Shown piece after piece: positions 1 through 64,000 of a stretch of 64,000 nt of DNA. Position numbers and translations under genes: made by a program. The notes under the pieces are model-generated. The model worked only from the letters and a program-made list of their open reading frames with translations, was not told the DNA's origin and made no database searches. Position 1 is the stretch's first letter, and every line of letters begins with the position of its first letter. The stretch is from NCBI GenBank assembly GCA_017466455.1, contig JAFTUD010000008.1, forward strand, positions 1 through 64,000. The letters are read 5' to 3'. This DNA is from Clostridia bacterium (GTDB lineage: Bacteria > Bacillota_A > Clostridia > Oscillospirales > CAG-272).

Positions 1-1485
1 AGTATAGATGCCTTGGTAGACGCCGTTATTATAGACTAAAATCGGATAGCCGTCAATTGCTCCGCCGTTTGGAGTGTCTGATAGCTCATCGTTTCTTGAT
101 TTTACGATTTCTCCAAAGATTTTACCCGAAACGACATTTCTTGATTGAGAGTAGTCGATATAGTTGGCTTTTAAGCAATATTTATTTTCCTTGCCCCAGC
201 CATCACAAAGCTCAACCTTATTTTTGCTTCCGTCCTCGGTAAGGAGCTTTATATTGAAGTTCTTCTTTGGCTTGTTTGCGCTTGAGGCTCCCTGCACCTT
301 TATTTCGGCTATGCAGTTAAAGCTGAGCTCGCCCGAGTCGTACACAAAGTCGACTGTGTTTGTATATCCCTTTGAGGTTGGAAGGCTTCCGCCGAGGTCG
401 ACGACGGGCATTCCTACATCCTTAGAGGTTATGCTCTTATATATTTTCACGCCTGCTTCGGCGCTTGTGAATATTCCGCAAAATTCAACGGAATGCTCAT
501 TGGCAATTAGCACGGAGTCAAGTATCATTTTCTCGGTGTCATACACCTCGTTGCATTGAATACAAGTGCCGTCAAGCTCACAAATATGGTAGCCGTATTT
601 TGCGTCCTTTGTGCTTTCTTCCTTCCTGCTGTCGCATCTGGTACAGGCGTATACATCCTTTCCCTTCTCGCACAGCGGTTCTACCGTTGCGAAGAATTCC
701 CAGTCATGTCCTAAGGGTGTACCGACTGTTTTTTCGCAGTTTTTGCAACGCTGAGCAAGCTCACAGGTTGCCGATTGCCATTCGTGGTCAGCGAGCGCAC
801 CGACGGTTTCCTTGCAATTTTCGCAGTGCTTAGCCTCAACGCAGGTTGCCTCTATCCATTTATGACCGTATTCAAAGCCCTCGCCCTGAGAGCAGATGCT
901 ACACAGTCTTTGCCTGTCACATCCTTGATATGTCCATTCGTGAGGCAAGCCCTCGGTTGAGGTGGCGTTGCATCTTTGGCAAGTCTTTGGATTTTTGCAG
1001 GTGGTGATTTGCCAGTCGTGTCCAAGCGCTTCACCGTTTGCCATATTGCATCGCGTGCAAAAGCCGGCGGAGGTACAGGTAGGGCTTACCAAATCGTGAG
1101 CAAGCGCGCCCGACTTGAAGCCACATTTCAAGCAGGATTGAGGCTCCTCGCATATTTCCATATCCCATATATGGGCGGTTGCTGTTTCAGTTTTGCCACA
1201 CAGGGCGCATAGCTTATCATCTGTGCAAGCAGTAGATGACCATTCATGAGATAAGGGCGCACCCTCGGTCAAGCTACACACCTCGCAGGTTTTTGCGCTA
1301 TTGCAGGTGGCATCCTTCCATACATGGTCGGCAAAGCCCAGCTCAAAATCTCCGCATTTCACACATGTTTTAAGCGATTTACAGGTTGCGGGAATAAAAT
1401 CGTGTTCACATTCACTGTCCTCACACGATAGGAAAGCACAGGAAAGCACGAGCAATACTGACAATAAAAGTAATATTTTTTTCAT
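1..1485 (-). CDS. CotH-family lipoprotein with Cys/His repeats, C-terminus cut off by window edge
   Basis: The open frame begins at ATG 1485 behind AAGGAG and runs without a stop to position 1 (495 codons), so the C-terminus is missing. The product starts with a lipoprotein-type signal (MKKILLLLSVLLVLSC; cysteines at 16 and 21). It continues with about ten tandem repeats of roughly 26 residues, each with H-x-W, a lone Cys and a C-x2-C pair (for example SHEW, then CALC). The part next to the edge resembles CotH spore-coat kinases: KVQGASSANKPKKNFNIKLL, a Trp-Gly-Lys turn, and a GYPILVYNNGVYQGIYT segment. CotH domains are atypical protein kinases in spore coats and surface proteins; the catalytic Asp residues would lie off the edge. 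The repeats may bind metal or form disulfides. The CotH assignment is good but partial; the function of the repeats is unknown. Confidence 0.75.
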   Translation of the reverse strand, partial: MKKILLLLSVLLVLSCAFLSCEDSECEHDFIPATCKSLKTCVKCGDFELGFADHVWKDATCNSAKTCEVCSLTEGAPLSHEWSSTACTDDKLCALCGKTETATAHIWDMEICEEPQSCLKCGFKSGALAHDLVSPTCTSAGFCTRCNMANGEALGHDWQITTCKNPKTCQRCNATSTEGLPHEWTYQGCDRQRLCSICSQGEGFEYGHKWIEATCVEAKHCENCKETVGALADHEWQSATCELAQRCKNCEKTVGTPLGHDWEFFATVEPLCEKGKDVYACTRCDSRKEESTKDAKYGYHICELDGTCIQCNEVYDTEKMILDSVLIANEHSVEFCGIFTSAEAGVKIYKSITSKDVGMPVVDLGGSLPTSKGYTNTVDFVYDSGELSFNCIAEIKVQGASSANKPKKNFNIKLLTEDGSKNKVELCDGWGKENKYCLKANYIDYSQSRNVVSGKIFGEIVKSRNDELSDTPNGGAIDGYPILVYNNGVYQGIYT

Positions 1486-1516
1486 TGAGCGCTCCTTAAG
1501 CGATTTCTATATACAT

Positions 1517-1545
1517 AGTATATCACAATAGCTCTTTGTTTTCAA
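1517..1545 (-). promoter_or_regulatory. promoter of the CotH-like gene
   Basis: On the minus strand TTGAAA (1545-1540) is followed after 17 bp by TATACT (1522-1517), with TGA just before the -10 (extended -10). It lies about 32 bp from the start codon. Confidence 0.75.
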
Positions 1546-1574
1546 GAGAAAATGTTTTATGAGCATGCGCAACC

Positions 1575-1604
1575 AAAAAAGCCGACACAGGGTCGGCTTT
1601 TTTT
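1575..1604 (-). terminator. terminator of lysS
   Basis: Stem GCCGAC/GTCGGC with a 5-nt loop, flanked by A6 and T7, starting at the lysS stop codon. The flanks would allow it to work in both directions. Confidence 0.85.
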
Positions 1605-3132
1605 AGTTATTTGTTTCGGGCTTCATTGTTGGGAACAAGAGGACATCACGGATAGATGCGCTATCGGTGAGGAGCATTACAAGGCGGTCGATGCCGAAGC
1701 CAAGGCCTCCTGTTGGGGGCATTGCGTATTCAAGGGCGGTTACATAGTCGTAATCTACCTCTGCCTTTGAATCCGGCTCCTCGGCGAGCTTTTGCGCTAC
1801 CTGCTTCTCAAAGCGTTCCTTTTGGTCGATTGGGTCATTTAGCTCACTAAATGCGTTTCCGTATTCGGTTGCGTTGATGAAATACTCAAAGCGCTCGGTA
1901 AATGCGGGCTCGGTGGGCTTTCTCTTAGCAAGTGGGCTATTTTCAACGGGATAGTCATAGATGAAGGTTGGCTGAATGAGCTTTTCCTCTACATATGCGT
2001 CAAAGATTTCAATAAGAACTCTACCCTTTGTAGCGTCGTCTGCAACCTCTACATGAAGCTCCTTAGCAACGCGTCTTGCGTCCTCGTCGCTTGTCCATGC
2101 GTAGTAGTCAGCTCCGCTATACTTCTTTACAGCCTCAGCCATTGTAAGGCGCTCCCACTTACCCATATCAATTTCAATGCCTTGATATGTGATTTTGGTG
2201 CTACCGCAAATCTTCTCGGCAAGAAGCTTATAAAGCTCCTCAACGAGGTCCATCATTCCCTTATAGTCGGTGAATGCCTGATAAAGCTCTATTGAGGTGA
2301 ACTCGGGGTTATGCTTTGTATCCATTCCCTCGTTTCTGAAAATTCTGCCTACCTCATAAACCCTGTGCATACCGCCAACGATAAGGCGCTTCAGGTAAAG
2401 CTCGGTTTCAATACGGAGATACATATCCATATCAAGGGTATTATGATGTGTTACGAACGGTCTTGCGCTTGCGCCGATTTCAAGGGGAACGAGAATTGGG
2501 GTATCAACCTCTAAGAAGCCCTTGCCGTCAAGGTAATTTCTGATTTCCTTGAGGATTTGCGAGCGCTTTACAAAGGTATCCTTAACCTCGGGGTTTACGA
2601 TGAGGTCAACATATCTTTGTCTATATCTTGTTTCAAGGTCCTTAAGTCCATGGAACTTTTCGGGGAGTGGAAGCAAGGACTTTGCAAGAAGGGTAACCTT
2701 CTTTGCGTGAACGGAGATTTCGCCTGTCCTTGTGCGGAACATAACTCCCTCAACACCGATGATGTCACCGATGTCCCACTTCTTAAATGAGGCGTAATCC
2801 TCATCGCCGATATCATTTCTTGAAACATATACCTGAATTTTTCCTGCGTCGTCCATTACATGGGCAAATGAAGCCTTACCCATTATACGACGGCTCATCA
2901 TTCTACCGCCGATGGACACGGTAATTTGCTCACCGCTTTCGTTAAGCTCCTCTTCTCTTGCCTCAAAGCTCTTGATAGCATCAGCGCTAAGAGCTGTAAC
3001 ATCGTACTTTGTTATTTCAAACGGGTTCTTACCCTCTTCGCAAAGGGCTGTGAGCTTTTCGCGTCTTATCTTAAGGATTTCGCTAAGCTCTACTTCCTCA
3101 TTTACTGCGTTTTGGTTGTTGTTTTCTTGCAT
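1603..3132 (-). CDS. lysS: lysyl-tRNA synthetase, class II
   Basis: Charges tRNA-Lys with lysine using ATP; cytoplasmic. The 509 residues match the usual class II length. An OB-fold anticodon-binding domain lies at about 70-150. Class II motif 2 is FRNEGMDTKHNPEFTSIELY (about 265-284) and motif 3 is GLGFGIDRLVML (about 476-487). The acidic N-terminal 25 residues are typical of bacterial LysS. The gene follows greA by 14 bp on the same strand and ends in its own hairpin terminator, so the S41 protease, greA and lysS probably share a transcript. greA-lysS adjacency is common in Firmicutes. Confidence 0.97.
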   Translation of the reverse strand: MQENNNQNAVNEEVELSEILKIRREKLTALCEEGKNPFEITKYDVTALSADAIKSFEAREEELNESGEQITVSIGGRMMSRRIMGKASFAHVMDDAGKIQVYVSRNDIGDEDYASFKKWDIGDIIGVEGVMFRTRTGEISVHAKKVTLLAKSLLPLPEKFHGLKDLETRYRQRYVDLIVNPEVKDTFVKRSQILKEIRNYLDGKGFLEVDTPILVPLEIGASARPFVTHHNTLDMDMYLRIETELYLKRLIVGGMHRVYEVGRIFRNEGMDTKHNPEFTSIELYQAFTDYKGMMDLVEELYKLLAEKICGSTKITYQGIEIDMGKWERLTMAEAVKKYSGADYYAWTSDEDARRVAKELHVEVADDATKGRVLIEIFDAYVEEKLIQPTFIYDYPVENSPLAKRKPTEPAFTERFEYFINATEYGNAFSELNDPIDQKERFEKQVAQKLAEEPDSKAEVDYDYVTALEYAMPPTGGLGFGIDRLVMLLTDSASIRDVLLFPTMKPETNN

Positions 3133-3147
3133 TTTTTGTCACCTATA

Positions 3148-3624
3148 TTACTTTGTCTTATAGAAATCTAAAATCTTTGCTTCCTTTTCTCCTGCGGGAG
3201 TTTCGATAGTTACTGTTGCGCCCTTCTTTGCGCCTACAACTGCTCTGCCGATTGGGGATTGGTCGGAGATCTTCTTCTCTCTTGGAGCTACCTCGTTTGA
3301 GCCTACGATGTGGTAGGTAACCTCCTCACCGCTTGTATACTTAAGAACTACGCTTGTACCGAGAGATACGACATTTTTAACGGTGTCGGTATCAACGATT
3401 TCCGCATTCTTCATAAGGTATTCAAGCTCGGCAATTCTTGCCTCTACCTTTGCCTGCTGATCTCTTGCCTCGTCATACTCACTGTTCTCGGAAAGGTCAC
3501 CAAAGCTTCTTGCAACCTTAAGCTGCTCCTTTACCTCGGCACGGCGGACATTTTTGAGATAATCGTATTCCTCTTGAAGCTTCGCATAGCCTTCTTTTGT
3601 ATATTTAGTCTTTTGCTCTTCCAT
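3148..3624 (-). CDS. greA: transcription elongation factor GreA
   Basis: Rescues backtracked RNA polymerase by stimulating cleavage of the nascent RNA. The product is 158 residues. The N-terminal coiled coil (YTKEGYAKLQEEYDYLKN, then SFGDLSENSEYDEARDQQ with the acidic tip) is followed by a C-terminal FKBP-like domain (ISDQSPIGRAVVGAKKG). An upstream in-frame GTG at 3633 lies inside the AGGTGA ribosome-binding site, so ATG 3624 is the better start. It sits between the S41 protease and lysS, 41 bp and 15 bp away. Confidence 0.96.
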   Translation of the reverse strand: MEEQKTKYTKEGYAKLQEEYDYLKNVRRAEVKEQLKVARSFGDLSENSEYDEARDQQAKVEARIAELEYLMKNAEIVDTDTVKNVVSLGTSVVLKYTSGEEVTYHIVGSNEVAPREKKISDQSPIGRAVVGAKKGATVTIETPAGEKEAKILDFYKTK

Positions 3625-3674
3625 TTGATTCACCTAAGCGTATTTACGCCCTTTCATATGTTTATTTTTATTTT

Positions 3675-4994
3675 TTACTTTGTGTAGCCAAGCTCCCTTG
3701 CCGATGCGAGAAGCTGATTATCCTCCTCGTCGGTAATTTTAAAGAAGCTTTTATCGCGCAGAGCCTCATCAAGCTCTACGACCTTATTTGGGGTAATGCC
3801 TATTCCGTCATAGCTCTCCAAGCTTGGGGGGAGATAGGTATTTGTTGTTAATTTAAGTCCCGCGCCGTCGGGGAGCATATAGGTTGTTTGCATTGAGCCC
3901 TTTCCGTAGGATTTTGTTCCTACGAGCGTTGCGCGCCCGTAATCCCTCAGACAGGATGCAAGCAGCTCGGCAGCGGATGCGGTATTTTCATTTATGAGGA
4001 CCGCCATTTTTATGCTTGGGTCAAAGCAGTCCTTATCTGATGTGAGCCTTTGCACGGTGCGTCCGCTTGCGTCAAGGATATGGCATATATCCCCCTCGCC
4101 AAGCAGGTAGTCAAGTATTTCGGTAACGGAGTCAAGCGTACCGCCCGGATTGTTACGGACATCAAGGATTACGGATTTTACTCCGTCGCTAACGAGAGCG
4201 TTTAGCGAGTCAACCATTTGATTTGGTGTTTCGTTATTGAACTCCGAAATACGGACAATGCCTATGCTACTGTCAAGCGCGTATTTGTGATACGACACAG
4301 ATGTTATTGTTATTTCATCGCGAATACAGGTAACTTCCCTTTCCTCGCCGTTTTTAATGACGGTCAATGTAACGCCCGTTCCCTTTTCTCCCTTTACCTT
4401 ATTTATTGAGGCAAAGTAATTTTCAAGGGACACGCGCTCCCCCTCTACGCAGATGATAATATCTCCTGCGCCAAGTCCCGCATTATCTGCCGGAGAGCCC
4501 TCGGTTACTGTAAGGATTTCAATAGCGTCATATTCCTTGCTATACACAACGCTGACGCCGATGCCGTACATTTTTCCCTCGCTCTCACGAATGAGCGTAT
4601 CAAGGTCCGAGGCGGTATAATACTCGCCGTGCTTATCTCCTACGCCTTCGATATAGCCCTGCATAAGGTAGTAGGTAAGACGCTCCTCATCAATTTCTCC
4701 CGCATAGAGCGAGCGATAATATGCGTCAATATACGACAGCCTTTTGAAAAGCTCTGTATTCTTTTGCTCACTCGGCAGTGCCTTATACATTTCGTTAAGG
4801 CTTGCAAAGCTTTGCTCATAGCTACTCTTAAGCTCGTTATATGCCTTATCGTATTCCTGCTCCGCCCTTTTTATGCTGATGCTTGCGACAAGTATTGAAA
4901 TACTGACAGCAAGACAGGTAAATAGCAGGCAAAAAATTGCTACAAGCGGGAGTGAGATTTTTGTTTGCATTAGGTTTGATATGCGTTTTTTCAT
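3675..4994 (-). CDS. S41-family C-terminal processing peptidase (CtpA-like)
   Basis: Membrane-anchored serine protease whose active domain lies outside the cytoplasmic membrane. One transmembrane segment (about 14-41) precedes a short coiled coil (45-75) and a PDZ domain (about 137-220, with GIGVSVV and AGLGAGDIII). The S41 catalytic core contains the nucleophile Ser340 in NENTASAAELL and the general base Lys365 in TKSYGKGS. At 439 residues it has usual CtpA/Prc length. In Firmicutes such enzymes process spore, envelope or signalling proteins; the substrate here is unknown. It is just downstream of a terminator and upstream of greA-lysS. A weak TTGACT sequence in the 3' end of the preceding gene could be part of its promoter. 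Confidence 0.93.
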   Translation of the reverse strand: MKKRISNLMQTKISLPLVAIFCLLFTCLAVSISILVASISIKRAEQEYDKAYNELKSSYEQSFASLNEMYKALPSEQKNTELFKRLSYIDAYYRSLYAGEIDEERLTYYLMQGYIEGVGDKHGEYYTASDLDTLIRESEGKMYGIGVSVVYSKEYDAIEILTVTEGSPADNAGLGAGDIIICVEGERVSLENYFASINKVKGEKGTGVTLTVIKNGEEREVTCIRDEITITSVSYHKYALDSSIGIVRISEFNNETPNQMVDSLNALVSDGVKSVILDVRNNPGGTLDSVTEILDYLLGEGDICHILDASGRTVQRLTSDKDCFDPSIKMAVLINENTASAAELLASCLRDYGRATLVGTKSYGKGSMQTTYMLPDGAGLKLTTNTYLPPSLESYDGIGITPNKVVELDEALRDKSFFKITDEEDNQLLASARELGYTK

Positions 4995-5009
4995 GCTTTA
5001 TTTACGCAC

Positions 5010-5033
5010 AAAAACTCCGAAATCGGAGTTTTT
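5010..5033 (-). terminator. terminator of the CdaR-type regulator
   Basis: Stem ACTCCG/CGGAGT with AAAT-type loop and a T5 run, immediately after the regulator's stop codon. Confidence 0.75.
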
Positions 5034-5039
5034 GCTTTT

Positions 5040-6125
5040 TTAGAATTTAATTGGCTTTGCAGTCAAATATCTTCTTACCATCAGTGCTACCTTGAAGGTG
5101 ATAGCATGCTCAAACTCACGAAGATCAAGTCCTGTAAGCTTTTTGATCTTTTCAAGACGGTACACGAGGGTGTTTCTGTGTACGAAAAGCTTTCTTGAGG
5201 TTTCTGATACATTGAGGTTGTTATCAAAGAATACTTGAATTGTTTGAAGTGTTTCCTTGTCAAGTGTTTCAAGAGAGCCGTGCTTGAATACCTCGGAGAG
5301 GAAGATTTCACAAAGGGTTGTTGGAAGCTGATAGATAATTCTGCCTATACCAAGGTTTTCGTAGCTTACGATTTCCTTTTCGCTTTCAAATACCTTTCCT
5401 ACCTCAATGGCGATTTGCGCCTCCTTATATGAGCGTGCAAGGTCCTTGATATTATCGACAACCGTACCTATACCTATTCCTACCTTGCAGTAAAATTCGG
5501 TATTGAGGGTGTCAGAGATGCTTTGCGCAAGCTTTTCAACTGCTGATGAGCTTGTGTCAGCCACGAGCTCCTTAATTATTACAATATCCTGCTCACCGAC
5601 TGCGATGACATAGTCTCTTGTCTTGTCGGGGAACATATTTTGAATTATGTCAAACGGCAAAAGCTCGGTTCCTGAGTAAAATCTTACGAGAAGGGCTACC
5701 CTTTGCTCGTTAGTGTCAAAATGAAGCTCTCTGCTCTTTGCATAAATATCGCTGGGGAGAATGTTGTCCATAATGATATTTTTGATAAATGAGCTTTTAT
5801 CAAACTTTTCATCATAGTAATTTTTAATATTCGCCAAGGAAATCGAAAGGATTGATGCGTACTTCTCCGCAATTTTATCCTCACCCTCTACAAATATTGC
5901 AAATTCTGCGGTTGCTGAATTGCCGATGTGCTGGTAGGTATAGCCGTCAATTACCGCCATGTCGGTGGTAAATGCTAATTCTTCCCTTACCTGCGCTCTT
6001 GCTTCGCCGATTTTGGAAAGCTCACTGCATGCAATTACGAGTCCCGCGCTATCAATTACGCCGATAACTCTATCAATCGTATCGTGCATTTGGTGAATGA
6101 TTCCTTGAAACAATCTGTTAGACAT
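5040..6125 (-). CDS. CdaR/PucR-type transcriptional regulator
   Basis: The 361-residue protein has the two-part plan of the CdaR (sugar diacid regulator) family. An N-terminal ligand-sensing domain (LFQGIIHQMHDTIDRVIGVI, about 4-130) leads through a GGDEF-like middle segment to a C-terminal PucR helix-turn-helix (about 303-350: NLNVSETSRKLFVHRNTLVY, RLEKIKKLTGLD). Known relatives respond to glycerate or sugar diacids, but no sugar-diacid operon adjoins this gene, so its ligand and targets are unknown. The start at 6125 has a GGAGGA site 5-10 bp upstream. The gene has its own promoter and terminator, and two perfect TTTTGTGCA copies lie between promoter and start. Confidence 0.85.
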   Translation of the reverse strand: MSNRLFQGIIHQMHDTIDRVIGVIDSAGLVIACSELSKIGEARAQVREELAFTTDMAVIDGYTYQHIGNSATAEFAIFVEGEDKIAEKYASILSISLANIKNYYDEKFDKSSFIKNIIMDNILPSDIYAKSRELHFDTNEQRVALLVRFYSGTELLPFDIIQNMFPDKTRDYVIAVGEQDIVIIKELVADTSSSAVEKLAQSISDTLNTEFYCKVGIGIGTVVDNIKDLARSYKEAQIAIEVGKVFESEKEIVSYENLGIGRIIYQLPTTLCEIFLSEVFKHGSLETLDKETLQTIQVFFDNNLNVSETSRKLFVHRNTLVYRLEKIKKLTGLDLREFEHAITFKVALMVRRYLTAKPIKF

Positions 6126-6146
6126 ATCATTTCCTCCATAATGTCT

Positions 6147-6164
6147 TTTTGTGCATTTTGTGCA
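6147..6164. repeat. tandem 9-bp repeat in the leader of the CdaR-type regulator
   Basis: TTTTGTGCA occurs twice in direct succession (6147-6155 and 6156-6164) between the promoter and the start codon. It is a candidate operator, possibly autoregulatory; this is inference only. Confidence 0.5.
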
Positions 6165-6176
6165 TTGGATATGTTC

Positions 6177-6205
6177 ATTTTACACTATTTAAATGGATTT
6201 TTCAA
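6177..6205 (-). promoter_or_regulatory. promoter of the CdaR-type regulator
   Basis: TTGAAA (6205-6200), 17-bp spacer, TAAAAT (6182-6177) on the minus strand, about 50 bp upstream of the start. Confidence 0.7.
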
Positions 6206-6225
6206 GTGTTTTTTGAGATTTTTTT

Positions 6226-6258
6226 GGTGAAAATGACTATTTTTTTGTCATTTTCACC
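6226..6258. repeat. 12-bp inverted repeat after rsmE, no U-tract
   Basis: Perfect arms GGTGAAAATGAC (6226-6237) and GTCATTTTCACC (6247-6258) around a 9-nt T-rich loop, 5 bp after the rsmE stop. A-tracts rather than T-tracts follow it on both strands, so it is not a classical intrinsic terminator; it may stabilise the mRNA 3' end. Confidence 0.6.
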
Positions 6259-6263
6259 AAAAA

Positions 6264-7004
6264 TCACATTTCTTTTTCGTACATAATGCACGACAAAGCG
6301 AAGGTTGGCGCGGTTTCACATCTCAGTATTCTTTTGCCGAGTCCTGCAAGGCTTGCGCCTTTTGAGCGAAACGCCTCTACCTCTTTTTGACTGAAGCCAC
6401 CCTCCGAGCCGATTATGAGGGAAATTTTTGTGGCGCTTTTATTTTCGGCAAGGATTTGCTTCAGGCTTGTCGTTCCGTCGCCCTCGTAGCAGAGGATTAC
6501 AAGCTCGTTTTTAAATGCGTCTTTAAGCGCCTCATTAAAGCTCATAGCCTCGCGCACGGGCGGAATGATGCCACGCCCGCACTGCTTTGCGGAGCTTTCG
6601 GCAATTTTATTATGACGGGCGCATTTTTTGGGTGCGTCCTTTTTGTCTATTTTAGCAATACAGCGCTCGGTTGAGAAGGGGATTATCTCGCTAACGCCAC
6701 ATTCTATTGATTTTTGAATAATCGTTTCAAGCTTATCACCCTTGGGAATTGCCTGATAGAGTGTAACGCATACGCACGGCTCGGTATCGCTATCGCTTAC
6801 GCTATCTATGCTTGCGACAACTACATCGTCCTTTATGTCGGTGAGGGTACATTCATATACATGCTTTTGCATATCGCACACGCTTATCCTCTCTCCCGTT
6901 GCCATTCTGAGGGAGCGAGCGATATGATGGGCATCATCACCTGTTATTTTGAGCGTATTTGTGCTATTATCAACCTGTTCCGCCCTTATGAAAAATCTTG
7001 GCAT
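6264..7004 (-). CDS. rsmE: 16S rRNA (uracil1498-N3)-methyltransferase
   Basis: SPOUT-fold methyltransferase that modifies U1498 in the 30S decoding region. The 246 residues are the usual length. The N-terminal PUA-like domain has DDAHHIARSLRMATGERISV. The C-terminal knot carries the SAM-binding segments LIIGSEGGFSQKEVEAF and LGKRILRCETAPTFALS. In many Firmicutes rsmE follows prmA in the dnaK operon; here prmA is nearby (9.7-10.6 kb) but separated by the BspA-like and AraC genes. It has its own promoter and RBS (AGGAG). Confidence 0.95.
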   Translation of the reverse strand: MPRFFIRAEQVDNSTNTLKITGDDAHHIARSLRMATGERISVCDMQKHVYECTLTDIKDDVVVASIDSVSDSDTEPCVCVTLYQAIPKGDKLETIIQKSIECGVSEIIPFSTERCIAKIDKKDAPKKCARHNKIAESSAKQCGRGIIPPVREAMSFNEALKDAFKNELVILCYEGDGTTSLKQILAENKSATKISLIIGSEGGFSQKEVEAFRSKGASLAGLGKRILRCETAPTFALSCIMYEKEM

Positions 7005-7052
7005 ATTTTCTCCTATATATTACTATTTATTATCTTATTTACCTTAGTTAAT

Positions 7053-7081
7053 ATATTATCATAGAGTTTAATATTTGTCAA
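7053..7081 (-). promoter_or_regulatory. promoter of rsmE
   Basis: TTGACA (7081-7076), 17-bp spacer, extended -10 TGATAATAT (TAATAT 7058-7053). Just upstream, at 7091-7111, is an inverted repeat TTTGTATA-N5-TATACAAA that could be an operator. Confidence 0.75.
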
Positions 7082-7115
7082 TATCAATCTTTTGTATACA
7101 ATATATACAAAGAAT

Positions 7116-7145
7116 GAAAAAGGCCTTGCGTTTTGCAAAGCCTTT
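7116..7145 (-). terminator. terminator of the BspA-like gene
   Basis: 11-bp stem AAAGGCTTTGC / GCAAGGCCTTT (minus strand, one G-U pair) followed by TTTTC, 14 bp after the stop codon. Confidence 0.75.
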
Positions 7146-7158
7146 CTTAGTTATTTGA

Positions 7159-8688
7159 TTAGTTTTCCTTGATTTCGGCAGGGGCAAGGGCAACTACCTG
7201 TGAAAGGGTTACGCTCTTGAAGCTTTCGCCACCGATTGTTGTGTCTTCTCCTGTTGAGGATTGGATATAGGTTACTGTATCGCCCTCAATTACATATGCG
7301 CAGATTACAAGGTCAAGGTCTATGTCTGTGTTTGTGCCGAAGTTGATTGAGCAATCAAAGCTTGCGTATTGCTTATCCATTTCAACCTGAAGGGCTTTAT
7401 CGGAGTTTACCTTATTATTTTCATCAAGGAATGTCTTTTCTCCGAATGCGTTTGCGTTGGCGATTATAATACCGTATTTAAGCTCACCGATCAGTCTTTC
7501 GTAAAGAGCGAGTGATGTAGGATTTACCTCATATCCGCCGTTGATTGCGTTTTTATCATCGTTTGTTGAGTAGCCCTTTGCGGTAAATACAGCATTAACG
7601 GTTTCTTCGGTTTTTACAGTACAGCCATCATTTTGGCATGCTTCAATGTGAATGCCTTCGGCGGTTATGCCGTTTGCGAAGGTAAGTGTTTCCGCCATTT
7701 GATGTCCGCTTGTGCCTGCTATTGTTTTATTACAAATTTCGCATTTTACTCCATCAATGCAAGAGCCTGTGCCCTTATAGTCATGAACATTGTTGTTGAA
7801 TGCCTTGCAGTGGTTATAATCATACACGATGTATATGCAATCGCTCTTTGCCTGCTCTATGTAGTAGGAATCTTCCTTTGAGGAATCCCATGCAATTTCC
7901 TTTACATTAGTTTTTCCGAGGATCGTGTAAAGAGGAGTCTTTCCTGTTCCCTCATCAATGCTACCTGTATAGAAAAATACAAATTTGCCCGAGCCGGTTG
8001 CATCACTAATCATGGATTCAGCACTTTGAAGTGATGCCGGAACATATACACTACTAAGTTTACTTGTGCCATGGAGTGACCATTTTCCTATTTTTTGAAC
8101 TGATGCTGGATAATAAACAACCTCAATGCTTGAGTTATTGGTTATAAATTCTTGGTCCAAGTTCGTAATAGATGCCTTTGAATAATCTAAAACCTTAAGG
8201 TTAGAGCAAGCATTATAGCTTGTGTATTGCTGGTAAACCAAGGTAGAGGGCGCCTTTACATACATCAAATTTGTCCAAGTTGATGTTTTTGAATATGTAT
8301 TACTAACTCTAAGCGTTCCCTCGGGGATTTCTATGCAAACGATTGAGGTTACATCATAGCCCTTGCCTGTTGCAGTGTTTAAAGCATCAAAATATGCTAC
8401 AAACTGACTTCCGTCAGAATAGCCGCCGTTAAATTGTGTGATATACTTGGTTAGGTATGTTTGATAATCGCCGTTTGCATCACGCAACAAAACTCTTGAA
8501 TTGTTGTCGCCTTGAACCTGACTTGCCAAGGCTGATGTGTTAATAGGATTTAAAACCTTATCCGATGTCTTTGTAACATCTATCACCTCGGTAAATTCGG
8601 GTATTTGCGTAAGCGCATTTGCTGTAATTGCAAATACCGACATGACAGTAATTATCATAATAGCAAGTATGAATAATTTCTTTTTCAT
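7159..8688 (-). CDS. secreted BspA-like leucine-rich-repeat protein
   Basis: Exported protein of 509 residues with a Sec signal (MKKKLFILAIMIITVMSVFA, cleavage near ANA-LT at 26). The middle (about 130-240) holds irregular LRR_5/BspA-type repeats (LKVLDYSKASITNLDQEF; IEVVYYPASVQKIGKWSLHG; LSSVYVPASLQSAE). A single Cys cluster follows (GSCIDGVKCEICNKTIAG, then GHQM), the same kind of motif that is tandemly repeated in the CotH-like protein at the left edge. The C-terminal 110 residues look like a separate beta-rich module. BspA-type repeats act in adhesion and host-surface contact in gut and oral bacteria; the ligand here is unknown. No LPxTG anchor is seen. It is divergent from the AraC gene. 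Confidence 0.75.
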   Translation of the reverse strand: MKKKLFILAIMIITVMSVFAITANALTQIPEFTEVIDVTKTSDKVLNPINTSALASQVQGDNNSRVLLRDANGDYQTYLTKYITQFNGGYSDGSQFVAYFDALNTATGKGYDVTSIVCIEIPEGTLRVSNTYSKTSTWTNLMYVKAPSTLVYQQYTSYNACSNLKVLDYSKASITNLDQEFITNNSSIEVVYYPASVQKIGKWSLHGTSKLSSVYVPASLQSAESMISDATGSGKFVFFYTGSIDEGTGKTPLYTILGKTNVKEIAWDSSKEDSYYIEQAKSDCIYIVYDYNHCKAFNNNVHDYKGTGSCIDGVKCEICNKTIAGTSGHQMAETLTFANGITAEGIHIEACQNDGCTVKTEETVNAVFTAKGYSTNDDKNAINGGYEVNPTSLALYERLIGELKYGIIIANANAFGEKTFLDENNKVNSDKALQVEMDKQYASFDCSINFGTNTDIDLDLVICAYVIEGDTVTYIQSSTGEDTTIGGESFKSVTLSQVVALAPAEIKEN

Positions 8689-8753
8689 TTCGTTTTCTCC
8701 TTGTTTTCGTGAATTTAAATTTATTTGTTAATATCATTGTAACACAAACAGTA

Positions 8754-8782
8754 TTGACATTCTACTCAAAAAGTGATAAAAT
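8754..8782 (+). promoter_or_regulatory. promoter of the AraC-family gene
   Basis: TTGACA (8754-8759), 17-bp spacer, extended -10 TGATAAAAT (8774-8782), about 36 bp before the start codon. Confidence 0.85.
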
Positions 8783-8817
8783 ATAGTCAAAAGGTAATAT
8801 CATGAAAGGGTGATTTT

Positions 8818-9609
8818 ATGTTTTTTTATCAAACTGAAAATGTTGGTAAGGCATACGAGTTCAGAAGCGGTATCCATGAAAATTGGGTTGTTTCACCGCA
8901 TATTCACGAATACAGTGAGGTTGTATTTACTATAAAGGGAGTAAATTATATTTGTATTGAGGGTAAAAAATATGCTGTTCCCGAAAACCATTTGATATTT
9001 ATAAGACCTAATCAAATACACGAATATACCGGTGAGAGTCCATATGTTTTTGGCGGTGCTGTATTTTCAAATGATTTCATACCTCTTTTCAATTTATTGA
9101 CGCTTAACAAGGAGCTACAAACGCCCGTCATTGATTTTTCCGATAACATTTGGCTACTTGAGGAATTTGCCAAGGTAGACACGACCGATATTATGAAAAT
9201 TTGCGGTTTGGTAAATTTGATTTGCAGTATAGTCCTTGAAAAGGGTGTATGGGGTCAAAATCAGGGCGGAGCGCGAAAGCAAATCAATCTTCAACAGGTA
9301 ATAGAATACATATCAATCCATTTCAAGGAGGATATTCAGCTGTCGAGCTTGGCAAAGAGGCTTGGCTATCACGAAAAGTATCTTTCATCGGCTTTGCGTT
9401 CTATTACAAGAATGAATTTCAAGGAATTTGTTGCCTCTTATAGAATTGACTATGCCAAAAGGCTATTGAAGGACACATCAAGCTCGCTTAAAATCTCCGA
9501 AATAGCCTTGGAAAGCGGATTTTCATCGTTGAATACATTTAACCGAATGTTTTTAAGGCTGACCGGCACAACTCCGAGCGAATACAAAAGGCAAAAAAAT
9601 CACAAGTAA
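8818..9609 (+). CDS. AraC-family transcriptional regulator with cupin sensor
   Basis: The 263-residue protein has an N-terminal cupin-like sensing domain (about 15-110, with PHIHEYSEVVFTIKG and the PNQIHEY turn). A C-terminal double helix-turn-helix follows (about 160-260: SLAKRLGYHEKYLSSALRSI and IALESGFSSLNTFNRMFLRL, ending GTTPSEYKR). Such proteins usually activate carbohydrate genes on binding a sugar. It is divergent from the BspA-like gene, with only 129 bp between start codons, so that gene is a plausible target; this is inference. An RBS (GAAAGGGTGA) is well placed. Confidence 0.9.
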   Translation: MFFYQTENVGKAYEFRSGIHENWVVSPHIHEYSEVVFTIKGVNYICIEGKKYAVPENHLIFIRPNQIHEYTGESPYVFGGAVFSNDFIPLFNLLTLNKELQTPVIDFSDNIWLLEEFAKVDTTDIMKICGLVNLICSIVLEKGVWGQNQGGARKQINLQQVIEYISIHFKEDIQLSSLAKRLGYHEKYLSSALRSITRMNFKEFVASYRIDYAKRLLKDTSSSLKISEIALESGFSSLNTFNRMFLRLTGTTPSEYKRQKNHK

Positions 9610-9613
9610 ACAA

Positions 9614-9640
9614 AAAACGCGACACAGTGTGTCGCGTTTT
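9614..9640. terminator. bidirectional terminator between AraC gene and prmA
   Basis: Perfect 12-bp arms AAAACGCGACAC / GTGTCGCGTTTT with loop AGT, between two convergent genes, giving a T-tract in each direction. Confidence 0.85.
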
Positions 9641-9655
9641 GAAGCTTTATGTCTT

Positions 9656-10579
9656 TTATTTTTTCATAACCGAGATGGCGCACCAGCCGTTTTCGTGGAT
9701 TTCCTCGGTGATTTGGAAATTGTTTTTTGATATGCTTTCGTACACATCATCGCATCTTTCATCAATTATTCCCGAGAGAATGAGGCTTGTTTTACCGTGC
9801 ATAAATGCGCCTATATCGGGAAGAAGTCTGATTATAATATCGGCTACGATATTTGCGGTGATGACATCGTATGTGCCGTTCTTTACGCCCTTCAAAAGGT
9901 CGGACACGCCACATTCAATATTGGTTACATCATTATCCTTTACATTCTCCTTAGCGACCTTTACAGCCACAGGGTCGATGTCGTAGGCGTAGCATTCCTT
10001 AGCTCCGAGCTTTGACGCGCAGATTGCCAAAATTCCGCTACCACATCCGACATCAAGCATTTTTGTGCTATCATTTACATATTTTTCAAGAAGGGTTGCG
10101 CAAAGGCGGGTTGTTTCGTGAGTTCCTGTGCCGAATGCCATACCCGGGTCCATTTTTACGACAACCTTGTTTTCGGAATTATCGTATTTTTCCCACATTG
10201 GCACAACGACGAGCCTTTTACCGATTTCAATAGGCTTATAATACTGCTTCCACGAGTTTGCCCAGTCGTCCTCGCAAAGTGAGATAAGCTCGGTGGTGTG
10301 TGCGATTTTCAGGGCATCAAGGCGCTCCTTCAGGTACATTGTGTAGTATTCGGTGGGCTTATCGGCGCTTACATAAATTGATACAGCGCACACTGTCCTA
10401 TCGGCATTAAGCACGCTTTCATCAATGAGGTCGCCATACACTCCGTCAAGAATTCTATCCTCTATATCGGAGTAGTCCTCTATTTGAAGCCCGTTTGATA
10501 GCATGCTCATTACCGCACAAAGCTCATCAAGATTTTCAACGGCTGTTGTGACCTTGATTTGTATCCACTGATTATCCAT
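9656..10579 (-). CDS. prmA: ribosomal protein L11 methyltransferase
   Basis: SAM-dependent enzyme that trimethylates L11. The 307 residues include an N-terminal substrate-recognition domain ([20 protein letters not shown]) and a Rossmann methyltransferase domain with VVKMDPGMAFGTGTHETTRL and MLDVGCGSGILAICASKLGA; the NPPY-type motif is replaced by TANIVADIII, as is normal for PrmA. The start overlaps the dnaJ stop by one base (TAATG), indicating translational coupling at the end of the heat-shock operon, a standard Firmicutes arrangement. Confidence 0.95.
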   Translation of the reverse strand: MDNQWIQIKVTTAVENLDELCAVMSMLSNGLQIEDYSDIEDRILDGVYGDLIDESVLNADRTVCAVSIYVSADKPTEYYTMYLKERLDALKIAHTTELISLCEDDWANSWKQYYKPIEIGKRLVVVPMWEKYDNSENKVVVKMDPGMAFGTGTHETTRLCATLLEKYVNDSTKMLDVGCGSGILAICASKLGAKECYAYDIDPVAVKVAKENVKDNDVTNIECGVSDLLKGVKNGTYDVITANIVADIIIRLLPDIGAFMHGKTSLILSGIIDERCDDVYESISKNNFQITEEIHENGWCAISVMKK

Positions 10580-11718
10580 TATCCTTTTTTCTTAAAGCGT
10601 CCGAAGAAGCCACCCTTTTTAGACTGTGTGTCGTTTTCAAGGCTGTTTGCAAGCTCTCGGAGTAGCTTTTTTTGCTCCTCGTTAAGATTTCTTGGTGTTT
10701 CAACATTTGCGGTGACATAAAGATTTCCCTTCGGACCTCTGCCGTAGACATCGGCAATACCCTTTTGCTTCAGGGTGAACCTTGTGCCTGTTTGTGTGCC
10801 CTCGGGAATTTTATATTCAACCTCGCCCTCAAGGGTTGGGATTTTGATTTCCGCGCCAAGTGCGGCTTCGGTAAAGCTGAGCGATACATCGCAGTAAAGA
10901 TCCTTTCCGTCACGCTCGAATATTGCGTGGGGGCGAACCGATACATAGATGAGCAAATCTCCGCTTCTTCCGCCGTTTCTTCCCTCGTTTCCGTTTCCTT
11001 GGCTTGTGAGCTGCATTCCGTCATCAATTCCCGCAGGAAATTCAACGGATTTAGTGCGCTTGATTTTAACCATACCCTTGCCGTTGCAGTTTTTGCAGGG
11101 GTTTTTGATTATCTTACCGCGTCCGCCACATTTTTGGCAGGTGGATTGAACCTGTGACATTCCAAGGAAGGTACGCTGAGTTGTTATTACCACTCCGCTA
11201 CCGTGACAGTCGGGGCAGGTGTCGGTTGTACTACCCTTTTCAGCTCCCGAGCCATGACAGTGCGAGCAATTTTCAATACGGCTATATGTTATATCCTTTT
11301 TACAGCCAAAGGCTGCCTCCTCAAAGGAGAGGATTATGCGTGACTCAACATCTGAGCCACGGGCGGGTCCGTTATTTGATCTGCGAGATGACGAGCCACC
11401 AAAGCCTCCGCCACCGAAGAAGTCGCTGAAGCCACTGAAAATATCGTTAAAGTCGAAGCCTGCTCCGTGGCTATATCCTCCGCCACCCTGCTCAAAGGCG
11501 CTATGTCCGTAGGCATCGTATTTTGCCTTTTTATCGGGGTCGGAAAGCACCTCGTTTGCCTCGTTTACTTCCTTGAATTTCTGCTCAGCCTCGGCATCTC
11601 CCGGATGAAGGTCGGGATGGTATTTCTTCGCCATTGTACGATACGCCTTTTTAATTTCATCGGCGCTCGCTCCCTTAGATATTCCTAAGACCTCATAATA
11701 ATCTCTTTTATCTGCCAT
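10579..11718 (-). CDS. dnaJ: chaperone DnaJ (Hsp40)
   Basis: Co-chaperone that delivers unfolded clients to DnaK and stimulates its ATPase. The 379-residue type I DnaJ has a J-domain (1-68, HPD at 34-36), a Gly/Phe-rich linker (about 75-115, [10 protein letters not shown]), four CxxCxGxG zinc repeats (about 150-215) and the C-terminal substrate domain. It lies 125 bp behind dnaK, a gap with three inverted repeats. The RBS is weak (AAAAGGTA). Confidence 0.97.
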
Positions 11719-11732
11719 TTTTATACCTTTTT

Positions 11733-11768
11733 AGTCAAAAAGTGATGATATGTATCTGCTTTTTGACT
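11733..11768. repeat. inverted repeat 20 bp upstream of dnaJ
   Basis: Perfect 10-bp arms AGTCAAAAAG (11733-11742) and CTTTTTGACT (11759-11768) with a 16-bp spacer, in the dnaJ leader. Candidate operator or mRNA hairpin. Confidence 0.55.
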
Positions 11769-11788
11769 ATTTTTGTTAAAATTAAAGT

Positions 11789-11800
11789 CGTTTATAAACG
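11789..11800. repeat. palindrome in the dnaK-dnaJ gap
   Basis: CGTTTATAAACG is a perfect 12-bp palindrome; flanking AAAGT and CACTTT extend the symmetry with one unpaired base. Confidence 0.5.
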
Positions 11801-11804
11801 CACT

Positions 11805-11832
11805 TTAGGAATCCGCAAGCGCGGATTCCTAA
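11805..11832 (-). repeat. hairpin after dnaK without U-tract
   Basis: Perfect 12-bp arms TTAGGAATCCGC / GCGGATTCCTAA with a 4-nt loop, 11 bp after the dnaK stop. No T-run follows on the minus strand, so this is more likely an RNA processing or stability hairpin that sets the DnaK:DnaJ ratio than a terminator. Confidence 0.6.
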
Positions 11833-11843
11833 GCGGTTAATGG

Positions 11844-14189
<2,346 letters not shown>

Positions 14190-14193
<4 letters not shown>

Positions 14194-15281
14194 GTGTTCC
14201 TCTTTTCCTTTTCTTTCGCTACGGTATCAGGTAACAGGTTGATTTCAGACAGACTGTTTATCTCCGCAGAGAGCTTATCAATCGTTGCGAGAACCCTTGA
14301 ATAGTCCATTCTGCACGGACCGATAATCGCGATTGCGCCTATTGTCTTTCCGCCGAGCTTCAGGTTTTTATAGATAAGCGTTGAGTTATCCATAATTTTA
14401 ACCATATTCTCGCTTCCGATGAACACCTTCGTTTCATCATCGCTTTGGTCAATAGCGCTGACCGCCTTTATTATATCGCTCTTATCCTCAAAGCTTGATA
14501 TGATTTGCTGAAGCTTATCAAGATTTTTATACTCGGGGTATTGAAGCAAGCGGTTCAGTCCCTCTACCCTGACCTCAGAGCCGAGCTCATTCATCGTTTC
14601 ATAGATGCTTTTTACTGTGAGCCCAACAAGCTCGGGGCAATCGGAAAGGCTTTGCTCCATTTTCATAATGAGCGATATATTCATATCGTCCACGCTTACA
14701 CCAACAAGCGTTTCGTTCAAGGCAAGTGACAGGCGCTCAACCATATCCTTTGTTATTTCAAAGCTCGGCTTGATATTTTTGGTCTTTACGGCGTCAGAGC
14801 CGAGAGCAACCATTACCAAGATAAAGCTATGAGGGTCAAGATACATAGTTTCATACCGTCTTATCGCTATGCTCGAGGGTCGGGGACGAAGTGAGAGTGC
14901 GGTATAATTTGTCATAGCAGAGGCTGCCTTACGCGCCTTTTCAAGGATGCTGTCAATCTCGGACATTTTGACCGATAGCATGCTGCTTAGGTCCTCCGCC
15001 TCCTTAGTGGTCATATCATACTGTCTTACAAGGGTATCGACATAGAAGCGATAGCCAAGCTCAGACGGGATACGCCCTGCCGAGGTGTGAGGCTGTTCAA
15101 GATATCCAAGCTCCTCAAGCTCTGCCATTTCATTACGGATTGTTGCCGAGGAATACTGGATTTTCGCCTCTTGGGTAAGATATTTTGACCCAACCGGCTC
15201 ACCGTTTTTAATATGTGCTTCAATTATTGCCTTGAGTATCAGTTTTTTTCTCTCGCTAAGCTCTGTATAGTCAAATCCCAT
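14190..15281 (-). CDS. hrcA: heat-inducible transcription repressor HrcA
   Basis: Winged-helix repressor of class I heat-shock genes; binds CIRCE with GroEL as its sensor. ATG 15281 (MGFDYTELSERKKLILKA) is chosen because AAAAGGAGGAAA lies just upstream. A longer frame reaching 15374 would start inside the CIRCE element and downstream of the promoter only by chance. The 363-residue product has the N-terminal winged helix (EPVGSKYLTQEAKIQYSSAT, IRNEMAELEELGYLEQPHTS) and the dimerisation/GAF-like domains. First gene of the operon hrcA-grpE-dnaK-dnaJ-prmA. Confidence 0.96.
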
Positions 15282-15367
15282 ATTTTCCTCCTTTTTTATC
15301 CGTATTTTTCCCGCATTTCGTTCCGTTTTATTTCCGTTTTTGTTGATTTTACGCGGTTTTGGAGATT

Positions 15368-15394
15368 TTAGCACTCAAAAGGTGTGATTGCTAA
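15368..15394. promoter_or_regulatory. CIRCE element 1 (HrcA operator)
   Basis: TTAGCACTC-N9-GATTGCTAA, one mismatch from the CIRCE consensus (TTAGCACTC-N9-GAGTGCTAA). It begins about 5 bp after the predicted hrcA transcription start, where HrcA would block initiation. Confidence 0.9.
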
Positions 15395-15405
15395 TCTCTA
15401 TAGAT

Positions 15406-15434
15406 AATATATCACTTATTTTTGCCCTTGTCAA
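15406..15434 (-). promoter_or_regulatory. promoter of the heat-shock operon
   Basis: TTGACA (15434-15429), 17-bp spacer, extended -10 TGATATATT (TATATT 15411-15406) on the minus strand, between two CIRCE elements. Confidence 0.85.
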
Positions 15435-15462
15435 TAGGTTTTATGAAAATTTTTTAAAAAAT

Positions 15463-15489
15463 TTAGCAATCTAACGCTTTTAGTGCTAA
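15463..15489. promoter_or_regulatory. CIRCE element 2 (degenerate)
   Basis: TTAGCAATC-N9-TAGTGCTAA keeps the 9-N-9 architecture with two departures from consensus. It lies about 30 bp upstream of the hrcA -35 and about 100 bp from the divergent ECF promoter. Confidence 0.65.
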
Positions 15490-15586
15490 AGTGTGATTTT
15501 TCACTCTTTTTTGCGCTTTATTCGGCGATTTTTCGCATATAATATATCCTATAATTATAATAAAGGTAGTTTTTCGCTTGGAATTA

Positions 15587-15615
15587 TTGACTTTTTTTCA
15601 TTTTAGTGGTAAAAT
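15587..15615 (+). promoter_or_regulatory. promoter of the ECF S-component gene
   Basis: TTGACT (15587-15592), 17-bp spacer, extended -10 TGGTAAAAT (15607-15615), 26 bp before the chosen start codon. The leader is too short for a riboswitch. Confidence 0.85.
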
Positions 15616-15641
15616 ATCTAAAAAAAGACAAGGAGTATATT

Positions 15642-16190
15642 ATGACAAAATCTTCATTTGATATAAGAAAGCTCACCATTTTAGGTATTCTTACCGCTAT
15701 TGTTGTTGTTTTACAGCTTGTTGGCAACTATGTTGCGGTGCCTATCGGTGCGATTTCGGTTTCTGTTTCTCTTTCGCTAATTCCTATTGTAATTGCCTCT
15801 ACCCTGCGCGGTCCTCTTGCGGGCGGTTGGCTCGGGCTTGTTTCCGCTGTTGTTATTTTGCTTTTCAACGGTGCGACCTTCTTCCTTGGATTAAATCCGT
15901 TTGGAACTATTGTAACGGTGCTTGTAAAGGGTATTGCAAGCGGACTTTTGGCAGGTGTTGCGTATCGCTTCTTCTCTCACTTCGGCAAGTATATCGGAGT
16001 TATTGTTGCGTCGGTTGTTTGCCCTGTCGTAAATACGGGAATATTCTTTATCGGCGGTCTTATTTTCTTTTCAGATGTTATTGCGCTCGTTGCGCTTGGC
16101 GCGGTTATCAACTTCTCGTTTGAGCTTGTTGTAAACTTGATTTTCAGCCCGTCAATCGTAAGAATTATAGATGTAGTTGAGAAAAAATAA
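15642..16190 (+). CDS. ECF transporter S component
   Basis: Membrane substrate-binding subunit of an energy-coupling-factor importer for a vitamin or cofactor. The ATG at 15642 has AAGGAG 6 bp upstream; an in-frame GTG at 15606 falls inside the -10 box and is rejected. The 182 residues form about six transmembrane helices. Helix 1 is LTILGILTAIVVVLQLVGNY; a GPLAGGWLGLVSAVV stretch and a KGIASGLLAGVAY stretch match the ECF_trnsprt family. The N-terminal location of small residues for docking on the EcfT coupling protein is present. No EcfA/EcfT genes are nearby, so it presumably uses a shared (group II) module. The substrate cannot be told from sequence and there is no riboswitch to indicate one. 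Confidence 0.85.
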   Translation: MTKSSFDIRKLTILGILTAIVVVLQLVGNYVAVPIGAISVSVSLSLIPIVIASTLRGPLAGGWLGLVSAVVILLFNGATFFLGLNPFGTIVTVLVKGIASGLLAGVAYRFFSHFGKYIGVIVASVVCPVVNTGIFFIGGLIFFSDVIALVALGAVINFSFELVVNLIFSPSIVRIIDVVEKK

Positions 16191-16250
16191 TTTTAAGGGG
16201 CTGTGCAATAAAAAGCATTCTCGCCACTAATAAAGGCTTTCAAAAATCAA

Positions 16251-16284
16251 AAAATGGAATATCGCTAATGCGATATTCCATTTT
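16251..16284. terminator. bidirectional terminator
   Basis: Perfect 15-bp arms AAAATGGAATATCGC / GCGATATTCCATTTT with loop TAAT between two convergent genes. Confidence 0.9.
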
Positions 16285-16307
16285 ATTTTATTTTATTGTA
16301 TTTTGTT

Positions 16308-17357
16308 TTAGTATTGGAATTTAATTGTTTGCTTAAGCTCCGCGCTCTTAAACGCATGCTCCATTATTTTAAGCACGAGGCGGATTTGGTCGTGAGTTAC
16401 GATTTGCGCTTCCTTTCCGTCTATTGCCCTTACGACATTGCGGTAGAAGTCATGAACATCGCTCTTTGGAATTTCAAGCTCGTATTCATCAAGCGTTACG
16501 CTATCACGGGGTGCCATTGTCTTTGTAAGTCCTGCGGCGGTCTGAACGGGCAAAACATCGTTTTCGTGCCAGTACTTACATTTTGCGACCTTGGTCCTTT
16601 CGCGCCAGTCGGTGATAAGCGCCGAGCCCTTTTCTGCCTTAAGGTAAAATCTTGGGAGTGGCAGGAAGTTATATGTTCCAACCTCGCAAAATGCAACCTT
16701 TCCGCTTTCAAAGGTGATTGTGAGATAGAAGCCGTCATCAACCTCGTTTGTGGTGATGTTGGTGATTTCACAATTTATTGTATCAATTTTTTCATCCTTA
16801 AAGATGAGCATAAGCTGGTCGATCAGGTGAACGCCCCAGTCAAGGATCATTCCGCCTCCGTATTGTGCGTGGCAACGCCAGTCAGACGGGATTCCGCGAG
16901 AGCCGTGTATTCTTGACTCAATTCTTATAAAATCACCGATTTCTCCGCTATCCTTAAGCTGTTGCATGGCAAGGTAGTCAACATCCCAGCGTCTGTTTTG
17001 GTGAACGGTAAAGAGCTTTCCGCTTTCGTTTGATGCCTTTATCATCTCCTCAAGGTCAGATGAACAGAGGGCAACGGGCTTTTCGCAAATTACATTCTTT
17101 CCGCCTCTTAAAAGCCTTGTTACTGTTTCAAGGTGAACATCGTTAGGGATCGCAACCGTAACAAGCTCAACGCTTTTATCGTTTATAAGCTCATCAAGAG
17201 AGGAATATGCGTAAATTCCGTTTGTCCTTGCCTTTTCCTTCTTTGACTCATCTATATCATAAATTCCGACAAGCTCAAGAACATCGCTCTTTAGCGCATG
17301 GTTTACATGCCATGAGCCCATTCCGCCATAGCCGACTACTGCAAATTTCTTTTTCAT
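16308..17357 (-). CDS. Gfo/Idh/MocA-family NAD(P)-dependent oxidoreductase
   Basis: Cytoplasmic sugar or inositol-type dehydrogenase of 349 residues. The N-terminal Rossmann fold has FAVVGYGGMGSWHVNHALKS, and the family signature is NVICEKPVALCSSDLEEMI. The catalytic region includes HQNRRWDVDYLAMQQL and MILDWGVHLIDQLM, where His of GVHLID is the usual catalytic base. The exact substrate is unknown. It is monocistronic, with its own promoter (TTGACT-17-TATCAT, 17429-17457), and sits downstream of an MsmK-type sugar ATPase, which suggests carbohydrate metabolism. Confidence 0.9.
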   Translation of the reverse strand: MKKKFAVVGYGGMGSWHVNHALKSDVLELVGIYDIDESKKEKARTNGIYAYSSLDELINDKSVELVTVAIPNDVHLETVTRLLRGGKNVICEKPVALCSSDLEEMIKASNESGKLFTVHQNRRWDVDYLAMQQLKDSGEIGDFIRIESRIHGSRGIPSDWRCHAQYGGGMILDWGVHLIDQLMLIFKDEKIDTINCEITNITTNEVDDGFYLTITFESGKVAFCEVGTYNFLPLPRFYLKAEKGSALITDWRERTKVAKCKYWHENDVLPVQTAAGLTKTMAPRDSVTLDEYELEIPKSDVHDFYRNVVRAIDGKEAQIVTHDQIRLVLKIMEHAFKSAELKQTIKFQY

Positions 17358-17428
17358 AGGGGTATCTCCGTGTAATAATTATATAATAGTAGATAACAGT
17401 AAATATAATAATGCTACTACTAAAGGTA

Positions 17429-17457
17429 ATGATACAATAATAATACCTAAAAGTCAA
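17429..17457 (-). promoter_or_regulatory. promoter of the Gfo/Idh oxidoreductase
   Basis: TTGACT (17457-17452), 17-bp spacer, TATCAT (17434-17429). Between it and the gene lie TAGTAG and CTACTA half-sites that could form an operator. Confidence 0.6.
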
Positions 17458-17468
17458 TAGAAAAACAA

Positions 17469-17494
17469 AAAATCCCCGAAAAATCGGGGATTTT
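17469..17494 (-). terminator. terminator of the sugar ATPase gene
   Basis: 11-bp stem AAAATCCCCGA / TCGGGGATTTT, loop AAAA, then TTTTGTTTTT on the minus strand. Confidence 0.85.
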
Positions 17495-17501
17495 ATCGTT
17501 C

Positions 17502-18659
17502 TTAGTGAATGATGTACTTTTGTGTATCCTTGTCGAATAAGTGAATTCTTGAAGCGTCGATAGCAACTCTGATTGTATCGCCTGCTCTTGCGCCTGAGCG
17601 AGAGGAAACCTTAGCGATAATATCGTTCTTAATATTCTCACCCTTGTTAGAGTCAAGGTTGAAGCATTCAACGCCGTCAATAGCGAGGTAGAGATAAATC
17701 TCTGCACCCATAAGCTCGGTAACATCAACCTTAGCGTCAATGATGTTATCAGGCATACTGTCAAGGAATATTTGCTCATCATGGATAAGCTCAGGACGAA
17801 TACCTGCGATAACCTCCTTGCCAAAGTATGGCTCAAGTGAAGGATCTGAAGCCTTTTCAGCGGGAAGCTTAATTGCGTTGTCGCCGAATACGATGTATGC
17901 GTCATCGCCTCTCTTTTCAAGAACAACATTTACAAAGTTCATTTGAGGTGTTCCGATAAATCCTGCAACGAAGATGTTTACAGGCTTGTCGTAGAGGTTT
18001 TGAGGAGAGTCAATTTGCTGTGTGAAGCCGTCCTTCATAACAACGATACGGGTAGCCATTGTCATAGCCTCTACCTGGTCGTGAGTTACATAAATGAAGG
18101 TTACACCAACGGTCTGGTGAATCTTTGTAATCTCAGTTCTCATCGCTGCACGGAGCTTAGCGTCAAGGTTTGAAAGAGGCTCGTCAAGAAGGAATACCTT
18201 TGGCTCACGAACGATAGCACGGCCGAGAGCAACACGCTGCTTCTGACCACCTGACATTTGTGCAGGCTTTCTGTCAAGAAGGTTTTCAATACCGAGAATC
18301 TTTGCTGCTGCCTCAACACGGCGCTTGATTGTTTCCTTTGGAATCTTACGGAGCTTAAGTCCGAATGCCATGTTTTCATACACGGTCATATGTGGGTAAA
18401 GAGCGTAGTTCTGGAAAACCATCGCAATATCTCTATCCTTAGGAGCAACATCGTTCATAAGCTTATCGCCAATGTAGAGCTCTCCCTCTGTGATTTCCTC
18501 AAGTCCTGCGATCATACGGAGTGTTGTTGACTTTCCGCATCCGGAAGGACCAACGAAGATAATGAACTCCTTGTCTGCAATTTCAAGACAGAAGTCCGAT
18601 ACAGCAGTAACTCCGCCCGGGTATTTTTTGTAAATGTGTTTTAGTGATAAGCTTGCCAT
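17502..18659 (-). CDS. ugpC: ABC sugar-importer ATPase, MsmK/UgpC/MalK type
   Basis: Energises carbohydrate importers at the inner face of the membrane. ATG 18659 (MASLSLKHIYKKYPGG) is preceded by AAGGAG; a further in-frame codon at 18686 has no RBS. The 385 residues include Walker A GPSGCGKST, Q-loop MVFQNYALYPHMTVYEN, signature [15 protein letters not shown], Walker B VFLLDEPLSNLD, and a C-terminal TOBE/regulatory domain (VIAGIRPEL; VTELMGAEIYLY), as in MsmK and MalK. No permease or binding protein adjoins it, which fits the stand-alone ATPase that serves several sugar importers in many Firmicutes. A palindromic operator lies upstream. Confidence 0.93.
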   Translation of the reverse strand: MASLSLKHIYKKYPGGVTAVSDFCLEIADKEFIIFVGPSGCGKSTTLRMIAGLEEITEGELYIGDKLMNDVAPKDRDIAMVFQNYALYPHMTVYENMAFGLKLRKIPKETIKRRVEAAAKILGIENLLDRKPAQMSGGQKQRVALGRAIVREPKVFLLDEPLSNLDAKLRAAMRTEITKIHQTVGVTFIYVTHDQVEAMTMATRIVVMKDGFTQQIDSPQNLYDKPVNIFVAGFIGTPQMNFVNVVLEKRGDDAYIVFGDNAIKLPAEKASDPSLEPYFGKEVIAGIRPELIHDEQIFLDSMPDNIIDAKVDVTELMGAEIYLYLAIDGVECFNLDSNKGENIKNDIIAKVSSRSGARAGDTIRVAIDASRIHLFDKDTQKYIIH

Positions 18660-18730
18660 CCTTATTTTCTCCTTGCTTTTTAGCAAATTCTTTTTTAATT
18701 TTAGCGCAATTTTGCATTATGATATATTTT

Positions 18731-18736
18731 ATTATA
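18731..18736 (-). promoter_or_regulatory. -10 element of the sugar ATPase promoter
   Basis: Extended -10 TGTTATAAT on the minus strand, about 72 bp from the start codon. The sequence 17 bp upstream (TATGAA) is a poor -35, which suggests dependence on an activator or on the operator at 18792-18819. Confidence 0.55.
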
Positions 18737-18791
18737 ACAAATTTATAAGGAAATTCATAGTGGCGAATTGCACGAAATTTTCGCACTTTAT

Positions 18792-18819
18792 TTGTGCAAG
18801 TTGCACAATGTTTGTGCAA
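18792..18819. promoter_or_regulatory. candidate operator upstream of the sugar ATPase gene
   Basis: A perfect 17-bp palindrome TTGTGCAA-G-TTGCACAA (18792-18808) is followed by another half-site TTGTGCAA (18812-18819). A related TTGCAC half-site lies at 18769. It sits about 55 bp upstream of the -10 and just after the tex stop codon. The binding protein is unknown. Confidence 0.6.
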
Positions 18820-18839
18820 GTTCGTTGATTATGTCAACA

Positions 18840-21008
18840 TCAGAGCTTCATCGTGAGCGCAATTCTCTTTTTATTGAGGTCAACGCTCTTGATTTTTACT
18901 GTAACGATGTCGCCAACGCTGAGCACATCGCTTGGGTGCTTTACATACTTATCGGATATTTCGGAAATGTGAACGAGTCCGTCCTGGTGAACTCCGATAT
19001 CAACGAATGCGCCGAAGTCAATTACATTTCTTACTGTACCTGTCATTTCCATACCCGGCTTCAGGTCCTCCATTCCGAGAACATCTGCTCTTAGAATAGG
19101 AAGCGGAAGCGAGTCACGAATGTCACGGCCGGGCTTTTCAAGCTCGCCGATTATATCCATAAGGGTTGGCTCACCGATGCCGAGCTCCTCAGCAAGCTTT
19201 TTAGTGCCGTATTTCGCGCATCTTTGGCGAAGGTCCTTAAGGTTGCTGTTTGCTACATCGTCCATTGTGTATTCAAATTTTGCAAGGAGTGCCTTTGCGG
19301 GGGCATATGATTCAGGGTGAACGCCTGTATTATCAAGGATTTCCTTAGAGTCCGGAACACGAAGGAAGCCTGCGCACTGTTGATATGCCTTATCACCGAG
19401 CTTCGGCACCTTAAGAAGTTGGGATCTCTTTGTAAATTCGCCCTCCTCGTCACGGTATTTTACGATATTCTTTGCAATACCGATATTTATACCCGAAACA
19501 TAGGAAAGGAGTGAGTATGATGCAGTGTTAAGGTCAACGCCTATCTTATTTACGCAGTCCTCAACGACTCCGCCGAGAGCCTCGTCAAGCCTTGCCTGCT
19601 TCATATCGTGCTGATATTGACCTACGCCGATTGACTTAGGGTCAATTTTAACAAGCTCTGCAAGTGGGTCCTGGAGTCTTCTCGCGATTGAGATTGCGGA
19701 TCTTTGGGTTACATCAAAGTCGGGGAACTCCTCTGTTCCGAGCTTAGATGCGGAGTAAACGGAAGCGCCTGCCTCGCTTACTACGATATATTTAACATTG
19801 GGGTTGCCCATGCCCTTAAGCACGCCCGCGATAAAGATTTCGCTTTCCTTAGATGCGGTTCCGTTACCGATTGCGACAACATCAACGCCGTATTTTTTAA
19901 TGAGTCTTTCAACCTTTTTGGTTGAGCCCTCAATGTCCTCTCTCGGCTTTGTTGGGTAGATAACATCCCAGTCAATATACTTACCTGTTTTATCTACTAC
20001 CGCAAGCTTACAGCCTGTTCTGTAGCCCGGGTCATAGCCGAGGACGGTTTTGCCCTTCAGCGGTGCGCCCATGAGAAGATTTTTAAGGTTTTCGGAGAAC
20101 AATTTAATTGCGCCCTCGCTTGCCTCATCAAAGATGGCAGTCCTTATTTCTCTTTCAACGCTTGGCGCGATAAGGCGGTCGTAGCTGTCAACGACTGCTG
20201 ATTGGATATAATCTCTTGCAGGGCTCTTTGCGTTTGTAAGAATTTCATCAAGAAGGTAGTTAAGAATGATTTCGCTTTCAATCTCGATGCTTACCTTTAG
20301 AAATTCCTCCTTTTCTCCGCGGTTTATTGCAAGGATACGGTGTCCCGGGATTTTCTTAACGCTCTCGCTATATTCGTAATATGACTCGTAAACGGAGTCC
20401 TCATCCTTTGCCTTTTTGGAAACAACCATACCGTGGTTGAAGGTGAGCGCCCTTATTGCCTTTCTATACTCGGCATTATCGGAAATGTCCTCGGCGATGA
20501 TATCCTTTGCTCCGTTAATTGCGTCCTCTACGCTCTTAACATGCATCTTTTTATCCTCATGTGAGGTGTTTATAAAGTCCTTTGCGACATCCTCAATGCT
20601 TGGCGAATACGATGCTCTTTGCTCCATAATAAGCTGAGCAAGCGGTTCAAGTCCTCTCTTTCTCGCAAGAGAGCCTCTTGTTTCTCTCTTTGGCTTGAAG
20701 GGGCGATAAATATCCTCTACCTCGGTAAGAATCTGAGCGTTTTGAAGCGCCTCCTCAATTTCGGGGGTTAGCTTACCCTGTGCCTCAATAAGCGCCTTTA
20801 CCTCTTCCTTTCTTTGCTCAAGGTTACGAAGGTATTTGAGTCTTTCATCAAGGTTACGGAGTGTTTCGTCATCAAGTGAGCCTGTTACCTCTTTTCTGTA
20901 TCTTGCGATAAAGGGGATTGTGTTTCCGTCGTCGATAAGTCCGACTGTTGCCTCAACCTGTGAGATTCTTAGCTTAAATTCCTTTGCGAGCTCGTTAATA
21001 ATGTTCAT
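18840..21008 (-). CDS. tex: Tex-family RNA-binding protein
   Basis: Transcription accessory factor, cytoplasmic, nucleic-acid binding. The 722 residues show the Tex N-terminal helical region (INELAKEFKLRISQVEATVG, then IPFIARYRKEVTGSLDDE), a YqgF/RuvC-like domain (GKTVLGYDPGYRTGCKLAVV), helix-hairpin-helix segments (YVSGINIGIAKNIVKYRDE) and a C-terminal S1 domain (about 648-720: GTVRNVIDFGAFVDIGVHQD, GLVHISEIS). Full length. It lies 64 bp behind the second PHP gene and is probably the last gene of that run; no U-tract terminator is visible after its stop. Confidence 0.96.
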   Translation of the reverse strand: MNIINELAKEFKLRISQVEATVGLIDDGNTIPFIARYRKEVTGSLDDETLRNLDERLKYLRNLEQRKEEVKALIEAQGKLTPEIEEALQNAQILTEVEDIYRPFKPKRETRGSLARKRGLEPLAQLIMEQRASYSPSIEDVAKDFINTSHEDKKMHVKSVEDAINGAKDIIAEDISDNAEYRKAIRALTFNHGMVVSKKAKDEDSVYESYYEYSESVKKIPGHRILAINRGEKEEFLKVSIEIESEIILNYLLDEILTNAKSPARDYIQSAVVDSYDRLIAPSVEREIRTAIFDEASEGAIKLFSENLKNLLMGAPLKGKTVLGYDPGYRTGCKLAVVDKTGKYIDWDVIYPTKPREDIEGSTKKVERLIKKYGVDVVAIGNGTASKESEIFIAGVLKGMGNPNVKYIVVSEAGASVYSASKLGTEEFPDFDVTQRSAISIARRLQDPLAELVKIDPKSIGVGQYQHDMKQARLDEALGGVVEDCVNKIGVDLNTASYSLLSYVSGINIGIAKNIVKYRDEEGEFTKRSQLLKVPKLGDKAYQQCAGFLRVPDSKEILDNTGVHPESYAPAKALLAKFEYTMDDVANSNLKDLRQRCAKYGTKKLAEELGIGEPTLMDIIGELEKPGRDIRDSLPLPILRADVLGMEDLKPGMEMTGTVRNVIDFGAFVDIGVHQDGLVHISEISDKYVKHPSDVLSVGDIVTVKIKSVDLNKKRIALTMKL

Positions 21009-21072
21009 TTTGTTGCATCCTTTACAGTAAAAATTTTGTTGTATAATTTTGTTGTATTTTTGATTTGTTTTA

Positions 21073-22128
21073 TTAGTTATTTTCGTAGTAATCCGCTACC
21101 ATATAGCAACGGGTGTGTGCGTTATTTCCGTATTTATCTCTTACGGTTATACGGAAGTATACATCGTTTTTATCAAGCGAAAATTCGGCATGGGTTATTT
21201 CCTCACCGCTTTCGCCCTCAACGATACGGTATGCTCTTGCGTAGCCATTTAAAAATACGGTTACGGCGGGTGAGCAATCTACCTTTATTATATTGTCCTC
21301 TACATAGAGAGAGTAAATCTGCGGTGGGTTGTCCTGTCCGCTTGTGCTGTAAACATGACCCTTTTCCATAGCCTCTATGATTTTATCGTATTCAAGGGCG
21401 GTTGCGCCTATCATGGTTGAGCCACCGAAGGAGTGCGCAAGGCTCCTGCCCCTGTTATGGTTATCATCGCCCATTGTCGGGAGAAGATCATACATTCCCG
21501 AGGCTACCATTTCGTCGTAGATATGAGGGCAATATTCCTTTCCTGTGATACGCTCGGTTGCGTAGTTGAGGATTTCAAGCGACCAGAGTCCCTTTAGGTT
21601 TAAGTACAGCTCCTTATCGTTGAGCGACCAAACGGGGTGGTTATACTGAACGAGGAAGCCTGCCTCGTTGCAGCGTCTTATTGTTTCGTTGATGTTTTCA
21701 ACGGTATATTCCCTTACGAAGCCGTCGCACTTGCCCGTGCCCTTATACCTTCCGTCACACGCCCAGAGTGTATCATCGTTAGCTGCGGGCTGGAAGGTGT
21801 TGTGCTGTTTTTTTGAGAAGATGTTCATATGAATTACTCTTCTTCTTTGCCAGCCGTTATTATTTGGGTCTGACGGGTGAGGGTGGTAGGTTGACTCCGC
21901 CTCGTTTACCGAATACTCCGAGCTTGTCAGAGCGAGAAAGCCTTCATCATTTAAGTCGGAGTGGTCAAGCAAAATTTCGTGGTCGGTATATGCCACAATT
22001 GAGTAGCCCTTAGCCTTATATGCCTCCTTTACCTCCTCGGGGGTTAATTGTCCGTCAGAGATTGTTGTATGGCAATGAAGGTTTGCCCTATACCAGCTTA
22101 CATTGTTTGGTAAAAGATATTTTTTCAT
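21073..22128 (-). CDS. PHP-domain metal-dependent hydrolase, paralogue 2
   Basis: The 351-residue protein has the PHP (polymerase and histidinol phosphatase) fold: NLHCHTTISDGQLTPEEV near the N-terminus (HxH plus acidic residue), then VAYTDHEILLDH, and later GDDNHN. These His/Asp residues bind two or three metals for phosphoester hydrolysis. It is clearly homologous along its whole length to the next gene upstream. ATG 22128 is preferred because GTG 22134 lies within the AGAGGTG RBS. The substrate is unknown; relatives are phosphoesterases acting on nucleotides or sugar phosphates. No signal peptide. Confidence 0.85.
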   Translation of the reverse strand: MKKYLLPNNVSWYRANLHCHTTISDGQLTPEEVKEAYKAKGYSIVAYTDHEILLDHSDLNDEGFLALTSSEYSVNEAESTYHPHPSDPNNNGWQRRRVIHMNIFSKKQHNTFQPAANDDTLWACDGRYKGTGKCDGFVREYTVENINETIRRCNEAGFLVQYNHPVWSLNDKELYLNLKGLWSLEILNYATERITGKEYCPHIYDEMVASGMYDLLPTMGDDNHNRGRSLAHSFGGSTMIGATALEYDKIIEAMEKGHVYSTSGQDNPPQIYSLYVEDNIIKVDCSPAVTVFLNGYARAYRIVEGESGEEITHAEFSLDKNDVYFRITVRDKYGNNAHTRCYMVADYYENN

Positions 22129-22137
22129 ACGCACCTC

Positions 22138-23181
22138 TTATTTTTCAAGATAATCCTTAACGAAGTAGGTGTGAGTGTGCGCGTTGTTTCCATACTCATC
22201 GCGAAGGCTGACACGGAAATACACATCGCCCTCTCGGAGTGGGAACTCCGCATGGGTAAGTGTTTCGCCCTCGGGTGCGGTGATATGACGGTCATTTCTA
22301 CCGTATCCGTTTATATTGATGTTTGTAACGGGGGTACAGTCGATTTTGATGATGTTATCCTCTACATAGAGGGAAAGGAATCTTGGCGGGTTATTTCTGC
22401 CCGATGCGCAGTAGATATGACCCTTTTCCATAGCCTCAATGATTTGGTCGTATTTCAGCTCCTTAGCGCCGATGAAGGTTGAACCGCCGAAGGACTCTCT
22501 ATCCCCTGCGTGGTTATGGTTATCATCGCCCATTGTGCAAACGAGGTTATACATTCCGTTTCTTATCATATCATCATAGATGTACGGGCAATACTCGCTA
22601 CCTGTTTCAAGCTCGGTTGCGTAGTTGAGGATTTCAAGCCCCCAAAGCCCCTCCATATTGATATAATCCTCTCTCTCGTTAAGTGACCAGTAGGGGTGGT
22701 TTAGCTGAACGAGAAAGCCTGCGTCGTTACAGCGCTTTATAATTTCGTTGATGTTCTCTTTTGTATACTCACGAATGAAGCCATCGCATTTTGTGTCGGG
22801 ATAGCGGTCCCTCAAAATCCAGTTCTGATTTATATCGGTTGCCGGCATAAAGGTATTGTGGGGGTCCTTCGAGAATATATTTAGGTGAACACACTTCTTG
22901 CGTTGCCAATCGCCCGTGTTTGCATCGAATATTTGCGGGAAGGTGGCGCTTGCTTGGTTTACAGCATACTCGGAGCTTGTGAGGGCGAGAAAGTCCTCAT
23001 CATTCAAATCGGAGTGGTCAAGCAAAACATCATGGTCGGTATATGCTACGATTGAGTAGCCATGATTTTTGTAAAGCTCCTTTACTTGCTCGGGAGTAAG
23101 CGCACCGTCAGAGTGCCTTGTATGACAGTGAAAATTGGCCCTATACCAGTTTACACCGTCGGGTAAAAGAAATTTTTTCAT
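22138..23181 (-). CDS. PHP-domain metal-dependent hydrolase, paralogue 1
   Basis: The 347-residue protein has the PHP motifs FHCHTRHSDG (His18, His20, His23, Asp25), VAYTDHDVLLDHSDLNDE and MGDDNHNHAG. It is about 60 percent identical by eye to paralogue 2 and ends 9 bp before it, so this is a tandem duplication. The C-terminal segment (VEDNIIKIDCTPVTNINING, then HAEFPLREGDVYFRVSLRDE) is a beta-rich domain shared by both. It follows rsuA by 9 bp, placing rsuA, the two PHP genes and probably tex in one transcript. Function beyond phosphoester hydrolysis is not known. Confidence 0.85.
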   Translation of the reverse strand: MKKFLLPDGVNWYRANFHCHTRHSDGALTPEQVKELYKNHGYSIVAYTDHDVLLDHSDLNDEDFLALTSSEYAVNQASATFPQIFDANTGDWQRKKCVHLNIFSKDPHNTFMPATDINQNWILRDRYPDTKCDGFIREYTKENINEIIKRCNDAGFLVQLNHPYWSLNEREDYINMEGLWGLEILNYATELETGSEYCPYIYDDMIRNGMYNLVCTMGDDNHNHAGDRESFGGSTFIGAKELKYDQIIEAMEKGHIYCASGRNNPPRFLSLYVEDNIIKIDCTPVTNININGYGRNDRHITAPEGETLTHAEFPLREGDVYFRVSLRDEYGNNAHTHTYFVKDYLEK

Positions 23182-23190
23182 TTTATTCTC

Positions 23191-23892
23191 CTATTTTCTT
23201 TGCAAAAGCAAATTTTCTTCCTCACTTGTCAGATAACGCCACTCTCCGCGCGCAAGCGTCGGGTCAAGAGCGACTCCTGCAAAGCTTATGCGCTCAAGGT
23301 AGGTTATCTTATTATCAACCGCCTCAAGCATGCGCTTGATTTGGTGATATTTCCCCTCGGTCAGGGTGATTTCGCCCTCGGTGTCAGAGGTCAGGGATAT
23401 TTCACACGGCTTTGTCACATATCCGCCGATATCTATGCCGTGTTCAAGCGCGGTGATGTCCTGCTCGGAAATTGGGCGCTTGGCTTTGAATTTATAAACC
23501 TTTTTTGCGTGATGCTTGGGTGAGAGCAATTTATGCGCGCTATCACCGTCGTTTGTCAAAATCACGAGTCCGAGTGTGTTTTTATCAAGCCTTCCGCAGG
23601 GGAAAAGATTTTTTCTCCTCTCGTTTTCGGGCAAGAGGTCAAGCACGGTTTTTTCCCGTTCATCATCGGTGGCGCTGACATAGCCCTCGGGCTTATTCAG
23701 CATTATGTAAGTGAATTTTTTATAGCTGATTACCTCACCGCAAAGGGTGATTACATCGGAATCGGGGCTTATATGAGTGTCGGCGCGCTTGACGGGTGTG
23801 CCGTTTACGAGGATTTTACCCTGCCTTGCAAGCCTTGAGCTTTCAGAACGGGAAGCAACTCCCATTTCGGACAAAAGCTTGTCTATGCGCAT
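23191..23892 (-). CDS. rsuA: 16S rRNA pseudouridine synthase RsuA family
   Basis: Converts uridine to pseudouridine in rRNA. ATG 23892 (MRIDKLLSEMGVASRSESSR) has AAGGGGGTGA upstream; a longer frame to 23934 lacks an RBS and runs into the promoter. The 233 residues have an S4 domain (1-60) and the catalytic motif with Asp in FPCGRLDKNTLGLVILTNDG. Length and motif favour RsuA (U516) over RluB, but the exact target is inferred. Confidence 0.88.
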   Translation of the reverse strand: MRIDKLLSEMGVASRSESSRLARQGKILVNGTPVKRADTHISPDSDVITLCGEVISYKKFTYIMLNKPEGYVSATDDEREKTVLDLLPENERRKNLFPCGRLDKNTLGLVILTNDGDSAHKLLSPKHHAKKVYKFKAKRPISEQDITALEHGIDIGGYVTKPCEISLTSDTEGEITLTEGKYHQIKRMLEAVDNKITYLERISFAGVALDPTLARGEWRYLTSEEENLLLQRK

Positions 23893-23924
23893 ACGCTCAC
23901 CCCCTTGATTTTTCACTAAATTAA

Positions 23925-23953
23925 AGTATACCACAAATTGAGCAGATTGTAAA
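23925..23953 (-). promoter_or_regulatory. promoter of the rsuA-PHP-PHP run
   Basis: TTTACA (23953-23948), 17-bp spacer, extended -10 TGGTATACT (TATACT 23930-23925). Confidence 0.75.
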
Positions 23954-24044
23954 TATAATTTTAAGTATTTTTAATATATTTCTATCAAATAAAAGGAAGG
24001 TTTTTGTTAAAACACGAAAATTATCGCTTTTTGTTAAAAATGTG

Positions 24045-24073
24045 TTGATTTTATTTTAGTTATGTGATAAAAT
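24045..24073 (+). promoter_or_regulatory. promoter of the NifU-like/GGGtGRT pair
   Basis: TTGATT (24045-24050), 17-bp spacer, extended -10 TGATAAAAT (24065-24073), followed by a strong AAAGGAGA RBS. Confidence 0.8.
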
Positions 24074-24109
24074 ATTTACGAAAAAATTTTATTCAAAGGA
24101 GATTTTCAT

Positions 24110-24802
24110 ATGATCTATTCACACGAAGTTGAAAGCATGTGTTGCGTAGCTAAGGGTCCTAACCACGGTCCTGCTCCTATTCCCGAAGAGGGCAAGTGGG
24201 TTCAAGCTAAGCAAATCACAGACATTTCAGGCTACACACACGGTATTGGCTGGTGCGCACCTCAGCAGGGCGCTTGCAAGCTCTCTCTCAATGTTAAGGA
24301 CGGCGTTATTGAGGAAGCTCTCGTTGAGACTATCGGTTGCTCCGGTATGACTCACTCCGCAGCTATGGCAGCGGAAATCCTCCCCGGCAAGACAATTCTT
24401 GAGGCCCTTAACACTGACCTTGTTTGCGACGCTATTAACACTGCTATGCGTGAGCTTTTCCTCCAAATCGTTTACGGAAGAACTCAAAGTGCATTCTCTG
24501 AGGGCGGTCTTGTTATCGGCGCAGGTATGGAAGACCTTGGTAAGGGCGCACGCTCAATGGTTGGTACTATGTACGGTACTAAGGCAAAGGGTGTTCGTTA
24601 CCTTGAAATGACTGAGGGCTACTGCACAAGAATGGCGCTTGACAAGGACAATCAGGTTATCGGTTATGAATTCGTTTCTCTCGGCAAGATGACTGACTTC
24701 ATTAAGAAGGGCATGGAGCCAAACGAGGCTTACGAAAAATCTAAGGGTACATATGGTAGATTTGCTGATGCTGACCACTATATCGACCCAAGAAAGCAAT
24801 AA
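24110..24802 (+). CDS. NifU/IscU-like iron-sulfur scaffold protein, GGGtGRT-associated type
   Basis: The 230-residue protein resembles the NifU N-terminal (IscU) fold: LVETIGCSGMTHSAAMAAEI followed by LPGKTILEAL aligns with the Cys-loop and GKT region of IscU. Other Cys lie at 11, 12, 49, 56, 106 and in EGYCTRM, more than a plain IscU has. It carries an N-terminal extension of about 40 residues and a C-terminal extension of about 80. Databases call this group an iron-sulfur cluster assembly scaffold; its true role is unproven. It is 14 bp upstream of the GGGtGRT gene, with a strong RBS. Codons are strongly biased (GCT, GGC, AAG), as expected of a highly expressed gene. Confidence 0.8.
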   Translation: MIYSHEVESMCCVAKGPNHGPAPIPEEGKWVQAKQITDISGYTHGIGWCAPQQGACKLSLNVKDGVIEEALVETIGCSGMTHSAAMAAEILPGKTILEALNTDLVCDAINTAMRELFLQIVYGRTQSAFSEGGLVIGAGMEDLGKGARSMVGTMYGTKAKGVRYLEMTEGYCTRMALDKDNQVIGYEFVSLGKMTDFIKKGMEPNEAYEKSKGTYGRFADADHYIDPRKQ

Positions 24803-24816
24803 GGGGGTAACGAATA

Positions 24817-25815
24817 ATGGCATTATTTGAAGGATATGAAAGAAGAATTGACCAAATCAATGCTACTCTTAAGGAATATGGCATTGCTTCTGTTGAGGAG
24901 TGCAAGGAAATTACTCTTGCTAAGGGAATTGACTGCGATAAGATCGTAAGAGAAACCCAGCCTATTTGCTTTGAAAACGCTATTTGGGCTTACACCGTTG
25001 GTGCTGCTATCGCTATTAAGAAGGGCTGCACAAAGGCTGCTGATGCGGCTGCGGCTATCGGTATTGGTCTTCAGGCCTTCTGTATCCCCGGCTCTGTTGC
25101 TGAGAACAGAAAGGTTGGTCTTGGACACGGTAACCTTGGTAAGATGCTTCTTTCCGAGGAGACTGAGTGCTTCTGCTTCCTCGCAGGTCACGAGTCCTTT
25201 GCGGCTGCTGAGGGTGCAATTAAGATTGCTCTTAACGCTAACAAGGTTAGAGTTAAGCCACTTCGCGTAATTCTTAACGGTCTTGGCAAGGATGCTGCTA
25301 TGATTATTTCAAGAATCAACGGCTTTACTTATGTTAAGACTGAGTTTGATCCTTACACTGAAGAGGTTAAGGTTCTTTCCGAGACTGCTTATTCAGACGG
25401 TCCTCGTGCAAAGGTTAAGTGCTACGGCTCTGACAGCGTTCCAGAGGGTGTTGCAATTATGCGTCTTGAAAATGTTGGTGTATCTATCACAGGTAACTCA
25501 ACCAACCCAACAAGATTCCAGCATCCTGTTGCAGGCACTTACAAGAAATGGTGTAACGAGAACGGTGTGAACTACTTCTCTGTTGCTTCAGGTGGTGGTA
25601 CAGGTCGTACACTTCACCCTGACAACATGGCTGCAGGTCCTGCTTCCTACGGTATGACTGATACTATGGGTAGAATGCACGGTGATGCACAGTTCGCTGG
25701 CTCTTCATCTGTTCCTGCTCATGTAGAAATGATGGGACTTATCGGCGCAGGTAACAACCCAATGGTTGGTATGACTGTTGCAGTTGCTGTTGCTGTTGAA
25801 GAGGCTTCAAAATAA
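24817..25815 (+). CDS. GGGtGRT protein
   Basis: The 332-residue protein carries the family's name motif GGGTGRT at 259-265 (FSVASGGGTGRTLHPDNMAA), followed by Gly/Met-rich conserved segments (GPASYGMTDTMGRMHGDAQF; MMGLIGAGNNPMVGMTVAVA). It has no signal peptide or clear membrane helix, so it is probably cytoplasmic. Pfam defines this family without a known function. It is nearly always next to the NifU-like gene, as here, so the two probably act together. Codon bias is extreme, as for its partner, which suggests abundance. No enzymatic activity is claimed. Confidence 0.88.
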   Translation: MALFEGYERRIDQINATLKEYGIASVEECKEITLAKGIDCDKIVRETQPICFENAIWAYTVGAAIAIKKGCTKAADAAAAIGIGLQAFCIPGSVAENRKVGLGHGNLGKMLLSEETECFCFLAGHESFAAAEGAIKIALNANKVRVKPLRVILNGLGKDAAMIISRINGFTYVKTEFDPYTEEVKVLSETAYSDGPRAKVKCYGSDSVPEGVAIMRLENVGVSITGNSTNPTRFQHPVAGTYKKWCNENGVNYFSVASGGGTGRTLHPDNMAAGPASYGMTDTMGRMHGDAQFAGSSSVPAHVEMMGLIGAGNNPMVGMTVAVAVAVEEASK

Positions 25816-25820
25816 GAACC

Positions 25821-25888
25821 TGACACGCTGTTTTAGCAAACAGGTTGCTACGCAATATGCAAAAATCAAATAGTATTTTTGCGTGTCA
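25821..25888. repeat. 68-bp element with terminal inverted repeats and flanking 5-bp direct repeats
   Basis: TGACACGC (25821-25828) and GCGTGTCA (25881-25888) are perfect terminal inverted repeats. GAACC occurs directly on both outer sides (25816-25820 and 25889-25893), like a target-site duplication. Inside are two smaller hairpins, CTGTTT/AAACAG and GCAAAAAT/ATTTTTGC. It starts 1 bp after the GGGtGRT stop codon and may be a tiny MITE-like insertion or a structured 3' UTR. Confidence 0.5.
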
Positions 25889-25931
25889 GAACCTTGTTAC
25901 TCGCTAAAGCTCGTAATAATTAAATAACAAG

Positions 25932-25964
25932 AAAAATGCTCTACTTTTCGTAGAGCATTTTTTG
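25932..25964. terminator. bidirectional terminator
   Basis: AAAATGCTCTAC / GTAGAGCATTTT stem with a TTTTC loop and T-tract; lies between the convergent GGGtGRT and SHOCT genes. Confidence 0.85.
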
Positions 25965-25967
25965 TAA

Positions 25968-26627
25968 TTATAAGTTGAGAAGTTGTTTTTTCTTCGCGTC
26001 AAATTCCTCTTGGGTGATAATTCCATCATCGCAAAGTTTTTTATAATGTAAAAGAAGTTCTATCTTTTCGTTTTCCATAGAAAGATTAGCATTATCCTCT
26101 TTCGTGTTTTGTTGCATTGTTTTATTTTTTCTCACAAAAATCATTGATGTTATACAGTATCCAACAAATAATATCATTCCAATTATTATTGGAACAAATG
26201 ACATTGTAGAAAAATAACTCTCTGAATAATTTTCCACTTCACAAAACAAGCGTTTGCAAACAATTCCTTCGGCAGTATATAAAAACATTGAGATAAAACC
26301 TAATGAAACAACTAAACGCTCCATGCGTTTGAGTTTATTGATTAAAAATCCATAAAGAACCAAGACACATGAAATAACTCCAATTATAAGTTGTATCCAA
26401 GATATGTTTTTGAGGAAATCGGCAACTATATCCAAATCGTTTCCTTCAAAAAAATGCGTATTGAATGACAGCCAAACAAATCCATTATCAGCATTAGGAT
26501 AAAACTCTTTTACAACACCATTTGAGGCATATAAAGCTGGAAATAATAGCATAATTATGCAAAGCATTGCAAATGCCATCAAAAATATGAATGGGAGAAG
26601 ATTTGACAACTGTATTTTTTTATTCAT
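25968..26627 (-). CDS. membrane protein with C-terminal SHOCT domain
   Basis: About four hydrophobic segments (starting at LLPFIFLMAFAMLCIIMLLF, then IQLIIGVISCVLVLYGFLI, LVVSLGFISMFLYTAEG and FVPIIIGMILFVGYCITSMI) precede a charged linker and a C-terminal SHOCT motif (LLHYKKLCDDGIITQEEFDA). SHOCT is a short oligomerisation/targeting motif. The start is uncertain: ATG 26627 (MNKKIQLSN) has AAGGAG at a longish 12-nt spacing, while ATG 26666 lacks an RBS. Function unknown. Gene AT content is higher than in the neighbours. Confidence 0.65.
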   Translation of the reverse strand: MNKKIQLSNLLPFIFLMAFAMLCIIMLLFPALYASNGVVKEFYPNADNGFVWLSFNTHFFEGNDLDIVADFLKNISWIQLIIGVISCVLVLYGFLINKLKRMERLVVSLGFISMFLYTAEGIVCKRLFCEVENYSESYFSTMSFVPIIIGMILFVGYCITSMIFVRKNKTMQQNTKEDNANLSMENEKIELLLHYKKLCDDGIITQEEFDAKKKQLLNL

Positions 26628-26727
26628 ATCTAAAGTGTTCTCCTTTGCGAAATAATACAACATCACCGTTTAAAACATTATACCACCTCAATTCTCACTT
26701 GTCAAGTTGCGTAATTATTTTTTTATT

Positions 26728-26756
26728 CTTGATATTTTAACTGTTTTGTGTTAAGA
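26728..26756 (+). promoter_or_regulatory. promoter of the metallo-hydrolase lipoprotein gene
   Basis: TTGATA (26728-26733), 17-bp spacer, extended -10 TGTTAAGAT (26748-26756), 33 bp before the start codon. Confidence 0.75.
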
Positions 26757-26789
26757 TATTATTAGTAAATTCAGTTTTGGGGTGAGGGA

Positions 26790-27644
26790 ATGAGGAAATT
26801 TTGGCTTATTATTTTTTGTGCTTTGATATGCTTTTCTATGCTTTCCTGCGGTGATGAGGAATCATCAAGTACTCCTGTGTCGTTTGAGAGCGAGGTTACT
26901 CCCTCCTGCTCTATTGACATACTGAAAATTGGCAAGGCGGACTGCATTGTGATTGACACGGGTGCGGGTCTTGTGATGATTGATTCGGGTGAGGACAACA
27001 ATGTTTCAAGCATTCGTGATTTTATGAGTGACAAGGGATATGACAGGATTGACACATTGATTTTGACGCACCCCGACAAGGACCACATTGGTGGGGCAAG
27101 TGAGATAATTTCCGCTTACGATGTAACGACGGTGATTGAGGGCGCTTATGCTCCGCTTACCGAGGAATACACGCGCTACCACGCGACAATGGACGAAAGA
27201 GAGATTACTCCTATTATTTTAAACGGTGCATACTCGTTTGAGGTTGGTGGGTGCTTATTTGAAATTGATGCGCCAAGAAATCAAAAATACGCTGAAAAGC
27301 AAAGCAACAATTCCTCGCTTGTGGTTTCGCTCACCTGTGGAACGAGGCGGTTTCTCTTTTGCGGTGATGCCATGGAGATACGCCTTAGCGAGCTAATTAC
27401 AGCGGAGCTTGGTGAGTATGATTTTATAAAGCTACCTTATCATGGAAATTATATTGAAAATTACCGTGAGCTTTTAGATATGGTGAAGCCGAAATACGGT
27501 GTGATTACCTGCTCGGACAAGAACCCTGCTGACAAAAAAACACTTGATTTACTTATAGAATACATGGTGCATGTATATCAAACTAAGAATGGAAGTGTTA
27601 GTGTGACATGTATTGACAATGAAATAAGCATAACGCAGGAATAA
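26790..27644 (+). CDS. metallo-beta-lactamase-fold lipoprotein (ComEC C-domain-like)
   Basis: The 284-residue protein has a lipoprotein signal (MRKFWLIIFCALICFSMLSC, lipid Cys near 20) followed by a metallo-beta-lactamase fold. The metal motif is LILTHPDKDHIGGASEI (HxxxDH) after MIDSGEDNN, with a later FCGDAMEIRL and LPYHGN. This is the pattern of the extracellular DNA-nuclease-like domain of ComEC, here without the ComEC channel. It is attached outside the membrane and is likely a hydrolase (phosphodiesterase is possible). Its promoter is strong, but no partner is in an operon with it. Confidence 0.8.
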   Translation: MRKFWLIIFCALICFSMLSCGDEESSSTPVSFESEVTPSCSIDILKIGKADCIVIDTGAGLVMIDSGEDNNVSSIRDFMSDKGYDRIDTLILTHPDKDHIGGASEIISAYDVTTVIEGAYAPLTEEYTRYHATMDEREITPIILNGAYSFEVGGCLFEIDAPRNQKYAEKQSNNSSLVVSLTCGTRRFLFCGDAMEIRLSELITAELGEYDFIKLPYHGNYIENYRELLDMVKPKYGVITCSDKNPADKKTLDLLIEYMVHVYQTKNGSVSVTCIDNEISITQE

Positions 27645-27672
27645 AAATCAACGGTCAATGACCGTTGATTTT
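27644..27672. terminator. bidirectional terminator overlapping the lipase stop codon
   Basis: AAAATCAACGGT / ACCGTTGATTTT with a 5-nt loop between convergent genes; its 3' arm lies inside the lipase coding end. Confidence 0.75.
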
Positions 27673-28302
27673 GTTTAGTTGGCTCTCATACTCCAAAAGC
27701 TCAGTAAGGATATTTTCGGGGCGGTGGGCGTTTACCCTTGAATACTTGCCCTTTTTGCCTATTTCGAGGATTTTGCCTACATGGGTATAGCCGAGCGCCC
27801 TTGGGGGCAGGCTTGGAACGAGGTCGCCTTTATTTATTACGGTGGTAAGGTTTTGCCATCTATTTTCAAGGTGGCTCACCCTTCCCCATATTACTCTTGG
27901 CGGGGCTATGGCGTAGGTATATATTTTATCTCTCATATTTTCAAGGTTATACCACAAATATTCGTGGCAAAGGACCGAGAGCGCTCCGCCGTGGGAATAG
28001 CCTACTATTATGATTTTTTCATATTTATTTGCTTTTGCGTTTTCTATGGCGGTGGCAAGATAGGGGGTTATTGATTTAAAGACCCGCAAAAAGCCACGGT
28101 GGGCAAGGAAGGCTTTACCCTCGCTATTTGAATATGCCATGGTTGGGAAATCAAGGTTGTTTATCCAGTCGGTTTTGCCATTTGAATGCTCAAAGTAGAT
28201 ATAGAGTGTGCCATTTATTACCTCGGCTGCAAAATCTCCGTGATTTGGAGTGCGGGTATAGGGGATTTTCAGGCAACGCTCAAAAAGCTCGCTAATCTTC
28301 AT
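27655..28302 (-). CDS. lipase (class 3)-like alpha/beta hydrolase
   Basis: The 215-residue protein carries the nucleophile elbow IIIVGYSHGGALSVLCHEYL (GxSxG, Ser in GYSHG) preceded by FLRVFKSITPYLATAI, as in fungal-type class 3 lipases. An Asp (NKGDLVPSLPP) and a C-terminal His (YTHVGKILEIG) complete a plausible triad. No signal peptide, so a cytoplasmic esterase is possible. The substrate is unknown. RBS AGGTGA precedes ATG 28302. Confidence 0.8.
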   Translation of the reverse strand: MKISELFERCLKIPYTRTPNHGDFAAEVINGTLYIYFEHSNGKTDWINNLDFPTMAYSNSEGKAFLAHRGFLRVFKSITPYLATAIENAKANKYEKIIIVGYSHGGALSVLCHEYLWYNLENMRDKIYTYAIAPPRVIWGRVSHLENRWQNLTTVINKGDLVPSLPPRALGYTHVGKILEIGKKGKYSRVNAHRPENILTELLEYESQLNKINGH

Positions 28303-28351
28303 AATATCACCTCAATATATTTAATGCGAGAATGATTTTTTTGATAATGTA

Positions 28352-28380
28352 TTGATTTTTTGGCGCATTATTGATAAAAT
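28352..28380 (+). promoter_or_regulatory. promoter of the polysaccharide deacetylase gene
   Basis: TTGATT (28352-28357), 17-bp spacer, extended -10 TGATAAAAT (28372-28380). Confidence 0.75.
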
Positions 28381-28409
28381 TGAGGTAGGATTTTTTATTG
28401 GGGGTTAAT

Positions 28410-29750
28410 ATGACTGAAATTATCTTTTCATTTGACACAGAGGACTTTACCTCATCAAGGGCGGCTGACGGAATTTTATACGAGGCTAAGCTCTTTCACG
28501 AGGAAGGAGTTAAGGGTTGCTTTTGTGTGGTTGGCTTGCTTGCTAAGCATTTAAAGGAGTGGGGGCGCACAGATGTAATTGAGGCGCTTTCACATCACGA
28601 GATTGGCACGCACACCTACGGTCACACGCTACACCCTATGATAAACGAATATACGGACATTGATGATTTTTACAAGGCGCAGGAGGAGCTTATTTCTCAG
28701 GAGAGCCTTGGAATTGAATACATAAAGGACACGCTTGGGGTTGACAGAGTTTGGGCGGCGTGCCCTCCCGGAAATCAAAAGTCGTATGTTGCCATGTATG
28801 GTTATCACAAGATGGGTATTCCTATCTATGCGGACACATTTTGCGACACAGAGTGGGGTACGGGTGCGTATTACTGCAATATTTTCCACGCTAATTATAC
28901 CTTTGGCATTGAGTGGTTTTTGCGTGATGCTACCGAGGCGGACATTAAGCGTGTGCTTGATGACCTTGCAAGGCGTGAAAGGGCTGTAATTTACACACAT
29001 CCTAACATGATTATTAAAAACGATTTTTGGGATCAGCTGAATTATCACAAGGAAAATCTTGTGCCATTTGGTGAGTGGATTGAGGCTGAGGACCTTGACC
29101 CCGCCATTACGAAGAAGGTGCTTGACAATATGCGTGTGCTAATTCGTATGATTAAAAACGACCCACGCTTTAAGATTACGACCTATTCAGAGCTTGCAGG
29201 TAAGCTTGCGCGCGAGGGAGAAAGGGTTGTTACGGCGGGTGATGTATCGTTTATTTACGAAAATTTGAAGGAAGGTCTTTTCCCTATCAATGAGAAAATT
29301 TCACTTTCGCTATCGGACATTATGCTTTCACTTCGTGACTTTTTACTCGGCAGGAGTGAGCATAGGTGCGGTGATGTATACGGATTTTTGTCTAAGCCTT
29401 ATGAGATTACAAGGGAGATTACGGTGAGCAAGGCGGAGCTTATCGCGTCCTGTGGGCAAATTAAGGACAACGAGTTTTTACCCGAGAAAATCAAGGTTGG
29501 TAATGAATTTATCGGTCCTGCGGACTGGATTTATGCCTCTTGTGAGGCGCTTTTGGGCGCGACAAGTATCGTTATTTCGCCAAAGCCACAGCTTCCCTGT
29601 CTTGATATTATGCCCGAGGTAAGGGACAGCGCATTTAAGGGCACTTGGCAACACGGTGATGCGTTTGAGGACAGGTATCTTTCTGACAGGCTACGCTATC
29701 AGAGCTGGACAATGAGATTTTTGACATCAAGCAGGAATATGAGAAAGTAA
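28410..29750 (+). CDS. polysaccharide deacetylase-family protein
   Basis: NodB-fold metal hydrolase of 446 residues. ATG 28410 with GGGGG 6 bp upstream is preferred to a TTG at 28398 in the RBS itself. Motif 1 is IIFSFDTEDFTSS (Asp pair replaces the classic TFDDG), and motif 2 is the zinc site HEIGTHTYGHTLHP. A later segment AVIYTHPNMI holds the motif 4-type His. The second half (about 250-446) is an extra domain not recognised. No signal peptide is evident, so the enzyme may act in the cytoplasm on a small sugar or lipid-linked glycan rather than peptidoglycan. Confidence 0.8.
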   Translation: MTEIIFSFDTEDFTSSRAADGILYEAKLFHEEGVKGCFCVVGLLAKHLKEWGRTDVIEALSHHEIGTHTYGHTLHPMINEYTDIDDFYKAQEELISQESLGIEYIKDTLGVDRVWAACPPGNQKSYVAMYGYHKMGIPIYADTFCDTEWGTGAYYCNIFHANYTFGIEWFLRDATEADIKRVLDDLARRERAVIYTHPNMIIKNDFWDQLNYHKENLVPFGEWIEAEDLDPAITKKVLDNMRVLIRMIKNDPRFKITTYSELAGKLAREGERVVTAGDVSFIYENLKEGLFPINEKISLSLSDIMLSLRDFLLGRSEHRCGDVYGFLSKPYEITREITVSKAELIASCGQIKDNEFLPEKIKVGNEFIGPADWIYASCEALLGATSIVISPKPQLPCLDIMPEVRDSAFKGTWQHGDAFEDRYLSDRLRYQSWTMRFLTSSRNMRK

Positions 29751-29791
29751 AAGGAATTGGCGCGCATAATTCTCTACCTTTAGCTATATTT

Positions 29792-29824
29792 AAAAAGCCA
29801 TTTTTCAAGGAAAATGGCTTTTTT
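29792..29824 (+). terminator. terminator of the polysaccharide deacetylase gene
   Basis: Stem AAAAGCCATTTT / AAAATGGCTTTT with a 6-nt loop and T6 tail. Confidence 0.9.
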
Positions 29825-29834
29825 GAAATTATGC

Positions 29835-29863
29835 TTGCATTTTTTTATATTATATGATATACT
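29835..29863 (+). promoter_or_regulatory. promoter of the NSS transporter gene
   Basis: TTGCAT (29835-29840), 17-bp spacer, extended -10 TGATATACT (29855-29863). Confidence 0.7.
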
Positions 29864-29899
29864 ATTGAGGATTATTATTACTGACAGGAGATTAGAATT

Positions 29900-31294
29900 T
29901 TGGATAACAATGCTTCAGTTGCTCCAAGTGTTGATACGAATGTTAGCGGAAAAAGAAGCTCGTTTTCGGGTAAGATAGGCTTCGTTTTAGCGGCGGCAGG
30001 CTCAGCGGTTGGACTTGGAAATATTTGGCGCTTCCCTTATCTTGCGGCTAAGTACGGTGGCGGTATTTTCCTTTTAGTTTACATTATTTTATCGGTTACC
30101 TTCGGATTTTCGCTTATGATTGCGGAAATTGCGATTGGCAGAAAGACTCAGCAAAGCCCTATCGGTGCTTACAGTGCGCTTGACAAGCGTTTTGGCTTCG
30201 TTGGTTTCCTTGCGTCAATCGTGCCGATGCTCATTCTTCCCTATTATTCCGTTATTGGCGGTTGGGTTACGAAATACGCGTTTGGATTTATTACCGGCGA
30301 GATGTCGGAGATGGCAAACGGCTCATACTTCGGCGACTATATTTCAAAGGTAGGGGAACCGATTTTATGGTTTGCTCTATTTATGGGTGCAACAGCGCTT
30401 ATTGTGCTTTTCGGTGTGCAAAAGGGCGTTGAAAAGGTGAGCAAGGTAATGATGCCTGTGCTTGTCGTGCTTATGGTATTCATTATTGTATACACATTTA
30501 TTACTACTGACAACATTTGGAGTGGCGTTGCCTACTACCTCAAGCCCGATTTTTCAAAGTTTACCTACATGACCTTTGTTTCGGCGCTTGGTCAGCTATT
30601 CTACTCTATGTCGCTTGCGATGGGTATTATGATTACCTTCGGCTCTTATATGAAGAAGGATATCAGTATTGAAAAATCAACTCATCAAATTGAAATTTTT
30701 GACACAGGTATCGCATTTTTGGCGGGTCTTATGATTATTCCCGCGTGTATAGCCTATGACCCTACTCAGCTTACGAAGGGTCCCGGTCTTATGTTCGGTG
30801 TGCTTCCTAAGGTGTTTGACAACATGTTTGGCGGTGCGTTTATCGGCGCGGTGTTCTTCCTTATGGTGCTTTTGGCGGCGCTGACCTCGTCAATTTCGCT
30901 TATGGAGACGGTTGTTTCAACTATTCAGGATAAATGGAAGCTTGGAAGGAAGATGTCGTGTCTTATCGTATTTGGAATAAGCATTGCGCTCGGTCTTCTC
31001 TCCTGCCTTGGTTACAGTGCTTGGAGTGAGGTATTGTTCTTCGGCAAGTTCGCCTTTCTTGACTTCTTTGATTTCTTGACTAACAGTGTTATGATGCCGA
31101 TTATTGCGCTACTCACCTGCATTCTTATTTCGTTCTTTATAAAGCCATCAACAATTATCGAGGAGGTTTCCCTCTCGGGCAAGTTTAAGCAAAGGACTCT
31201 GTTCTCCGTTATGATTAAATATGTAACGCCACTTTGTCTTATCATCGTTCTTGTTTTCGCTGTGCTTGAGGGCGTTGGGGTAATTACAGTTTAA
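29900..31294 (+). CDS. neurotransmitter:sodium symporter (SNF) family transporter
   Basis: Sodium-coupled amino-acid importer in the cytoplasmic membrane, LeuT fold. It starts with TTG at 29900, supported by ACAGGAG 9 bp upstream and no usable ATG nearby. The 464 residues form about 11 transmembrane helices. TM1 holds the family signature KIGFVLAAAGSAVGLGNIWR followed by FPYLAAKYGGGIF. The substrate is probably a hydrophobic or aromatic amino acid (LeuT, TnaT and MhsT types), but the sequence does not decide. Single gene with its own promoter and terminator. Confidence 0.92.
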   Translation: MDNNASVAPSVDTNVSGKRSSFSGKIGFVLAAAGSAVGLGNIWRFPYLAAKYGGGIFLLVYIILSVTFGFSLMIAEIAIGRKTQQSPIGAYSALDKRFGFVGFLASIVPMLILPYYSVIGGWVTKYAFGFITGEMSEMANGSYFGDYISKVGEPILWFALFMGATALIVLFGVQKGVEKVSKVMMPVLVVLMVFIIVYTFITTDNIWSGVAYYLKPDFSKFTYMTFVSALGQLFYSMSLAMGIMITFGSYMKKDISIEKSTHQIEIFDTGIAFLAGLMIIPACIAYDPTQLTKGPGLMFGVLPKVFDNMFGGAFIGAVFFLMVLLAALTSSISLMETVVSTIQDKWKLGRKMSCLIVFGISIALGLLSCLGYSAWSEVLFFGKFAFLDFFDFLTNSVMMPIIALLTCILISFFIKPSTIIEEVSLSGKFKQRTLFSVMIKYVTPLCLIIVLVFAVLEGVGVITV

Positions 31295-31381
31295 TATTTA
31301 AAGCGACCTTTTTTAGGATGCTTTTTGCAGGCAAACAACGGTTTAGAGCAAAAGAACGAACTCAAGCCGTAAATAAAACAA

Positions 31382-31406
31382 AAAACCGACCTTTGTGGTC
31401 GGTTTT
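31382..31406 (+). terminator. terminator of the NSS transporter gene
   Basis: AAAACCGACC / GGTCGGTTTT hairpin with loop TTTGT and a short T-rich tail. It is 88 bp after the stop codon and adjoins the 3' end of the convergent tRNA gene, which it may also serve. Confidence 0.75.
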
Positions 31407-31413
31407 CGTTTTA

Positions 31414-31487
31414 TGGCAGCGGAACTAGGATTCGAACCCAGACATACAGAGTCAGAGTCTGCTGTGCTACCTTTACACAATTCCGCT
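31414..31487 (-). tRNA. tRNA-Gln (anticodon CUG)
   Basis: 74 nt including encoded CCA. Acceptor AGCGGAA/TTCCGCT, discriminator G. The anticodon stem GCAGA/TCTGT encloses loop CTCTGAC (C34 U35 G36), and the T arm contains GGGTTCGAATCC. It reads CAG codons. Stand-alone gene with its own promoter. Confidence 0.95.
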
Positions 31488-31498
31488 ATTGCCTAACT

Positions 31499-31527
31499 AT
31501 TTTAGCACAAGACCTTCAACTTGTCAA
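31499..31527 (-). promoter_or_regulatory. promoter of tRNA-Gln
   Basis: Consensus TTGACA (31527-31522), 17-bp spacer, extended -10 TGCTAAAAT (TAAAAT 31504-31499), 11 bp before the mature tRNA. Confidence 0.85.
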
Positions 31528-31651
31528 CAACTTTTTTAAAATTTTTTAAATTATTCCAAAAAAGTAAAATCGCAAGGCTTTTATGAAAGGAAAGCGGTGA
31601 GGTTTTTTCTTATTTTTTCAAATTATGGATTGTTAATTTTTATACTTTCTA

Positions 31652-31680
31652 TTTACTTTTTATCTTATACATGTTAAAAT
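31652..31680 (+). promoter_or_regulatory. promoter of the DUF362 gene
   Basis: TTTACT (31652-31657), 17-bp spacer, extended -10 TGTTAAAAT (31672-31680). The 120 bp before it (31530-31650) is AT-rich with no recognisable feature. Confidence 0.6.
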
Positions 31681-31708
31681 ATTTTCAGTAACTAAATAAG
31701 GAGATTTT

Positions 31709-32572
31709 ATGAAATCTAAGGTTTATTTTACAAGCGAGATAACTCCTGAGGCGGTTTTGAGGCTTTACAAGGCACTTGGTGTGGAGCTTTATGGCAAGGT
31801 GGCTGTAAAGGTACACTCGGGTGAGAAGGGCAATCAAAACTTTTTAGGTCCTGAGCTTTGGAGTGATTTGATTAAGCATGTCGGCGGTACGGTGGTGGAG
31901 TGCAATACTGCCTACGAGGGTGAGAGAAACACGACTGAAAAGCATTTAAGGCTTCTCCACAAGCACGGCTGGGACAAGGACTTTGCTTGCGAAATTCTTG
32001 ACGGTGAGGGTGATGACCTTGTGCTTGACATTCCGACGGGCGCGGTGATTAAGAAGAATTATGTTGGGCGCGGTCTTGAAAAATACGACTCTATGCTCGT
32101 GCTATCGCATTTTAAGGGGCATCCTATGGGTGGCTATGGCGGTGCGTTAAAGCAATTATCTATTGGTATTGCTTCCTCTTATGGCAAAAAGTACATTCAC
32201 GGCGCAGGGGATACAGATTTGCTTTGGGATGCGGATCACGATTCGTTTTTGAGATCTATGGCTGATGCCTCACTTAGCGTTTGTGAGCTTTTCAAGGGCA
32301 GGATTTGCTACATAAATGTAATGAAAAATATGAGTGTAGACTGCGACTGCTGTGCGGTTGCCGAGGACCCTTGCATGGGGGATATCGGTATACTTGCCTC
32401 GCTTGACCCTGTGGCGATTGACAAGGCGTGTGTTGACCTTGTTTACGCAAGTGACGATGCGGGCGCGCCACACCTTATTGAAAGGATTGAGAGCCGAAAC
32501 GGTCTTATCACTATCACGAGCGCAGAGGCGCTTGGCGTTGGGTCGCAGGAATACGAGATTGTTAAAATTTAG
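31709..32572 (+). CDS. DUF362 domain-containing protein
   Basis: The 287-residue protein matches the DUF362 family: AVKVHSGEKGNQNFLGPELW near the start, a LVLSHFKGHPMGGYGGALKQ centre and a C-terminal DPVAIDKACVDLVY segment. A Cys cluster (VDCDCCAVAEDPC) in place of the usual ferredoxin domain could hold a metal or iron-sulfur cluster. The biochemical role of DUF362 is not established. It lies 8 bp before the alanine symporter gene, so the two are co-transcribed. Strong AAGGAGA RBS. Confidence 0.85.
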   Translation: MKSKVYFTSEITPEAVLRLYKALGVELYGKVAVKVHSGEKGNQNFLGPELWSDLIKHVGGTVVECNTAYEGERNTTEKHLRLLHKHGWDKDFACEILDGEGDDLVLDIPTGAVIKKNYVGRGLEKYDSMLVLSHFKGHPMGGYGGALKQLSIGIASSYGKKYIHGAGDTDLLWDADHDSFLRSMADASLSVCELFKGRICYINVMKNMSVDCDCCAVAEDPCMGDIGILASLDPVAIDKACVDLVYASDDAGAPHLIERIESRNGLITITSAEALGVGSQEYEIVKI

Positions 32573-32580
32573 GGGAATGT

Positions 32581-33984
32581 ATGTTTTTTGAAAGGCTTAT
32601 TTCGGGTATAAACGATGCCTTATACGGATATCTCCTTATAATTCTGCTTATTGCGGGCGGACTTTATTTTACATTCAGAACAAAATTTGTTCAATTTGGA
32701 ATGATTAAGGAGCAATTTCGTGTTGTTGGCGAAAAAGCGCCCGATAAGAAGGGAGTTTCTTCATTTCATGCGCTTATGGTTTCAACCGCGTCACGGGTTG
32801 GCACGGGAAATATCATCGGCGTTTCAACCGCGCTTTGTCTTGGTGGCTTCGGATCGGTTTTTTGGATGTGGGTAATTGCAATTATAGGCGGTGCCTCCGC
32901 GTTTATTGAAAGCACGCTTGCGCAGATATATAAGAGGCGCGGTCCTGCCGGTAGCTACGGCGGACCTGCATACTATATTGAGTCAGGGCTGAAATGCCGT
33001 CCGCTTGCTATTGTTTTTTCGGTGCTACTGATTCTTACCTATGGCTTCGGCTTCAATATGCTTGCATCGTACAATTTGCAATCAACCTTTTCCTCATACT
33101 CATTTTACAATCCGTCGCTTACTCCGTGGATAATCGGATTTGTTATTGCGGTGACGGTTGGGTACTGTCTTTTTGGCGGTGGCTCAAGGGTTATTAAGGT
33201 TACAAGCCTTCTTGTGCCTGTTATGGGTATTGCGTACATACTCGTTGCTATTGTTATCGTTTGCATAAACCTTCCCGCACTTCCGTCTATCTTCGCGCGC
33301 ATTTTCGCCGAGGCGTTTGATTTTGATGCTATTTTCGGGGGCTTTAGCGGATCCTGTGTTATGTATGGAATCAAGCGCGGGCTTTTCAGCAATGAGGCAG
33401 GTGTTGGAAGCGCGCCAAACGCATCGGCATCGGCTGACATCAATCATCCCGCAAAGCAAGGGCTTGTACAGGTGCTTTCGGTGTTCATTGACACGGTGCT
33501 TGTATGCTCGGCAACTGCGTTTATGTGTATGTCCTCGGGTATTGAGCCATCTGAGGCGATTTCGGGAGCGCCTTATGTTCAAATGGCGTTAAAGGCAACG
33601 CTTGGCTCCTTCGGTCCTATATTCATTACCGTAGCGATGATTTTGTTCGCCTTTACCACACTACTCGGAAATCTTTACTATGTAAACCAAGCACTTAGCC
33701 ATATACTCGGTCGTGTGCCGTCAAAAAAATTCAATTATATATACTATGTTATCGCATCGGCTGTGATTTTTGTCGGAGCAGGATTAAGCGCGGATTTGCT
33801 TTGGAGCATTGCGGACCTTACAATGGGTCTTATGGCTATTATCAACATACCTGTTATCCTGTATCTCGGGAAATATGCGTTCAGAGCCCTTAATGATTAC
33901 AAAAGGAAGCGCAAAAACGGCGAAAGCGAGGCGTTTTTATCAAGGGATATTGGAATTGAGGACGAGCTTGATTACTGGAAATAG
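32581..33984 (+). CDS. alanine/glycine:cation symporter (AGCS family)
   Basis: Sodium-coupled importer of alanine or glycine in the cytoplasmic membrane. The 467 residues have about 11 transmembrane helices and the AGCS hallmarks: VSTASRVGTGNIIGVSTAL, GPAGSYGGPAYYIESGL, IKRGLFSNEAGVGSAPNASA. It follows the DUF362 gene by 8 bp. A short loop before the last helices and a charged C-terminus (NDYKRKRKNGE) complete it. Confidence 0.94.
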   Translation: MFFERLISGINDALYGYLLIILLIAGGLYFTFRTKFVQFGMIKEQFRVVGEKAPDKKGVSSFHALMVSTASRVGTGNIIGVSTALCLGGFGSVFWMWVIAIIGGASAFIESTLAQIYKRRGPAGSYGGPAYYIESGLKCRPLAIVFSVLLILTYGFGFNMLASYNLQSTFSSYSFYNPSLTPWIIGFVIAVTVGYCLFGGGSRVIKVTSLLVPVMGIAYILVAIVIVCINLPALPSIFARIFAEAFDFDAIFGGFSGSCVMYGIKRGLFSNEAGVGSAPNASASADINHPAKQGLVQVLSVFIDTVLVCSATAFMCMSSGIEPSEAISGAPYVQMALKATLGSFGPIFITVAMILFAFTTLLGNLYYVNQALSHILGRVPSKKFNYIYYVIASAVIFVGAGLSADLLWSIADLTMGLMAIINIPVILYLGKYAFRALNDYKRKRKNGESEAFLSRDIGIEDELDYWK

Positions 33985-34051
33985 AATTTATTTGAATAAA
34001 ATGACAAAAATAAAGTAAACATTATTAAGTAAACTACTTGAGAGGTATATT

Positions 34052-35842
34052 ATGAAAATTACTAACGACATCAAATATATTGGTGTAAATGACCACGCAA
34101 TTGATCTTTTTGAGGGTCAGTACATCGTGCCAAACGGCATATCCTACAACTCCTACGCGATTATTGATGACAAAATCGCTATTATGGACACGGTTGACGC
34201 AAGCTTCACACACGAATGGCTTGACAACATTGAGGGCACGCTTGCGGGAAGAAAGCCCGACTACCTTATTGTTCAGCATATGGAGCCCGATCATTCGGCA
34301 AATATTATGAATTTTGTGCGTGCTTATCCAGATGCTAAAATCGTTTCCTCTGCTAAGGCGTTTGCGATGATGAAGAACTTCTTTGGCACGGACTTTGCTG
34401 ACAGGCAAATAGTTGTCGGCGAGGGTGACACGCTTTCGCTCGGAAGGCACACTCTAACCTTTGTTACTGCTCCTATGGTGCATTGGCCCGAGGTTATTGT
34501 TACCTATGACTCAACTGACAAGGTGCTGTTCTCCGCTGACGGATTCGGAAAATTCGGCGCGCTTGATGTAGAGGAGGATTGGGCATGCGAGGCAAGGCGC
34601 TATTACATTGGAATTGTTGGAAAGTACGGCGCACAGGTACAGGCTCTGCTCAAGAAGGCAAGCGGGCTTGACATTCAGGTAATTTGCCCCTTACACGGTC
34701 CTGTGCTTACTGAAAATCTTGGATATTATATCGGTCTTTACAACACATGGTCAAGCTATCAGCCCGAGGAGGACGGAATTGTAATCGCTTACACCTCTGT
34801 TTACGGAAATACAAAGAGGGCTGTGCTTATGCTTGCGGATATGCTCCGTGCTAAGGGCTGTCCTAAGGTGGTTGTAAATGACCTTGCAAGGGTTGACATG
34901 GCTGAGGCGGTTGAGGACGCGTTCAGATATAGCAAGCTTGTCCTTGCCACAACGACCTATAATGCGGAAATCTTCCCATTTATGCGTGAGTTTATTTCTC
35001 ATCTTACCGAGCGCAACTTCTCTAACAGGACTGTTGCTCTTATTGAAAACGGAAGCTGGGCTCCGCTTGCGTCTAAGATTATGCGCGGTATGCTCGAAAA
35101 GTGCAAGAATTTGACATTTTGCGACACAGGGGTAAGGATTTTATCCGCGCTAAATGACGAAAGCTCTGCACAGCTTGAGACGCTTGCTAACGAGCTTTGT
35201 ATGGAATATATTGCTCGCAAGGGCGATACGGCTAACAAAAACGACCTTTCCGCATTATTTAATATTGGATACGGTCTTTATGTTGTTACATCTAACGACG
35301 GCAAGAAGGACAACGGTCTTATCGTAAACACGATTACTCAGGTTACTAACACACCGAACAGAATTGCAGTTACCATCAACAAGGAAAACTACTCGCACCA
35401 TGTTATAAAGCAAACGGGAAAGATGAATGTAAACTGTCTTTCAACCGATGCGCCGTTTGCGGTGTTTGAAAAATTCGGCTTTACAAGCGGTAGAAATACA
35501 GACAAGTTTGAGGGCTGTGAGCCACTTCGCTCCGACAACGGTCTTATCTTCCTTCCAAGGCACATAAATTCCTTTATGTCGCTTAAGGTTGAGCAGTATA
35601 TTGACCTTGACACGCATGGTATGTTTATATGCTCTATCACCGAGGCAAGGGTGCTTTCCGACAAGGAGACAATGACATACACCTACTATCAGGAGAATGT
35701 CAAGCCAAAGCCCGAGACCGAGGGCAAAAAGGGCTATGTATGCAAGATTTGCGGTTATGTATACGAGGGAGATACGCTTCCTGAGGACTTTGTTTGTCCG
35801 CTTTGCAAGCACGGCGCTTCTGACTTTGAGGAAATAAAATAA
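34052..35842 (+). CDS. flavodiiron protein fused to flavin reductase and rubredoxin domains
   Basis: Reduces O2 to water, or NO to N2O, in the cytoplasm of anaerobes. The order of domains in the 596 residues is: metallo-beta-lactamase-like diiron domain (1-250, [10 protein letters not shown] at 76-85 giving H-x-E-x-D-H ligands); FMN flavodoxin domain (about 255-390, [19 protein letters not shown]); a flavin-reductase-like domain (about 400-545, [20 protein letters not shown]); and a C-terminal rubredoxin (about 550-596, [13 protein letters not shown], then [15 protein letters not shown]). The two extra domains would carry electrons from NAD(P)H to the diiron site within one chain. A separate rubredoxin follows 37 bp later. 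Confidence 0.94.
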
Positions 35843-35879
35843 TTTAAAAATAAATTTTTATAAAAAGGAGATTTTTATT

Positions 35880-36038
35880 ATGAAAAAGTATGTATGTGAT
35901 GTATGCGGTTGGGAATATGATGAGGAGCTTGGCGATCCTGAAAACGGAATTGAGCCCGGCACTAAGTTTGAGGATCTACCCGACGATTTCGTTTGCCCAC
36001 TTTGCGGTGTTGGCAAGGATGATTTTTCCGAAAACTGA
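35880..36038 (+). CDS. rubredoxin
   Basis: Small one-iron electron carrier of 52 residues, too short to be picked up by routine ORF length cut-offs. The iron ligands are two CxxC pairs, [16 protein letters not shown] and [13 protein letters not shown], with the standard spacing. AAAAGGAG is 7 bp upstream. As the last gene of the flavodiiron operon it probably also reduces the flavodiiron protein. Confidence 0.95.
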
Positions 36039-36045
36039 TTTTCCA

Positions 36046-36070
36046 AAAAGAGAGGCTGTGCCTCTCTTTT
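36046..36070 (+). terminator. terminator of the flavodiiron-rubredoxin operon
   Basis: AAAAGAGAGGC / GCCTCTCTTTT stem, loop TGT, T-tract. Confidence 0.9.
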
Positions 36071-36082
36071 TTGTTTTTTGTG

Positions 36083-36111
36083 TTGACACGGGTGATAAGG
36101 AATGATATAAT
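36083..36111 (+). promoter_or_regulatory. promoter of the GH127 gene
   Basis: Full consensus TTGACA (36083-36088), 17-bp spacer, extended -10 TGATATAAT (36103-36111), about 40 bp before the start. Confidence 0.9.
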
Positions 36112-36150
36112 TTAGGTAGATAAAAATTTACGGTTTTAAGGAGCATTTTT

Positions 36151-37962
36151 ATGAAAAATGTTGATTTTTCCGCTACTAAAATTACGGGTGGCTTTTGGGC
36201 TGACAAGCAGGCGCTTGTGCGTGATGTGACTGTCGATGCGGTTTACAAGAGATTTTCGGACACAGGACGCTTTGAGGCGTTTGATTTTGAAAATTGCAAG
36301 ATAGAACCACACTTCTTTTGGGACTCCGATGTTGCAAAATGGGTTGAGGGTGTGGCGTATTTCACACATCTTGAAAGGAATGAGTGCTTTGAAAAAATTG
36401 TTGACGACCTTGTTTCGCTAATTGTTAAAAATCAAGATGAAAACGGATATTTTAACATATTTCACACGCTTGTTGAGCCTGACAACCGCTTCAAGGACCG
36501 CGACCATCACGAGCTATACTGTGCGGGACATTTGATTGAGGCGGGTGTTGCCTACTTCAAGGCTACGGGCAAGCGCGCATTGCTTGATGCTATGATAAAA
36601 TATGCTGATTACATAGAAAAGCGATTTATAATTGACCGTGACACGATGTTTGTCACTCCCGGACATGAGGAAATTGAGCTTGCGCTTGTACGCCTTTATG
36701 AATGCACGGGTGAGGGCAAGTATCTTGACATGGCTAAGTTCTTTGTTGACGAGCGCGGAAAAACACAAGAGGAAAGCTGGGATTGGTCAATGCATGGCTA
36801 CTCTCAGGCGCATATTCCCGTAAGGGAGCAAAAGGAAGCTATCGGTCATGCGGTAAGGGCGGTATATCTCTACTGTGCGATGGCTGACCTTGCGAAAATA
36901 TGCGGTGATGTATCGCTAAAAGAGGCTTGCGAGAGCATTTTTGATGATATTGCGACAAGGAAAATGTATATAACGGGCGGAATTGGCTCTACCTCGGCGG
37001 GTGAGGCGTTTACTATACCCTATGACCTGCCTAATCTTGTTGCTTACACGGAGAGCTGTGCGGCGATTGGACTTATCCTTTTTGCACACAGAATGCTACT
37101 TATTGAAAACAAGGCAAAGTACGCCCATGTGATTGAAAGAGCGCTATACAACGGATTTTTGTCCTCTATTTCGCTTGACGGCAAGTCGTTTTTCTACACT
37201 AATCCGCTTGAAATTATACCTAAGCTACGCACAAGAGAGGCGGAGCATAAGTGTCCTGCGGTAAGCTTCCCTAGTACACAAAGGCAAGAGGTATTTGACT
37301 GCTCCTGTTGTCCGCCTAACATTGTAAGGTTTGTGCCATCGGTTGCTAATCTTCTCTACACTCACGATGACAAAACAATTTATGTTCAGCAGTTTATGGA
37401 AAGCGAGTCGGAGTTTGAATTTGGCGGGGAGCGTGTGCGTATTTCGCAAAAAACGAATTATCCGCTTGACGGCAAGGTTGAGATTTTTGTTGACCGTGAT
37501 GTGCGCTTGGGCGTAAGAGTGCCCGAGTGGTGCGATGACTATAACGAGCAAAGCATTGACGGATATATTTACTTTGATGCTAAGGCTGGAGAGGCTGTTT
37601 CTCTTGATTTTAAGATGACTCCGTTTTTCGTTGGCGCTGACCCAAGGGTTAGTGATGACTGCGGAAAATATGCGGTACAGCGCGGTCCTATTGTTTACTG
37701 CTCGGAGAGCTACGACAACGGTGAGGACCTTGCCGACATACATCTTGACTGTGATGGCAATTTTCATGAAATTTTTGATGATGAGCTTGGCGTTTTAGCT
37801 CTATATATTGATGCCTACAAGCGCCGTGATGTGCCCTCGCTCTACTACAAAAAGACTGATGATTTTATCGATTTTTACAAGACATCAGTCAAGCTGATTC
37901 CTTACTTTGCATTTGCTAACCGTGGCGAGTGCGAAATGAGGGTTTGGCATTTCACAAAGTAA
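36151..37962 (+). CDS. glycoside hydrolase family 127, beta-L-arabinofuranosidase
   Basis: Releases L-arabinose from plant or hydroxyproline-linked beta-arabinosides. The 603 residues are an alpha/alpha barrel plus C-terminal beta domains, with no signal peptide, so oligosaccharides must be imported first. The zinc site and thiol nucleophile of the family are visible: Glu301 and Cys303 (VAYTESCAAIG), Cys386 and Cys387 (DCSCCPPNIVRFVPSV). HypBA1 of Bifidobacterium is the characterised prototype. No arabinose genes adjoin it. A 17-bp inverted repeat overlaps the stop codon. Confidence 0.92.
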   Translation: MKNVDFSATKITGGFWADKQALVRDVTVDAVYKRFSDTGRFEAFDFENCKIEPHFFWDSDVAKWVEGVAYFTHLERNECFEKIVDDLVSLIVKNQDENGYFNIFHTLVEPDNRFKDRDHHELYCAGHLIEAGVAYFKATGKRALLDAMIKYADYIEKRFIIDRDTMFVTPGHEEIELALVRLYECTGEGKYLDMAKFFVDERGKTQEESWDWSMHGYSQAHIPVREQKEAIGHAVRAVYLYCAMADLAKICGDVSLKEACESIFDDIATRKMYITGGIGSTSAGEAFTIPYDLPNLVAYTESCAAIGLILFAHRMLLIENKAKYAHVIERALYNGFLSSISLDGKSFFYTNPLEIIPKLRTREAEHKCPAVSFPSTQRQEVFDCSCCPPNIVRFVPSVANLLYTHDDKTIYVQQFMESESEFEFGGERVRISQKTNYPLDGKVEIFVDRDVRLGVRVPEWCDDYNEQSIDGYIYFDAKAGEAVSLDFKMTPFFVGADPRVSDDCGKYAVQRGPIVYCSESYDNGEDLADIHLDCDGNFHEIFDDELGVLALYIDAYKRRDVPSLYYKKTDDFIDFYKTSVKLIPYFAFANRGECEMRVWHFTK

Positions 37963-37985
37963 TTTTTCAAAATTACTTTGTGAAA
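37950..37985. repeat. 17-bp inverted repeat overlapping the GH127 stop codon
   Basis: TTTCACAAAGTAATTTT (37950-37966) and its exact complement (37969-37985) are separated by 2 bp. The TAA stop (37960-37962) lies in the left arm. No T-tract follows on the plus strand. Confidence 0.7.
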
Positions 37986-37987
37986 AT

Positions 37988-38074
37988 CAATGCTTGCATT
38001 GTATATCATCAGCCCTTGGGCTGTATATCATCAAGGCATCGCCTTGCATATCATCAACACGGTGTGTTGCATAT
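37988..38074. repeat. array of four small hairpins with a conserved ATATC linker
   Basis: Hairpins CAATGC/GCATTG (37988), AGCCC/GGGCT (38011), AAGGC/GCCTT (38033) and AACAC/GTGTT (38056) recur every 22-23 bp. Their stems differ completely in sequence, but the linkers are nearly constant (GTATATCATC, GTATATCATC, GCATATCATC, GCATATA). Conserved linkers plus covarying stems point to selection for structure. A cruder relative is at 40534-40605. Confidence 0.75.
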
Positions 38075-38080
38075 AAAAAA

Positions 38081-38103
38081 CTGACCTGAAAAATTCAGGT
38101 CAG
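38081..38103. terminator. bidirectional terminator between GH127 and DUF262 genes
   Basis: CTGACCTGAA / TTCAGGTCAG with an AAA loop, T-rich on both sides. Confidence 0.75.
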
Positions 38104-38110
38104 CTTTTGT

Positions 38111-39220
38111 TTATTTGCTTGACTTCATTCTATTATGCTCCTTGCATAGCATTTGACAGTTATCTGTGCTTGTTTTTCCGCCATCACGCCAAGGGATAAT
38201 GTGGTCAGCCTCCATTTCCTCAATGGTGTATTGTGTTTTTGCTCTATTTTCCAAGACACAGTGAGGGCAAATTCCATTTTGGCGCTCGTAGACCTTTCTC
38301 TTTTCATTATCGGTAAAGGCACGGATATTCAAATGCTTTTCGTTTCCGCTTAAAAGGTATTCATAAATACCTGAACGCTTTGTCACATCATCATCCTGCA
38401 TTAGCTTAGAAACCTTTTCCTCTAATTCTTGTGGGTCATAGTTATTATTTGCATATGTATTGTAAAGAAGCCCCCATTGAATACCCTTCATTTCCTTGCG
38501 GTACTTTGGAAAGATTGCTTGTACCCAATTTATTACATTTTGGAAATATTGCCATAGCGGAGTGGCGTGAGTATGGTGCTGACGGATTGACATATAATCC
38601 TCAAGCTTTATCCCATCTCTTGCGGAAATCCAAGATAAGGCTGTTTCTAAATAATCTTGGCGATTTACCTCTCCGTTTAGGTATTTATTAGCAAGGAGAT
38701 ACGCCACACAACCGATTTTTGAAAAATACCGCTTTGCATCGAAAAGCCATTCGCCAGTATAAATTGCATTTCTAAGCTCCTGCTCCTTTAATTGAACGCC
38801 TGCAATATTGATGATTTTAAACCAGTCAAGCTTTTCCTTGTCTGTGCCCTTGCAAATATATATCATTAAGGGGTAGTCAAGGATTTGATCCTGCTCGGCT
38901 TTTGTAAGATTGTGGAAAAATCTACTGTTCAAGGAGAAGTCGCCATTTACATATTGACAAATACTTATCGTTCTTTGTTGACCGTCAAGCAGTTCAAAAT
39001 TTCCAAAAATGTCCTCTACCCAATACATAACATTTAGAGGGAAGCCCTTTATAACTGTTTCTATAACGGCATTTCTTTGCTTTTCCTTATAGACAAATTC
39101 TCTCTGAAACGCAGGGCGAATGTTCAGCTTACCGCCATATCCAACAACGCCATGCTCTTGGCTATCCCTATATCCGTTTACTACTTCTCTAATAGTTATT
39201 TCGTGCAGTTCAATTTTCAT
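38111..39220 (-). CDS. DUF262 and HNH endonuclease domain protein
   Basis: The 369-residue protein joins an N-terminal DUF262 domain (NIRPAFQREFVYKEKQRNAV, then the NTPase-like DGQQR at 79-83) to a C-terminal HNH nuclease (GICPHCV, EADHIIPWRDGGKTSTDNCQ, with zinc Cys pairs and catalytic His340, Asn354 and His362). DUF262 proteins cleave or sense DNA in defence (GmrS part of GmrSD; BREX- and restriction-linked forms), usually with DUF1524; here a true HNH replaces it. The gene overlaps the methyltransferase by 11 bp and is its probable partner. Cleavage specificity is unknown. Confidence 0.88.
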   Translation of the reverse strand: MKIELHEITIREVVNGYRDSQEHGVVGYGGKLNIRPAFQREFVYKEKQRNAVIETVIKGFPLNVMYWVEDIFGNFELLDGQQRTISICQYVNGDFSLNSRFFHNLTKAEQDQILDYPLMIYICKGTDKEKLDWFKIINIAGVQLKEQELRNAIYTGEWLFDAKRYFSKIGCVAYLLANKYLNGEVNRQDYLETALSWISARDGIKLEDYMSIRQHHTHATPLWQYFQNVINWVQAIFPKYRKEMKGIQWGLLYNTYANNNYDPQELEEKVSKLMQDDDVTKRSGIYEYLLSGNEKHLNIRAFTDNEKRKVYERQNGICPHCVLENRAKTQYTIEEMEADHIIPWRDGGKTSTDNCQMLCKEHNRMKSSK

Positions 39221-40220
39221 TGTTTTTTCTCCTAATTATGATTCTTCTATACAAAGATTTTCCATTCAAATCAGGTCCTCTTCCCCGCCATTCAACCCTA
39301 TGATCATCCAAACCTAAAATTTCAAATTGCTCGGGGTTGTACTTATCTATAAATGTAATAGGCACACCCATTATCCCGTCATAATCGTTAGGAATGTCGG
39401 CTGTTTTATTGACATTTATTGCGTCGTAATTGTCATATTTAGGGTATTCTTCCACATTGTACTTCTTATACAGCAATAAATCCTCGTGGCGTTTTAAAAT
39501 ATCAAGATTGGTGAACCAACATATATTCCCAAAACTTCTCCATTTTCTACCCGTTTCATCTATCCAAAATCTTGTTTCACGGGCTTCATAGTGGTTTGGA
39601 ACAGTAAATGCCATATCCCCACTATTATATCCAATCCATACCTTGTTTTCCTTTATAAGTTTGAAAGTTTCTTTGTATGTAAGCGCATTTTGATTACCTA
39701 TTATTAAGAATTTCTTATCATATTCTACAAGTTGAGCAACATATTCACGAAAGAGGGAAAATGGGGGATTTGTAACTACTATATCGCACTCTTTCAAAAG
39801 CTCTATACACTCATCGGAGCGAAAATCTCCGCTTTTCAATTTGGCACGGGTATTATTTTTATTTTTTAATAAATATTCAACATCGGATAAACCTACTGCA
39901 CCATCACCGTTTGAGTCAATAACCTCGGTAATTTCAATTTTATAGGGATTTTTCTCGGGAAACAGGGAAAGCTGAGTGCCGACGATGGGGGAAGAATCAT
40001 AACATGTGGCAATTAACTTTTTTAGCCCTAAAAAATTAAAATTCATTGCGAAATATTTGAAAAAGTTGCTCTCATACGGGTCATCACAGTTGCAAAAGAC
40101 AATTTTATCCTTAAAATGTTCTTTGTAGTGCTTTAACTCTTTTTCAATATCAATAAGTTGAGTGTAAAATTCATCCGCCTTGTTTTCTTTGGCTTTTGTC
40201 ATACTCTTGTTTCCTGCCAT
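39210..40220 (-). CDS. EcoRI-family adenine-specific DNA methyltransferase
   Basis: N6-adenine DNA methyltransferase, 336 residues against 325 in M.EcoRI. Family features are ADEFYTQLIDIEKELKHY, NCDDPYESNFFKYFAMNF, the catalytic motif IVVTNPPFSLF (151-154) and FLIIGNQNAL. RBS AAAGGAG is 7 bp before ATG 40220. No EcoRI-type endonuclease is present; the DUF262-HNH protein overlaps its 3' end instead. A long structured leader with an attenuator precedes it. Base composition is more AT-rich than that of the flanking genes, in keeping with transfer. Confidence 0.92.
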   Translation of the reverse strand: MAGNKSMTKAKENKADEFYTQLIDIEKELKHYKEHFKDKIVFCNCDDPYESNFFKYFAMNFNFLGLKKLIATCYDSSPIVGTQLSLFPEKNPYKIEITEVIDSNGDGAVGLSDVEYLLKNKNNTRAKLKSGDFRSDECIELLKECDIVVTNPPFSLFREYVAQLVEYDKKFLIIGNQNALTYKETFKLIKENKVWIGYNSGDMAFTVPNHYEARETRFWIDETGRKWRSFGNICWFTNLDILKRHEDLLLYKKYNVEEYPKYDNYDAINVNKTADIPNDYDGIMGVPITFIDKYNPEQFEILGLDDHRVEWRGRGPDLNGKSLYRRIIIRRKNNEN

Positions 40221-40264
40221 TTTGATGCTCCTTTGTTAAAATGGTCGCATCTTTTTTACAAAAT

Positions 40265-40292
40265 AAAAAAGTGCGCAACCGGAGTTGCGCAC
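40265..40292 (-). terminator. attenuator terminator upstream of the methyltransferase gene
   Basis: 9-bp stem GTGCGCAAC / GTTGCGCAC, loop TCCG, then T6, only 45 bp before the methyltransferase start codon and on the same strand. An antiterminator pairing overlaps its 5' arm. Confidence 0.8.
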
Positions 40293-40454
40293 ATAAAACG
40301 CAAACTCCACTGTGTGGCGCACAATTTAACAGGAATAACTAAATACTCCCATCGGAATTTGCATTTTTTACAAATTACTATAATGGGAGTATGACAAGAA
40401 AAAGGGTATAATATTCCCTTTGTTAGTCATTCCTATGTTATTAAATTGTGCGCC
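40265..40454 (-). promoter_or_regulatory. candidate structured leader RNA and attenuator of the methyltransferase operon
   Basis: Transcription from the promoter at 40461-40489 should start at about 40454, the first base of a 14-bp closing stem (GGCGCACAATTTAA, 40454-40441 with 40316-40329). Further stems follow inward: 11 bp (40433-40423 with 40332-40342), 10 bp (ATACTCCCAT, 40392-40383 with 40343-40352), a side hairpin AAAGGG/CCCTTT (40421-40401) and an apical AATTTG/CAAATT hairpin. After the closing stem, GGAGTTTGCG (40308-40299) can pair with CGCAACTCC (40289-40281). That pairing excludes the terminator GTGCGCAAC/GTTGCGCAC (40292-40284 with 40279-40271), which is followed by TTTTTT. No known riboswitch class is recognised. 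Function is inferred. Confidence 0.7.
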
Positions 40455-40460
40455 AAATTT

Positions 40461-40489
40461 AGTATAGCACACTTGCCTATTTTTATCAA
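40461..40489 (-). promoter_or_regulatory. promoter of the structured leader and methyltransferase-DUF262 operon
   Basis: TTGATA (40489-40484), 17-bp spacer, extended -10 TGCTATACT (TATACT 40466-40461). It is placed so that transcription begins at the base of the leader's closing stem. Confidence 0.8.
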
Positions 40490-40533
40490 GAGTTTTTTGA
40501 ATTTTTGTGAAACGAGCGAAAATGGTCAATATA

Positions 40534-40605
40534 TTTGCATAGCAAACTCGATATGTCGTTTGGACTCGATATGCCCCGTTGGGGCGCGATATGTTGCTTT
40601 GCAAC
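40534..40605. repeat. second array of small hairpins with a CGATATG linker
   Basis: Hairpins TTTGC/GCAAA (40534), GTC/GAC (40555), GCCCC/GGGGC (40573) and GTTGC/GCAAC (40593), 18-21 bp apart, are joined by CTCGATAT, CTCGATAT and GCGATAT. On the opposite strand the linkers read ATATCG, akin to the ATATCATC linkers at 37988-38074. It lies between the apt terminator and the leader promoter. Confidence 0.65.
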
Positions 40606-40613
40606 GCTAAAAC

Positions 40614-40643
40614 AAAACCGACACGAGATTTCGTGTCGGTTTT
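40614..40643 (-). terminator. terminator of the phosphoribosyltransferase gene
   Basis: Perfect 13-bp stem AAAACCGACACGA / TCGTGTCGGTTTT with loop GATT. Confidence 0.9.
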
Positions 40644-40649
40644 GTTTTA

Positions 40650-41204
40650 TTATTTTATTGTTCCGTCGGGGTTGAAGAGTGGGAGTGGCTCGAGGTAGGT
40701 GATGTCGCCCCTATCTATTGCGTCGCCCTCGGCGAGGATTGCCATTTTGCCAACGACCTCTCCGCCTGAGCGCCTTACAAGCTCCTCAATTGCGTGCAGG
40801 GATTCGCCTGTGGAGATAACATCATCAACGATAAGCACGCGCTTGCCCTGCATTAGCTTTGCATCAGCGCCGTCAAGATAGAGATTTTGCACCTTGCTTG
40901 TCGTGATTGATTGAACGGACACGGAGATTATGTCAGTCATATATAGCTTTGGTCCTTTTCTTGCAAGGATATATCTTTGATTGCCCTGAAGGCGAGCCAT
41001 TTCGTGAATTAGCGGAATGCCCTTTGCCTCGGCGGTGATCATATAATCATACTCGGGTGCTTTTTCAAGAAGTGCCTTTGCGCACGCGGTTGTAAGCTCG
41101 GGGTCGCCGAAGATAACAAAGCCTGCTATGTAAAGGTCATCAGTTACTCTACATATAGGTAGCGCACGGTCAAGCCCTGCAATATTCATATTGTAATATT
41201 TCAT
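40650..41204 (-). CDS. purine phosphoribosyltransferase (Apt-like)
   Basis: Salvages a purine base with PRPP. The 184-residue type I PRTase has the PRPP loop RVLIVDDVISTGESLHAIEE, the flexible loop region RKGPKLYMTDIISVSVQS and the DYMITAEAKGIPLIHEMARL segment of the adenine/xanthine PRTases. The choice between adenine and xanthine as substrate cannot be made with certainty; no purine riboswitch is present. Monocistronic, with a consensus promoter 35 bp upstream. Confidence 0.85.
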   Translation of the reverse strand: MKYYNMNIAGLDRALPICRVTDDLYIAGFVIFGDPELTTACAKALLEKAPEYDYMITAEAKGIPLIHEMARLQGNQRYILARKGPKLYMTDIISVSVQSITTSKVQNLYLDGADAKLMQGKRVLIVDDVISTGESLHAIEELVRRSGGEVVGKMAILAEGDAIDRGDITYLEPLPLFNPDGTIK

Positions 41205-41238
41205 AGTTATACCTCTTTTGATTTTATTTATATTTTTA

Positions 41239-41267
41239 GTATATCATTTTTTGGTATAGTTGTCAAT
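41239..41267 (-). promoter_or_regulatory. promoter of the phosphoribosyltransferase gene
   Basis: TTGACA (41267-41262), 17-bp spacer, extended -10 TGATATACT (TATACT 41244-41239). Confidence 0.85.
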
Positions 41268-41279
41268 AAATAAAACAAA

Positions 41280-41305
41280 AACAAGCCGATAAATCGGCTT
41301 GTTTT
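41280..41305 (-). terminator. terminator of serS
   Basis: AAACAAGCCGA / TCGGCTTGTTT stem with TAAA loop and A/T tracts on both sides, just after the serS stop. Confidence 0.85.
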
Positions 41306-41310
41306 TTAGA

Positions 41311-42594
41311 TTATTTTCTTTCAATCTTGGTCTTACCGCCCATATAGGGTTGGAGCGCTACGGGAATGTTGATGCTTCCATCGGCGTTCATATTATTCTC
41401 AAGGAAGGCAATAAGCATTCTTGGCGGGGCAACAACGGTATTATTAAGCGTATGTGCGAAATACTTTCCGTCCTTTGCATTTACTCTGATTTTAAGTCTG
41501 CGAGCCTGCGCGTCGCCAAGGTTTGAGCATGAGCCAACCTCAAAATACTTCTTTTGTCTTGGGCTCCATGCCTCAACATCTATGCTCTTTACCTTAAGGT
41601 CGGCAAGGTCGCCCGAGCAACACTCAAGTGTTCTTACAGGGATATCAAGGGTGCGGAAAAGGTCAACGGTGTTTTGCCAGAGCTTATCAAACCACATTGG
41701 GCTATCCTCGGGCTTACAAACGACAATCATTTCCTGCTTTTCAAATTGGTGAATTCTATATACTCCGCGCTCCTCAATGCCGTGTGCGCCCTTTTCCTTA
41801 CGGAAGCAGGGGGAGTATGAGGTTAGTGTTTGCGGGAGATTTTCCTCGGGAAGGATGGTATCAATGAACTTACCTATCATTGAATGCTCACTTGTTCCGA
41901 TGAGGTAGAGGTCCTCACCCTCTATTTTATACATCATTGCTTCCATTTCGGCAAAGGACATAACGCCTGTTACAACCTCGCTTCTGATCATAAACGGTGG
42001 GATACAATAGGTAAAGCCACGGTCAATCATAAAGTCACGGGCATAGGAAATTATTGAGGAGTGAAGGCGTGCGATGTCGCCCATAAGGTAATAGAAGCCG
42101 TTTCCTGCTACCTTTCTTGCGCTATCAAGGTCAATTCCGTCAAGTGCCTCCATAATCTCGGTATGGTATGGGATTTCAAAGTCGGGAACAACTGGCTCAC
42201 CGTATCTTTGAACCTCGACATTTTCGCTGTCGTCCTTACCGATTGGCACGCTTGGGTCAATGATGTTAGGGATTACCATCATTATTTTCTTGATTTTTTC
42301 CTCGTACTCAATTTCAAGCCTTTCAAGCTCGGCAAGGCGGTTTGCTGCGCTTGTTACCTGCGCCTTTACCTCGTTCGCCTCATCGCGCTTGCCCTGTGAC
42401 ATAAGGAAGCCGATTTGCTTTGAGAGCTTATTTCTGTTTGCACGAAGGGTATCCGCCTCGGTCTTGAAGGCGCGATATTGCTTGTCAAGGTCGATTACCT
42501 CATCAACCATTGGAAGCTTTTGGTCCTGAAACTTATTTTTGATGTTCTGCTTAACAACATCGGGGTTTTCTCTTAGGAATTTCAAATCAATCAT
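41311..42594 (-). CDS. serS: seryl-tRNA synthetase
   Basis: Class II synthetase that charges tRNA-Ser (and tRNA-Sec). The 427 residues open with a long antiparallel coiled coil (about 30-100) that grips the tRNA variable arm. The class II core has motif 2 SYSPCFRKEKGAHGIEERGV, YRIHQFEKQEMIVVCKPED and motif 3 TLNNTVVAPPRMLIAFLENN. Expression is governed by the T-box leader about 150 bp upstream. Confidence 0.97.
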   Translation of the reverse strand: MIDLKFLRENPDVVKQNIKNKFQDQKLPMVDEVIDLDKQYRAFKTEADTLRANRNKLSKQIGFLMSQGKRDEANEVKAQVTSAANRLAELERLEIEYEEKIKKIMMVIPNIIDPSVPIGKDDSENVEVQRYGEPVVPDFEIPYHTEIMEALDGIDLDSARKVAGNGFYYLMGDIARLHSSIISYARDFMIDRGFTYCIPPFMIRSEVVTGVMSFAEMEAMMYKIEGEDLYLIGTSEHSMIGKFIDTILPEENLPQTLTSYSPCFRKEKGAHGIEERGVYRIHQFEKQEMIVVCKPEDSPMWFDKLWQNTVDLFRTLDIPVRTLECCSGDLADLKVKSIDVEAWSPRQKKYFEVGSCSNLGDAQARRLKIRVNAKDGKYFAHTLNNTVVAPPRMLIAFLENNMNADGSINIPVALQPYMGGKTKIERK

Positions 42595-42741
42595 TTTATA
42601 TATACCTCCAAAAAATTTTCATAGTAATATTGATTTTTGCCAAAAATGAATGAGGGCAATCAGTCGCCGACCGACAACCAAAAGGCATTTTTGTTATAAT
42701 TTCCGCCAAAAATAGACTCGTACCGTGAGCGAGCGAAAAAT

Positions 42742-42946
42742 AAAAAACACCCCTACGAAATAAGGGTGCAAAAATACACGGTACCACCTTAGCTTTAACT
42801 CACGACCGATAACGAGGTCAAGCGTCATACTCATCGTACGATGGCTCGGGAACGGAACACTGCTTGTATGTTGGCACATTTCAGCGGGAGCGCCAATCTC
42901 TGTTTCATACGGCTACACAGTTATTTTTCCTTCAACGCCTTACTTG
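42742..42946 (-). promoter_or_regulatory. T-box riboswitch of serS
   Basis: Senses uncharged tRNA-Ser and switches a terminator. On the minus strand the T-box sequence AAGGTGGTACCGTG (42790-42777) is followed by the terminator CACCCTTA / TAGGGGTG (42768-42748) and T6. Stem I carries AGAGA (near 42897) and a distal loop closed by TTGGCGC/GTGCCAA. AGC (42864-42862), a serine codon, sits opposite the specifier loop between CATAC and CAGT. The 147 bp from 42595 to 42741 hold only an 8-bp inverted repeat CAAAAATG/CATTTTTG. Confidence 0.93.
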
Positions 42947-42951
42947 GTGGT

Positions 42952-42980
42952 ATTTTATCACAAAAAATAATGCTTGTCAA
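42952..42980 (-). promoter_or_regulatory. promoter of the serS T-box transcript
   Basis: TTGACA (42980-42975), 17-bp spacer, extended -10 TGATAAAAT (TAAAAT 42957-42952). Confidence 0.85.
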
Positions 42981-43051
42981 GTAATAATTGATTTTTTTCT
43001 TGCATAAATTAAAGCAGGAAGGAATTTTGGCTTATTTGAAAGGAGATTTTT

Positions 43052-44575
43052 ATGAATAGCATTGATTTTAACAAGGAAGCGACACAGCTGACCTCGGTTG
43101 CCTGCGACACGGTTGTATCAAGTGATGTCAGCGAGGAGTTTGTGCTTCCCGACTATGTGCCCGAGGTGAGGCGTGTGCTTTTTACAAGGGCGCAGGCTCT
43201 TCCCGAAAGTAAATACATATCGGGGGATACGGTTGACTTCGGGGGTACGGTGACATATCTTGTCATTTATACCGATGATGAGGGTAGGCTATGCTCTGTT
43301 CCGCTTTCAAGCACCTATGAGGGCTCTTGCTCTGTTAAGGGGGCGAATGATATTTTCATTGACACGGCAGTGGACAACGCGACAACGAGGGTGAGCGCAC
43401 CGAGGCGGATAAGCATTAAGTCGCGACTTAAGAGCAGGGTGCTTGGCTTAGACAAAATGTCACTCGGCGGTGAGATACGAAGCAAGTCAAGCGCTGACGA
43501 AATGTTTATCGAGAGGCTACAAGCGGATTTTAAGACTGCGTCGGTTTGCTACGGGGAGCTAAACGGTGTTAAAATCAGCGAAAAATTAGATACAGGGTCA
43601 AGAAAGGAGCTACGGGCTATACTTTGCGATGCCACCTGCAATTTAAAGAATGTCAGTGCGGTATCGGGTGGAGTCAGTGTGCGCGGAGAGGCGTGTGTAC
43701 GGGTCGTTTGCGAGAGTGAGGGTGAGATATTTACCCTTTCAAGGTCTGTGCCTATTCAAGAGAGCGTTGAGGTTAGCGGTGCGCTTGAGGGTGACGGTGC
43801 GTGTGCGAGGGCAAGGTGTGTCAGTCTTTCTATTTCAAGTGAGGAAAACGACACAGGGTGCGAGCTTTTCTTTGACCTATGCTATGATATTGAAGCCGAG
43901 GTATACAGAAGCTCTACAAGTGCGCTGACGCTTGACTGCTACTCAACTAAGGTTGGAATTGATTGCGAGTATGAGGACATTTCCCTTTACTCTCTTGCGT
44001 CCTGCGGAAACGATTTTGTCACTATAAGTGAGAGCGTTAAGCGCAAGAATAAGGATATTTGCGAGATTATTGATGTTTTATGCGACCCTGTATGCGAAAA
44101 ATACGAGATTAAGGGCAATACTCTTTGCCTTAGCGCACGACTTTGCACCTATATAATCGGTAAGGGCAAGACAAATGATGACGGCACATTTGAATACATC
44201 AGCGAGAGCTATGAGCTTCCTATAAAGCACGAATGGACATTACCGTCACCGTGTCAAGGGGCTACTGTGCGCGTGGGTGTCAGCGCCTCGGCGCTTAGCG
44301 CAAGGCTTAGTGATGACAAGATACATCTTGGCGGTGAGGTATATCCGTCATTTTGCGTGCTTGACAAGTCGCAGGTAAGGGTGCTTTCCTCGGCTACGCT
44401 AAATCATGGCATTGAGCATAAAAAGGACGCGTCCTGTGTGCGTGCTTACTTCCCCAAGGGTGATGAGTCGCTTTGGGATATTGCTAAAAGATACCACACG
44501 ACAAGAGAAAAATTGATGAGGGATAACAGCCTTTCATCGGAGTCGCTTGAAGGGGTTAAGGCACTCATAATTTAA
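43052..44575 (+). CDS. SPOCS (DUF3794) and LysM spore-envelope protein, SipL-like
   Basis: The 507-residue protein has DUF3794/SPOCS domains (first at about 25-110, EEFVLPDYVPEVRRVLFTRA; a second around 300-440) and a C-terminal LysM domain (about 455-507, YFPKGDESLWDIAKRYHTTR). This is the plan of SipL of Clostridioides difficile, which binds SpoIVA at the forespore and is required for coat encasement. It marks the organism as a spore former. RBS AAAGGAG. A weak sigma-E-like pair (TAATAATT, 13 bp, CATAAATT at 43003-43010) precedes it; this is suggestive only. Confidence 0.85.
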   Translation: MNSIDFNKEATQLTSVACDTVVSSDVSEEFVLPDYVPEVRRVLFTRAQALPESKYISGDTVDFGGTVTYLVIYTDDEGRLCSVPLSSTYEGSCSVKGANDIFIDTAVDNATTRVSAPRRISIKSRLKSRVLGLDKMSLGGEIRSKSSADEMFIERLQADFKTASVCYGELNGVKISEKLDTGSRKELRAILCDATCNLKNVSAVSGGVSVRGEACVRVVCESEGEIFTLSRSVPIQESVEVSGALEGDGACARARCVSLSISSEENDTGCELFFDLCYDIEAEVYRSSTSALTLDCYSTKVGIDCEYEDISLYSLASCGNDFVTISESVKRKNKDICEIIDVLCDPVCEKYEIKGNTLCLSARLCTYIIGKGKTNDDGTFEYISESYELPIKHEWTLPSPCQGATVRVGVSASALSARLSDDKIHLGGEVYPSFCVLDKSQVRVLSSATLNHGIEHKKDASCVRAYFPKGDESLWDIAKRYHTTREKLMRDNSLSSESLEGVKALII

Positions 44576-44578
44576 CAA

Positions 44579-44610
44579 AAAAGTACTGTCGCATAAGCGA
44601 CAGTACTTTT
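44579..44610. terminator. bidirectional terminator between SipL-like gene and uvrA
   Basis: Perfect 14-bp stem AAAAGTACTGTCGC / GCGACAGTACTTTT with loop ATAA. Confidence 0.9.
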
Positions 44611-44634
44611 GTTTGGTATACTTGACGGGAATGG

Positions 44635-47466
44635 TTACTTATAATTATTCAGCGCTTTTTTTACATACATTCCCGTATATGAGGTGGGGTGAAGCGCAAG
44701 CTCCTCGGGAGTGCCTGTTGCGACTACTGTTCCGCCACCGTCTCCACCCTCGGGACCGAGGTCTATGATATAATCGGCGGTTTTTATGACATCAAGGTTA
44801 TGCTCTATTACCATTACGGTATTTCCTGCATCAACAAGGCGAGATAGCACGCCAAGCAGCTTATTTACATCATCGGCGTGGAGTCCTGTCGTTGGCTCAT
44901 CAAGGATATATATTGTTCTTCCCGTGGAGCGCTTAGACAGCTCAGTTGCGAGCTTGACCCTTTGCGCCTCTCCGCCCGAAAGAGTGGTTGAGGATTGTCC
45001 TATTTTGACATAGCCGAGTCCGACATCGCATATTGTCTGGAGCTTTTTGGATATATTCGGGATATCGGCAAAGAAGGAAGCACCCTCCTCGGCGGTCATT
45101 TCAAGCACATCAGCGATGCTTTTTCCCTTGAATTTAACCTCAAGAGTATCACGGTTATAGCGCTTGCCCTTACACACATCGCATTTTACATACACATCGG
45201 GCAAGAAGTGCATTTCTATCTTCTTTACGCCGTCGCCCTCGCACGCCTCGCATCTTCCTCCCTTTACATTGAAGGAAAATCTTCCCGGTCCGTAGGAGCG
45301 CATTTTTGCATCGGGGGTTTTGGCGAACAAATCTCTGATTTCGTTGAAAAGACCCGTATATGTGGCTGGATTTGACCTTGGGGTGCGTCCGATTGGGGAT
45401 TGGTCAATGGCTATTACCTTATCAAGCGCCTCATAGCCCTCAATTCTGTCACACTTACCCGGGTAGGTGATTGCCCTATTGAGCTTTTTGGCAAGGGTTT
45501 GGTATATTATTTTATTTACAAGCGAGCTTTTGCCCGAGCCACTAACGCCCGTTACAGCGACAAAGCAACCGAGGGGGATTTTTACATCTATATTTTTGAG
45601 GTTATTCTCCCTTGCGCCTATTACGGTGAGGTAGCTTCCGTTACCCTTTCTTCTTGTCTTGGGAACGGGGATTGAGAGCCTTCCGCTAAGGTATGCGCCT
45701 GTTATGGAGCTTTCGTTTTTCATGATTTCCTCGGGAGTGCCCTGCGCGACAACCTCTCCGCCGTGTACGCCTGCCCTCGGTCCTATATCAACGATATAGT
45801 CGCTTTCAAGCATTGTTTCCTCATCGTGCTCAACTACGATTACGCTGTTTCCGACATCACGAAGGTCCTTGAGCGTTTTTATGAGCTTACTGTTATCTCT
45901 TTGGTGGAGTCCTATGCTTGGCTCGTCAAGGATATACAAAACTCCGACAAGCGATGAGCCGATTTGTGTTGCAAGGCGGATTCTTTGAGCCTCACCGCCC
46001 GAAAGGGTTGACGCCTTTCTCGCAAGGGTGAGGTATTCAAGTCCTACGCTCTTCATAAAGCCGAGGCGCGCGCGGATTTCCTTTAGGATTTCCTTTGCGA
46101 TTTTTTCCTCGCTTGGGGAGAATTTAAGGCTATTTATAAAGTCAAGCTCATCAGTTACGCTAAGGCGACAAAATTCATCTATTGTTTTTCCGCCTACGGT
46201 AACTGCGCGGGAGAACTTATTGAGCCTTTGTCCGTTACACTCGGGGCAGGGCTGTTCCTCAATGAATTGGTCGTAATACTCATCGCCCATCATCTTCATT
46301 CTTTGCTCAATAGTCCTTATAACGCCGTCAAACTTGACGCTTTGTGTCCTCTTTTGCTTTGCGAAGTAGCGATCAACAGTATATGTTTCATCGCCTGTTC
46401 CGTAGAGGATTATATCAAGCTGTTCCTTTGTAAATTGGCTAAGGGGAGTATCAATAGAAAGCCCCATACGCTCACACACAGCCTTGAAAAGCGGTCCTGT
46501 CCAGCTAAGCTCATCAATGCTTTTGAAGCCGTTTACCTGAATTGCGCCCTGTGAGAGGGAGAGCGATTTATCGGGGATTATCTTATCGGGGGAGATGTTA
46601 CGCATTTCGCCTATTCCAAGGCAGTGCGGACAAGCTCCGAAGGGGTTATTGAAGGAGAATGAGCGCGGTTCTATCTCGCTGAAGCTGATTCCGTGCTCCT
46701 CGCAGGCGTAGTTGGTGGAAAATTCGCTCTCCTTGCCCTCGCCCTCTCTTGGCACAGTAACAACAGCTACCCTTCCGTAAGCTATTTTAAGCGCGGTTTC
46801 AACGGAGTCAGCAAGGCGTGGGCGAATATCGCTACGCATTACAAGACGGTCAACAACGATGTCTATATTATGCTTTTTTGTCAGCTCAAGCTCAATGTCC
46901 TCATTAAGGTCATAAACTACTCCGTCAACACGCACTCTTGCGTATCCGCTTTTCCTTGCGTCGGAAAGGACCTTTTCGTGTCTTCCCTTTTTACCGCGGA
47001 CAACGGGGGCAATTACCATAAAGCGCTCTCCCTCGCTCATTGTCAGGATTTTATCAATGATTTGGTCAACGCTTTGTTGCTTTATTTCCCGTCCGCACTC
47101 GGGGCAATGGACTGTGCCAAGGCGCGCATAAAGAAGCCTCAGGTAGTCGTAAATCTCGGTTACGGTGCCGACGGTTGAGCGTGGGTTTTTTGAGGTTGTC
47201 TTTTGATCTATTGATATTGCGGGGGAAAGCCCCTCTATGCTATCGACATCGGGCTTATCAAGCTGTCCGAGAAACATTCTCGCATATGAGGAGAGCGACT
47301 CAACAAATCTCCTGTGTCCCTCGGCATAGATTGTATCAAATGCAAGGGAGCTTTTTCCCGAGCCCGAAAGACCCGTTAAGATAACGAGCTTATCTCTCGG
47401 TATGGTCAGATTTATATTTTTAAGGTTATGAACCCTTGCGCCCTTAATTTCTATATCGTTTTTCAT
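44635..47466 (-). CDS. uvrA: excinuclease ABC subunit A
   Basis: Damage-recognition ATPase of nucleotide excision repair. The 943 residues contain two ABC modules with Walker [19 protein letters not shown] (near 33) and [18 protein letters not shown] (near 640), two LSGGEAQR signatures, and zinc fingers (CPECGREI, and [20 protein letters not shown] followed by CDVCKGKRY). Full length. uvrB is 9 bp upstream, so the operon order is uvrB-uvrA. Confidence 0.98.
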
Positions 47467-47475
47467 TTTTCACCT

Positions 47476-49446
47476 TTATTTTTTCTTCATTATTTGAAGC
47501 TCACGAATTTTATCGCGCAAATACGCGGCGCGCTCAAATTCAAGCTTGCGCGATGCCTCACGCATTTCGGCGGTAAGCGCTTCAATGAGCTTGTCCCTAT
47601 CCTTAGCGCTCATCTTCTTTATCGCCTTTGCCTCCTCGGCGCGCTTGCCGAGGTCGATAACATCGTATACATCCTTAACGATTGTTTTCGGCACTATTCC
47701 GTGCTTTTCGTTATACTCAGTTTGAGCCTTGCGACGGCGGTTCGTTTCATCTATGGCGCTTTTCATTGAGCGAGTTATTGTATCTGCATACATAATTACT
47801 CTGCCGTTTGCGTTTCTTGCCGAGCGTCCTATCGTTTGGATAAGTGATGTTTCGGAACGGAAAAGTCCCTCCTTATCCGCGTCAAGAATTGCGACAAGGG
47901 AAACCTCGGGAATGTCAAGTCCCTCTCTTAGAAGGTTAATGCCGATTAAAACATCAAATTCGCCAAGGCGCAGAGCCCTTATAATCTCCATACGCTCCAT
48001 TGTATCGACATTATGGTGGATATATTTCGCCTTTAAGCCATTGGCTGTCAGATATTCGGTAAGGTCCTCCGCCATTTTGGTTGTGAGGGTGGTTACAAGC
48101 ACTCGCTCGTTTCGCTCGGCACGGAGTCTGATTTCGCCCATAACATCATCTACCTGTGTATTGATTGGACGCACCTCAATCTCGGGGTCTACAAGACCCG
48201 TCGGGCGAATGAGCTGTTCTGCAATTACGGTGGAATGGGTACGCTCAAATTCTGCGGGGGTAGCCGAAACGAATACGGTTTGTCCGAGCTTTGACAAAAA
48301 TTCGTTGAAGTAGAGGGGTCTGTTATCATATGCCGAGGGCAAGCGGAAGCCGAACTCAACAAGGTTTTTCTTCCTTGCGAGGTCACCGCCACTCATTCCT
48401 CTTACCTGCGGGAGCATTACATGGCTCTCATCAAGGAAAATAAGAAAATCATCGGGGAAGTAGTCAAGAAGGGTATGCGGAGTTGAGCCTGCGGGTCTTC
48501 CTGAAAGCACGCGCGAATAGTTCTCAACGCCCGAGCAAAAGCCGATTTCCCTTAGCATTTCAAGGTCGTATTTTGTCCGTTCCTCTATCCTTTGAGCCTC
48601 AAGAAGCTTGTTTTGGGACTTGAAAAACGCGACACGCTCCTCCATTTCCGCCTCAATTTCCTTAAGCGCGCGCTCACGCTTTTCATCGCTTACGACATAG
48701 TGGTTTGCGGGGAAGATGGCTACGAACTTAAGCTCTCTTATAACCTCGCCTGTCAGGGTATTTATTTCGCTTATGCGCTCTATTTCATCGCCAAAAAATT
48801 CAACACGGATTGCCTTATCAGATGATGACGCGGGGAGAATTTCAACCACATCACCGCGTATTCTGAACTTATCTCTGACGAAATTGACATCGTTTCGCTC
48901 GTAATTCATGCCCACAAGGCGACGCACAAGGGTGTCACGGGACATTTCCATGCCCTCACGCAAATCTATTACCATATTATGGTATTCCTCAGGGTCACCG
49001 AGGGAGTAAATGCACGACACAGATGCGACTATAATAACATCTCGGCGCTCAAAAAGCGCGCTTGTTGCGCTATGGCGGAGCTTATCAATTTCATCGTTTA
49101 CCATTGCGTCCTTTTCAATATATATATCCTTGCCCGGAATATACGCCTCGGGCTGATAGTAATCATAGTAGGATACGAAATACTCCACCGCATTTTCGGG
49201 GAAAAGCGCGCGCATTTCCGAGCATACCTGTGAGGCAAGAGTTTTATTTGGCTCAAGGATCAGGGTTGGGCGGTTGAGGTTGGCAATTACATTTGCCATT
49301 GTGAAGGTCTTTCCGCTTCCTGTAACGCCAAGAAGCGTTTGCATTTTATTACCCGATTTTATAGCTTCGGTAAGTGTTTTTATTGCCTGTGGCTGATCTC
49401 CCGTCGGCACATAGGCACTATTTAGCTTGAATTGCTTATTCTCCAT
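47476..49446 (-). CDS. uvrB: excinuclease ABC subunit B
   Basis: DEAD-like helicase that verifies damage and recruits UvrC. The 656 residues have Walker [21 protein letters not shown], the damage-probing beta-hairpin [24 protein letters not shown] ([12 protein letters not shown]), helicase motif [14 protein letters not shown] and the C-terminal UVR domain ([20 protein letters not shown]). ATG 49446 is preceded by an AAGGGG-type site. No LexA box is visible near its promoter. Confidence 0.98.
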
Positions 49447-49479
49447 GGCTACCCCTTTGCTTGATAATTATTTCATATT

Positions 49480-49508
49480 ATTCTATCATATTTTTCTCTT
49501 ATTGTAAA
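49480..49508 (-). promoter_or_regulatory. promoter of uvrBA
   Basis: TTTACA (49508-49503), 17-bp spacer, extended -10 TGATAGAAT (TAGAAT 49485-49480). Confidence 0.7.
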
Positions 49509-49548
49509 GATTATATTTATATATTGATAAAGTTTTTTACGGGTTAAA

Positions 49549-49573
49549 AAATGCAGTCGTGATGACTGCATTT
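49549..49573 (-). terminator. terminator of the hypothetical gene at 49576
   Basis: AAATGCAGTC / GACTGCATTT stem, 5-nt loop, T-run on the minus strand. Confidence 0.85.
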
Positions 49574-49575
49574 CT

Positions 49576-50139
49576 TCAGTTAGGGTTATACGGTATGCTC
49601 TTTTGCTCGCTCTTATGGATTACGATGGAGTTTTGGTCTCCAATAATGTCGCTTAGCACATCGATTACCATATTCAGCTTAAGAGATGTGTCTGTAAAGT
49701 CAACTCCTGTAAATTCAAGCTTGAAGTATTGATAATGATATTTTGATGCGGTATCAAGCACGGTGGGGGTGTAGGTATTTCCGTTTTCATCGGTTAATGT
49801 ATAATGTATTTTTGATTTGTCAAAATCCTCATAGCTTGCCGAAATATCATCCATGTGTCTTTCGTTATATCTTACGGTGATTTGGATATAGCCACTTTTT
49901 TCAATATAGAAAAGTGAGTAGGCGTATACGCCACCGTTTTCGGAAAATCCGTCGTTATCTCCCGCGACATGGGTGCGAAGGTCATTCGATGCCTCATAGG
50001 CGGTATTAAACGCATCGCTTTTTATCAGGTCCTCAAGCTCCTTATTATCCGATTTGAAGATATTTACCGAAAGCAGGACAAGGACAAGAACTATTGCCAC
50101 TATTAAAACTATCTTTAGTATTTTGCCAAGATTACTCAA
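49576..50139 (-). CDS. hypothetical membrane-anchored protein
   Basis: The 187-residue protein is not recognised. One N-terminal transmembrane segment (about 8-28, ILKIVLIVAIVLVLVLLSVN) is followed by an extracellular, beta-strand-rich domain (YAYSLFYIEKSGYIQITVRY; KIHYTLTDENGNTYTPTVLD; YFKLEFTGVDFTDTSLKLNM). There are no Cys or catalytic motifs. It has its own promoter and terminator and is transcribed divergently from yceD-rpmF. Confidence 0.7.
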   Translation of the reverse strand: MSNLGKILKIVLIVAIVLVLVLLSVNIFKSDNKELEDLIKSDAFNTAYEASNDLRTHVAGDNDGFSENGGVYAYSLFYIEKSGYIQITVRYNERHMDDISASYEDFDKSKIHYTLTDENGNTYTPTVLDTASKYHYQYFKLEFTGVDFTDTSLKLNMVIDVLSDIIGDQNSIVIHKSEQKSIPYNPN

Positions 50140-50205
50140 ATTATGCTCTCCTTTTTTGAGGGATTATATAGCGAGCCATCATGCCTTTTGGCTCATCGCT
50201 TTTAT

Positions 50206-50234
50206 ATTTTAGCACAGTTTTCATTTGTGTTCAA
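50206..50234 (-). promoter_or_regulatory. promoter of the hypothetical gene at 49576
   Basis: TTGAAC (50234-50229), 17-bp spacer, extended -10 TGCTAAAAT (TAAAAT 50211-50206). The leader holds a small hairpin GAGCCA/TGGCTC (50173-50194). Its -35 lies 18 bp from that of the divergent yceD promoter. Confidence 0.7.
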
Positions 50235-50252
50235 GTTTTTTTGAAAAAATAC

Positions 50253-50281
50253 TTGACAAACGGGGTTTTTTTCTATATAAT
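50253..50281 (+). promoter_or_regulatory. promoter of yceD-rpmF
   Basis: Perfect consensus TTGACA (50253-50258), 17-bp spacer, TATAAT (50276-50281), as expected for a ribosomal-protein operon. Confidence 0.9.
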
Positions 50282-50318
50282 TATTATCTAAGTGGAATTG
50301 CGTGCGGAGGGAGTATTT

Positions 50319-50840
50319 ATGATTATTGATCTTAAGCCTCTTTTAAGCGGTCAGCTTTCTCGTATTGATTTTGATTATATAATTGAAATTGAAAACGAGG
50401 AATGTCCCGTTTTACCGCCGGATGGTGTTTCTTTCACAGCTCCTGTTTCGGTTAAGGGCTATATCACTGATAATGCGGGATATATGAATCTTAATGCCGA
50501 GGCAACGATTGCTTATGCTTCAAGCTGTGCAAGATGTCTTGAGGATATTTCTGGCACATTTATCCTTAAATTCAATCGCATTGTCGCTAATTCAGGTACA
50601 CTTCAAAACGAGCAGAGTGACGGATTTATCGTTGCTAAAAACGGACTCTTAGACATCGACCGTGAGCTTGTGGAGGATTTGCTCCTTGAATTTCCGTCAA
50701 GGCTCCTGTGTAAAGAGGAATGCGCAGGGCTTTGTCCAAATTGTGCGAAAAATCTCAATTTTGGTCCTTGTGATTGCCCGAAGAAAAAAGAAATTGATCC
50801 GCGACTCGCAATTTTGCAAAAACTACTTGAAAATGATTAA
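50319..50840 (+). CDS. yceD: YceD-family (DUF177) 23S rRNA accumulation protein
   Basis: The 173-residue protein starts at ATG 50319, 8 bp after GGAGG; an in-frame GTG at 50292 lies upstream of this RBS. Family traits are the central YASSCARCLEDISG pair, the DIDRELVEDLLLEFPSRLLC motif and C-terminal zinc-type Cys (CKEECAGLCPNCAKNL, GPCDCPKK). YceD homologues affect 23S rRNA levels and ribosome assembly. It is followed 59 bp later by rpmF, the conserved partner. Confidence 0.93.
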   Translation: MIIDLKPLLSGQLSRIDFDYIIEIENEECPVLPPDGVSFTAPVSVKGYITDNAGYMNLNAEATIAYASSCARCLEDISGTFILKFNRIVANSGTLQNEQSDGFIVAKNGLLDIDRELVEDLLLEFPSRLLCKEECAGLCPNCAKNLNFGPCDCPKKKEIDPRLAILQKLLEND

Positions 50841-50899
50841 AGTTTATGTTACAATCTTTACGATAAAAAGATTTAGCTCAAAAAAGGGGGTTTCTTAAA

Positions 50900-51085
50900 A
50901 TGGCAGTACCAAAGAGAAAGCAGTCTCATTCAAGAACAAATCTCAGAAGATCAAACAACAGCAAGTTGACCGCACCTACAATGGTTAAGTGCTCAAGATG
51001 TGGTGAATACAATCTTTCTCACCGTGTTTGCTCTGCTTGCGGTTACTACGCAAACAAGGAAATCATTAAGAAGACTGAGGCGTAA
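50900..51085 (+). CDS. rpmF: 50S ribosomal protein L32
   Basis: Structural protein of the large ribosomal subunit; 61 residues. It opens with MAVPKRKQSHSRTNLRRSNN and carries a four-Cys zinc ribbon (VKCSRCGEYNLSHRVCSACG), the zinc-binding form of L32. RBS AAAAGGGGG. Confidence 0.98.
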   Translation: MAVPKRKQSHSRTNLRRSNNSKLTAPTMVKCSRCGEYNLSHRVCSACGYYANKEIIKKTEA

Positions 51086-51095
51086 GTTAGACATA

Positions 51096-51116
51096 AAGAC
51101 CACCTTTGGTGGTCTT
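51096..51116 (+). terminator. terminator of yceD-rpmF
   Basis: AAGACCACC / GGTGGTCTT stem, loop TTT, then ATTGTTTTT. Confidence 0.75.
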
Positions 51117-51159
51117 ATTGTTTTTAAACGGCTATATTGATATTATTTTAGGGGTCAAA

Positions 51160-51693
51160 ATGAAATATTCTCCAAAAAAGATTGATACGAGCGTAAGAAT
51201 TATTTACTTCTCTATGCTTTTTGCCTCTGTTTCGCTTATGATGATAAATTCATCGGGGCTTGTACGGACTATACTGTATTCAGTAGCGCTGATTCTTTTG
51301 GCGGTGAGTGTATTTTTCTTTATTAAATATGATGCCACCTCCTATGAGTACATTTTAATTGAGAGAAACGGCACGCTTGATTTCTATGTAAACAAGATTA
51401 CCGGAAGGCGTGGGGCTTATGTCGTTTACTATCCTATTACTGACTGCGTTAAAATGGGCAAGTACGAAAGGGAGCTTCACTCCGAGCTTAAGGGGCAGTA
51501 CAAGGACCTTCGTGTCGGACGGTATGTGCAGAACTTCATAAGCTCTAAGGAGCGCTTTTATCTCGTTTTTCAAAACAAGGACGGATATTACGATGCTATT
51601 GTTTTTGAGGCTAATGACAAAATGGTAGAAATGCTTTCGGCTTATTTTGAAAAGGCTAAGAATGAGGCTCAGAGCGATTTTAGCGAGGCATAA
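51160..51693 (+). CDS. hypothetical two-helix membrane protein
   Basis: ATG 51160 (MKYSPKKIDTSVRIIYFSML) has AGGGGTC just upstream; the open frame continues 54 bp further without an RBS. The 177 residues have two transmembrane helices (about 14-34 and 38-60) and a cytoplasmic C-terminal domain that could be PH-like (YEYILIERNGTLDFYVNKIT; AYVVYYPITDCVKMGKYERE). Not recognised. It may be read through from rpmF across the weak terminator. Confidence 0.7.
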   Translation: MKYSPKKIDTSVRIIYFSMLFASVSLMMINSSGLVRTILYSVALILLAVSVFFFIKYDATSYEYILIERNGTLDFYVNKITGRRGAYVVYYPITDCVKMGKYERELHSELKGQYKDLRVGRYVQNFISSKERFYLVFQNKDGYYDAIVFEANDKMVEMLSAYFEKAKNEAQSDFSEA

Positions 51694-51705
51694 TTTATAA
51701 AAATT

Positions 51706-51728
51706 CGCATCATACGGTGTATGATGCG
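51706..51728 (+). terminator. terminator of the two-helix membrane protein gene
   Basis: CGCATCATAC / GTATGATGCG stem, loop GGT, then TTATTTTTTG. Confidence 0.9.
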
Positions 51729-51849
51729 TTATTTTTTGGGTTTTTATGTATAATAGATGTTCATATGTTTATATGATTATATATTCATAAGTATGTTTTG
51801 AAAGCATTTTGATAGCATTTTTAAGAATTTCGAGCCGTTTTCACAACGA

Positions 51850-51883
51850 AACCCCTTTGTTTTTAGCAAAGGGGTTGTTTTTT
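51850..51883 (+). terminator. second hairpin with T-tract before the convergent gene
   Basis: AACCCCTTTG / CAAAGGGGTT with a 7-nt loop and a T6 run on the plus strand. It may block read-through into the convergent gene and, on the minus strand, serve as a weaker end for that gene. Confidence 0.65.
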
Positions 51884-52835
51884 ATTTTAGATAATCGGTT
51901 ATGTTGAAATATTTTCTTGCCAACTTGTTTATTTCAGAGATAATTCTATCTGTTAGTCCGAGTTTATCTTTATAATCATCTTTTTCGATTTCTATTAAAG
52001 GAATGTCGTGCTCTTTGTACGCTTTGCGTTTGCGCTCTTTATTTTGCAAATATTCCTTTGTGTTCATTCCCCAATATTCAATGTAAATTCCGTGTCTGCT
52101 ATCAGTCACAGGGATAAACCAATCGCATTTTATTGTTTGCTCATCAGAGTCAATAGGAACTTTCTTCTCGTAGCAGTGAACTATACGGTTTTCGTATAGA
52201 ATATCGTCGATTGTAATTTCAGGGTCGCTCTTTACATAATGCCCGTCGCAAGTTCTTCTAAGTTCCTCTTTGTGACTGTCTTTTTGTTTTGCCTCTTCGG
52301 AAACCTTGCCAGCGTCCTTTTCCTTTGGCTTTTTAGCCTCAATAATATCTTTGATGTCATTCACTACCCTATCGGTCAATGAACTGTCGTGAAGTTCTGC
52401 AACAAAATTCGCAATCGCCATGAGCTTATTACAGTTGCTCTTGACAAAATCGAAGGTTTTCATTCTATAAATATTAGAACGGAGATTGAAGTAATAATCC
52501 TTCATATCGAATGACTTTGAGTTTTTATCAAAGCTGTCTTTATAATCACGCATTTCGTAAAAACAGTCACGACAAAGATGTCCATTTGGTGCTTTGTTTT
52601 CGCATATTATGCATACTCCGTCGCCCGCAACCGTTTTCGGCTCTTTTGTCGCCTTTTCAATCTTAGGTTCTTCATTTACGACAGGCGCTTTTGCCTTGCA
52701 CTCGCAAGTTTTGTTTGCATAGTGCCATTTCCCACAATCAGGGCATTTTACAATCTTTCCTTCGTCCTTTAATTTATTACACTTGAAGCATAGAAAAAAC
52801 TTTCCGCTTTCTGCACCACATACATTACATGCCAT
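51882..52835 (-). CDS. zinc-ribbon protein with a PD-(D/E)XK nuclease-like C-terminus
   Basis: ATG 52835 (MACNVCGAESG) has GAGGA 7 bp upstream; the frame opens 33 bp earlier without an RBS. The 317 residues begin with three or four zinc-ribbon CxxC pairs (CNVCGAES, CFKCNK, CPDCGKWHYANKTCECK), then a further pair of clusters (CIICENKAPNGHLCRDC), a charged linker (about 185-220) and a C-terminal domain. In that domain ITIDDILYENRIVHCYEKKV, CDWFIPV, GIYIEYWGM and IPLIEIEKDD follow the order D...E-x-W...K seen in restriction-like nucleases joined to helicases. Catalytic residues would be the Asp of CDW and the Glu of EYWG. Nuclease activity is inferred. Monocistronic. Confidence 0.7.
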   Translation of the reverse strand: MACNVCGAESGKFFLCFKCNKLKDEGKIVKCPDCGKWHYANKTCECKAKAPVVNEEPKIEKATKEPKTVAGDGVCIICENKAPNGHLCRDCFYEMRDYKDSFDKNSKSFDMKDYYFNLRSNIYRMKTFDFVKSNCNKLMAIANFVAELHDSSLTDRVVNDIKDIIEAKKPKEKDAGKVSEEAKQKDSHKEELRRTCDGHYVKSDPEITIDDILYENRIVHCYEKKVPIDSDEQTIKCDWFIPVTDSRHGIYIEYWGMNTKEYLQNKERKRKAYKEHDIPLIEIEKDDYKDKLGLTDRIISEINKLARKYFNITDYLK

Positions 52836-52872
52836 TTTTAAATCCTCGCAGTTGATTTTATTTTGCATTACA

Positions 52873-52901
52873 ATTTTATCATATTTTGTGTTTCAATTCA
52901 A
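52873..52901 (-). promoter_or_regulatory. promoter of the zinc-ribbon/nuclease-like gene
   Basis: TTGAAT (52901-52896), 17-bp spacer, extended -10 TGATAAAAT (TAAAAT 52878-52873). Confidence 0.75.
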
Positions 52902-52937
52902 GATAAAATAAGAAAATCTTTACTTTTTACCCTAATT

Positions 52938-52964
52938 AAAAAGCCGAGGAAACCTCGGCTTTTT
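52938..52964. terminator. terminator of the ABC transporter-NUDIX operon
   Basis: Perfect 12-bp stem AAAAAGCCGAGG / CCTCGGCTTTTT, loop AAA; T-tracts in both directions. Confidence 0.9.
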
Positions 52965-52993
52965 TAGATTTGTCGTTTATCTTATGTCTTGGC

Positions 52994-53437
52994 TCAAAAG
53001 CGTTTTTCGGTAGCCTCGCCGAAGCGTCCCTTTATGAACTTTAATGCTTCGGTGAAGATTGTCCTATCATTTTCAAAGGTTTTATCAACGGGGAACTCGT
53101 CCTCAAAGAACCATTTGAATGCGGATATTTCCTCGGGCTGGGGCTGAACATATGCTCTCGTGGTAAGAGAGGCGAAATACACAACCCTTTTTTCTATATT
53201 CTTTTTCTTGCCTATCATATACACGGATTCCATACGGAAGCCATTTTCAATCTTGACATCTATGCCCGTTTCCTCCTTGACCTCGCGAATGGCGGTTTGA
53301 TATTCATTCTCGCCCTCCTCGACATGCCCCTTTGGAAACGACCAAAAATCCGCATATCTGTTTTTAATAAGAAGTACGGCATATTTCCCTCTTGTTTTGC
53401 GGAAAATCACTGCACCGCAGGATTTTTCGTACTTCAT
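52994..53437 (-). CDS. NUDIX hydrolase (Ap4A hydrolase-like)
   Basis: The 147-residue NUDIX enzyme opens KSCGAVIFRKTRGKYAVLLI and carries the NUDIX box GHVEEGENEYQTAIREVKEE (GX5EX7REUXEEXGU complete with TGI). The SCGAVIF start and FWSFPKGH segment fit the dinucleoside-tetraphosphate (Ap4A) hydrolase group, which clears alarmone-like nucleotides; substrate is inferred. It is 16 bp after the glnQ-like gene, in the same transcript. Confidence 0.88.
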   Translation of the reverse strand: MKYEKSCGAVIFRKTRGKYAVLLIKNRYADFWSFPKGHVEEGENEYQTAIREVKEETGIDVKIENGFRMESVYMIGKKKNIEKRVVYFASLTTRAYVQPQPEEISAFKWFFEDEFPVDKTFENDRTIFTEALKFIKGRFGEATEKRF

Positions 53438-53453
53438 TAAACCATCTCCTTAT

Positions 53454-54380
53454 TTAAAGGACAGCCTTAAAAAATTGAACTGTTCTTGGATTTTTGGGGC
53501 TATCAAACACCTCGCTCGGCGTTCCCTGCTCGGCGATTACTCCGCCGTCCATAAAGAGAACCCTTGTTCCGACCTCTCTTGCAAAGCCCATTTCGTGTGT
53601 TACGATAACCATTGTCATTCCCTCATCGGCAAGCTCCTTTATAAGGTCAAGCACCTCGCCTACCATTTCGGGGTCAAGCGCGCTTGTAGGCTCATCAAAA
53701 AGCATTACCTTAGGGTTCATAGCAAGCGCCCTTGCAATTGCAACCCTTTGCTTTTGTCCGCCCGAGAGCTTTGAGGGGTATTCGTCCTTTTTATCCGCAA
53801 GTCCGATTCTTGTAAGAAGCTTCATCGCGGTTTCCTCCGCCTGCTCTTGAGTTTTAAGTCCGAGCTGAACGGGGGCAAGCGTAAGGTTTTTGATTACGGT
53901 CATATTATTGAATAGGTTGAAGTGCTGGAACACCATTCCTACATCCTGACGGGCAAGATTTATATCTATGCCGTATTTTTCCTGACAGTCCCTTAATGCT
54001 TGCTTAAATGCTTTTCCTTCTCTTTTTTGAAGGAGCTTCTTCTCCTTGATTTCAAGGATTATATTTTTCTTTTCAAGCTCGAGGTCGCTACCGTCGCCAA
54101 GAGCTGTTTTCCTTTGCTCAAAAAGATTTTGAAATGTTCGGCTTAGCTCAATAATTTCATCGTGCTCGTAGGGGTCTGCCTCATTTATGAGCTTACCCTC
54201 AAGCCAAATTTCGCCGTGTGTTGGCTCCTCAAGCAAATTCATGCAGCGAAGAAGTGTGCTTTTTCCGCTTCCCGAGGGACCGAGGATTACAACCTTTTCT
54301 CCTGCTTCAATTTCGCACGATACGCCACGCAAAACATCGAGGTCGCCAAAGCTTTTATGAATATTTTTAACGCTTATCAC
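53454..54380 (-). CDS. glnQ: polar amino-acid ABC transporter ATPase with an internal insertion
   Basis: ATPase of a GlnQ/HisP-type importer. Walker A is GPSGSGKST (34-42), the Q-loop [17 protein letters not shown] (Gln152), signature [20 protein letters not shown] and Walker [13 protein letters not shown]. The protein is 308 residues, against about 240 for the family. The extra 65 residues (about 72-142) lie between Walker A and the Q-loop, are highly charged and probably helical ([20 protein letters not shown]). It overlaps the permease gene by 14 bp. Confidence 0.93.
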
Positions 54381-55062
54381 TTGCTCTCAACCTCTTTTCT
54401 ATTTTCTTTATACCAAAGGTGAGCAGATATACGATTGCAAGGTAGAATACTGCGGCTGACGCCATTGGTACGACATAGCTTGCAAGGTTATTTCCTGCAC
54501 CGATGATTTTTGCTGCCATGGTAAGGTCGGTTATACTAATCATGCTTACGATAGAGGTTTCCTTTATAAGCGCGATAAGCTCGTTACCGATGGCGGGGAT
54601 TACATTCTTAATTGCCTGCGGAATAACTATTTTAAGCATGGTAATTTTGCTATTCAAGCCAAGGGCGCGTCCCGCCTCGGTTTGACCGATATCAACGGAC
54701 AAAATTCCTGCACGGATATTCTCGGCAACATATGCGCCTGAGTTAATTCCAAACGCCAAAATTGCGGTTATTTCAACCGGGAAGCCTCTGATTGCAAAGA
54801 CTGCAAACACCATTATAAACAGCTGAAGTGCCATTGGTGTGCCTCTTATTATTGTTATGTAGACCTTACAAACGCCCTTTAGCACCTTCATAAGAACGGT
54901 CTTGCTCTTTGAAATTGAGCAAAGCGCGACAAGTGTACCAAGGATAAGTCCGAGGATTGCCGCGAAAACCGAGATAAGAAATGTGTAGCCAAGGCCCGTA
55001 AACATAAGCTCAAGGTACTTTTCAGTTGTAAACAGCTCTATTATCTTTTCAAAAAAATTCAT
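54367..55062 (-). CDS. polar amino-acid ABC transporter permease
   Basis: Membrane subunit of a HisM/GlnP-type importer; 231 residues, five or six transmembrane helices. The coupling loop has the EAA motif [20 protein letters not shown] followed by [34 protein letters not shown] segment is typical of the family. A single permease implies a homodimer. It overlaps the ATPase gene and follows the binding-protein gene by 62 bp, across a partial terminator. Confidence 0.93.
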
Positions 55063-55084
55063 CTATTTTTCCTGCATTAAAAAC

Positions 55085-55113
55085 GGAAAAGAACTGATTT
55101 ACAGTTCTTTTCC
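55085..55113 (-). terminator. intra-operon hairpin between binding-protein and permease genes
   Basis: 12-bp stem GGAAAAGAACTG / CAGTTCTTTTCC with a 5-nt loop and T-rich continuation. It is the usual device to make more binding protein than permease; partial termination or 3'-end protection is inferred. Confidence 0.6.
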
Positions 55114-55124
55114 TGTATTTTTAA

Positions 55125-55973
55125 TTATTTGTCCATTCCCATGTGCTTCATAACCATTTCGTTGATCTTATCCTGTGCGATAAGCTCAGCCAAAACATCA
55201 TTGATAGCATTGAGAAGCTCGGTATTGCCCTTGGTTACGCAAATTGCATATTGCTCTTCAACAATGCTATCTGCCTCTCCATCGGCGCCTGTGTAGTAAA
55301 GCGGAACGCACTCAAGTCCAGAGTTCTTAGAAACGATGTACTCAGCCGGAAGCTCATCAATTACAACAACATCTGTAAGTGTGCCAAGACCGTCAACGGC
55401 GATTTGTGCGCTATCCATTGCTACGCAGGTTGCGCCTGTGCCGTAAAGCACGCCATCATAGCCATAGTCGTTATCAGCGGTTGCGTTAACCTCACCGTCG
55501 GTGTAGATCCAACCTGTTGTATCGGTTTGTGTACCGATCTTCTTGCCTGCAAGTGCTTCCCAAACGATGTACTTGCTTCCGTCAGCTGCAGTCTTTGTAG
55601 CAGGAGCATTGTCCTTCTTATAGATTACATACTGAACTGATGTGTAGTAAGGAGTTGAAAAGTCAACCTTTTCAGCACGCTCCTCAGTGATTGTAAGTCC
55701 GGCAGCGCCACAGTCAGCGGTTTTGCCCTCCTTAACAACATCGATGATTACTGCGAAGTCTCCATCGGTGAATACAACCTCTTTATCAAGCTTTTCACCA
55801 ACGAGATTCATAATCTCAACATCAACACCAACGATTTCGGTGCCGTCATAGTATTCAAACGGTGCGAAGTATGCGTTTGTTTGAACATAAATTTTTTCGT
55901 CTCCGCAAGATGTGAAGGCGAAGCAACAAGCGATCATAATAACCGCAAGTGCAAGTGAAATGATTTTTTTCAT
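55125..55973 (-). CDS. polar amino-acid ABC transporter substrate-binding lipoprotein
   Basis: Captures an amino acid outside the membrane. The 282-residue protein has a lipoprotein signal ending FAFTSC (lipid Cys23) and the SBP_bac_3 fold: YFAPFEYYDGTEIVGVDVEI, a TITEERAEKVDFSTPYYTS hallmark and an ELLNAINDVLAELIAQDKIN tail. Glutamine, arginine or cystine-type ligands are possible; the ligand cannot be read off. It has a consensus promoter and a palindromic operator pair upstream. Confidence 0.92.
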   Translation of the reverse strand: MKKIISLALAVIMIACCFAFTSCGDEKIYVQTNAYFAPFEYYDGTEIVGVDVEIMNLVGEKLDKEVVFTDGDFAVIIDVVKEGKTADCGAAGLTITEERAEKVDFSTPYYTSVQYVIYKKDNAPATKTAADGSKYIVWEALAGKKIGTQTDTTGWIYTDGEVNATADNDYGYDGVLYGTGATCVAMDSAQIAVDGLGTLTDVVVIDELPAEYIVSKNSGLECVPLYYTGADGEADSIVEEQYAICVTKGNTELLNAINDVLAELIAQDKINEMVMKHMGMDK

Positions 55974-55997
55974 TATCTTTTTCCTCCAAAATAAATT

Positions 55998-56013
55998 TTA
56001 GCCGTGTGGCTAA
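55998..56013. repeat. small palindrome in the binding-protein leader
   Basis: TTAGCC-GTGT-GGCTAA, an inverted repeat between promoter and RBS; candidate operator or leader hairpin. Confidence 0.4.
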
Positions 56014-56030
56014 TGAATAAAGATGTTATT

Positions 56031-56059
56031 ATTATACATCTACATTTTGACAATGTCAA
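56031..56059 (-). promoter_or_regulatory. promoter of the amino-acid ABC transporter operon
   Basis: Consensus TTGACA (56059-56054), 17-bp spacer, TATAAT (56036-56031). Confidence 0.9.
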
Positions 56060-56111
56060 GGCTTTATTATAAAAAATATTCATTATATACGCAAATAAAT
56101 GTCAGTTTTTG

Positions 56112-56148
56112 TGAATATATTCATAAATTCGTGAATATATTCACGAAT
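56112..56148. promoter_or_regulatory. candidate tandem operator upstream of the amino-acid ABC transporter
   Basis: TGAATATATTCA occurs at 56112-56123 and again at 56132-56143, with centres 20 bp apart (two helical turns). The second copy is the core of a perfect 22-bp palindrome (56127-56148). It lies 53 bp upstream of the -35. The half-site TGAAT/ATTCA recalls arginine-repressor boxes, but the inner spacing is 2 rather than 4 bp. Confidence 0.6.
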
Positions 56149-56174
56149 CGGCGGATTGTCGGCTGTCAAAATGC

Positions 56175-56202
56175 AAAAATCCTGCCTCTTGGCAGGATTT
56201 TT
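56175..56202 (-). terminator. terminator of the Mrr-to-CPBP gene run
   Basis: Perfect 12-bp stem AAAAATCCTGCC / GGCAGGATTTTT with loop TCTT, 36 bp after the CPBP gene. Confidence 0.9.
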
Positions 56203-56237
56203 ATTGATTTCGTTATTTATTGGCTTTTAATTATTTA

Positions 56238-57251
56238 TTACGAATCAAGTCCGTAAAGCTCATATTCGGGAAGCTCGGATTTTTTAGGCGGGACCATCAT
56301 CAAAAGACCTATTGCAACGATAAGGATTATTGTTGCGATAAGACCGCCCTCAAGACCGAAGGAGCCACCGTTTATTTGTGTTTGGTTTACATTATAGGTC
56401 ATATTAAATATTGAGGGAATATTTGAAATTCCGCTTACGCTTGAGCCGAAGATATTACCCTGCGCGAAGTTCCACATTGTATGGATAGCGCACGCGCCGA
56501 AGATATTTCCGCGCTTCAGAATATAGATACCCTCAAATATACCGAATGCGAAAATATTTATCAGGGCGATAAGGCTTACTCCTGCATTTGCGCCATGGAG
56601 AAGGGCGAACACTGCCGAGCTGAAGGCTACTGCAAGTCCTACCTTATAATCGCGGGCTACGCTTGTCATAAGATAGCCTCTTAGCAAAATTTCCTCGCCT
56701 GCGCCCTGAATTACGAACGCAAGGAAGAAAAGAATGATTACAAATGAAAATCCGCTACCCTGTGTCACGCTTACCGAGCCTGTAAGGTATGCAATCAGCA
56801 CGACTGCGCCGTACATTACAAGACCGATTAGCGCGCCTACGCCGTATTCAAGGGCGTAATTTGCTTTTCTTATACCGAGAGAGGCTACCCCGCGCTTTTC
56901 AAATTTTTTACAGTAGATTATTGCGCCCAAAATCATAAGGCCTGCCGAGAAAAGCGACACAAGCACTACATACCACGGCATAGAGAGAGCAAGCTCATCC
57001 ATTACCGAGGCAAAGCCTGCAGCATCGATTCTTTCCGCCATATAATCTCCAAGGGCGGACAGGAATTTGTCCGAGTTCATAAGATATATAGCCGATGGGA
57101 TTGACAAAATTACATTTCTTGCAAGGGTTATTATTGCATAGACAAGAATGAACACGAAAAGCGAGTTCATATAATGCGTGGGGCGGTGATTTTGCGCTGC
57201 CTCATCAAGCATTTTTGTCCTGTTAAATCTTACATTATCACGAAGTGCCAT
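56238..57251 (-). CDS. CPBP-family intramembrane glutamic endopeptidase
   Basis: Membrane protease-like protein of 337 residues with about eight hydrophobic segments. The Rce1/CPBP motifs are present: GAGEEILLRGYLM (motif 1, EExxxR), FALLHGANAG (motif 2, His) and HTMWNF (motif 3). Relatives process prenylated proteins or bacteriocins; here the target is unknown. No bacteriocin genes lie nearby. It follows the ADP-ribose NUDIX gene by 12 bp. Confidence 0.88.
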   Translation of the reverse strand: MALRDNVRFNRTKMLDEAAQNHRPTHYMNSLFVFILVYAIITLARNVILSIPSAIYLMNSDKFLSALGDYMAERIDAAGFASVMDELALSMPWYVVLVSLFSAGLMILGAIIYCKKFEKRGVASLGIRKANYALEYGVGALIGLVMYGAVVLIAYLTGSVSVTQGSGFSFVIILFFLAFVIQGAGEEILLRGYLMTSVARDYKVGLAVAFSSAVFALLHGANAGVSLIALINIFAFGIFEGIYILKRGNIFGACAIHTMWNFAQGNIFGSSVSGISNIPSIFNMTYNVNQTQINGGSFGLEGGLIATIILIVAIGLLMMVPPKKSELPEYELYGLDS

Positions 57252-57263
57252 TACTTATTCCTT

Positions 57264-57806
57264 TTACCTTTTTGCGTTTAGAATTTTCTCCGCCTTCAGA
57301 ATTGCGACCTGTGTCTTTGAATCCTTTATTTCGCCGTTCATTACCATTTCCACAAGCACATCAAGGGGGATTTTCTCAACCTCAACGAACTCATCCTCAT
57401 CGGTATGCGGGGCGGTATAGGTAAGCCCTGTTGCGAGGTAGGTATAGATTTGCTCGTTTGTGAAGGCGACGGTGGTGTAGGTCATACCGATAAACTCAAT
57501 CTTTTCGGCAATAACCCCGCTTTCCTCCTCAAGCTCGCGCTTAACCGCCTCGTTTGGGTCCTCGTTTGGCTCTAATTTGCCCGCAGGAATTTCAAGCAAG
57601 GTCCTGCCGAAGGGGTATCTAAATTGGCGGACCATAATTACATTTTTGTCCTCATCAATCGGAATAACGCAAACTGCGCCCGGGTGCTTTATATACTCCC
57701 TTATTGATTTGCCTCCGTTTGGAAGCTCTATATCATCAACGAAGAGCTTTACCACCCGTCCGTCAAAGATTTGCCTTGATGATAGCTGTTTCTCAAAAAG
57801 CTCCAT
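57264..57806 (-). CDS. nudF: NUDIX hydrolase, ADP-ribose pyrophosphatase type
   Basis: The 180-residue enzyme hydrolyses ADP-ribose and related nucleotide sugars. The N-terminal FDGRVVKLFVDDIELPNGGK and KHPGAVCVIPIDEDKNVIMV, and the NUDIX box AGKLEPNEDPNEAVKRELEE (complete with ESG), match ADP-ribose pyrophosphatases, which have the conserved FRYPFGRTLLEIPAG segment in front. Usual length. Confidence 0.93.
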   Translation of the reverse strand: MELFEKQLSSRQIFDGRVVKLFVDDIELPNGGKSIREYIKHPGAVCVIPIDEDKNVIMVRQFRYPFGRTLLEIPAGKLEPNEDPNEAVKRELEEESGVIAEKIEFIGMTYTTVAFTNEQIYTYLATGLTYTAPHTDEDEFVEVEKIPLDVLVEMVMNGEIKDSKTQVAILKAEKILNAKR

Positions 57807-57857
57807 TTTATCTCCTTTACACGCATTTTGTGCGATATGTGGCTGTTTTTAATGCTT

Positions 57858-58598
57858 TTATTTCCTTTGATACGATGCTGTATTGCCGTTTATATCCGTA
57901 AGAGTAAGGGTGCTTCCCTCTATCCTATACGAATATTCAAGGACATATTTATCCTGCAAGGAATAGTCCTCTATCGGAAAATATTCATCATAGAACAGAT
58001 ACAGCTTATCGCCCTTTGTGGAATAAACTATGTTATTTACGCCTGTTGCGTCAAGGTTTTTGCCTGTATAGTCATTTTGGAAATTATAGGTGATATTTTT
58101 ATCGCTTACCCACTCGCCAAAGATTGACTCATCCTCATTATATTCAAGGTTGTATTTACAAAGAATAGTGTTTTTGCCGTCAGCTCTCAAAACAAGAGTA
58201 TTCTTATCCTCGCTTATTGAAAATTTACTCTCGGAGTTTTTTGGGTTGCCATCTATTGTATAGGTGACGATAAGTGTGTTTTTATCCTCTATGCGGTATG
58301 TGCTAAGCTCATCTCTTGCAGCGACAATTCCACGCACATATAGGGTTGTAATCGCCTTGCCGTTTTCCTTGAACTCATAAATTTTATAGCAGGCGTCATC
58401 AAAATTCTCCTTTTCCTGCCATACGCCAACGAGGGACATGCCGTCGTAGATATATTTACTGTTATATCCGCTGTTTTTGATGTCCCTTATCATAGGAATT
58501 CCTATGGTGATAAAGAGAATCAGGACTACTGCGACGCACACAAGTCCTACAAGCGCCCACATTTTTTGCTTCTTTGTTGCTTTTTTCTTAGTCTTCAT
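57858..58598 (-). CDS. hypothetical membrane-anchored protein with two lipocalin-like repeats
   Basis: The 246-residue protein has a basic N-terminus, one transmembrane segment (about 14-34, WALVGLVCVAVVLILFITIG) and two similar extracellular modules. Each opens with a Gly-x-Trp strand: SLVGVWQEKENFDDACYKIY (about 55) and SIFGEWVSDKNITYNFQNDY (about 160), ending in Leu/Thr-rich strands (TLVLRADG; TLTLTDINGN). This resembles DUF5640/lipocalin-like domains of Firmicutes lipoproteins. Function unknown. Its start overlaps the phosphatase stop by one base. Confidence 0.72.
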   Translation of the reverse strand: MKTKKKATKKQKMWALVGLVCVAVVLILFITIGIPMIRDIKNSGYNSKYIYDGMSLVGVWQEKENFDDACYKIYEFKENGKAITTLYVRGIVAARDELSTYRIEDKNTLIVTYTIDGNPKNSESKFSISEDKNTLVLRADGKNTILCKYNLEYNEDESIFGEWVSDKNITYNFQNDYTGKNLDATGVNNIVYSTKGDKLYLFYDEYFPIEDYSLQDKYVLEYSYRIEGSTLTLTDINGNTASYQRK

Positions 58599-59239
58599 TA
58601 TTTTCCTCTCTTAGCAAGCTCTGACATATCCCACGGGGACACATTATATGCCTCAAGCGTTGTTTTTTCTCCGTCGTAGGAGTAGCACACGAGATGGCAG
58701 TTATCTATTGAATGCTCAAAATCGGGGGGAATGTGTGCGGATTTTTCGCTATAACGGGCAAATATTCTTGTTACTGCGCCGTGTGTAACGATAAGCACCC
58801 TTTCCCCTATTTTTATTTTTTCCTTAATGAAATTATTTATTCTTTCAAGCAGTGCCTCAATAGTTTCAACCGTCTTTATTTCGGGCACATTGTTAAAGGT
58901 TGCTCGGGAATACTCCTCATAGACAAGACCGCTTAGCTCGCCAAAATCACGCTCTATCACTCTTTCATCTATTTCAAGGAGCGCGCAATCTGTTTCCTCC
59001 TGTATGATTTTTGCAGTATCTACCGCGCGACTAAGGGGGCTTGATATGATTTTTGTCCATGTTAAGCCTGCCTCGTCCTTTGCTTGCCTTAAGCCACGGG
59101 CGCAGTCCCTTGCCTGCTCTATTCCTGCTTGGTTTAGTGGCACTTCCTCTCTGCCCTGCATTTTAAAGCACAAATTCCAGTCGGTTTGTCCGTGCCTCAG
59201 GAAGCAGACTACCGCCTTTGATTTATCAAAAAAGTCCAT
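58598..59239 (-). CDS. histidine phosphatase-family protein
   Basis: Phosphoglycerate-mutase-like phosphatase of 213 residues. The N-terminal VVCFLRHGQTDWNLCFKMQG holds the catalytic RHG motif, LNQAGIEQAR and SSPLSRAVDTAKII follow, and the second catalytic His is in VLIVTHGAVTRIFARY. The substrate is unknown; relatives include GpmB, cobalamin and broad-specificity phosphatases. It precedes the two-repeat membrane protein gene by overlap. Confidence 0.9.
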   Translation of the reverse strand: MDFFDKSKAVVCFLRHGQTDWNLCFKMQGREEVPLNQAGIEQARDCARGLRQAKDEAGLTWTKIISSPLSRAVDTAKIIQEETDCALLEIDERVIERDFGELSGLVYEEYSRATFNNVPEIKTVETIEALLERINNFIKEKIKIGERVLIVTHGAVTRIFARYSEKSAHIPPDFEHSIDNCHLVCYSYDGEKTTLEAYNVSPWDMSELAKRGK

Positions 59240-59277
59240 TTTTATTCCTTGCCTTGAGTTTCGTTATTGGGTAATGC

Positions 59278-59727
59278 TTATTTTCTTCCCGTTGAGCCGA
59301 AGCCTCCCTCGCCACGCTCGGTGTCGCTTAGCTCTGCTGTATCCTCAAAATCGCACTTTATATACGGAGTAACGACCATTTGAGCGATACGCTCCCCTTG
59401 GGAAATTGTCTGTGGCTCATCAGAATGGTTATGCAATGCAACCATTATCTCGCCACGGTAATCGCTATCAATAACTCCGACCTTGTTTGCCGGAGCAAGT
59501 CCTCTTTTACTTGCAAGACCACTCCTTGCGTACACTAAGGCTACGAGCCCCTCGGGAAGCTCCATAGCAAGCCCTGTTTTTACAAGCACGGTTTCGTGCG
59601 GGGCGATTGTAAGGTCGTTATCTATACACGCATACAGGTCCGCGCCTGCGGAGAAGTCGGAGCCGTAGGTTGGGATTTTCGCGTTGTCATTCAGCCTTTT
59701 AAGCTTTACCTTCATTTGATTTATCAT
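59278..59727 (-). CDS. dut: dUTP diphosphatase
   Basis: Hydrolyses dUTP to dUMP and keeps uracil out of DNA. The 149-residue trimeric dUTPase has all motifs: SDFSAGADLYACID, YARSGLASKRGL, GVIDSDYRGEIMVALHN, and the C-terminal RGEGGFGSTGRK that closes over the active site. ATG 59727 has AAAGGAAA upstream. It lies in the minus-strand run with the alkylation-repair and phosphatase genes. Confidence 0.97.
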   Translation of the reverse strand: MINQMKVKLKRLNDNAKIPTYGSDFSAGADLYACIDNDLTIAPHETVLVKTGLAMELPEGLVALVYARSGLASKRGLAPANKVGVIDSDYRGEIMVALHNHSDEPQTISQGERIAQMVVTPYIKCDFEDTAELSDTERGEGGFGSTGRK

Positions 59728-59793
59728 TTTGACATTTCCTTTGATTTATATGATTTTGTATTTTTCCTTATGATGTGGTTGATTTCAGCCCTT

Positions 59794-60483
59794 TTACTTT
59801 ATTTTAAGGGTGTTCAGATAGCACTTTATATCGCTCGGCACTCGGTAGCTTTCACGAGCCTTTTGGATCGCCTTATTATGCGTCCATGGATCAAGCACCT
59901 TTTCTTGGATATACGGAAGTGCGGATTCATAATGCTTTGTAAGGGCGGTGGCAAAGAACCACGCCTGTGCCATTTTTATGTAGAATTTATCGCTACGGAT
60001 TTTTGAAACGAGCTTCATTGCCTCATCTGCGTGCCTTGGGGTCAGGTAATAGCAAAGAAGCGACACAATGCCGAAGCGCACGGTGTATTCGTGGCTTGAT
60101 TTCAGTGTGTCCTTAACGAAGTCAAGCACGGTGTCGGGGGATTTAAAGAAGGATTTTAAATTTGCCACGCACGAGTCAACTATTGCCCAGTTATCCATAT
60201 ACGGAAGGAGCGCACTTATTCTCTTTTCAAGCTCGCTTACAGGCAGTCTAAGGTAGCCGAGCATATAGCCGTGGACAATTCCCTCATCATAAAATTCGTG
60301 GGGTAATGTATCCATAAAGCGCTCGCCAAGCTCAGAGCCTGCGTGCTTTTTCGCGATTTTTTTACATTCGGGCCCGCGCACGCCAAGGATTTTATTCTTA
60401 TCAACGCTCGGCACAAGCCTTGAATGGAAATCTCTATACCTCTTATCGGCAAGGGCAACAAGCTCATCCTTAATAATGCTCAT
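59794..60483 (-). CDS. DNA alkylation repair protein (AlkD-like)
   Basis: HEAT-repeat DNA glycosylase family; 229 residues. The repeat segments include FYDEGIVHGYMLGYLRLPVS, MDNWAIVDSCVANLKSFFKS (Asp97, Trp99 and Asp103 in the place of the AlkD active-site cluster) and MAQAWFFATALTKHYESALP. AlkD removes 3- and 7-alkylpurines without base flipping. Its start overlaps the Mrr-like gene's stop by 4 bp (ATGA), so the two are translationally coupled. Confidence 0.9.
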   Translation of the reverse strand: MSIIKDELVALADKRYRDFHSRLVPSVDKNKILGVRGPECKKIAKKHAGSELGERFMDTLPHEFYDEGIVHGYMLGYLRLPVSELEKRISALLPYMDNWAIVDSCVANLKSFFKSPDTVLDFVKDTLKSSHEYTVRFGIVSLLCYYLTPRHADEAMKLVSKIRSDKFYIKMAQAWFFATALTKHYESALPYIQEKVLDPWTHNKAIQKARESYRVPSDIKCYLNTLKIK

Positions 60484-61430
60484 ATTTTGAAGAATTTACA
60501 CTCCTTAGCAAGCTCAAAGAGCCTTTTTCCGTCGATTTTTGTGATATTGGGGATTTCATCTATCAGCCTTTCAGCCTCCTCGTGCAGATGCGAGGTGGTG
60601 AGGTAAATTCCGCGGTTTGCACCGACGGTGTGCATAGCGCCGATAAACTCCCTTACCTCCTTGACGGTGACATGAGCGCTTTTACGAGCCTTCGCCTGTA
60701 CTGCGATAAAGTCCTTAAAGCCGAGCTTGTCCTCCGTGCGCACGACAATGTCAATTCCGCCATCATCACTACCGCCCGTTACAGCGCACTCTGTGACTGT
60801 AAAGCCCGATTTTTCATAGAATTTACGAATAAGCATAGCTCCGTAATGCTCAAAGTATTCTCCGCCGTTTTCGTTTATGTCATTTATAAAGCTTTCGTAT
60901 GTGTCAAGCTTAACCTCTATTTCGGGGGTCAGTCTGTACTTTCCGTTTTGCAGGGTGATTGCTCCTGTGCGCTCACATCTTGCCAAAAATTCACCTGCGA
61001 AGGCGCGGATTATATTATCATCGCTATCGCTAAAGGTTTTATCTGCGCCGAAGTGGACAATACAGCGTTCAAATATCTCCTGCTTTGTAAGGGCGATATT
61101 CTCCTTTAAGATGTCCTTGATATGGTCCTTGACCTGTGCGTTTGTGAGGTAGAGTGTATTGAGCTTAAGGGTAAGGAGCTTATTTTCCTCGGTGATTTCA
61201 CCGCTGTCAATTCCCTCGTTTATAACTGCGCCGATATATGAGCGCAAAAGAACGCATACGCCGTCAACACAGCTGTCGTTTATCTCGCTGTTATCAAGCC
61301 CGAGGCGCAACAAAACGCCCCTTATAAGAGCTTGTCTTGGCAGAGCCTGCCCCTCAAGGATTGAGATAATGTGCTTTTTGATTTTAGCGCTATACGCCGT
61401 TCTGTTATTTCTCACATATGAAGCGGTCAT
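60480..61430 (-). CDS. Mrr-type restriction endonuclease-like protein
   Basis: The 316-residue protein has a helical N-terminal half (1-195, with winged-helix-like segments) and a C-terminal Mrr catalytic domain (about 200-310). The PD-(D/E)XK-type signature is GGSDDGGIDIVVRT followed by FIAVQAKARKSAHVTVKEVR (Asp...Q-x-K), then GANRGIYLTTSHLHEEAERL. Mrr enzymes cut methylated DNA (type IV restriction) or act in repair. It is co-transcribed and coupled with alkD. RBS AAGGGGGGAG. Confidence 0.88.
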   Translation of the reverse strand: MTASYVRNNRTAYSAKIKKHIISILEGQALPRQALIRGVLLRLGLDNSEINDSCVDGVCVLLRSYIGAVINEGIDSGEITEENKLLTLKLNTLYLTNAQVKDHIKDILKENIALTKQEIFERCIVHFGADKTFSDSDDNIIRAFAGEFLARCERTGAITLQNGKYRLTPEIEVKLDTYESFINDINENGGEYFEHYGAMLIRKFYEKSGFTVTECAVTGGSDDGGIDIVVRTEDKLGFKDFIAVQAKARKSAHVTVKEVREFIGAMHTVGANRGIYLTTSHLHEEAERLIDEIPNITKIDGKRLFELAKECKFFKI

Positions 61431-61456
61431 TTACACTCCCCCCTTCGCTTTCTAAT

Positions 61457-61485
61457 ATTCTATCACAAATTACTGCTTATTTCAA
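61457..61485 (-). promoter_or_regulatory. promoter of the mrr-alkD operon
   Basis: TTGAAA (61485-61480), 17-bp spacer, extended -10 TGATAGAAT (TAGAAT 61462-61457). Confidence 0.75.
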
Positions 61486-61513
61486 TAATATTGCATTAAA
61501 ATTAACAAATAAT

Positions 61514-61540
61514 AAAAACGCGCCCTTGCGAGCGCGTTTT
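61514..61540 (-). terminator. terminator of fucO-rhaD
   Basis: AAAACGCGC / GCGCGTTTT stem with a 9-nt loop and a T-tract, just after the rhaD stop. Confidence 0.85.
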
Positions 61541-61549
61541 ATTGTGTCA

Positions 61550-62365
61550 TTAGATAATGCCGTCTCTGTAATTGAGATTAAATCTTGCGGCAAGCTCCTT
61601 GAGCTGGTCATCGGTGATAATGTTCTTAAGACCGATTGGCGCTGTCATCATATAAACCTGCGCTGCCTTTTCTACTGTTTCAACAAGGCCGAAGGTTTCA
61701 TCAAGGTCGTGACCTGCGCAGTAAATTCCGTGCATTGACCAGATTACTGTACGGGCTGATGCAATCTTCTCAGCGGTTGCCTCACCGATAGAGTTTGTTC
61801 CGCAAAGCATCCAAGGAAGAACCTCAACGCCGTCAGGGAATACAACGATGCACTCGGTGTTCATCTGCCAAAGGGTATGTGTGAACTTAACAGTATCAAG
61901 CTCGTGAACATAGGTCATTGCAAGAAGGTTGGTTGGGTGAGTGTGCATAATTACTCTGTTTGTTGGGTCAACTCTAAGTCTTGCGATATGGCTCATAAGG
62001 TGGGCAGGAAGCTCACTTGTAAATTTGCCACCGTCTGCATAGCCCCAAAGAAGCTCTGCATTTTGTCCGTCGGCGGAAATTCTGAATACGCCAACATTGT
62101 TTTCGGGGTCGCCAACAAAGTTCTTAAAATACTTACCTGTTCCGCTAACGAGGAAATACTTTCCTGCAAGCTCCTTTGCGTCAAAGCCGAGAGGAATAAG
62201 TCTTATAACCTTAGTTACATCAAGAACTGCCTTGACCTCCTCCTCGGTAAGAAGGTAGGAGATGTTTCCGCCGTTACGCTCATCCCATCCAAGACGGTAC
62301 ATATTTGCGGCGGTTGCACAATATTCGTTTAGAAATTTTGAATTTAAAATCTTTTTATTAGCCAT
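61550..62365 (-). CDS. rhaD: rhamnulose-1-phosphate aldolase
   Basis: Zinc class II aldolase that splits L-rhamnulose 1-phosphate into dihydroxyacetone phosphate and L-lactaldehyde. The 271 residues match RhaD of E. coli in length. Landmarks are DERNGGNISYLLTEEEVKAV, YFLVSGTGKYFKNF, the zinc ligands in RVIMHTHPTNLLAM and the third His in WSMHGIYCAGHDLDETFG. It is 15 bp after fucO, which reduces its product lactaldehyde. No rhaA or rhaB lies in the window. Confidence 0.96.
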   Translation of the reverse strand: MANKKILNSKFLNEYCATAANMYRLGWDERNGGNISYLLTEEEVKAVLDVTKVIRLIPLGFDAKELAGKYFLVSGTGKYFKNFVGDPENNVGVFRISADGQNAELLWGYADGGKFTSELPAHLMSHIARLRVDPTNRVIMHTHPTNLLAMTYVHELDTVKFTHTLWQMNTECIVVFPDGVEVLPWMLCGTNSIGEATAEKIASARTVIWSMHGIYCAGHDLDETFGLVETVEKAAQVYMMTAPIGLKNIITDDQLKELAARFNLNYRDGII

Positions 62366-62380
62366 CTTACGCCTCTTTCA

Positions 62381-63526
62381 TTAAAATGCCTTCTTGTAAA
62401 GCTCGAGAATGTCTGCCTCGGTGATTTCTCTTGGGTTACCGCCTGTGCAAACATCGTTGAATGCGTCGTTTGCAAGCTGTTCAAGAGCATCCTCAGGAAT
62501 GCCTATTTCACGAAGAGTTTGTGGGATTGCAAGGTCAAGTGAGAGCTGTCTTACAGCGTCAACTGCAGCCTGTGCAGCCTCGCCCTCGCTCATATCTGTT
62601 GTGTCAACGCCCATAGCCTTTGCAATTCTGCCATACTTAAGCTCGCATGCAGGCATATTGAATTCCATTACGATTGGAAGAAGAAGCGCGTTTGCAACGC
62701 CGTGAGGAATGTCAAAGCGTGCGCCAAGCGGGTGAGCCATTGAGTGAACGCATCCAAGTCCAACATTGGAGAATGCCATTCCTGCAACATACTGACCAAG
62801 AGCCATTTGCTCTCTTGCCTTCATGTTGCTTCCCTCATATGTAGCGGTTCTAAGGTTATCGGAGATAATCTTAATTGCGTTGATTTCAAGGATGTTGGAG
62901 AGTTCCCAAGCTCCCTTTGTGATATAGCCCTCAATAGCGTGTGTAAGAGCGTCCATACCTGTTGCGGCGGTAAGACCCTTAGGCATTGATGCCATAAGCT
63001 CAGCATCTACGATTGCAAGAACGGGGATATCGTTTGCATCTACGCAAACCATCTTTCTTCCGCTTTCCTCGTCGGTGATAACATAGTTGATTGTAACCTC
63101 AGCTGCAGTTCCTGCAGTTGTTGGGAGTGCGATAATGTCAACGCACTTATTCTTTGTAGGAGCAACGCCCTCAAGTGATACAACATCAGCAAATTCAGGG
63201 TTGTTAATGATAATACCGATTGCCTTTGCGGTATCGATTGCGCTACCGCCACCGATTGCGATAATGAAGTCAGCGTCTGATGCCTTGAACGCCTCAACGC
63301 CTGCCTTTACATTGTTTACGGTTGGATTTGCCTTGAATTCAGAGAAAAGCTCATATGGAAAATCGCCCATTGTGTCGGTAACCATTGCGACAACTCCGAA
63401 TTTTACAAGGTCCTTATCTCCTACGATAAACGCCTTCTTGTAGCCTCTTCTTGCAATTTCATTTACAAGCTCGCTTCTTGAGCCTGCGCCGAAGTAAGAG
63501 GTTTCGTTCAAAATAAATCTTGCCAT
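62381..63526 (-). CDS. fucO: lactaldehyde reductase (iron-dependent alcohol dehydrogenase)
   Basis: Reduces L-lactaldehyde to 1,2-propanediol with NADH in rhamnose and fucose fermentation. The 381-residue group III dehydrogenase starts RFILNETSYFGAGSRSELVN. It has the NAD site FIIAIGGGSAIDTAKAIGII, the metal segments ATGMDALTHAIEGYITKGAW and GLGCVHSMAHPLGARFDIPH (His ligands), and GNPREITEADILELY near the end. First gene of the fucO-rhaD operon. Confidence 0.95.
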   Translation of the reverse strand: MARFILNETSYFGAGSRSELVNEIARRGYKKAFIVGDKDLVKFGVVAMVTDTMGDFPYELFSEFKANPTVNNVKAGVEAFKASDADFIIAIGGGSAIDTAKAIGIIINNPEFADVVSLEGVAPTKNKCVDIIALPTTAGTAAEVTINYVITDEESGRKMVCVDANDIPVLAIVDAELMASMPKGLTAATGMDALTHAIEGYITKGAWELSNILEINAIKIISDNLRTATYEGSNMKAREQMALGQYVAGMAFSNVGLGCVHSMAHPLGARFDIPHGVANALLLPIVMEFNMPACELKYGRIAKAMGVDTTDMSEGEAAQAAVDAVRQLSLDLAIPQTLREIGIPEDALEQLANDAFNDVCTGGNPREITEADILELYKKAF

Positions 63527-63567
63527 AATTTATTCTCCTTTGTAAAAAATATTTTTTATCAATTACA

Positions 63568-63596
63568 ATTTTATCATTAAAAGGATATGATTTCAA
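63568..63596 (-). promoter_or_regulatory. promoter of fucO-rhaD
   Basis: TTGAAA (63596-63591), 17-bp spacer, extended -10 TGATAAAAT (TAAAAT 63573-63568), 42 bp before the start. Confidence 0.8.
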
Positions 63597-63683
63597 GTGT
63601 TTTTTAAAATTTGCGCCTTGCGGGCGGGTATTTTGTATAGATAGACAAAAGAAGCTTGCTTTTTCGTTTGTTTTTTTGCTAAA

Positions 63684-64000
63684 TCACAATAGGGAAATCG
63701 CCTCAAGGCATATGGTGAGCGCCTTTTCCTTGGCGTCGCTTCCCCAGCTTCTTTCAAGATAGCTGTCAAGGCTTGCAAGCGTATCGGCGCTGTAAAGAAG
63801 CATTCCAAAGGTGGCGCCTCTCATTTTTGCGACGGCGCAAAGCGCGGAGCATTCCATTTCAACCGCTTCACAGCCCTCGCCCCTTCTGTATGTGACCTTT
63901 TCCTTAGTTTCGCGGTAAAAGCCGTCGGTTGACCATGTTTTTATTTTGCGAGAGCGAATGCCGAGGCGGTTAAGCGCTTTTTCAATGGCCTCAATCGCTG
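63684..64000 (-). CDS. nucleoside phosphorylase (uridine phosphorylase-like), N-terminus cut off
   Basis: The last 105 codons of a minus-strand gene enter from the right edge and stop at TGA 63684-63686. The visible part reads WSTDGFYRETKEKV, then GCEAVEMECSALCAVAKMRG, the Glu-rich ribose-binding loop of the PNP/UDP family (EAVEME), and ends SDAKEKALTICLEAISLL. This fits uridine phosphorylase (Udp), but the N-terminal motifs that decide between Udp and purine enzymes are missing. No clear terminator is seen in the 150 bp after it. Confidence 0.85.
   Translation of the reverse strand, partial: AIEAIEKALNRLGIRSRKIKTWSTDGFYRETKEKVTYRRGEGCEAVEMECSALCAVAKMRGATFGMLLYSADTLASLDSYLERSWGSDAKEKALTICLEAISLL

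Follow-up and report, generated by a model that had tools for sequence, protein, structure and literature searches.

The EcoRI-type methyltransferase gene of a Clostridia bacterium is preceded by a structured leader RNA. This RNA belongs to a large family that appears to be undescribed and that occurs both in Clostridia and in certain phages of theirs. The members of this family are probably transcription-attenuating leaders: the nested stems, the terminator and two further helices, A-D and E-T, are supported by covariation, and the order of switching is inferred from these pairings. The copy described here spans the minus strand between positions 40489 and 40265 of the window (the whole 64,000-nucleotide stretch of DNA that was analysed). 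Matches to the leader, which has no Rfam name, occur in roughly one in four of the genomes sampled from a single large class, which points to an unrecognised regulon.

The Leader RNA in the Window

The features of the window copy are collected in Table 1. The promoter is of the sigma-A type, with 10 out of 12 consensus matches (TTGATA-17-TATACT) in a promoter scan. With 16 promoter-like sites detected by the same scan over 3.3 kb, where 10.5 were expected, the promoter match alone is weak evidence. The predicted 5' end of the RNA, at about 40454, lies six bases past the -10 box and at the base of the closing stem P1. This stem is a 15-bp perfect inverted repeat (40315-40329/40441-40455), of which 14 bp are paired in the predicted fold. 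A sequence-only reading of this DNA had described an extended -10 promoter starting at the base of a 14-bp stem, then nested stems, a side hairpin and an apical hairpin, and the scan and the predicted fold contain all of these elements.

The minimum free energy (MFE) of the 246-nt leader is -89.8 kcal/mol, compared to a mean of -46.7 (sd 4.26) for its shuffles (z -10.1), and none of 200 shuffles folded as well. The opposite strand of the region gives a z of -8.0. The terminator, GTGCGCAAC-TCCG-GTTGCGCAC-TTTTTT (stem 40292..40271), has an energy of -17.2 kcal/mol in an isolated platform of 48 nt. Its T6 tract was correctly recognised in the sequence-only reading, as was the capacity of its 5' arm to pair with an upstream strand: GGAGTTTGCG pairs with CGCAACTCC in the window, and this pairing is chosen by the 246-nt MFE fold, while the isolated 48-nt platform chooses the terminator.

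Table 1. Features of the leader and of the genes behind it in the window
Feature	Position	Strand	Evidence
Promoter: -35 TTGATA, 17-nt spacer, extended -10	40461..40489	-	promoter scan; family-wide register
-35 box TTGATA	40489..40484	-	
-10 box TATACT, TG before -10	40466..40461	-	
Leader RNA (a member of the clostridial family)	40261..40454	-	fold and covariance models
P1 closing stem, 5' strand GGCGCACAATTTAA	40441..40454	-	fold, inverted repeat, covariation
P1 closing stem, 3' strand TTAAATTGTGCGCC	40316..40329	-	fold, inverted repeat, covariation
Side hairpin AAAGGGAATATTATACCCTTT	40401..40421	-	predicted fold
Apical hairpin, local partner of strand A	40355..40378	-	fold and covariation
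Strand A AAAAATGCAAATTCC, proposed anti-antiterminator, complementary to D	40354..40368	-	A-D covariation, conservation
Strand D GGAGTTTGCGTTTT, partner of A; here also of terminator 5' arm and loop	40295..40308	-	
Intrinsic terminator: 9-bp stem, TCCG loop, T6	40265..40292	-	promoter/terminator scan, platform fold
Shine-Dalgarno AAAGGAG of the methyltransferase	40228..40234	-	sequence
Gene 1: EcoRI-type adenine methyltransferase (PF13651), 336 aa	39210..40220	-	ORF list, Pfam
Gene 2: GmrSD_N (DUF262) + HNH nuclease, 369 aa, overlaps gene 1	38111..39220	-	

The leader stands 45 bp before the methyltransferase, as had been noted; the ATG of this gene is at 40220, and its EcoRI_methylase match has an E-value of 2.6e-143. 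At both ends of the restriction-modification (R-M) pair (37986-38058 and 40549-40610), there are short arrays of small hairpins, with units of about 20 bp, that are introduced by TATATC/CATATC or CGATATG. The arrays are possibly the boundaries of a captured cassette. The CGATATG motif is not enriched in the window (11 occurrences against 7.5 expected). A perfect 19-bp hairpin at 40608-40649, between the phosphoribosyltransferase gene and the leader, was scanned as terminator-like on the + strand.

Homologous Leaders and the Spread of the Family

Methyltransferase homologues were compared in the best 80 of 525 loci from named genomes and the best 80 of 322 loci from viral contigs. Among the former, a homologous leader lies directly before the methyltransferase in three loci (L043, L063 and L003), all of them labelled Clostridia. 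Their stem sequences vary yet pair through compensatory changes, while the apical strand, the strand after P1 and the terminator are kept; the three loci also share the domains of the nuclease partner. Together with the covariation of the family described below, this indicates that the window leader is more than a chance fold. The best 80 viral-contig loci contain no model match, and no additional methyltransferase leader was found among 92 sources with the second of the models described below. A fold z-score screen covered 157 of the 160 methyltransferase loci (two upstream stretches were too short and one contained N) and is rough, with 20 mononucleotide shuffles per locus.

Two covariance models were built, R1 from seven copies, of which four precede methyltransferases, and R2 from 38 copies. 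The window leader scores 148.4 bits with R1 and 133 bits with R2, both of which include it among their training sequences. R1 matches 69 of 291 genomes (E<=0.01) in the class of G001, the genome of L043, which is labelled Clostridia and whose class is taken as Clostridia by inference. This class-wide search scored no more than 8 candidates in each genome and, thus, its copy numbers are lower bounds; each of eight copy-rich genomes, with 150 candidates scored in each, has 7-13 copies (E<=1e-4). R2 matches 62 of 297 genomes in the order of G001 (E<=1e-6). As a control, the order of G004, the genome of a Bacteroidaceae-labelled locus, gave a match in one of 198 genomes, with an E-value of 0.004. 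The 149 genomes searched in the class of G007 gave no R1 match, which is empty evidence, since R1 misses G007's own leader (L028).

In viral contigs, the pattern GTTTGGCGACTATCGG retrieved 13 stretches, five of which are true copies (three distinct: L161, L168 and L170), and the exact patterns GGAGTTTGCGTTTTNNGTGCGC, GGCGACNAYCGGAGYTTGCGTTTTT and GAATTTGATAAAAATGCAAATTCC occurred in none. The three distinct copies precede genes that read by eye as lipoprotein-like or zinc-ribbon-like, the Pfam zinc-ribbon match being below the cut-off. The L161 and L168 contigs encode a phage terminase large subunit. The L168 copy has no blastn match in phage and plasmid collections. Rfam matches to a DUF3800-VIII RNA and three RAGATH-5 ribozymes are also found on the L168 contig (4126-4192 and 7532-9192).

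The family has no match in Rfam 15 at or near the gathering score, in either the gathering or the evalue mode (about 20 of 102 copies searched), in agreement with the sequence-only reading, which had recognised no known RNA family. The core strings of the leader are absent from the searched literature, and the topical papers listed were negative as far as titles and abstract openings go. PMC8040213, as far as its available text goes, describes candidate RNAs of human microbiomes in the thousands, and the leader may be an unnamed entry in large candidate lists of this kind.

Variation in arrangement was also observed. Tandem leader copies, about 80 to 680 nt apart, occur in L199, L189, L205 and L211; in L205, a shortened duplicate of the gene downstream of the second copy stands behind the first. 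Several copies in L252-L263 are shorter (about 165-180 nt) and have no side hairpin; in these, A and D change together (GAGC/GCUC versus GAGU/ACUC).

Promoter and Downstream Genes

The genomic setting was examined in A4, an alignment of 102 copies at E<=1e-4, 101 of them distinct. These come from 30 loci and 60 more stretches, mostly the best-scoring of the listed matches, plus the window and five seed loci; the rows are not independent, since several copies come from one genome and kinship is uncorrected. The promoter lies outside the model. At least four of the six -10 bases are present in a fixed register in 88 of the 102 copies, compared to 128 of 2040 random places. A T is found at -35 in 98% of copies, with TG at -15/-14 and TATAAT at -12 to -7; the TG of the extended -10 is present in 82 of 102.

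An open reading frame of at least 45 aa with a Shine-Dalgarno sequence and ATG begins within 130 nt downstream of 71 of the 102 copies. The same strict test finds such an ORF divergently upstream in 5 of 102 and at 71 of 1020 random places. With a looser test, the counts are 90 of 102 downstream (87 of 102 in the per-copy listing), 21 of 102 divergent and 297 of 1020 at random; loosely defined ORFs also arise by chance. In the 87 copies with a near ORF by the looser test, the median distance is 21 nt, and the start codon lies 9-49 nt past the RNA in 66. The placement points to a promoter-proximal 5' leader of a same-strand gene. The looser test finds no ORF within 130 nt in 15 of 102 copies, which suggests that a few copies may be free-standing RNAs.

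Of 85 distinct downstream proteins, 82 were scanned. The most common Pfam families are LRR_5 (11), LRR_8 (7) and Cu_amine_oxidN1 (5), then EcoRI_methylase, DUF6809 and LRR_4 (4 each), M23 (3) and MazE/AbrB-like (3). The four EcoRI_methylase proteins are those of the starting loci, and this methyltransferase is also the sole PADLOC family among the 82 proteins. Most copies precede surface proteins (with leucine-rich repeats and others), cell-wall hydrolases, lipoprotein-like proteins and small Cys-rich proteins, the lipoprotein and Cys-rich labels being given to translations read by eye. The scanned proteins have a surface theme and not a metabolic one.

Covariation of the Stems and of Two Putative Switch Helices

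In the nested structure, with P1 consensus GCCAAAC:GUUUGGC, 86.7% of 5512 alignment cells are paired and 57 of 60 pairs have double changes, A4 having been fitted to this structure; none of 500 shuffles was as high on any of five measures. The terminator helix is paired in 97.6% of cells.

The two remaining helices lie outside the model. In A-D, AAAAAUGCAAAUUCC of the apical strand pairs with GGAGUUUGCGUUUUU of the strand after P1. This helix is paired in 97.4% of 1329 cells, with double changes in 7 of 15 pairs, and on all five measures no shuffle out of 500 was as high. In E-T, E (CNAUCGGAG) pairs with CUUCGGUNG, in the loop and 3' arm of the terminator. Here 89.1% of 874 cells are paired and double changes are found in 48 cells, of which 37 belong to a single pair; none of 500 shuffles was as high on three measures, while 8 and 9 were on the other two. 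In 28 loci outside A4 (L268-L295), nine of nine E-T pairs are formed in 23, with the combinations CUA:UAG, CAA:UUG and CAG:CUG. The own pairing exceeds swapped pairings at p 5e-5, with kinship uncorrected, the strands having been cut by a motif expression so that only the variable positions are informative. E-T is not universal: seven of nine pairs are reached in 85 of 100 copies, and the window copy has three of nine and L174 four of nine.

The window copy carries the family A and D. Invasion of the terminator 5' arm and loop by D was seen by eye only in the window copy and in L043/L174, the nearest relative, and in the other copies read by eye the terminator 5' arm is incompatible with D pairing. 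The antiterminator of the sequence-only reading, therefore, exists in the window and is not the family-wide one; it is taken as a local variant of the family-wide theme. That reading was right about the antiterminator logic, which the covariation of the family supports, and it missed A-D, the most conserved switch pairing.

The conservation of A and D is 0.92-0.94, compared to 0.43-0.45 for P2 and P3. As in riboswitches, a conserved core is combined with variable, covarying stems across many loci. In 90 of the 102 copies (12 were unparsed), the A-D score is 27.9 for a copy's own strands, 25.8 for swapped strands and 13.1 for shuffled A; the margin over swapped strands is modest because the A and D strands are so conserved. 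In 70 copies, own A-D pairs are better than those with copies of the same genome (p 0.006 with Watson-Crick pairs only and 0.019 with G-U), which indicates that A-D acts in cis. No trans cross-talk between copies was detected, as same-genome A-D pairs are no better than other-genome pairs.

A Proposed Three-Strand Switch

In the proposed mechanism, transcription would start from the extended -10 promoter at the base of P1, and the RNA would fold as a long stem with an apical hairpin carrying strand A and, in longer copies, a side hairpin. The overlapping strands E and D lie past P1 and are followed by the intrinsic terminator and then by the next gene. From the pairings, A-D may be read as an anti-antiterminator and E-T as an antiterminator. 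E and D share CGGAG, so A-D and E-T are mutually exclusive, and E-T pairing is also incompatible with the upper part of the terminator. With A paired to D, E would be blocked, the terminator would form and the gene would be off. When A is kept in its own hairpin, E would be free, the terminator would be disarmed and the gene would be on. The A-D state would, on this order of events, presumably be the off state. In the window copy, the same result would be reached by D itself invading the 5' arm of the terminator, and the switch would gate the methyltransferase-nuclease pair.

The mean energies over 100 copies are -17.6 kcal/mol for the A-D duplex, -4.1 for the apical hairpin and -14.2 for the terminator; the platform with the antiterminator forced has a mean of -16.4 kcal/mol (88 copies with at least six pairs). 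These mean energies are comparable in magnitude, which a switch requires. In a stem shaped as a straight rod, A is far from D and, thus, A-D pairing would need the rod to bend.

Other Putative Control Devices before the Same Methyltransferase

In other lineages, different elements occupy the place of the leader. A cluster of 24 loci (23 Bacteroidota-labelled and one viral contig) has a different upstream stretch that is strongly folded in many members. Like the clostridial leader, it is structured and precedes the same methyltransferase family, but its sequence differs and it matches neither R1 nor R2. It appears to have a strand-exchange logic of its own. The cluster includes L018, L019, L038, L039, L053 and L064, and further copies are found in L264-L267; in many, a hairpin GATTGATAGT..ACTATCAATC lies just before the start codon. 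The exact 5' motif of this leader occurs in 4 of 295 genomes in the order of G004, the string being too strict, since it misses G004's own copy. All four copies precede the methyltransferase and, thus, the Bacteroidota leader looks dedicated. In 22 sequences (18 of the 24 cluster members and L264-L267), the 3' strand of the apical hairpin is complementary to its own terminator region (-15.9 against -11.3 kcal/mol for swapped strands, p 5e-5), although the wrong hairpin was picked in several, where the own duplex ranked low.

A GC-rich leader in L028 (2090-2267, Eggerthellaceae-labelled) and L109 has the stem base GCCAAAC:GUUUGGCGAC as in the family, with a 19-bp A-D duplex of -35.1 kcal/mol in L028; neither locus is matched by R1 or R2. 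Downstream in this leader, a third strand repeats the P1 5' strand (GCCAAACUGUCG), which it could displace.

In L013, L016, L017, L031, L084 and L125, a stretch immediately upstream of the methyltransferase reads like a small gene, and a Cro/C1-type helix-turn-helix (HTH) domain (HTH_26) was found in the two of these six genes that were scanned. The product is likely a controller protein. No ORF of at least 60 aa at 40220-40600 in the window reads by eye as an HTH gene. A single methyltransferase family, therefore, seems to have acquired control devices of at least three different kinds in one position: the general leader, the Bacteroidota leader and the HTH gene.

Alternative Explanations and the Nature of the Signal

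A long inverted repeat that is multi-copy and present in phage contigs could be an inert palindromic repeat or a miniature mobile element with long inverted termini. This is highly improbable: the copies keep a promoter in a fixed register and an oriented placement before a Shine-Dalgarno sequence, they have compensatory stem changes and two non-nested helices, and their stems differ rather than being copied. The inert scattered repeat, which the sequence-only reading had named as its own refutation, is not what was found. Each copy could also be a discrete small RNA, a trans-acting unit of about 190 nt from promoter to terminator, with the genes behind it separate or reached by chance read-through. 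Such an RNA would have its own promoter, a strong terminator and a defined size, as these copies do, and both the 15 copies without a near ORF and the conservation of A and D beyond the need of cis pairing would fit it. It is nevertheless quite unlikely, and less likely than a leader, given the one-sided placement before strictly defined ORFs (71 against 5 of 102). Furthermore, the median of 21 nt leaves little room for a second promoter, a simple small RNA would have no use for the covarying antiterminator, and A-D complementarity tracks the molecule and not the genome. The 6S RNA and other single-copy small RNAs were rejected because the family is multi-copy and tied to downstream genes.

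If the RNA is a transcription-attenuating leader, it could be specific to R-M systems and delay the expression of the nuclease when the genes enter a new host, as the sequence-only reading had suggested. Four methyltransferase loci carry it (the window, L003, L043 and L063), and in other lineages an HTH gene or a different RNA stands at the same place, so control there seems to be favoured. An R-M-specific role is unlikely, since among 118 loci fetched with the models, tblastn found the methyltransferase in one, L174, which is the seed L043 again; most downstream genes are of other kinds, and defence families are limited to the four starting methyltransferases. As an exclusive function, the delay of nuclease expression is refuted by these counts.

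A and D are near-invariant while the other stems drift, and A-D acts in cis yet is conserved beyond the need of pairing, so its sequence is kept by some other constraint. The A-D/P1 region is probably read by a ligand or protein that acts in trans. A version of the main switch in which a conserved RNA-binding protein, and not a small molecule, acts on A or on the A-D pseudoknot is a possibility of somewhat less than even weight. In its favour, conservation is concentrated in short strands and at the base of P1, with no elaborate aptamer core; against it, the common candidate proteins are absent from most of the 20 carriers examined, and the analysis gave no protein candidate. CsrA was rejected as a common factor (0 of 20 carrier genomes), as were ANTAR proteins (3 of 20, the search giving no match in 14 control genomes) and Hfq (5 of 20). 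These genomes are drafts and, thus, single absences are weak. Cyclic di-GMP is also unlikely as the common signal, as no GGDEF protein was found in 10 of 32 RNA-carrying genomes, likewise drafts; none was found either in 4 of 20 genomes without a leader match.

It is tempting to speculate that the family is the read-out of a global signal in gut and rumen Clostridia, either a small-molecule messenger of a new kind or an RNA-binding regulator that has gone unrecognised, which would set the surface proteome, some phage-borne genes and, in places where the cassette was captured, an R-M system. It would do so by a three-strand switch that brings the tip of a long RNA stem back onto its base. This is a plausible though tentative reading, held at a little under even weight. 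The core and the switch strands are specified, as are predictions for single bases, and the signal can now be hunted.

Comparison with Known Systems

Restriction-modification systems are regulated by controller (C) proteins. The control of the methyltransferase described here would act at the same place, but the window device is RNA-based and is common to genes outside R-M systems.

The c-di-GMP riboswitches I and II are multi-copy in Clostridia, where they precede genes for surface proteins, lipoproteins and phage functions. These target kinds are like those of the leader family, which has no Rfam match. The T-box and the PyrR/TRAP-type attenuators work by the interplay of terminator, antiterminator and anti-antiterminator, and the proposed logic is alike; the leader, however, has no Rfam match to them, and its downstream families contain no pointer to tRNA synthetases, amino acids or pyrimidines.

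More generally, the riboswitches and attenuators of Bacillota use a mutually exclusive terminator and antiterminator and occur in several copies per genome. Those with intrinsic terminators share with the present family the 5' leader position, the strong promoter, the exclusive terminator and antiterminator, and the scattered multi-copy distribution. The difference is that here the proposed anti-antiterminator is situated in the apical hairpin, at the distal end of a long stem, and would pair with a strand beyond the closing stem.
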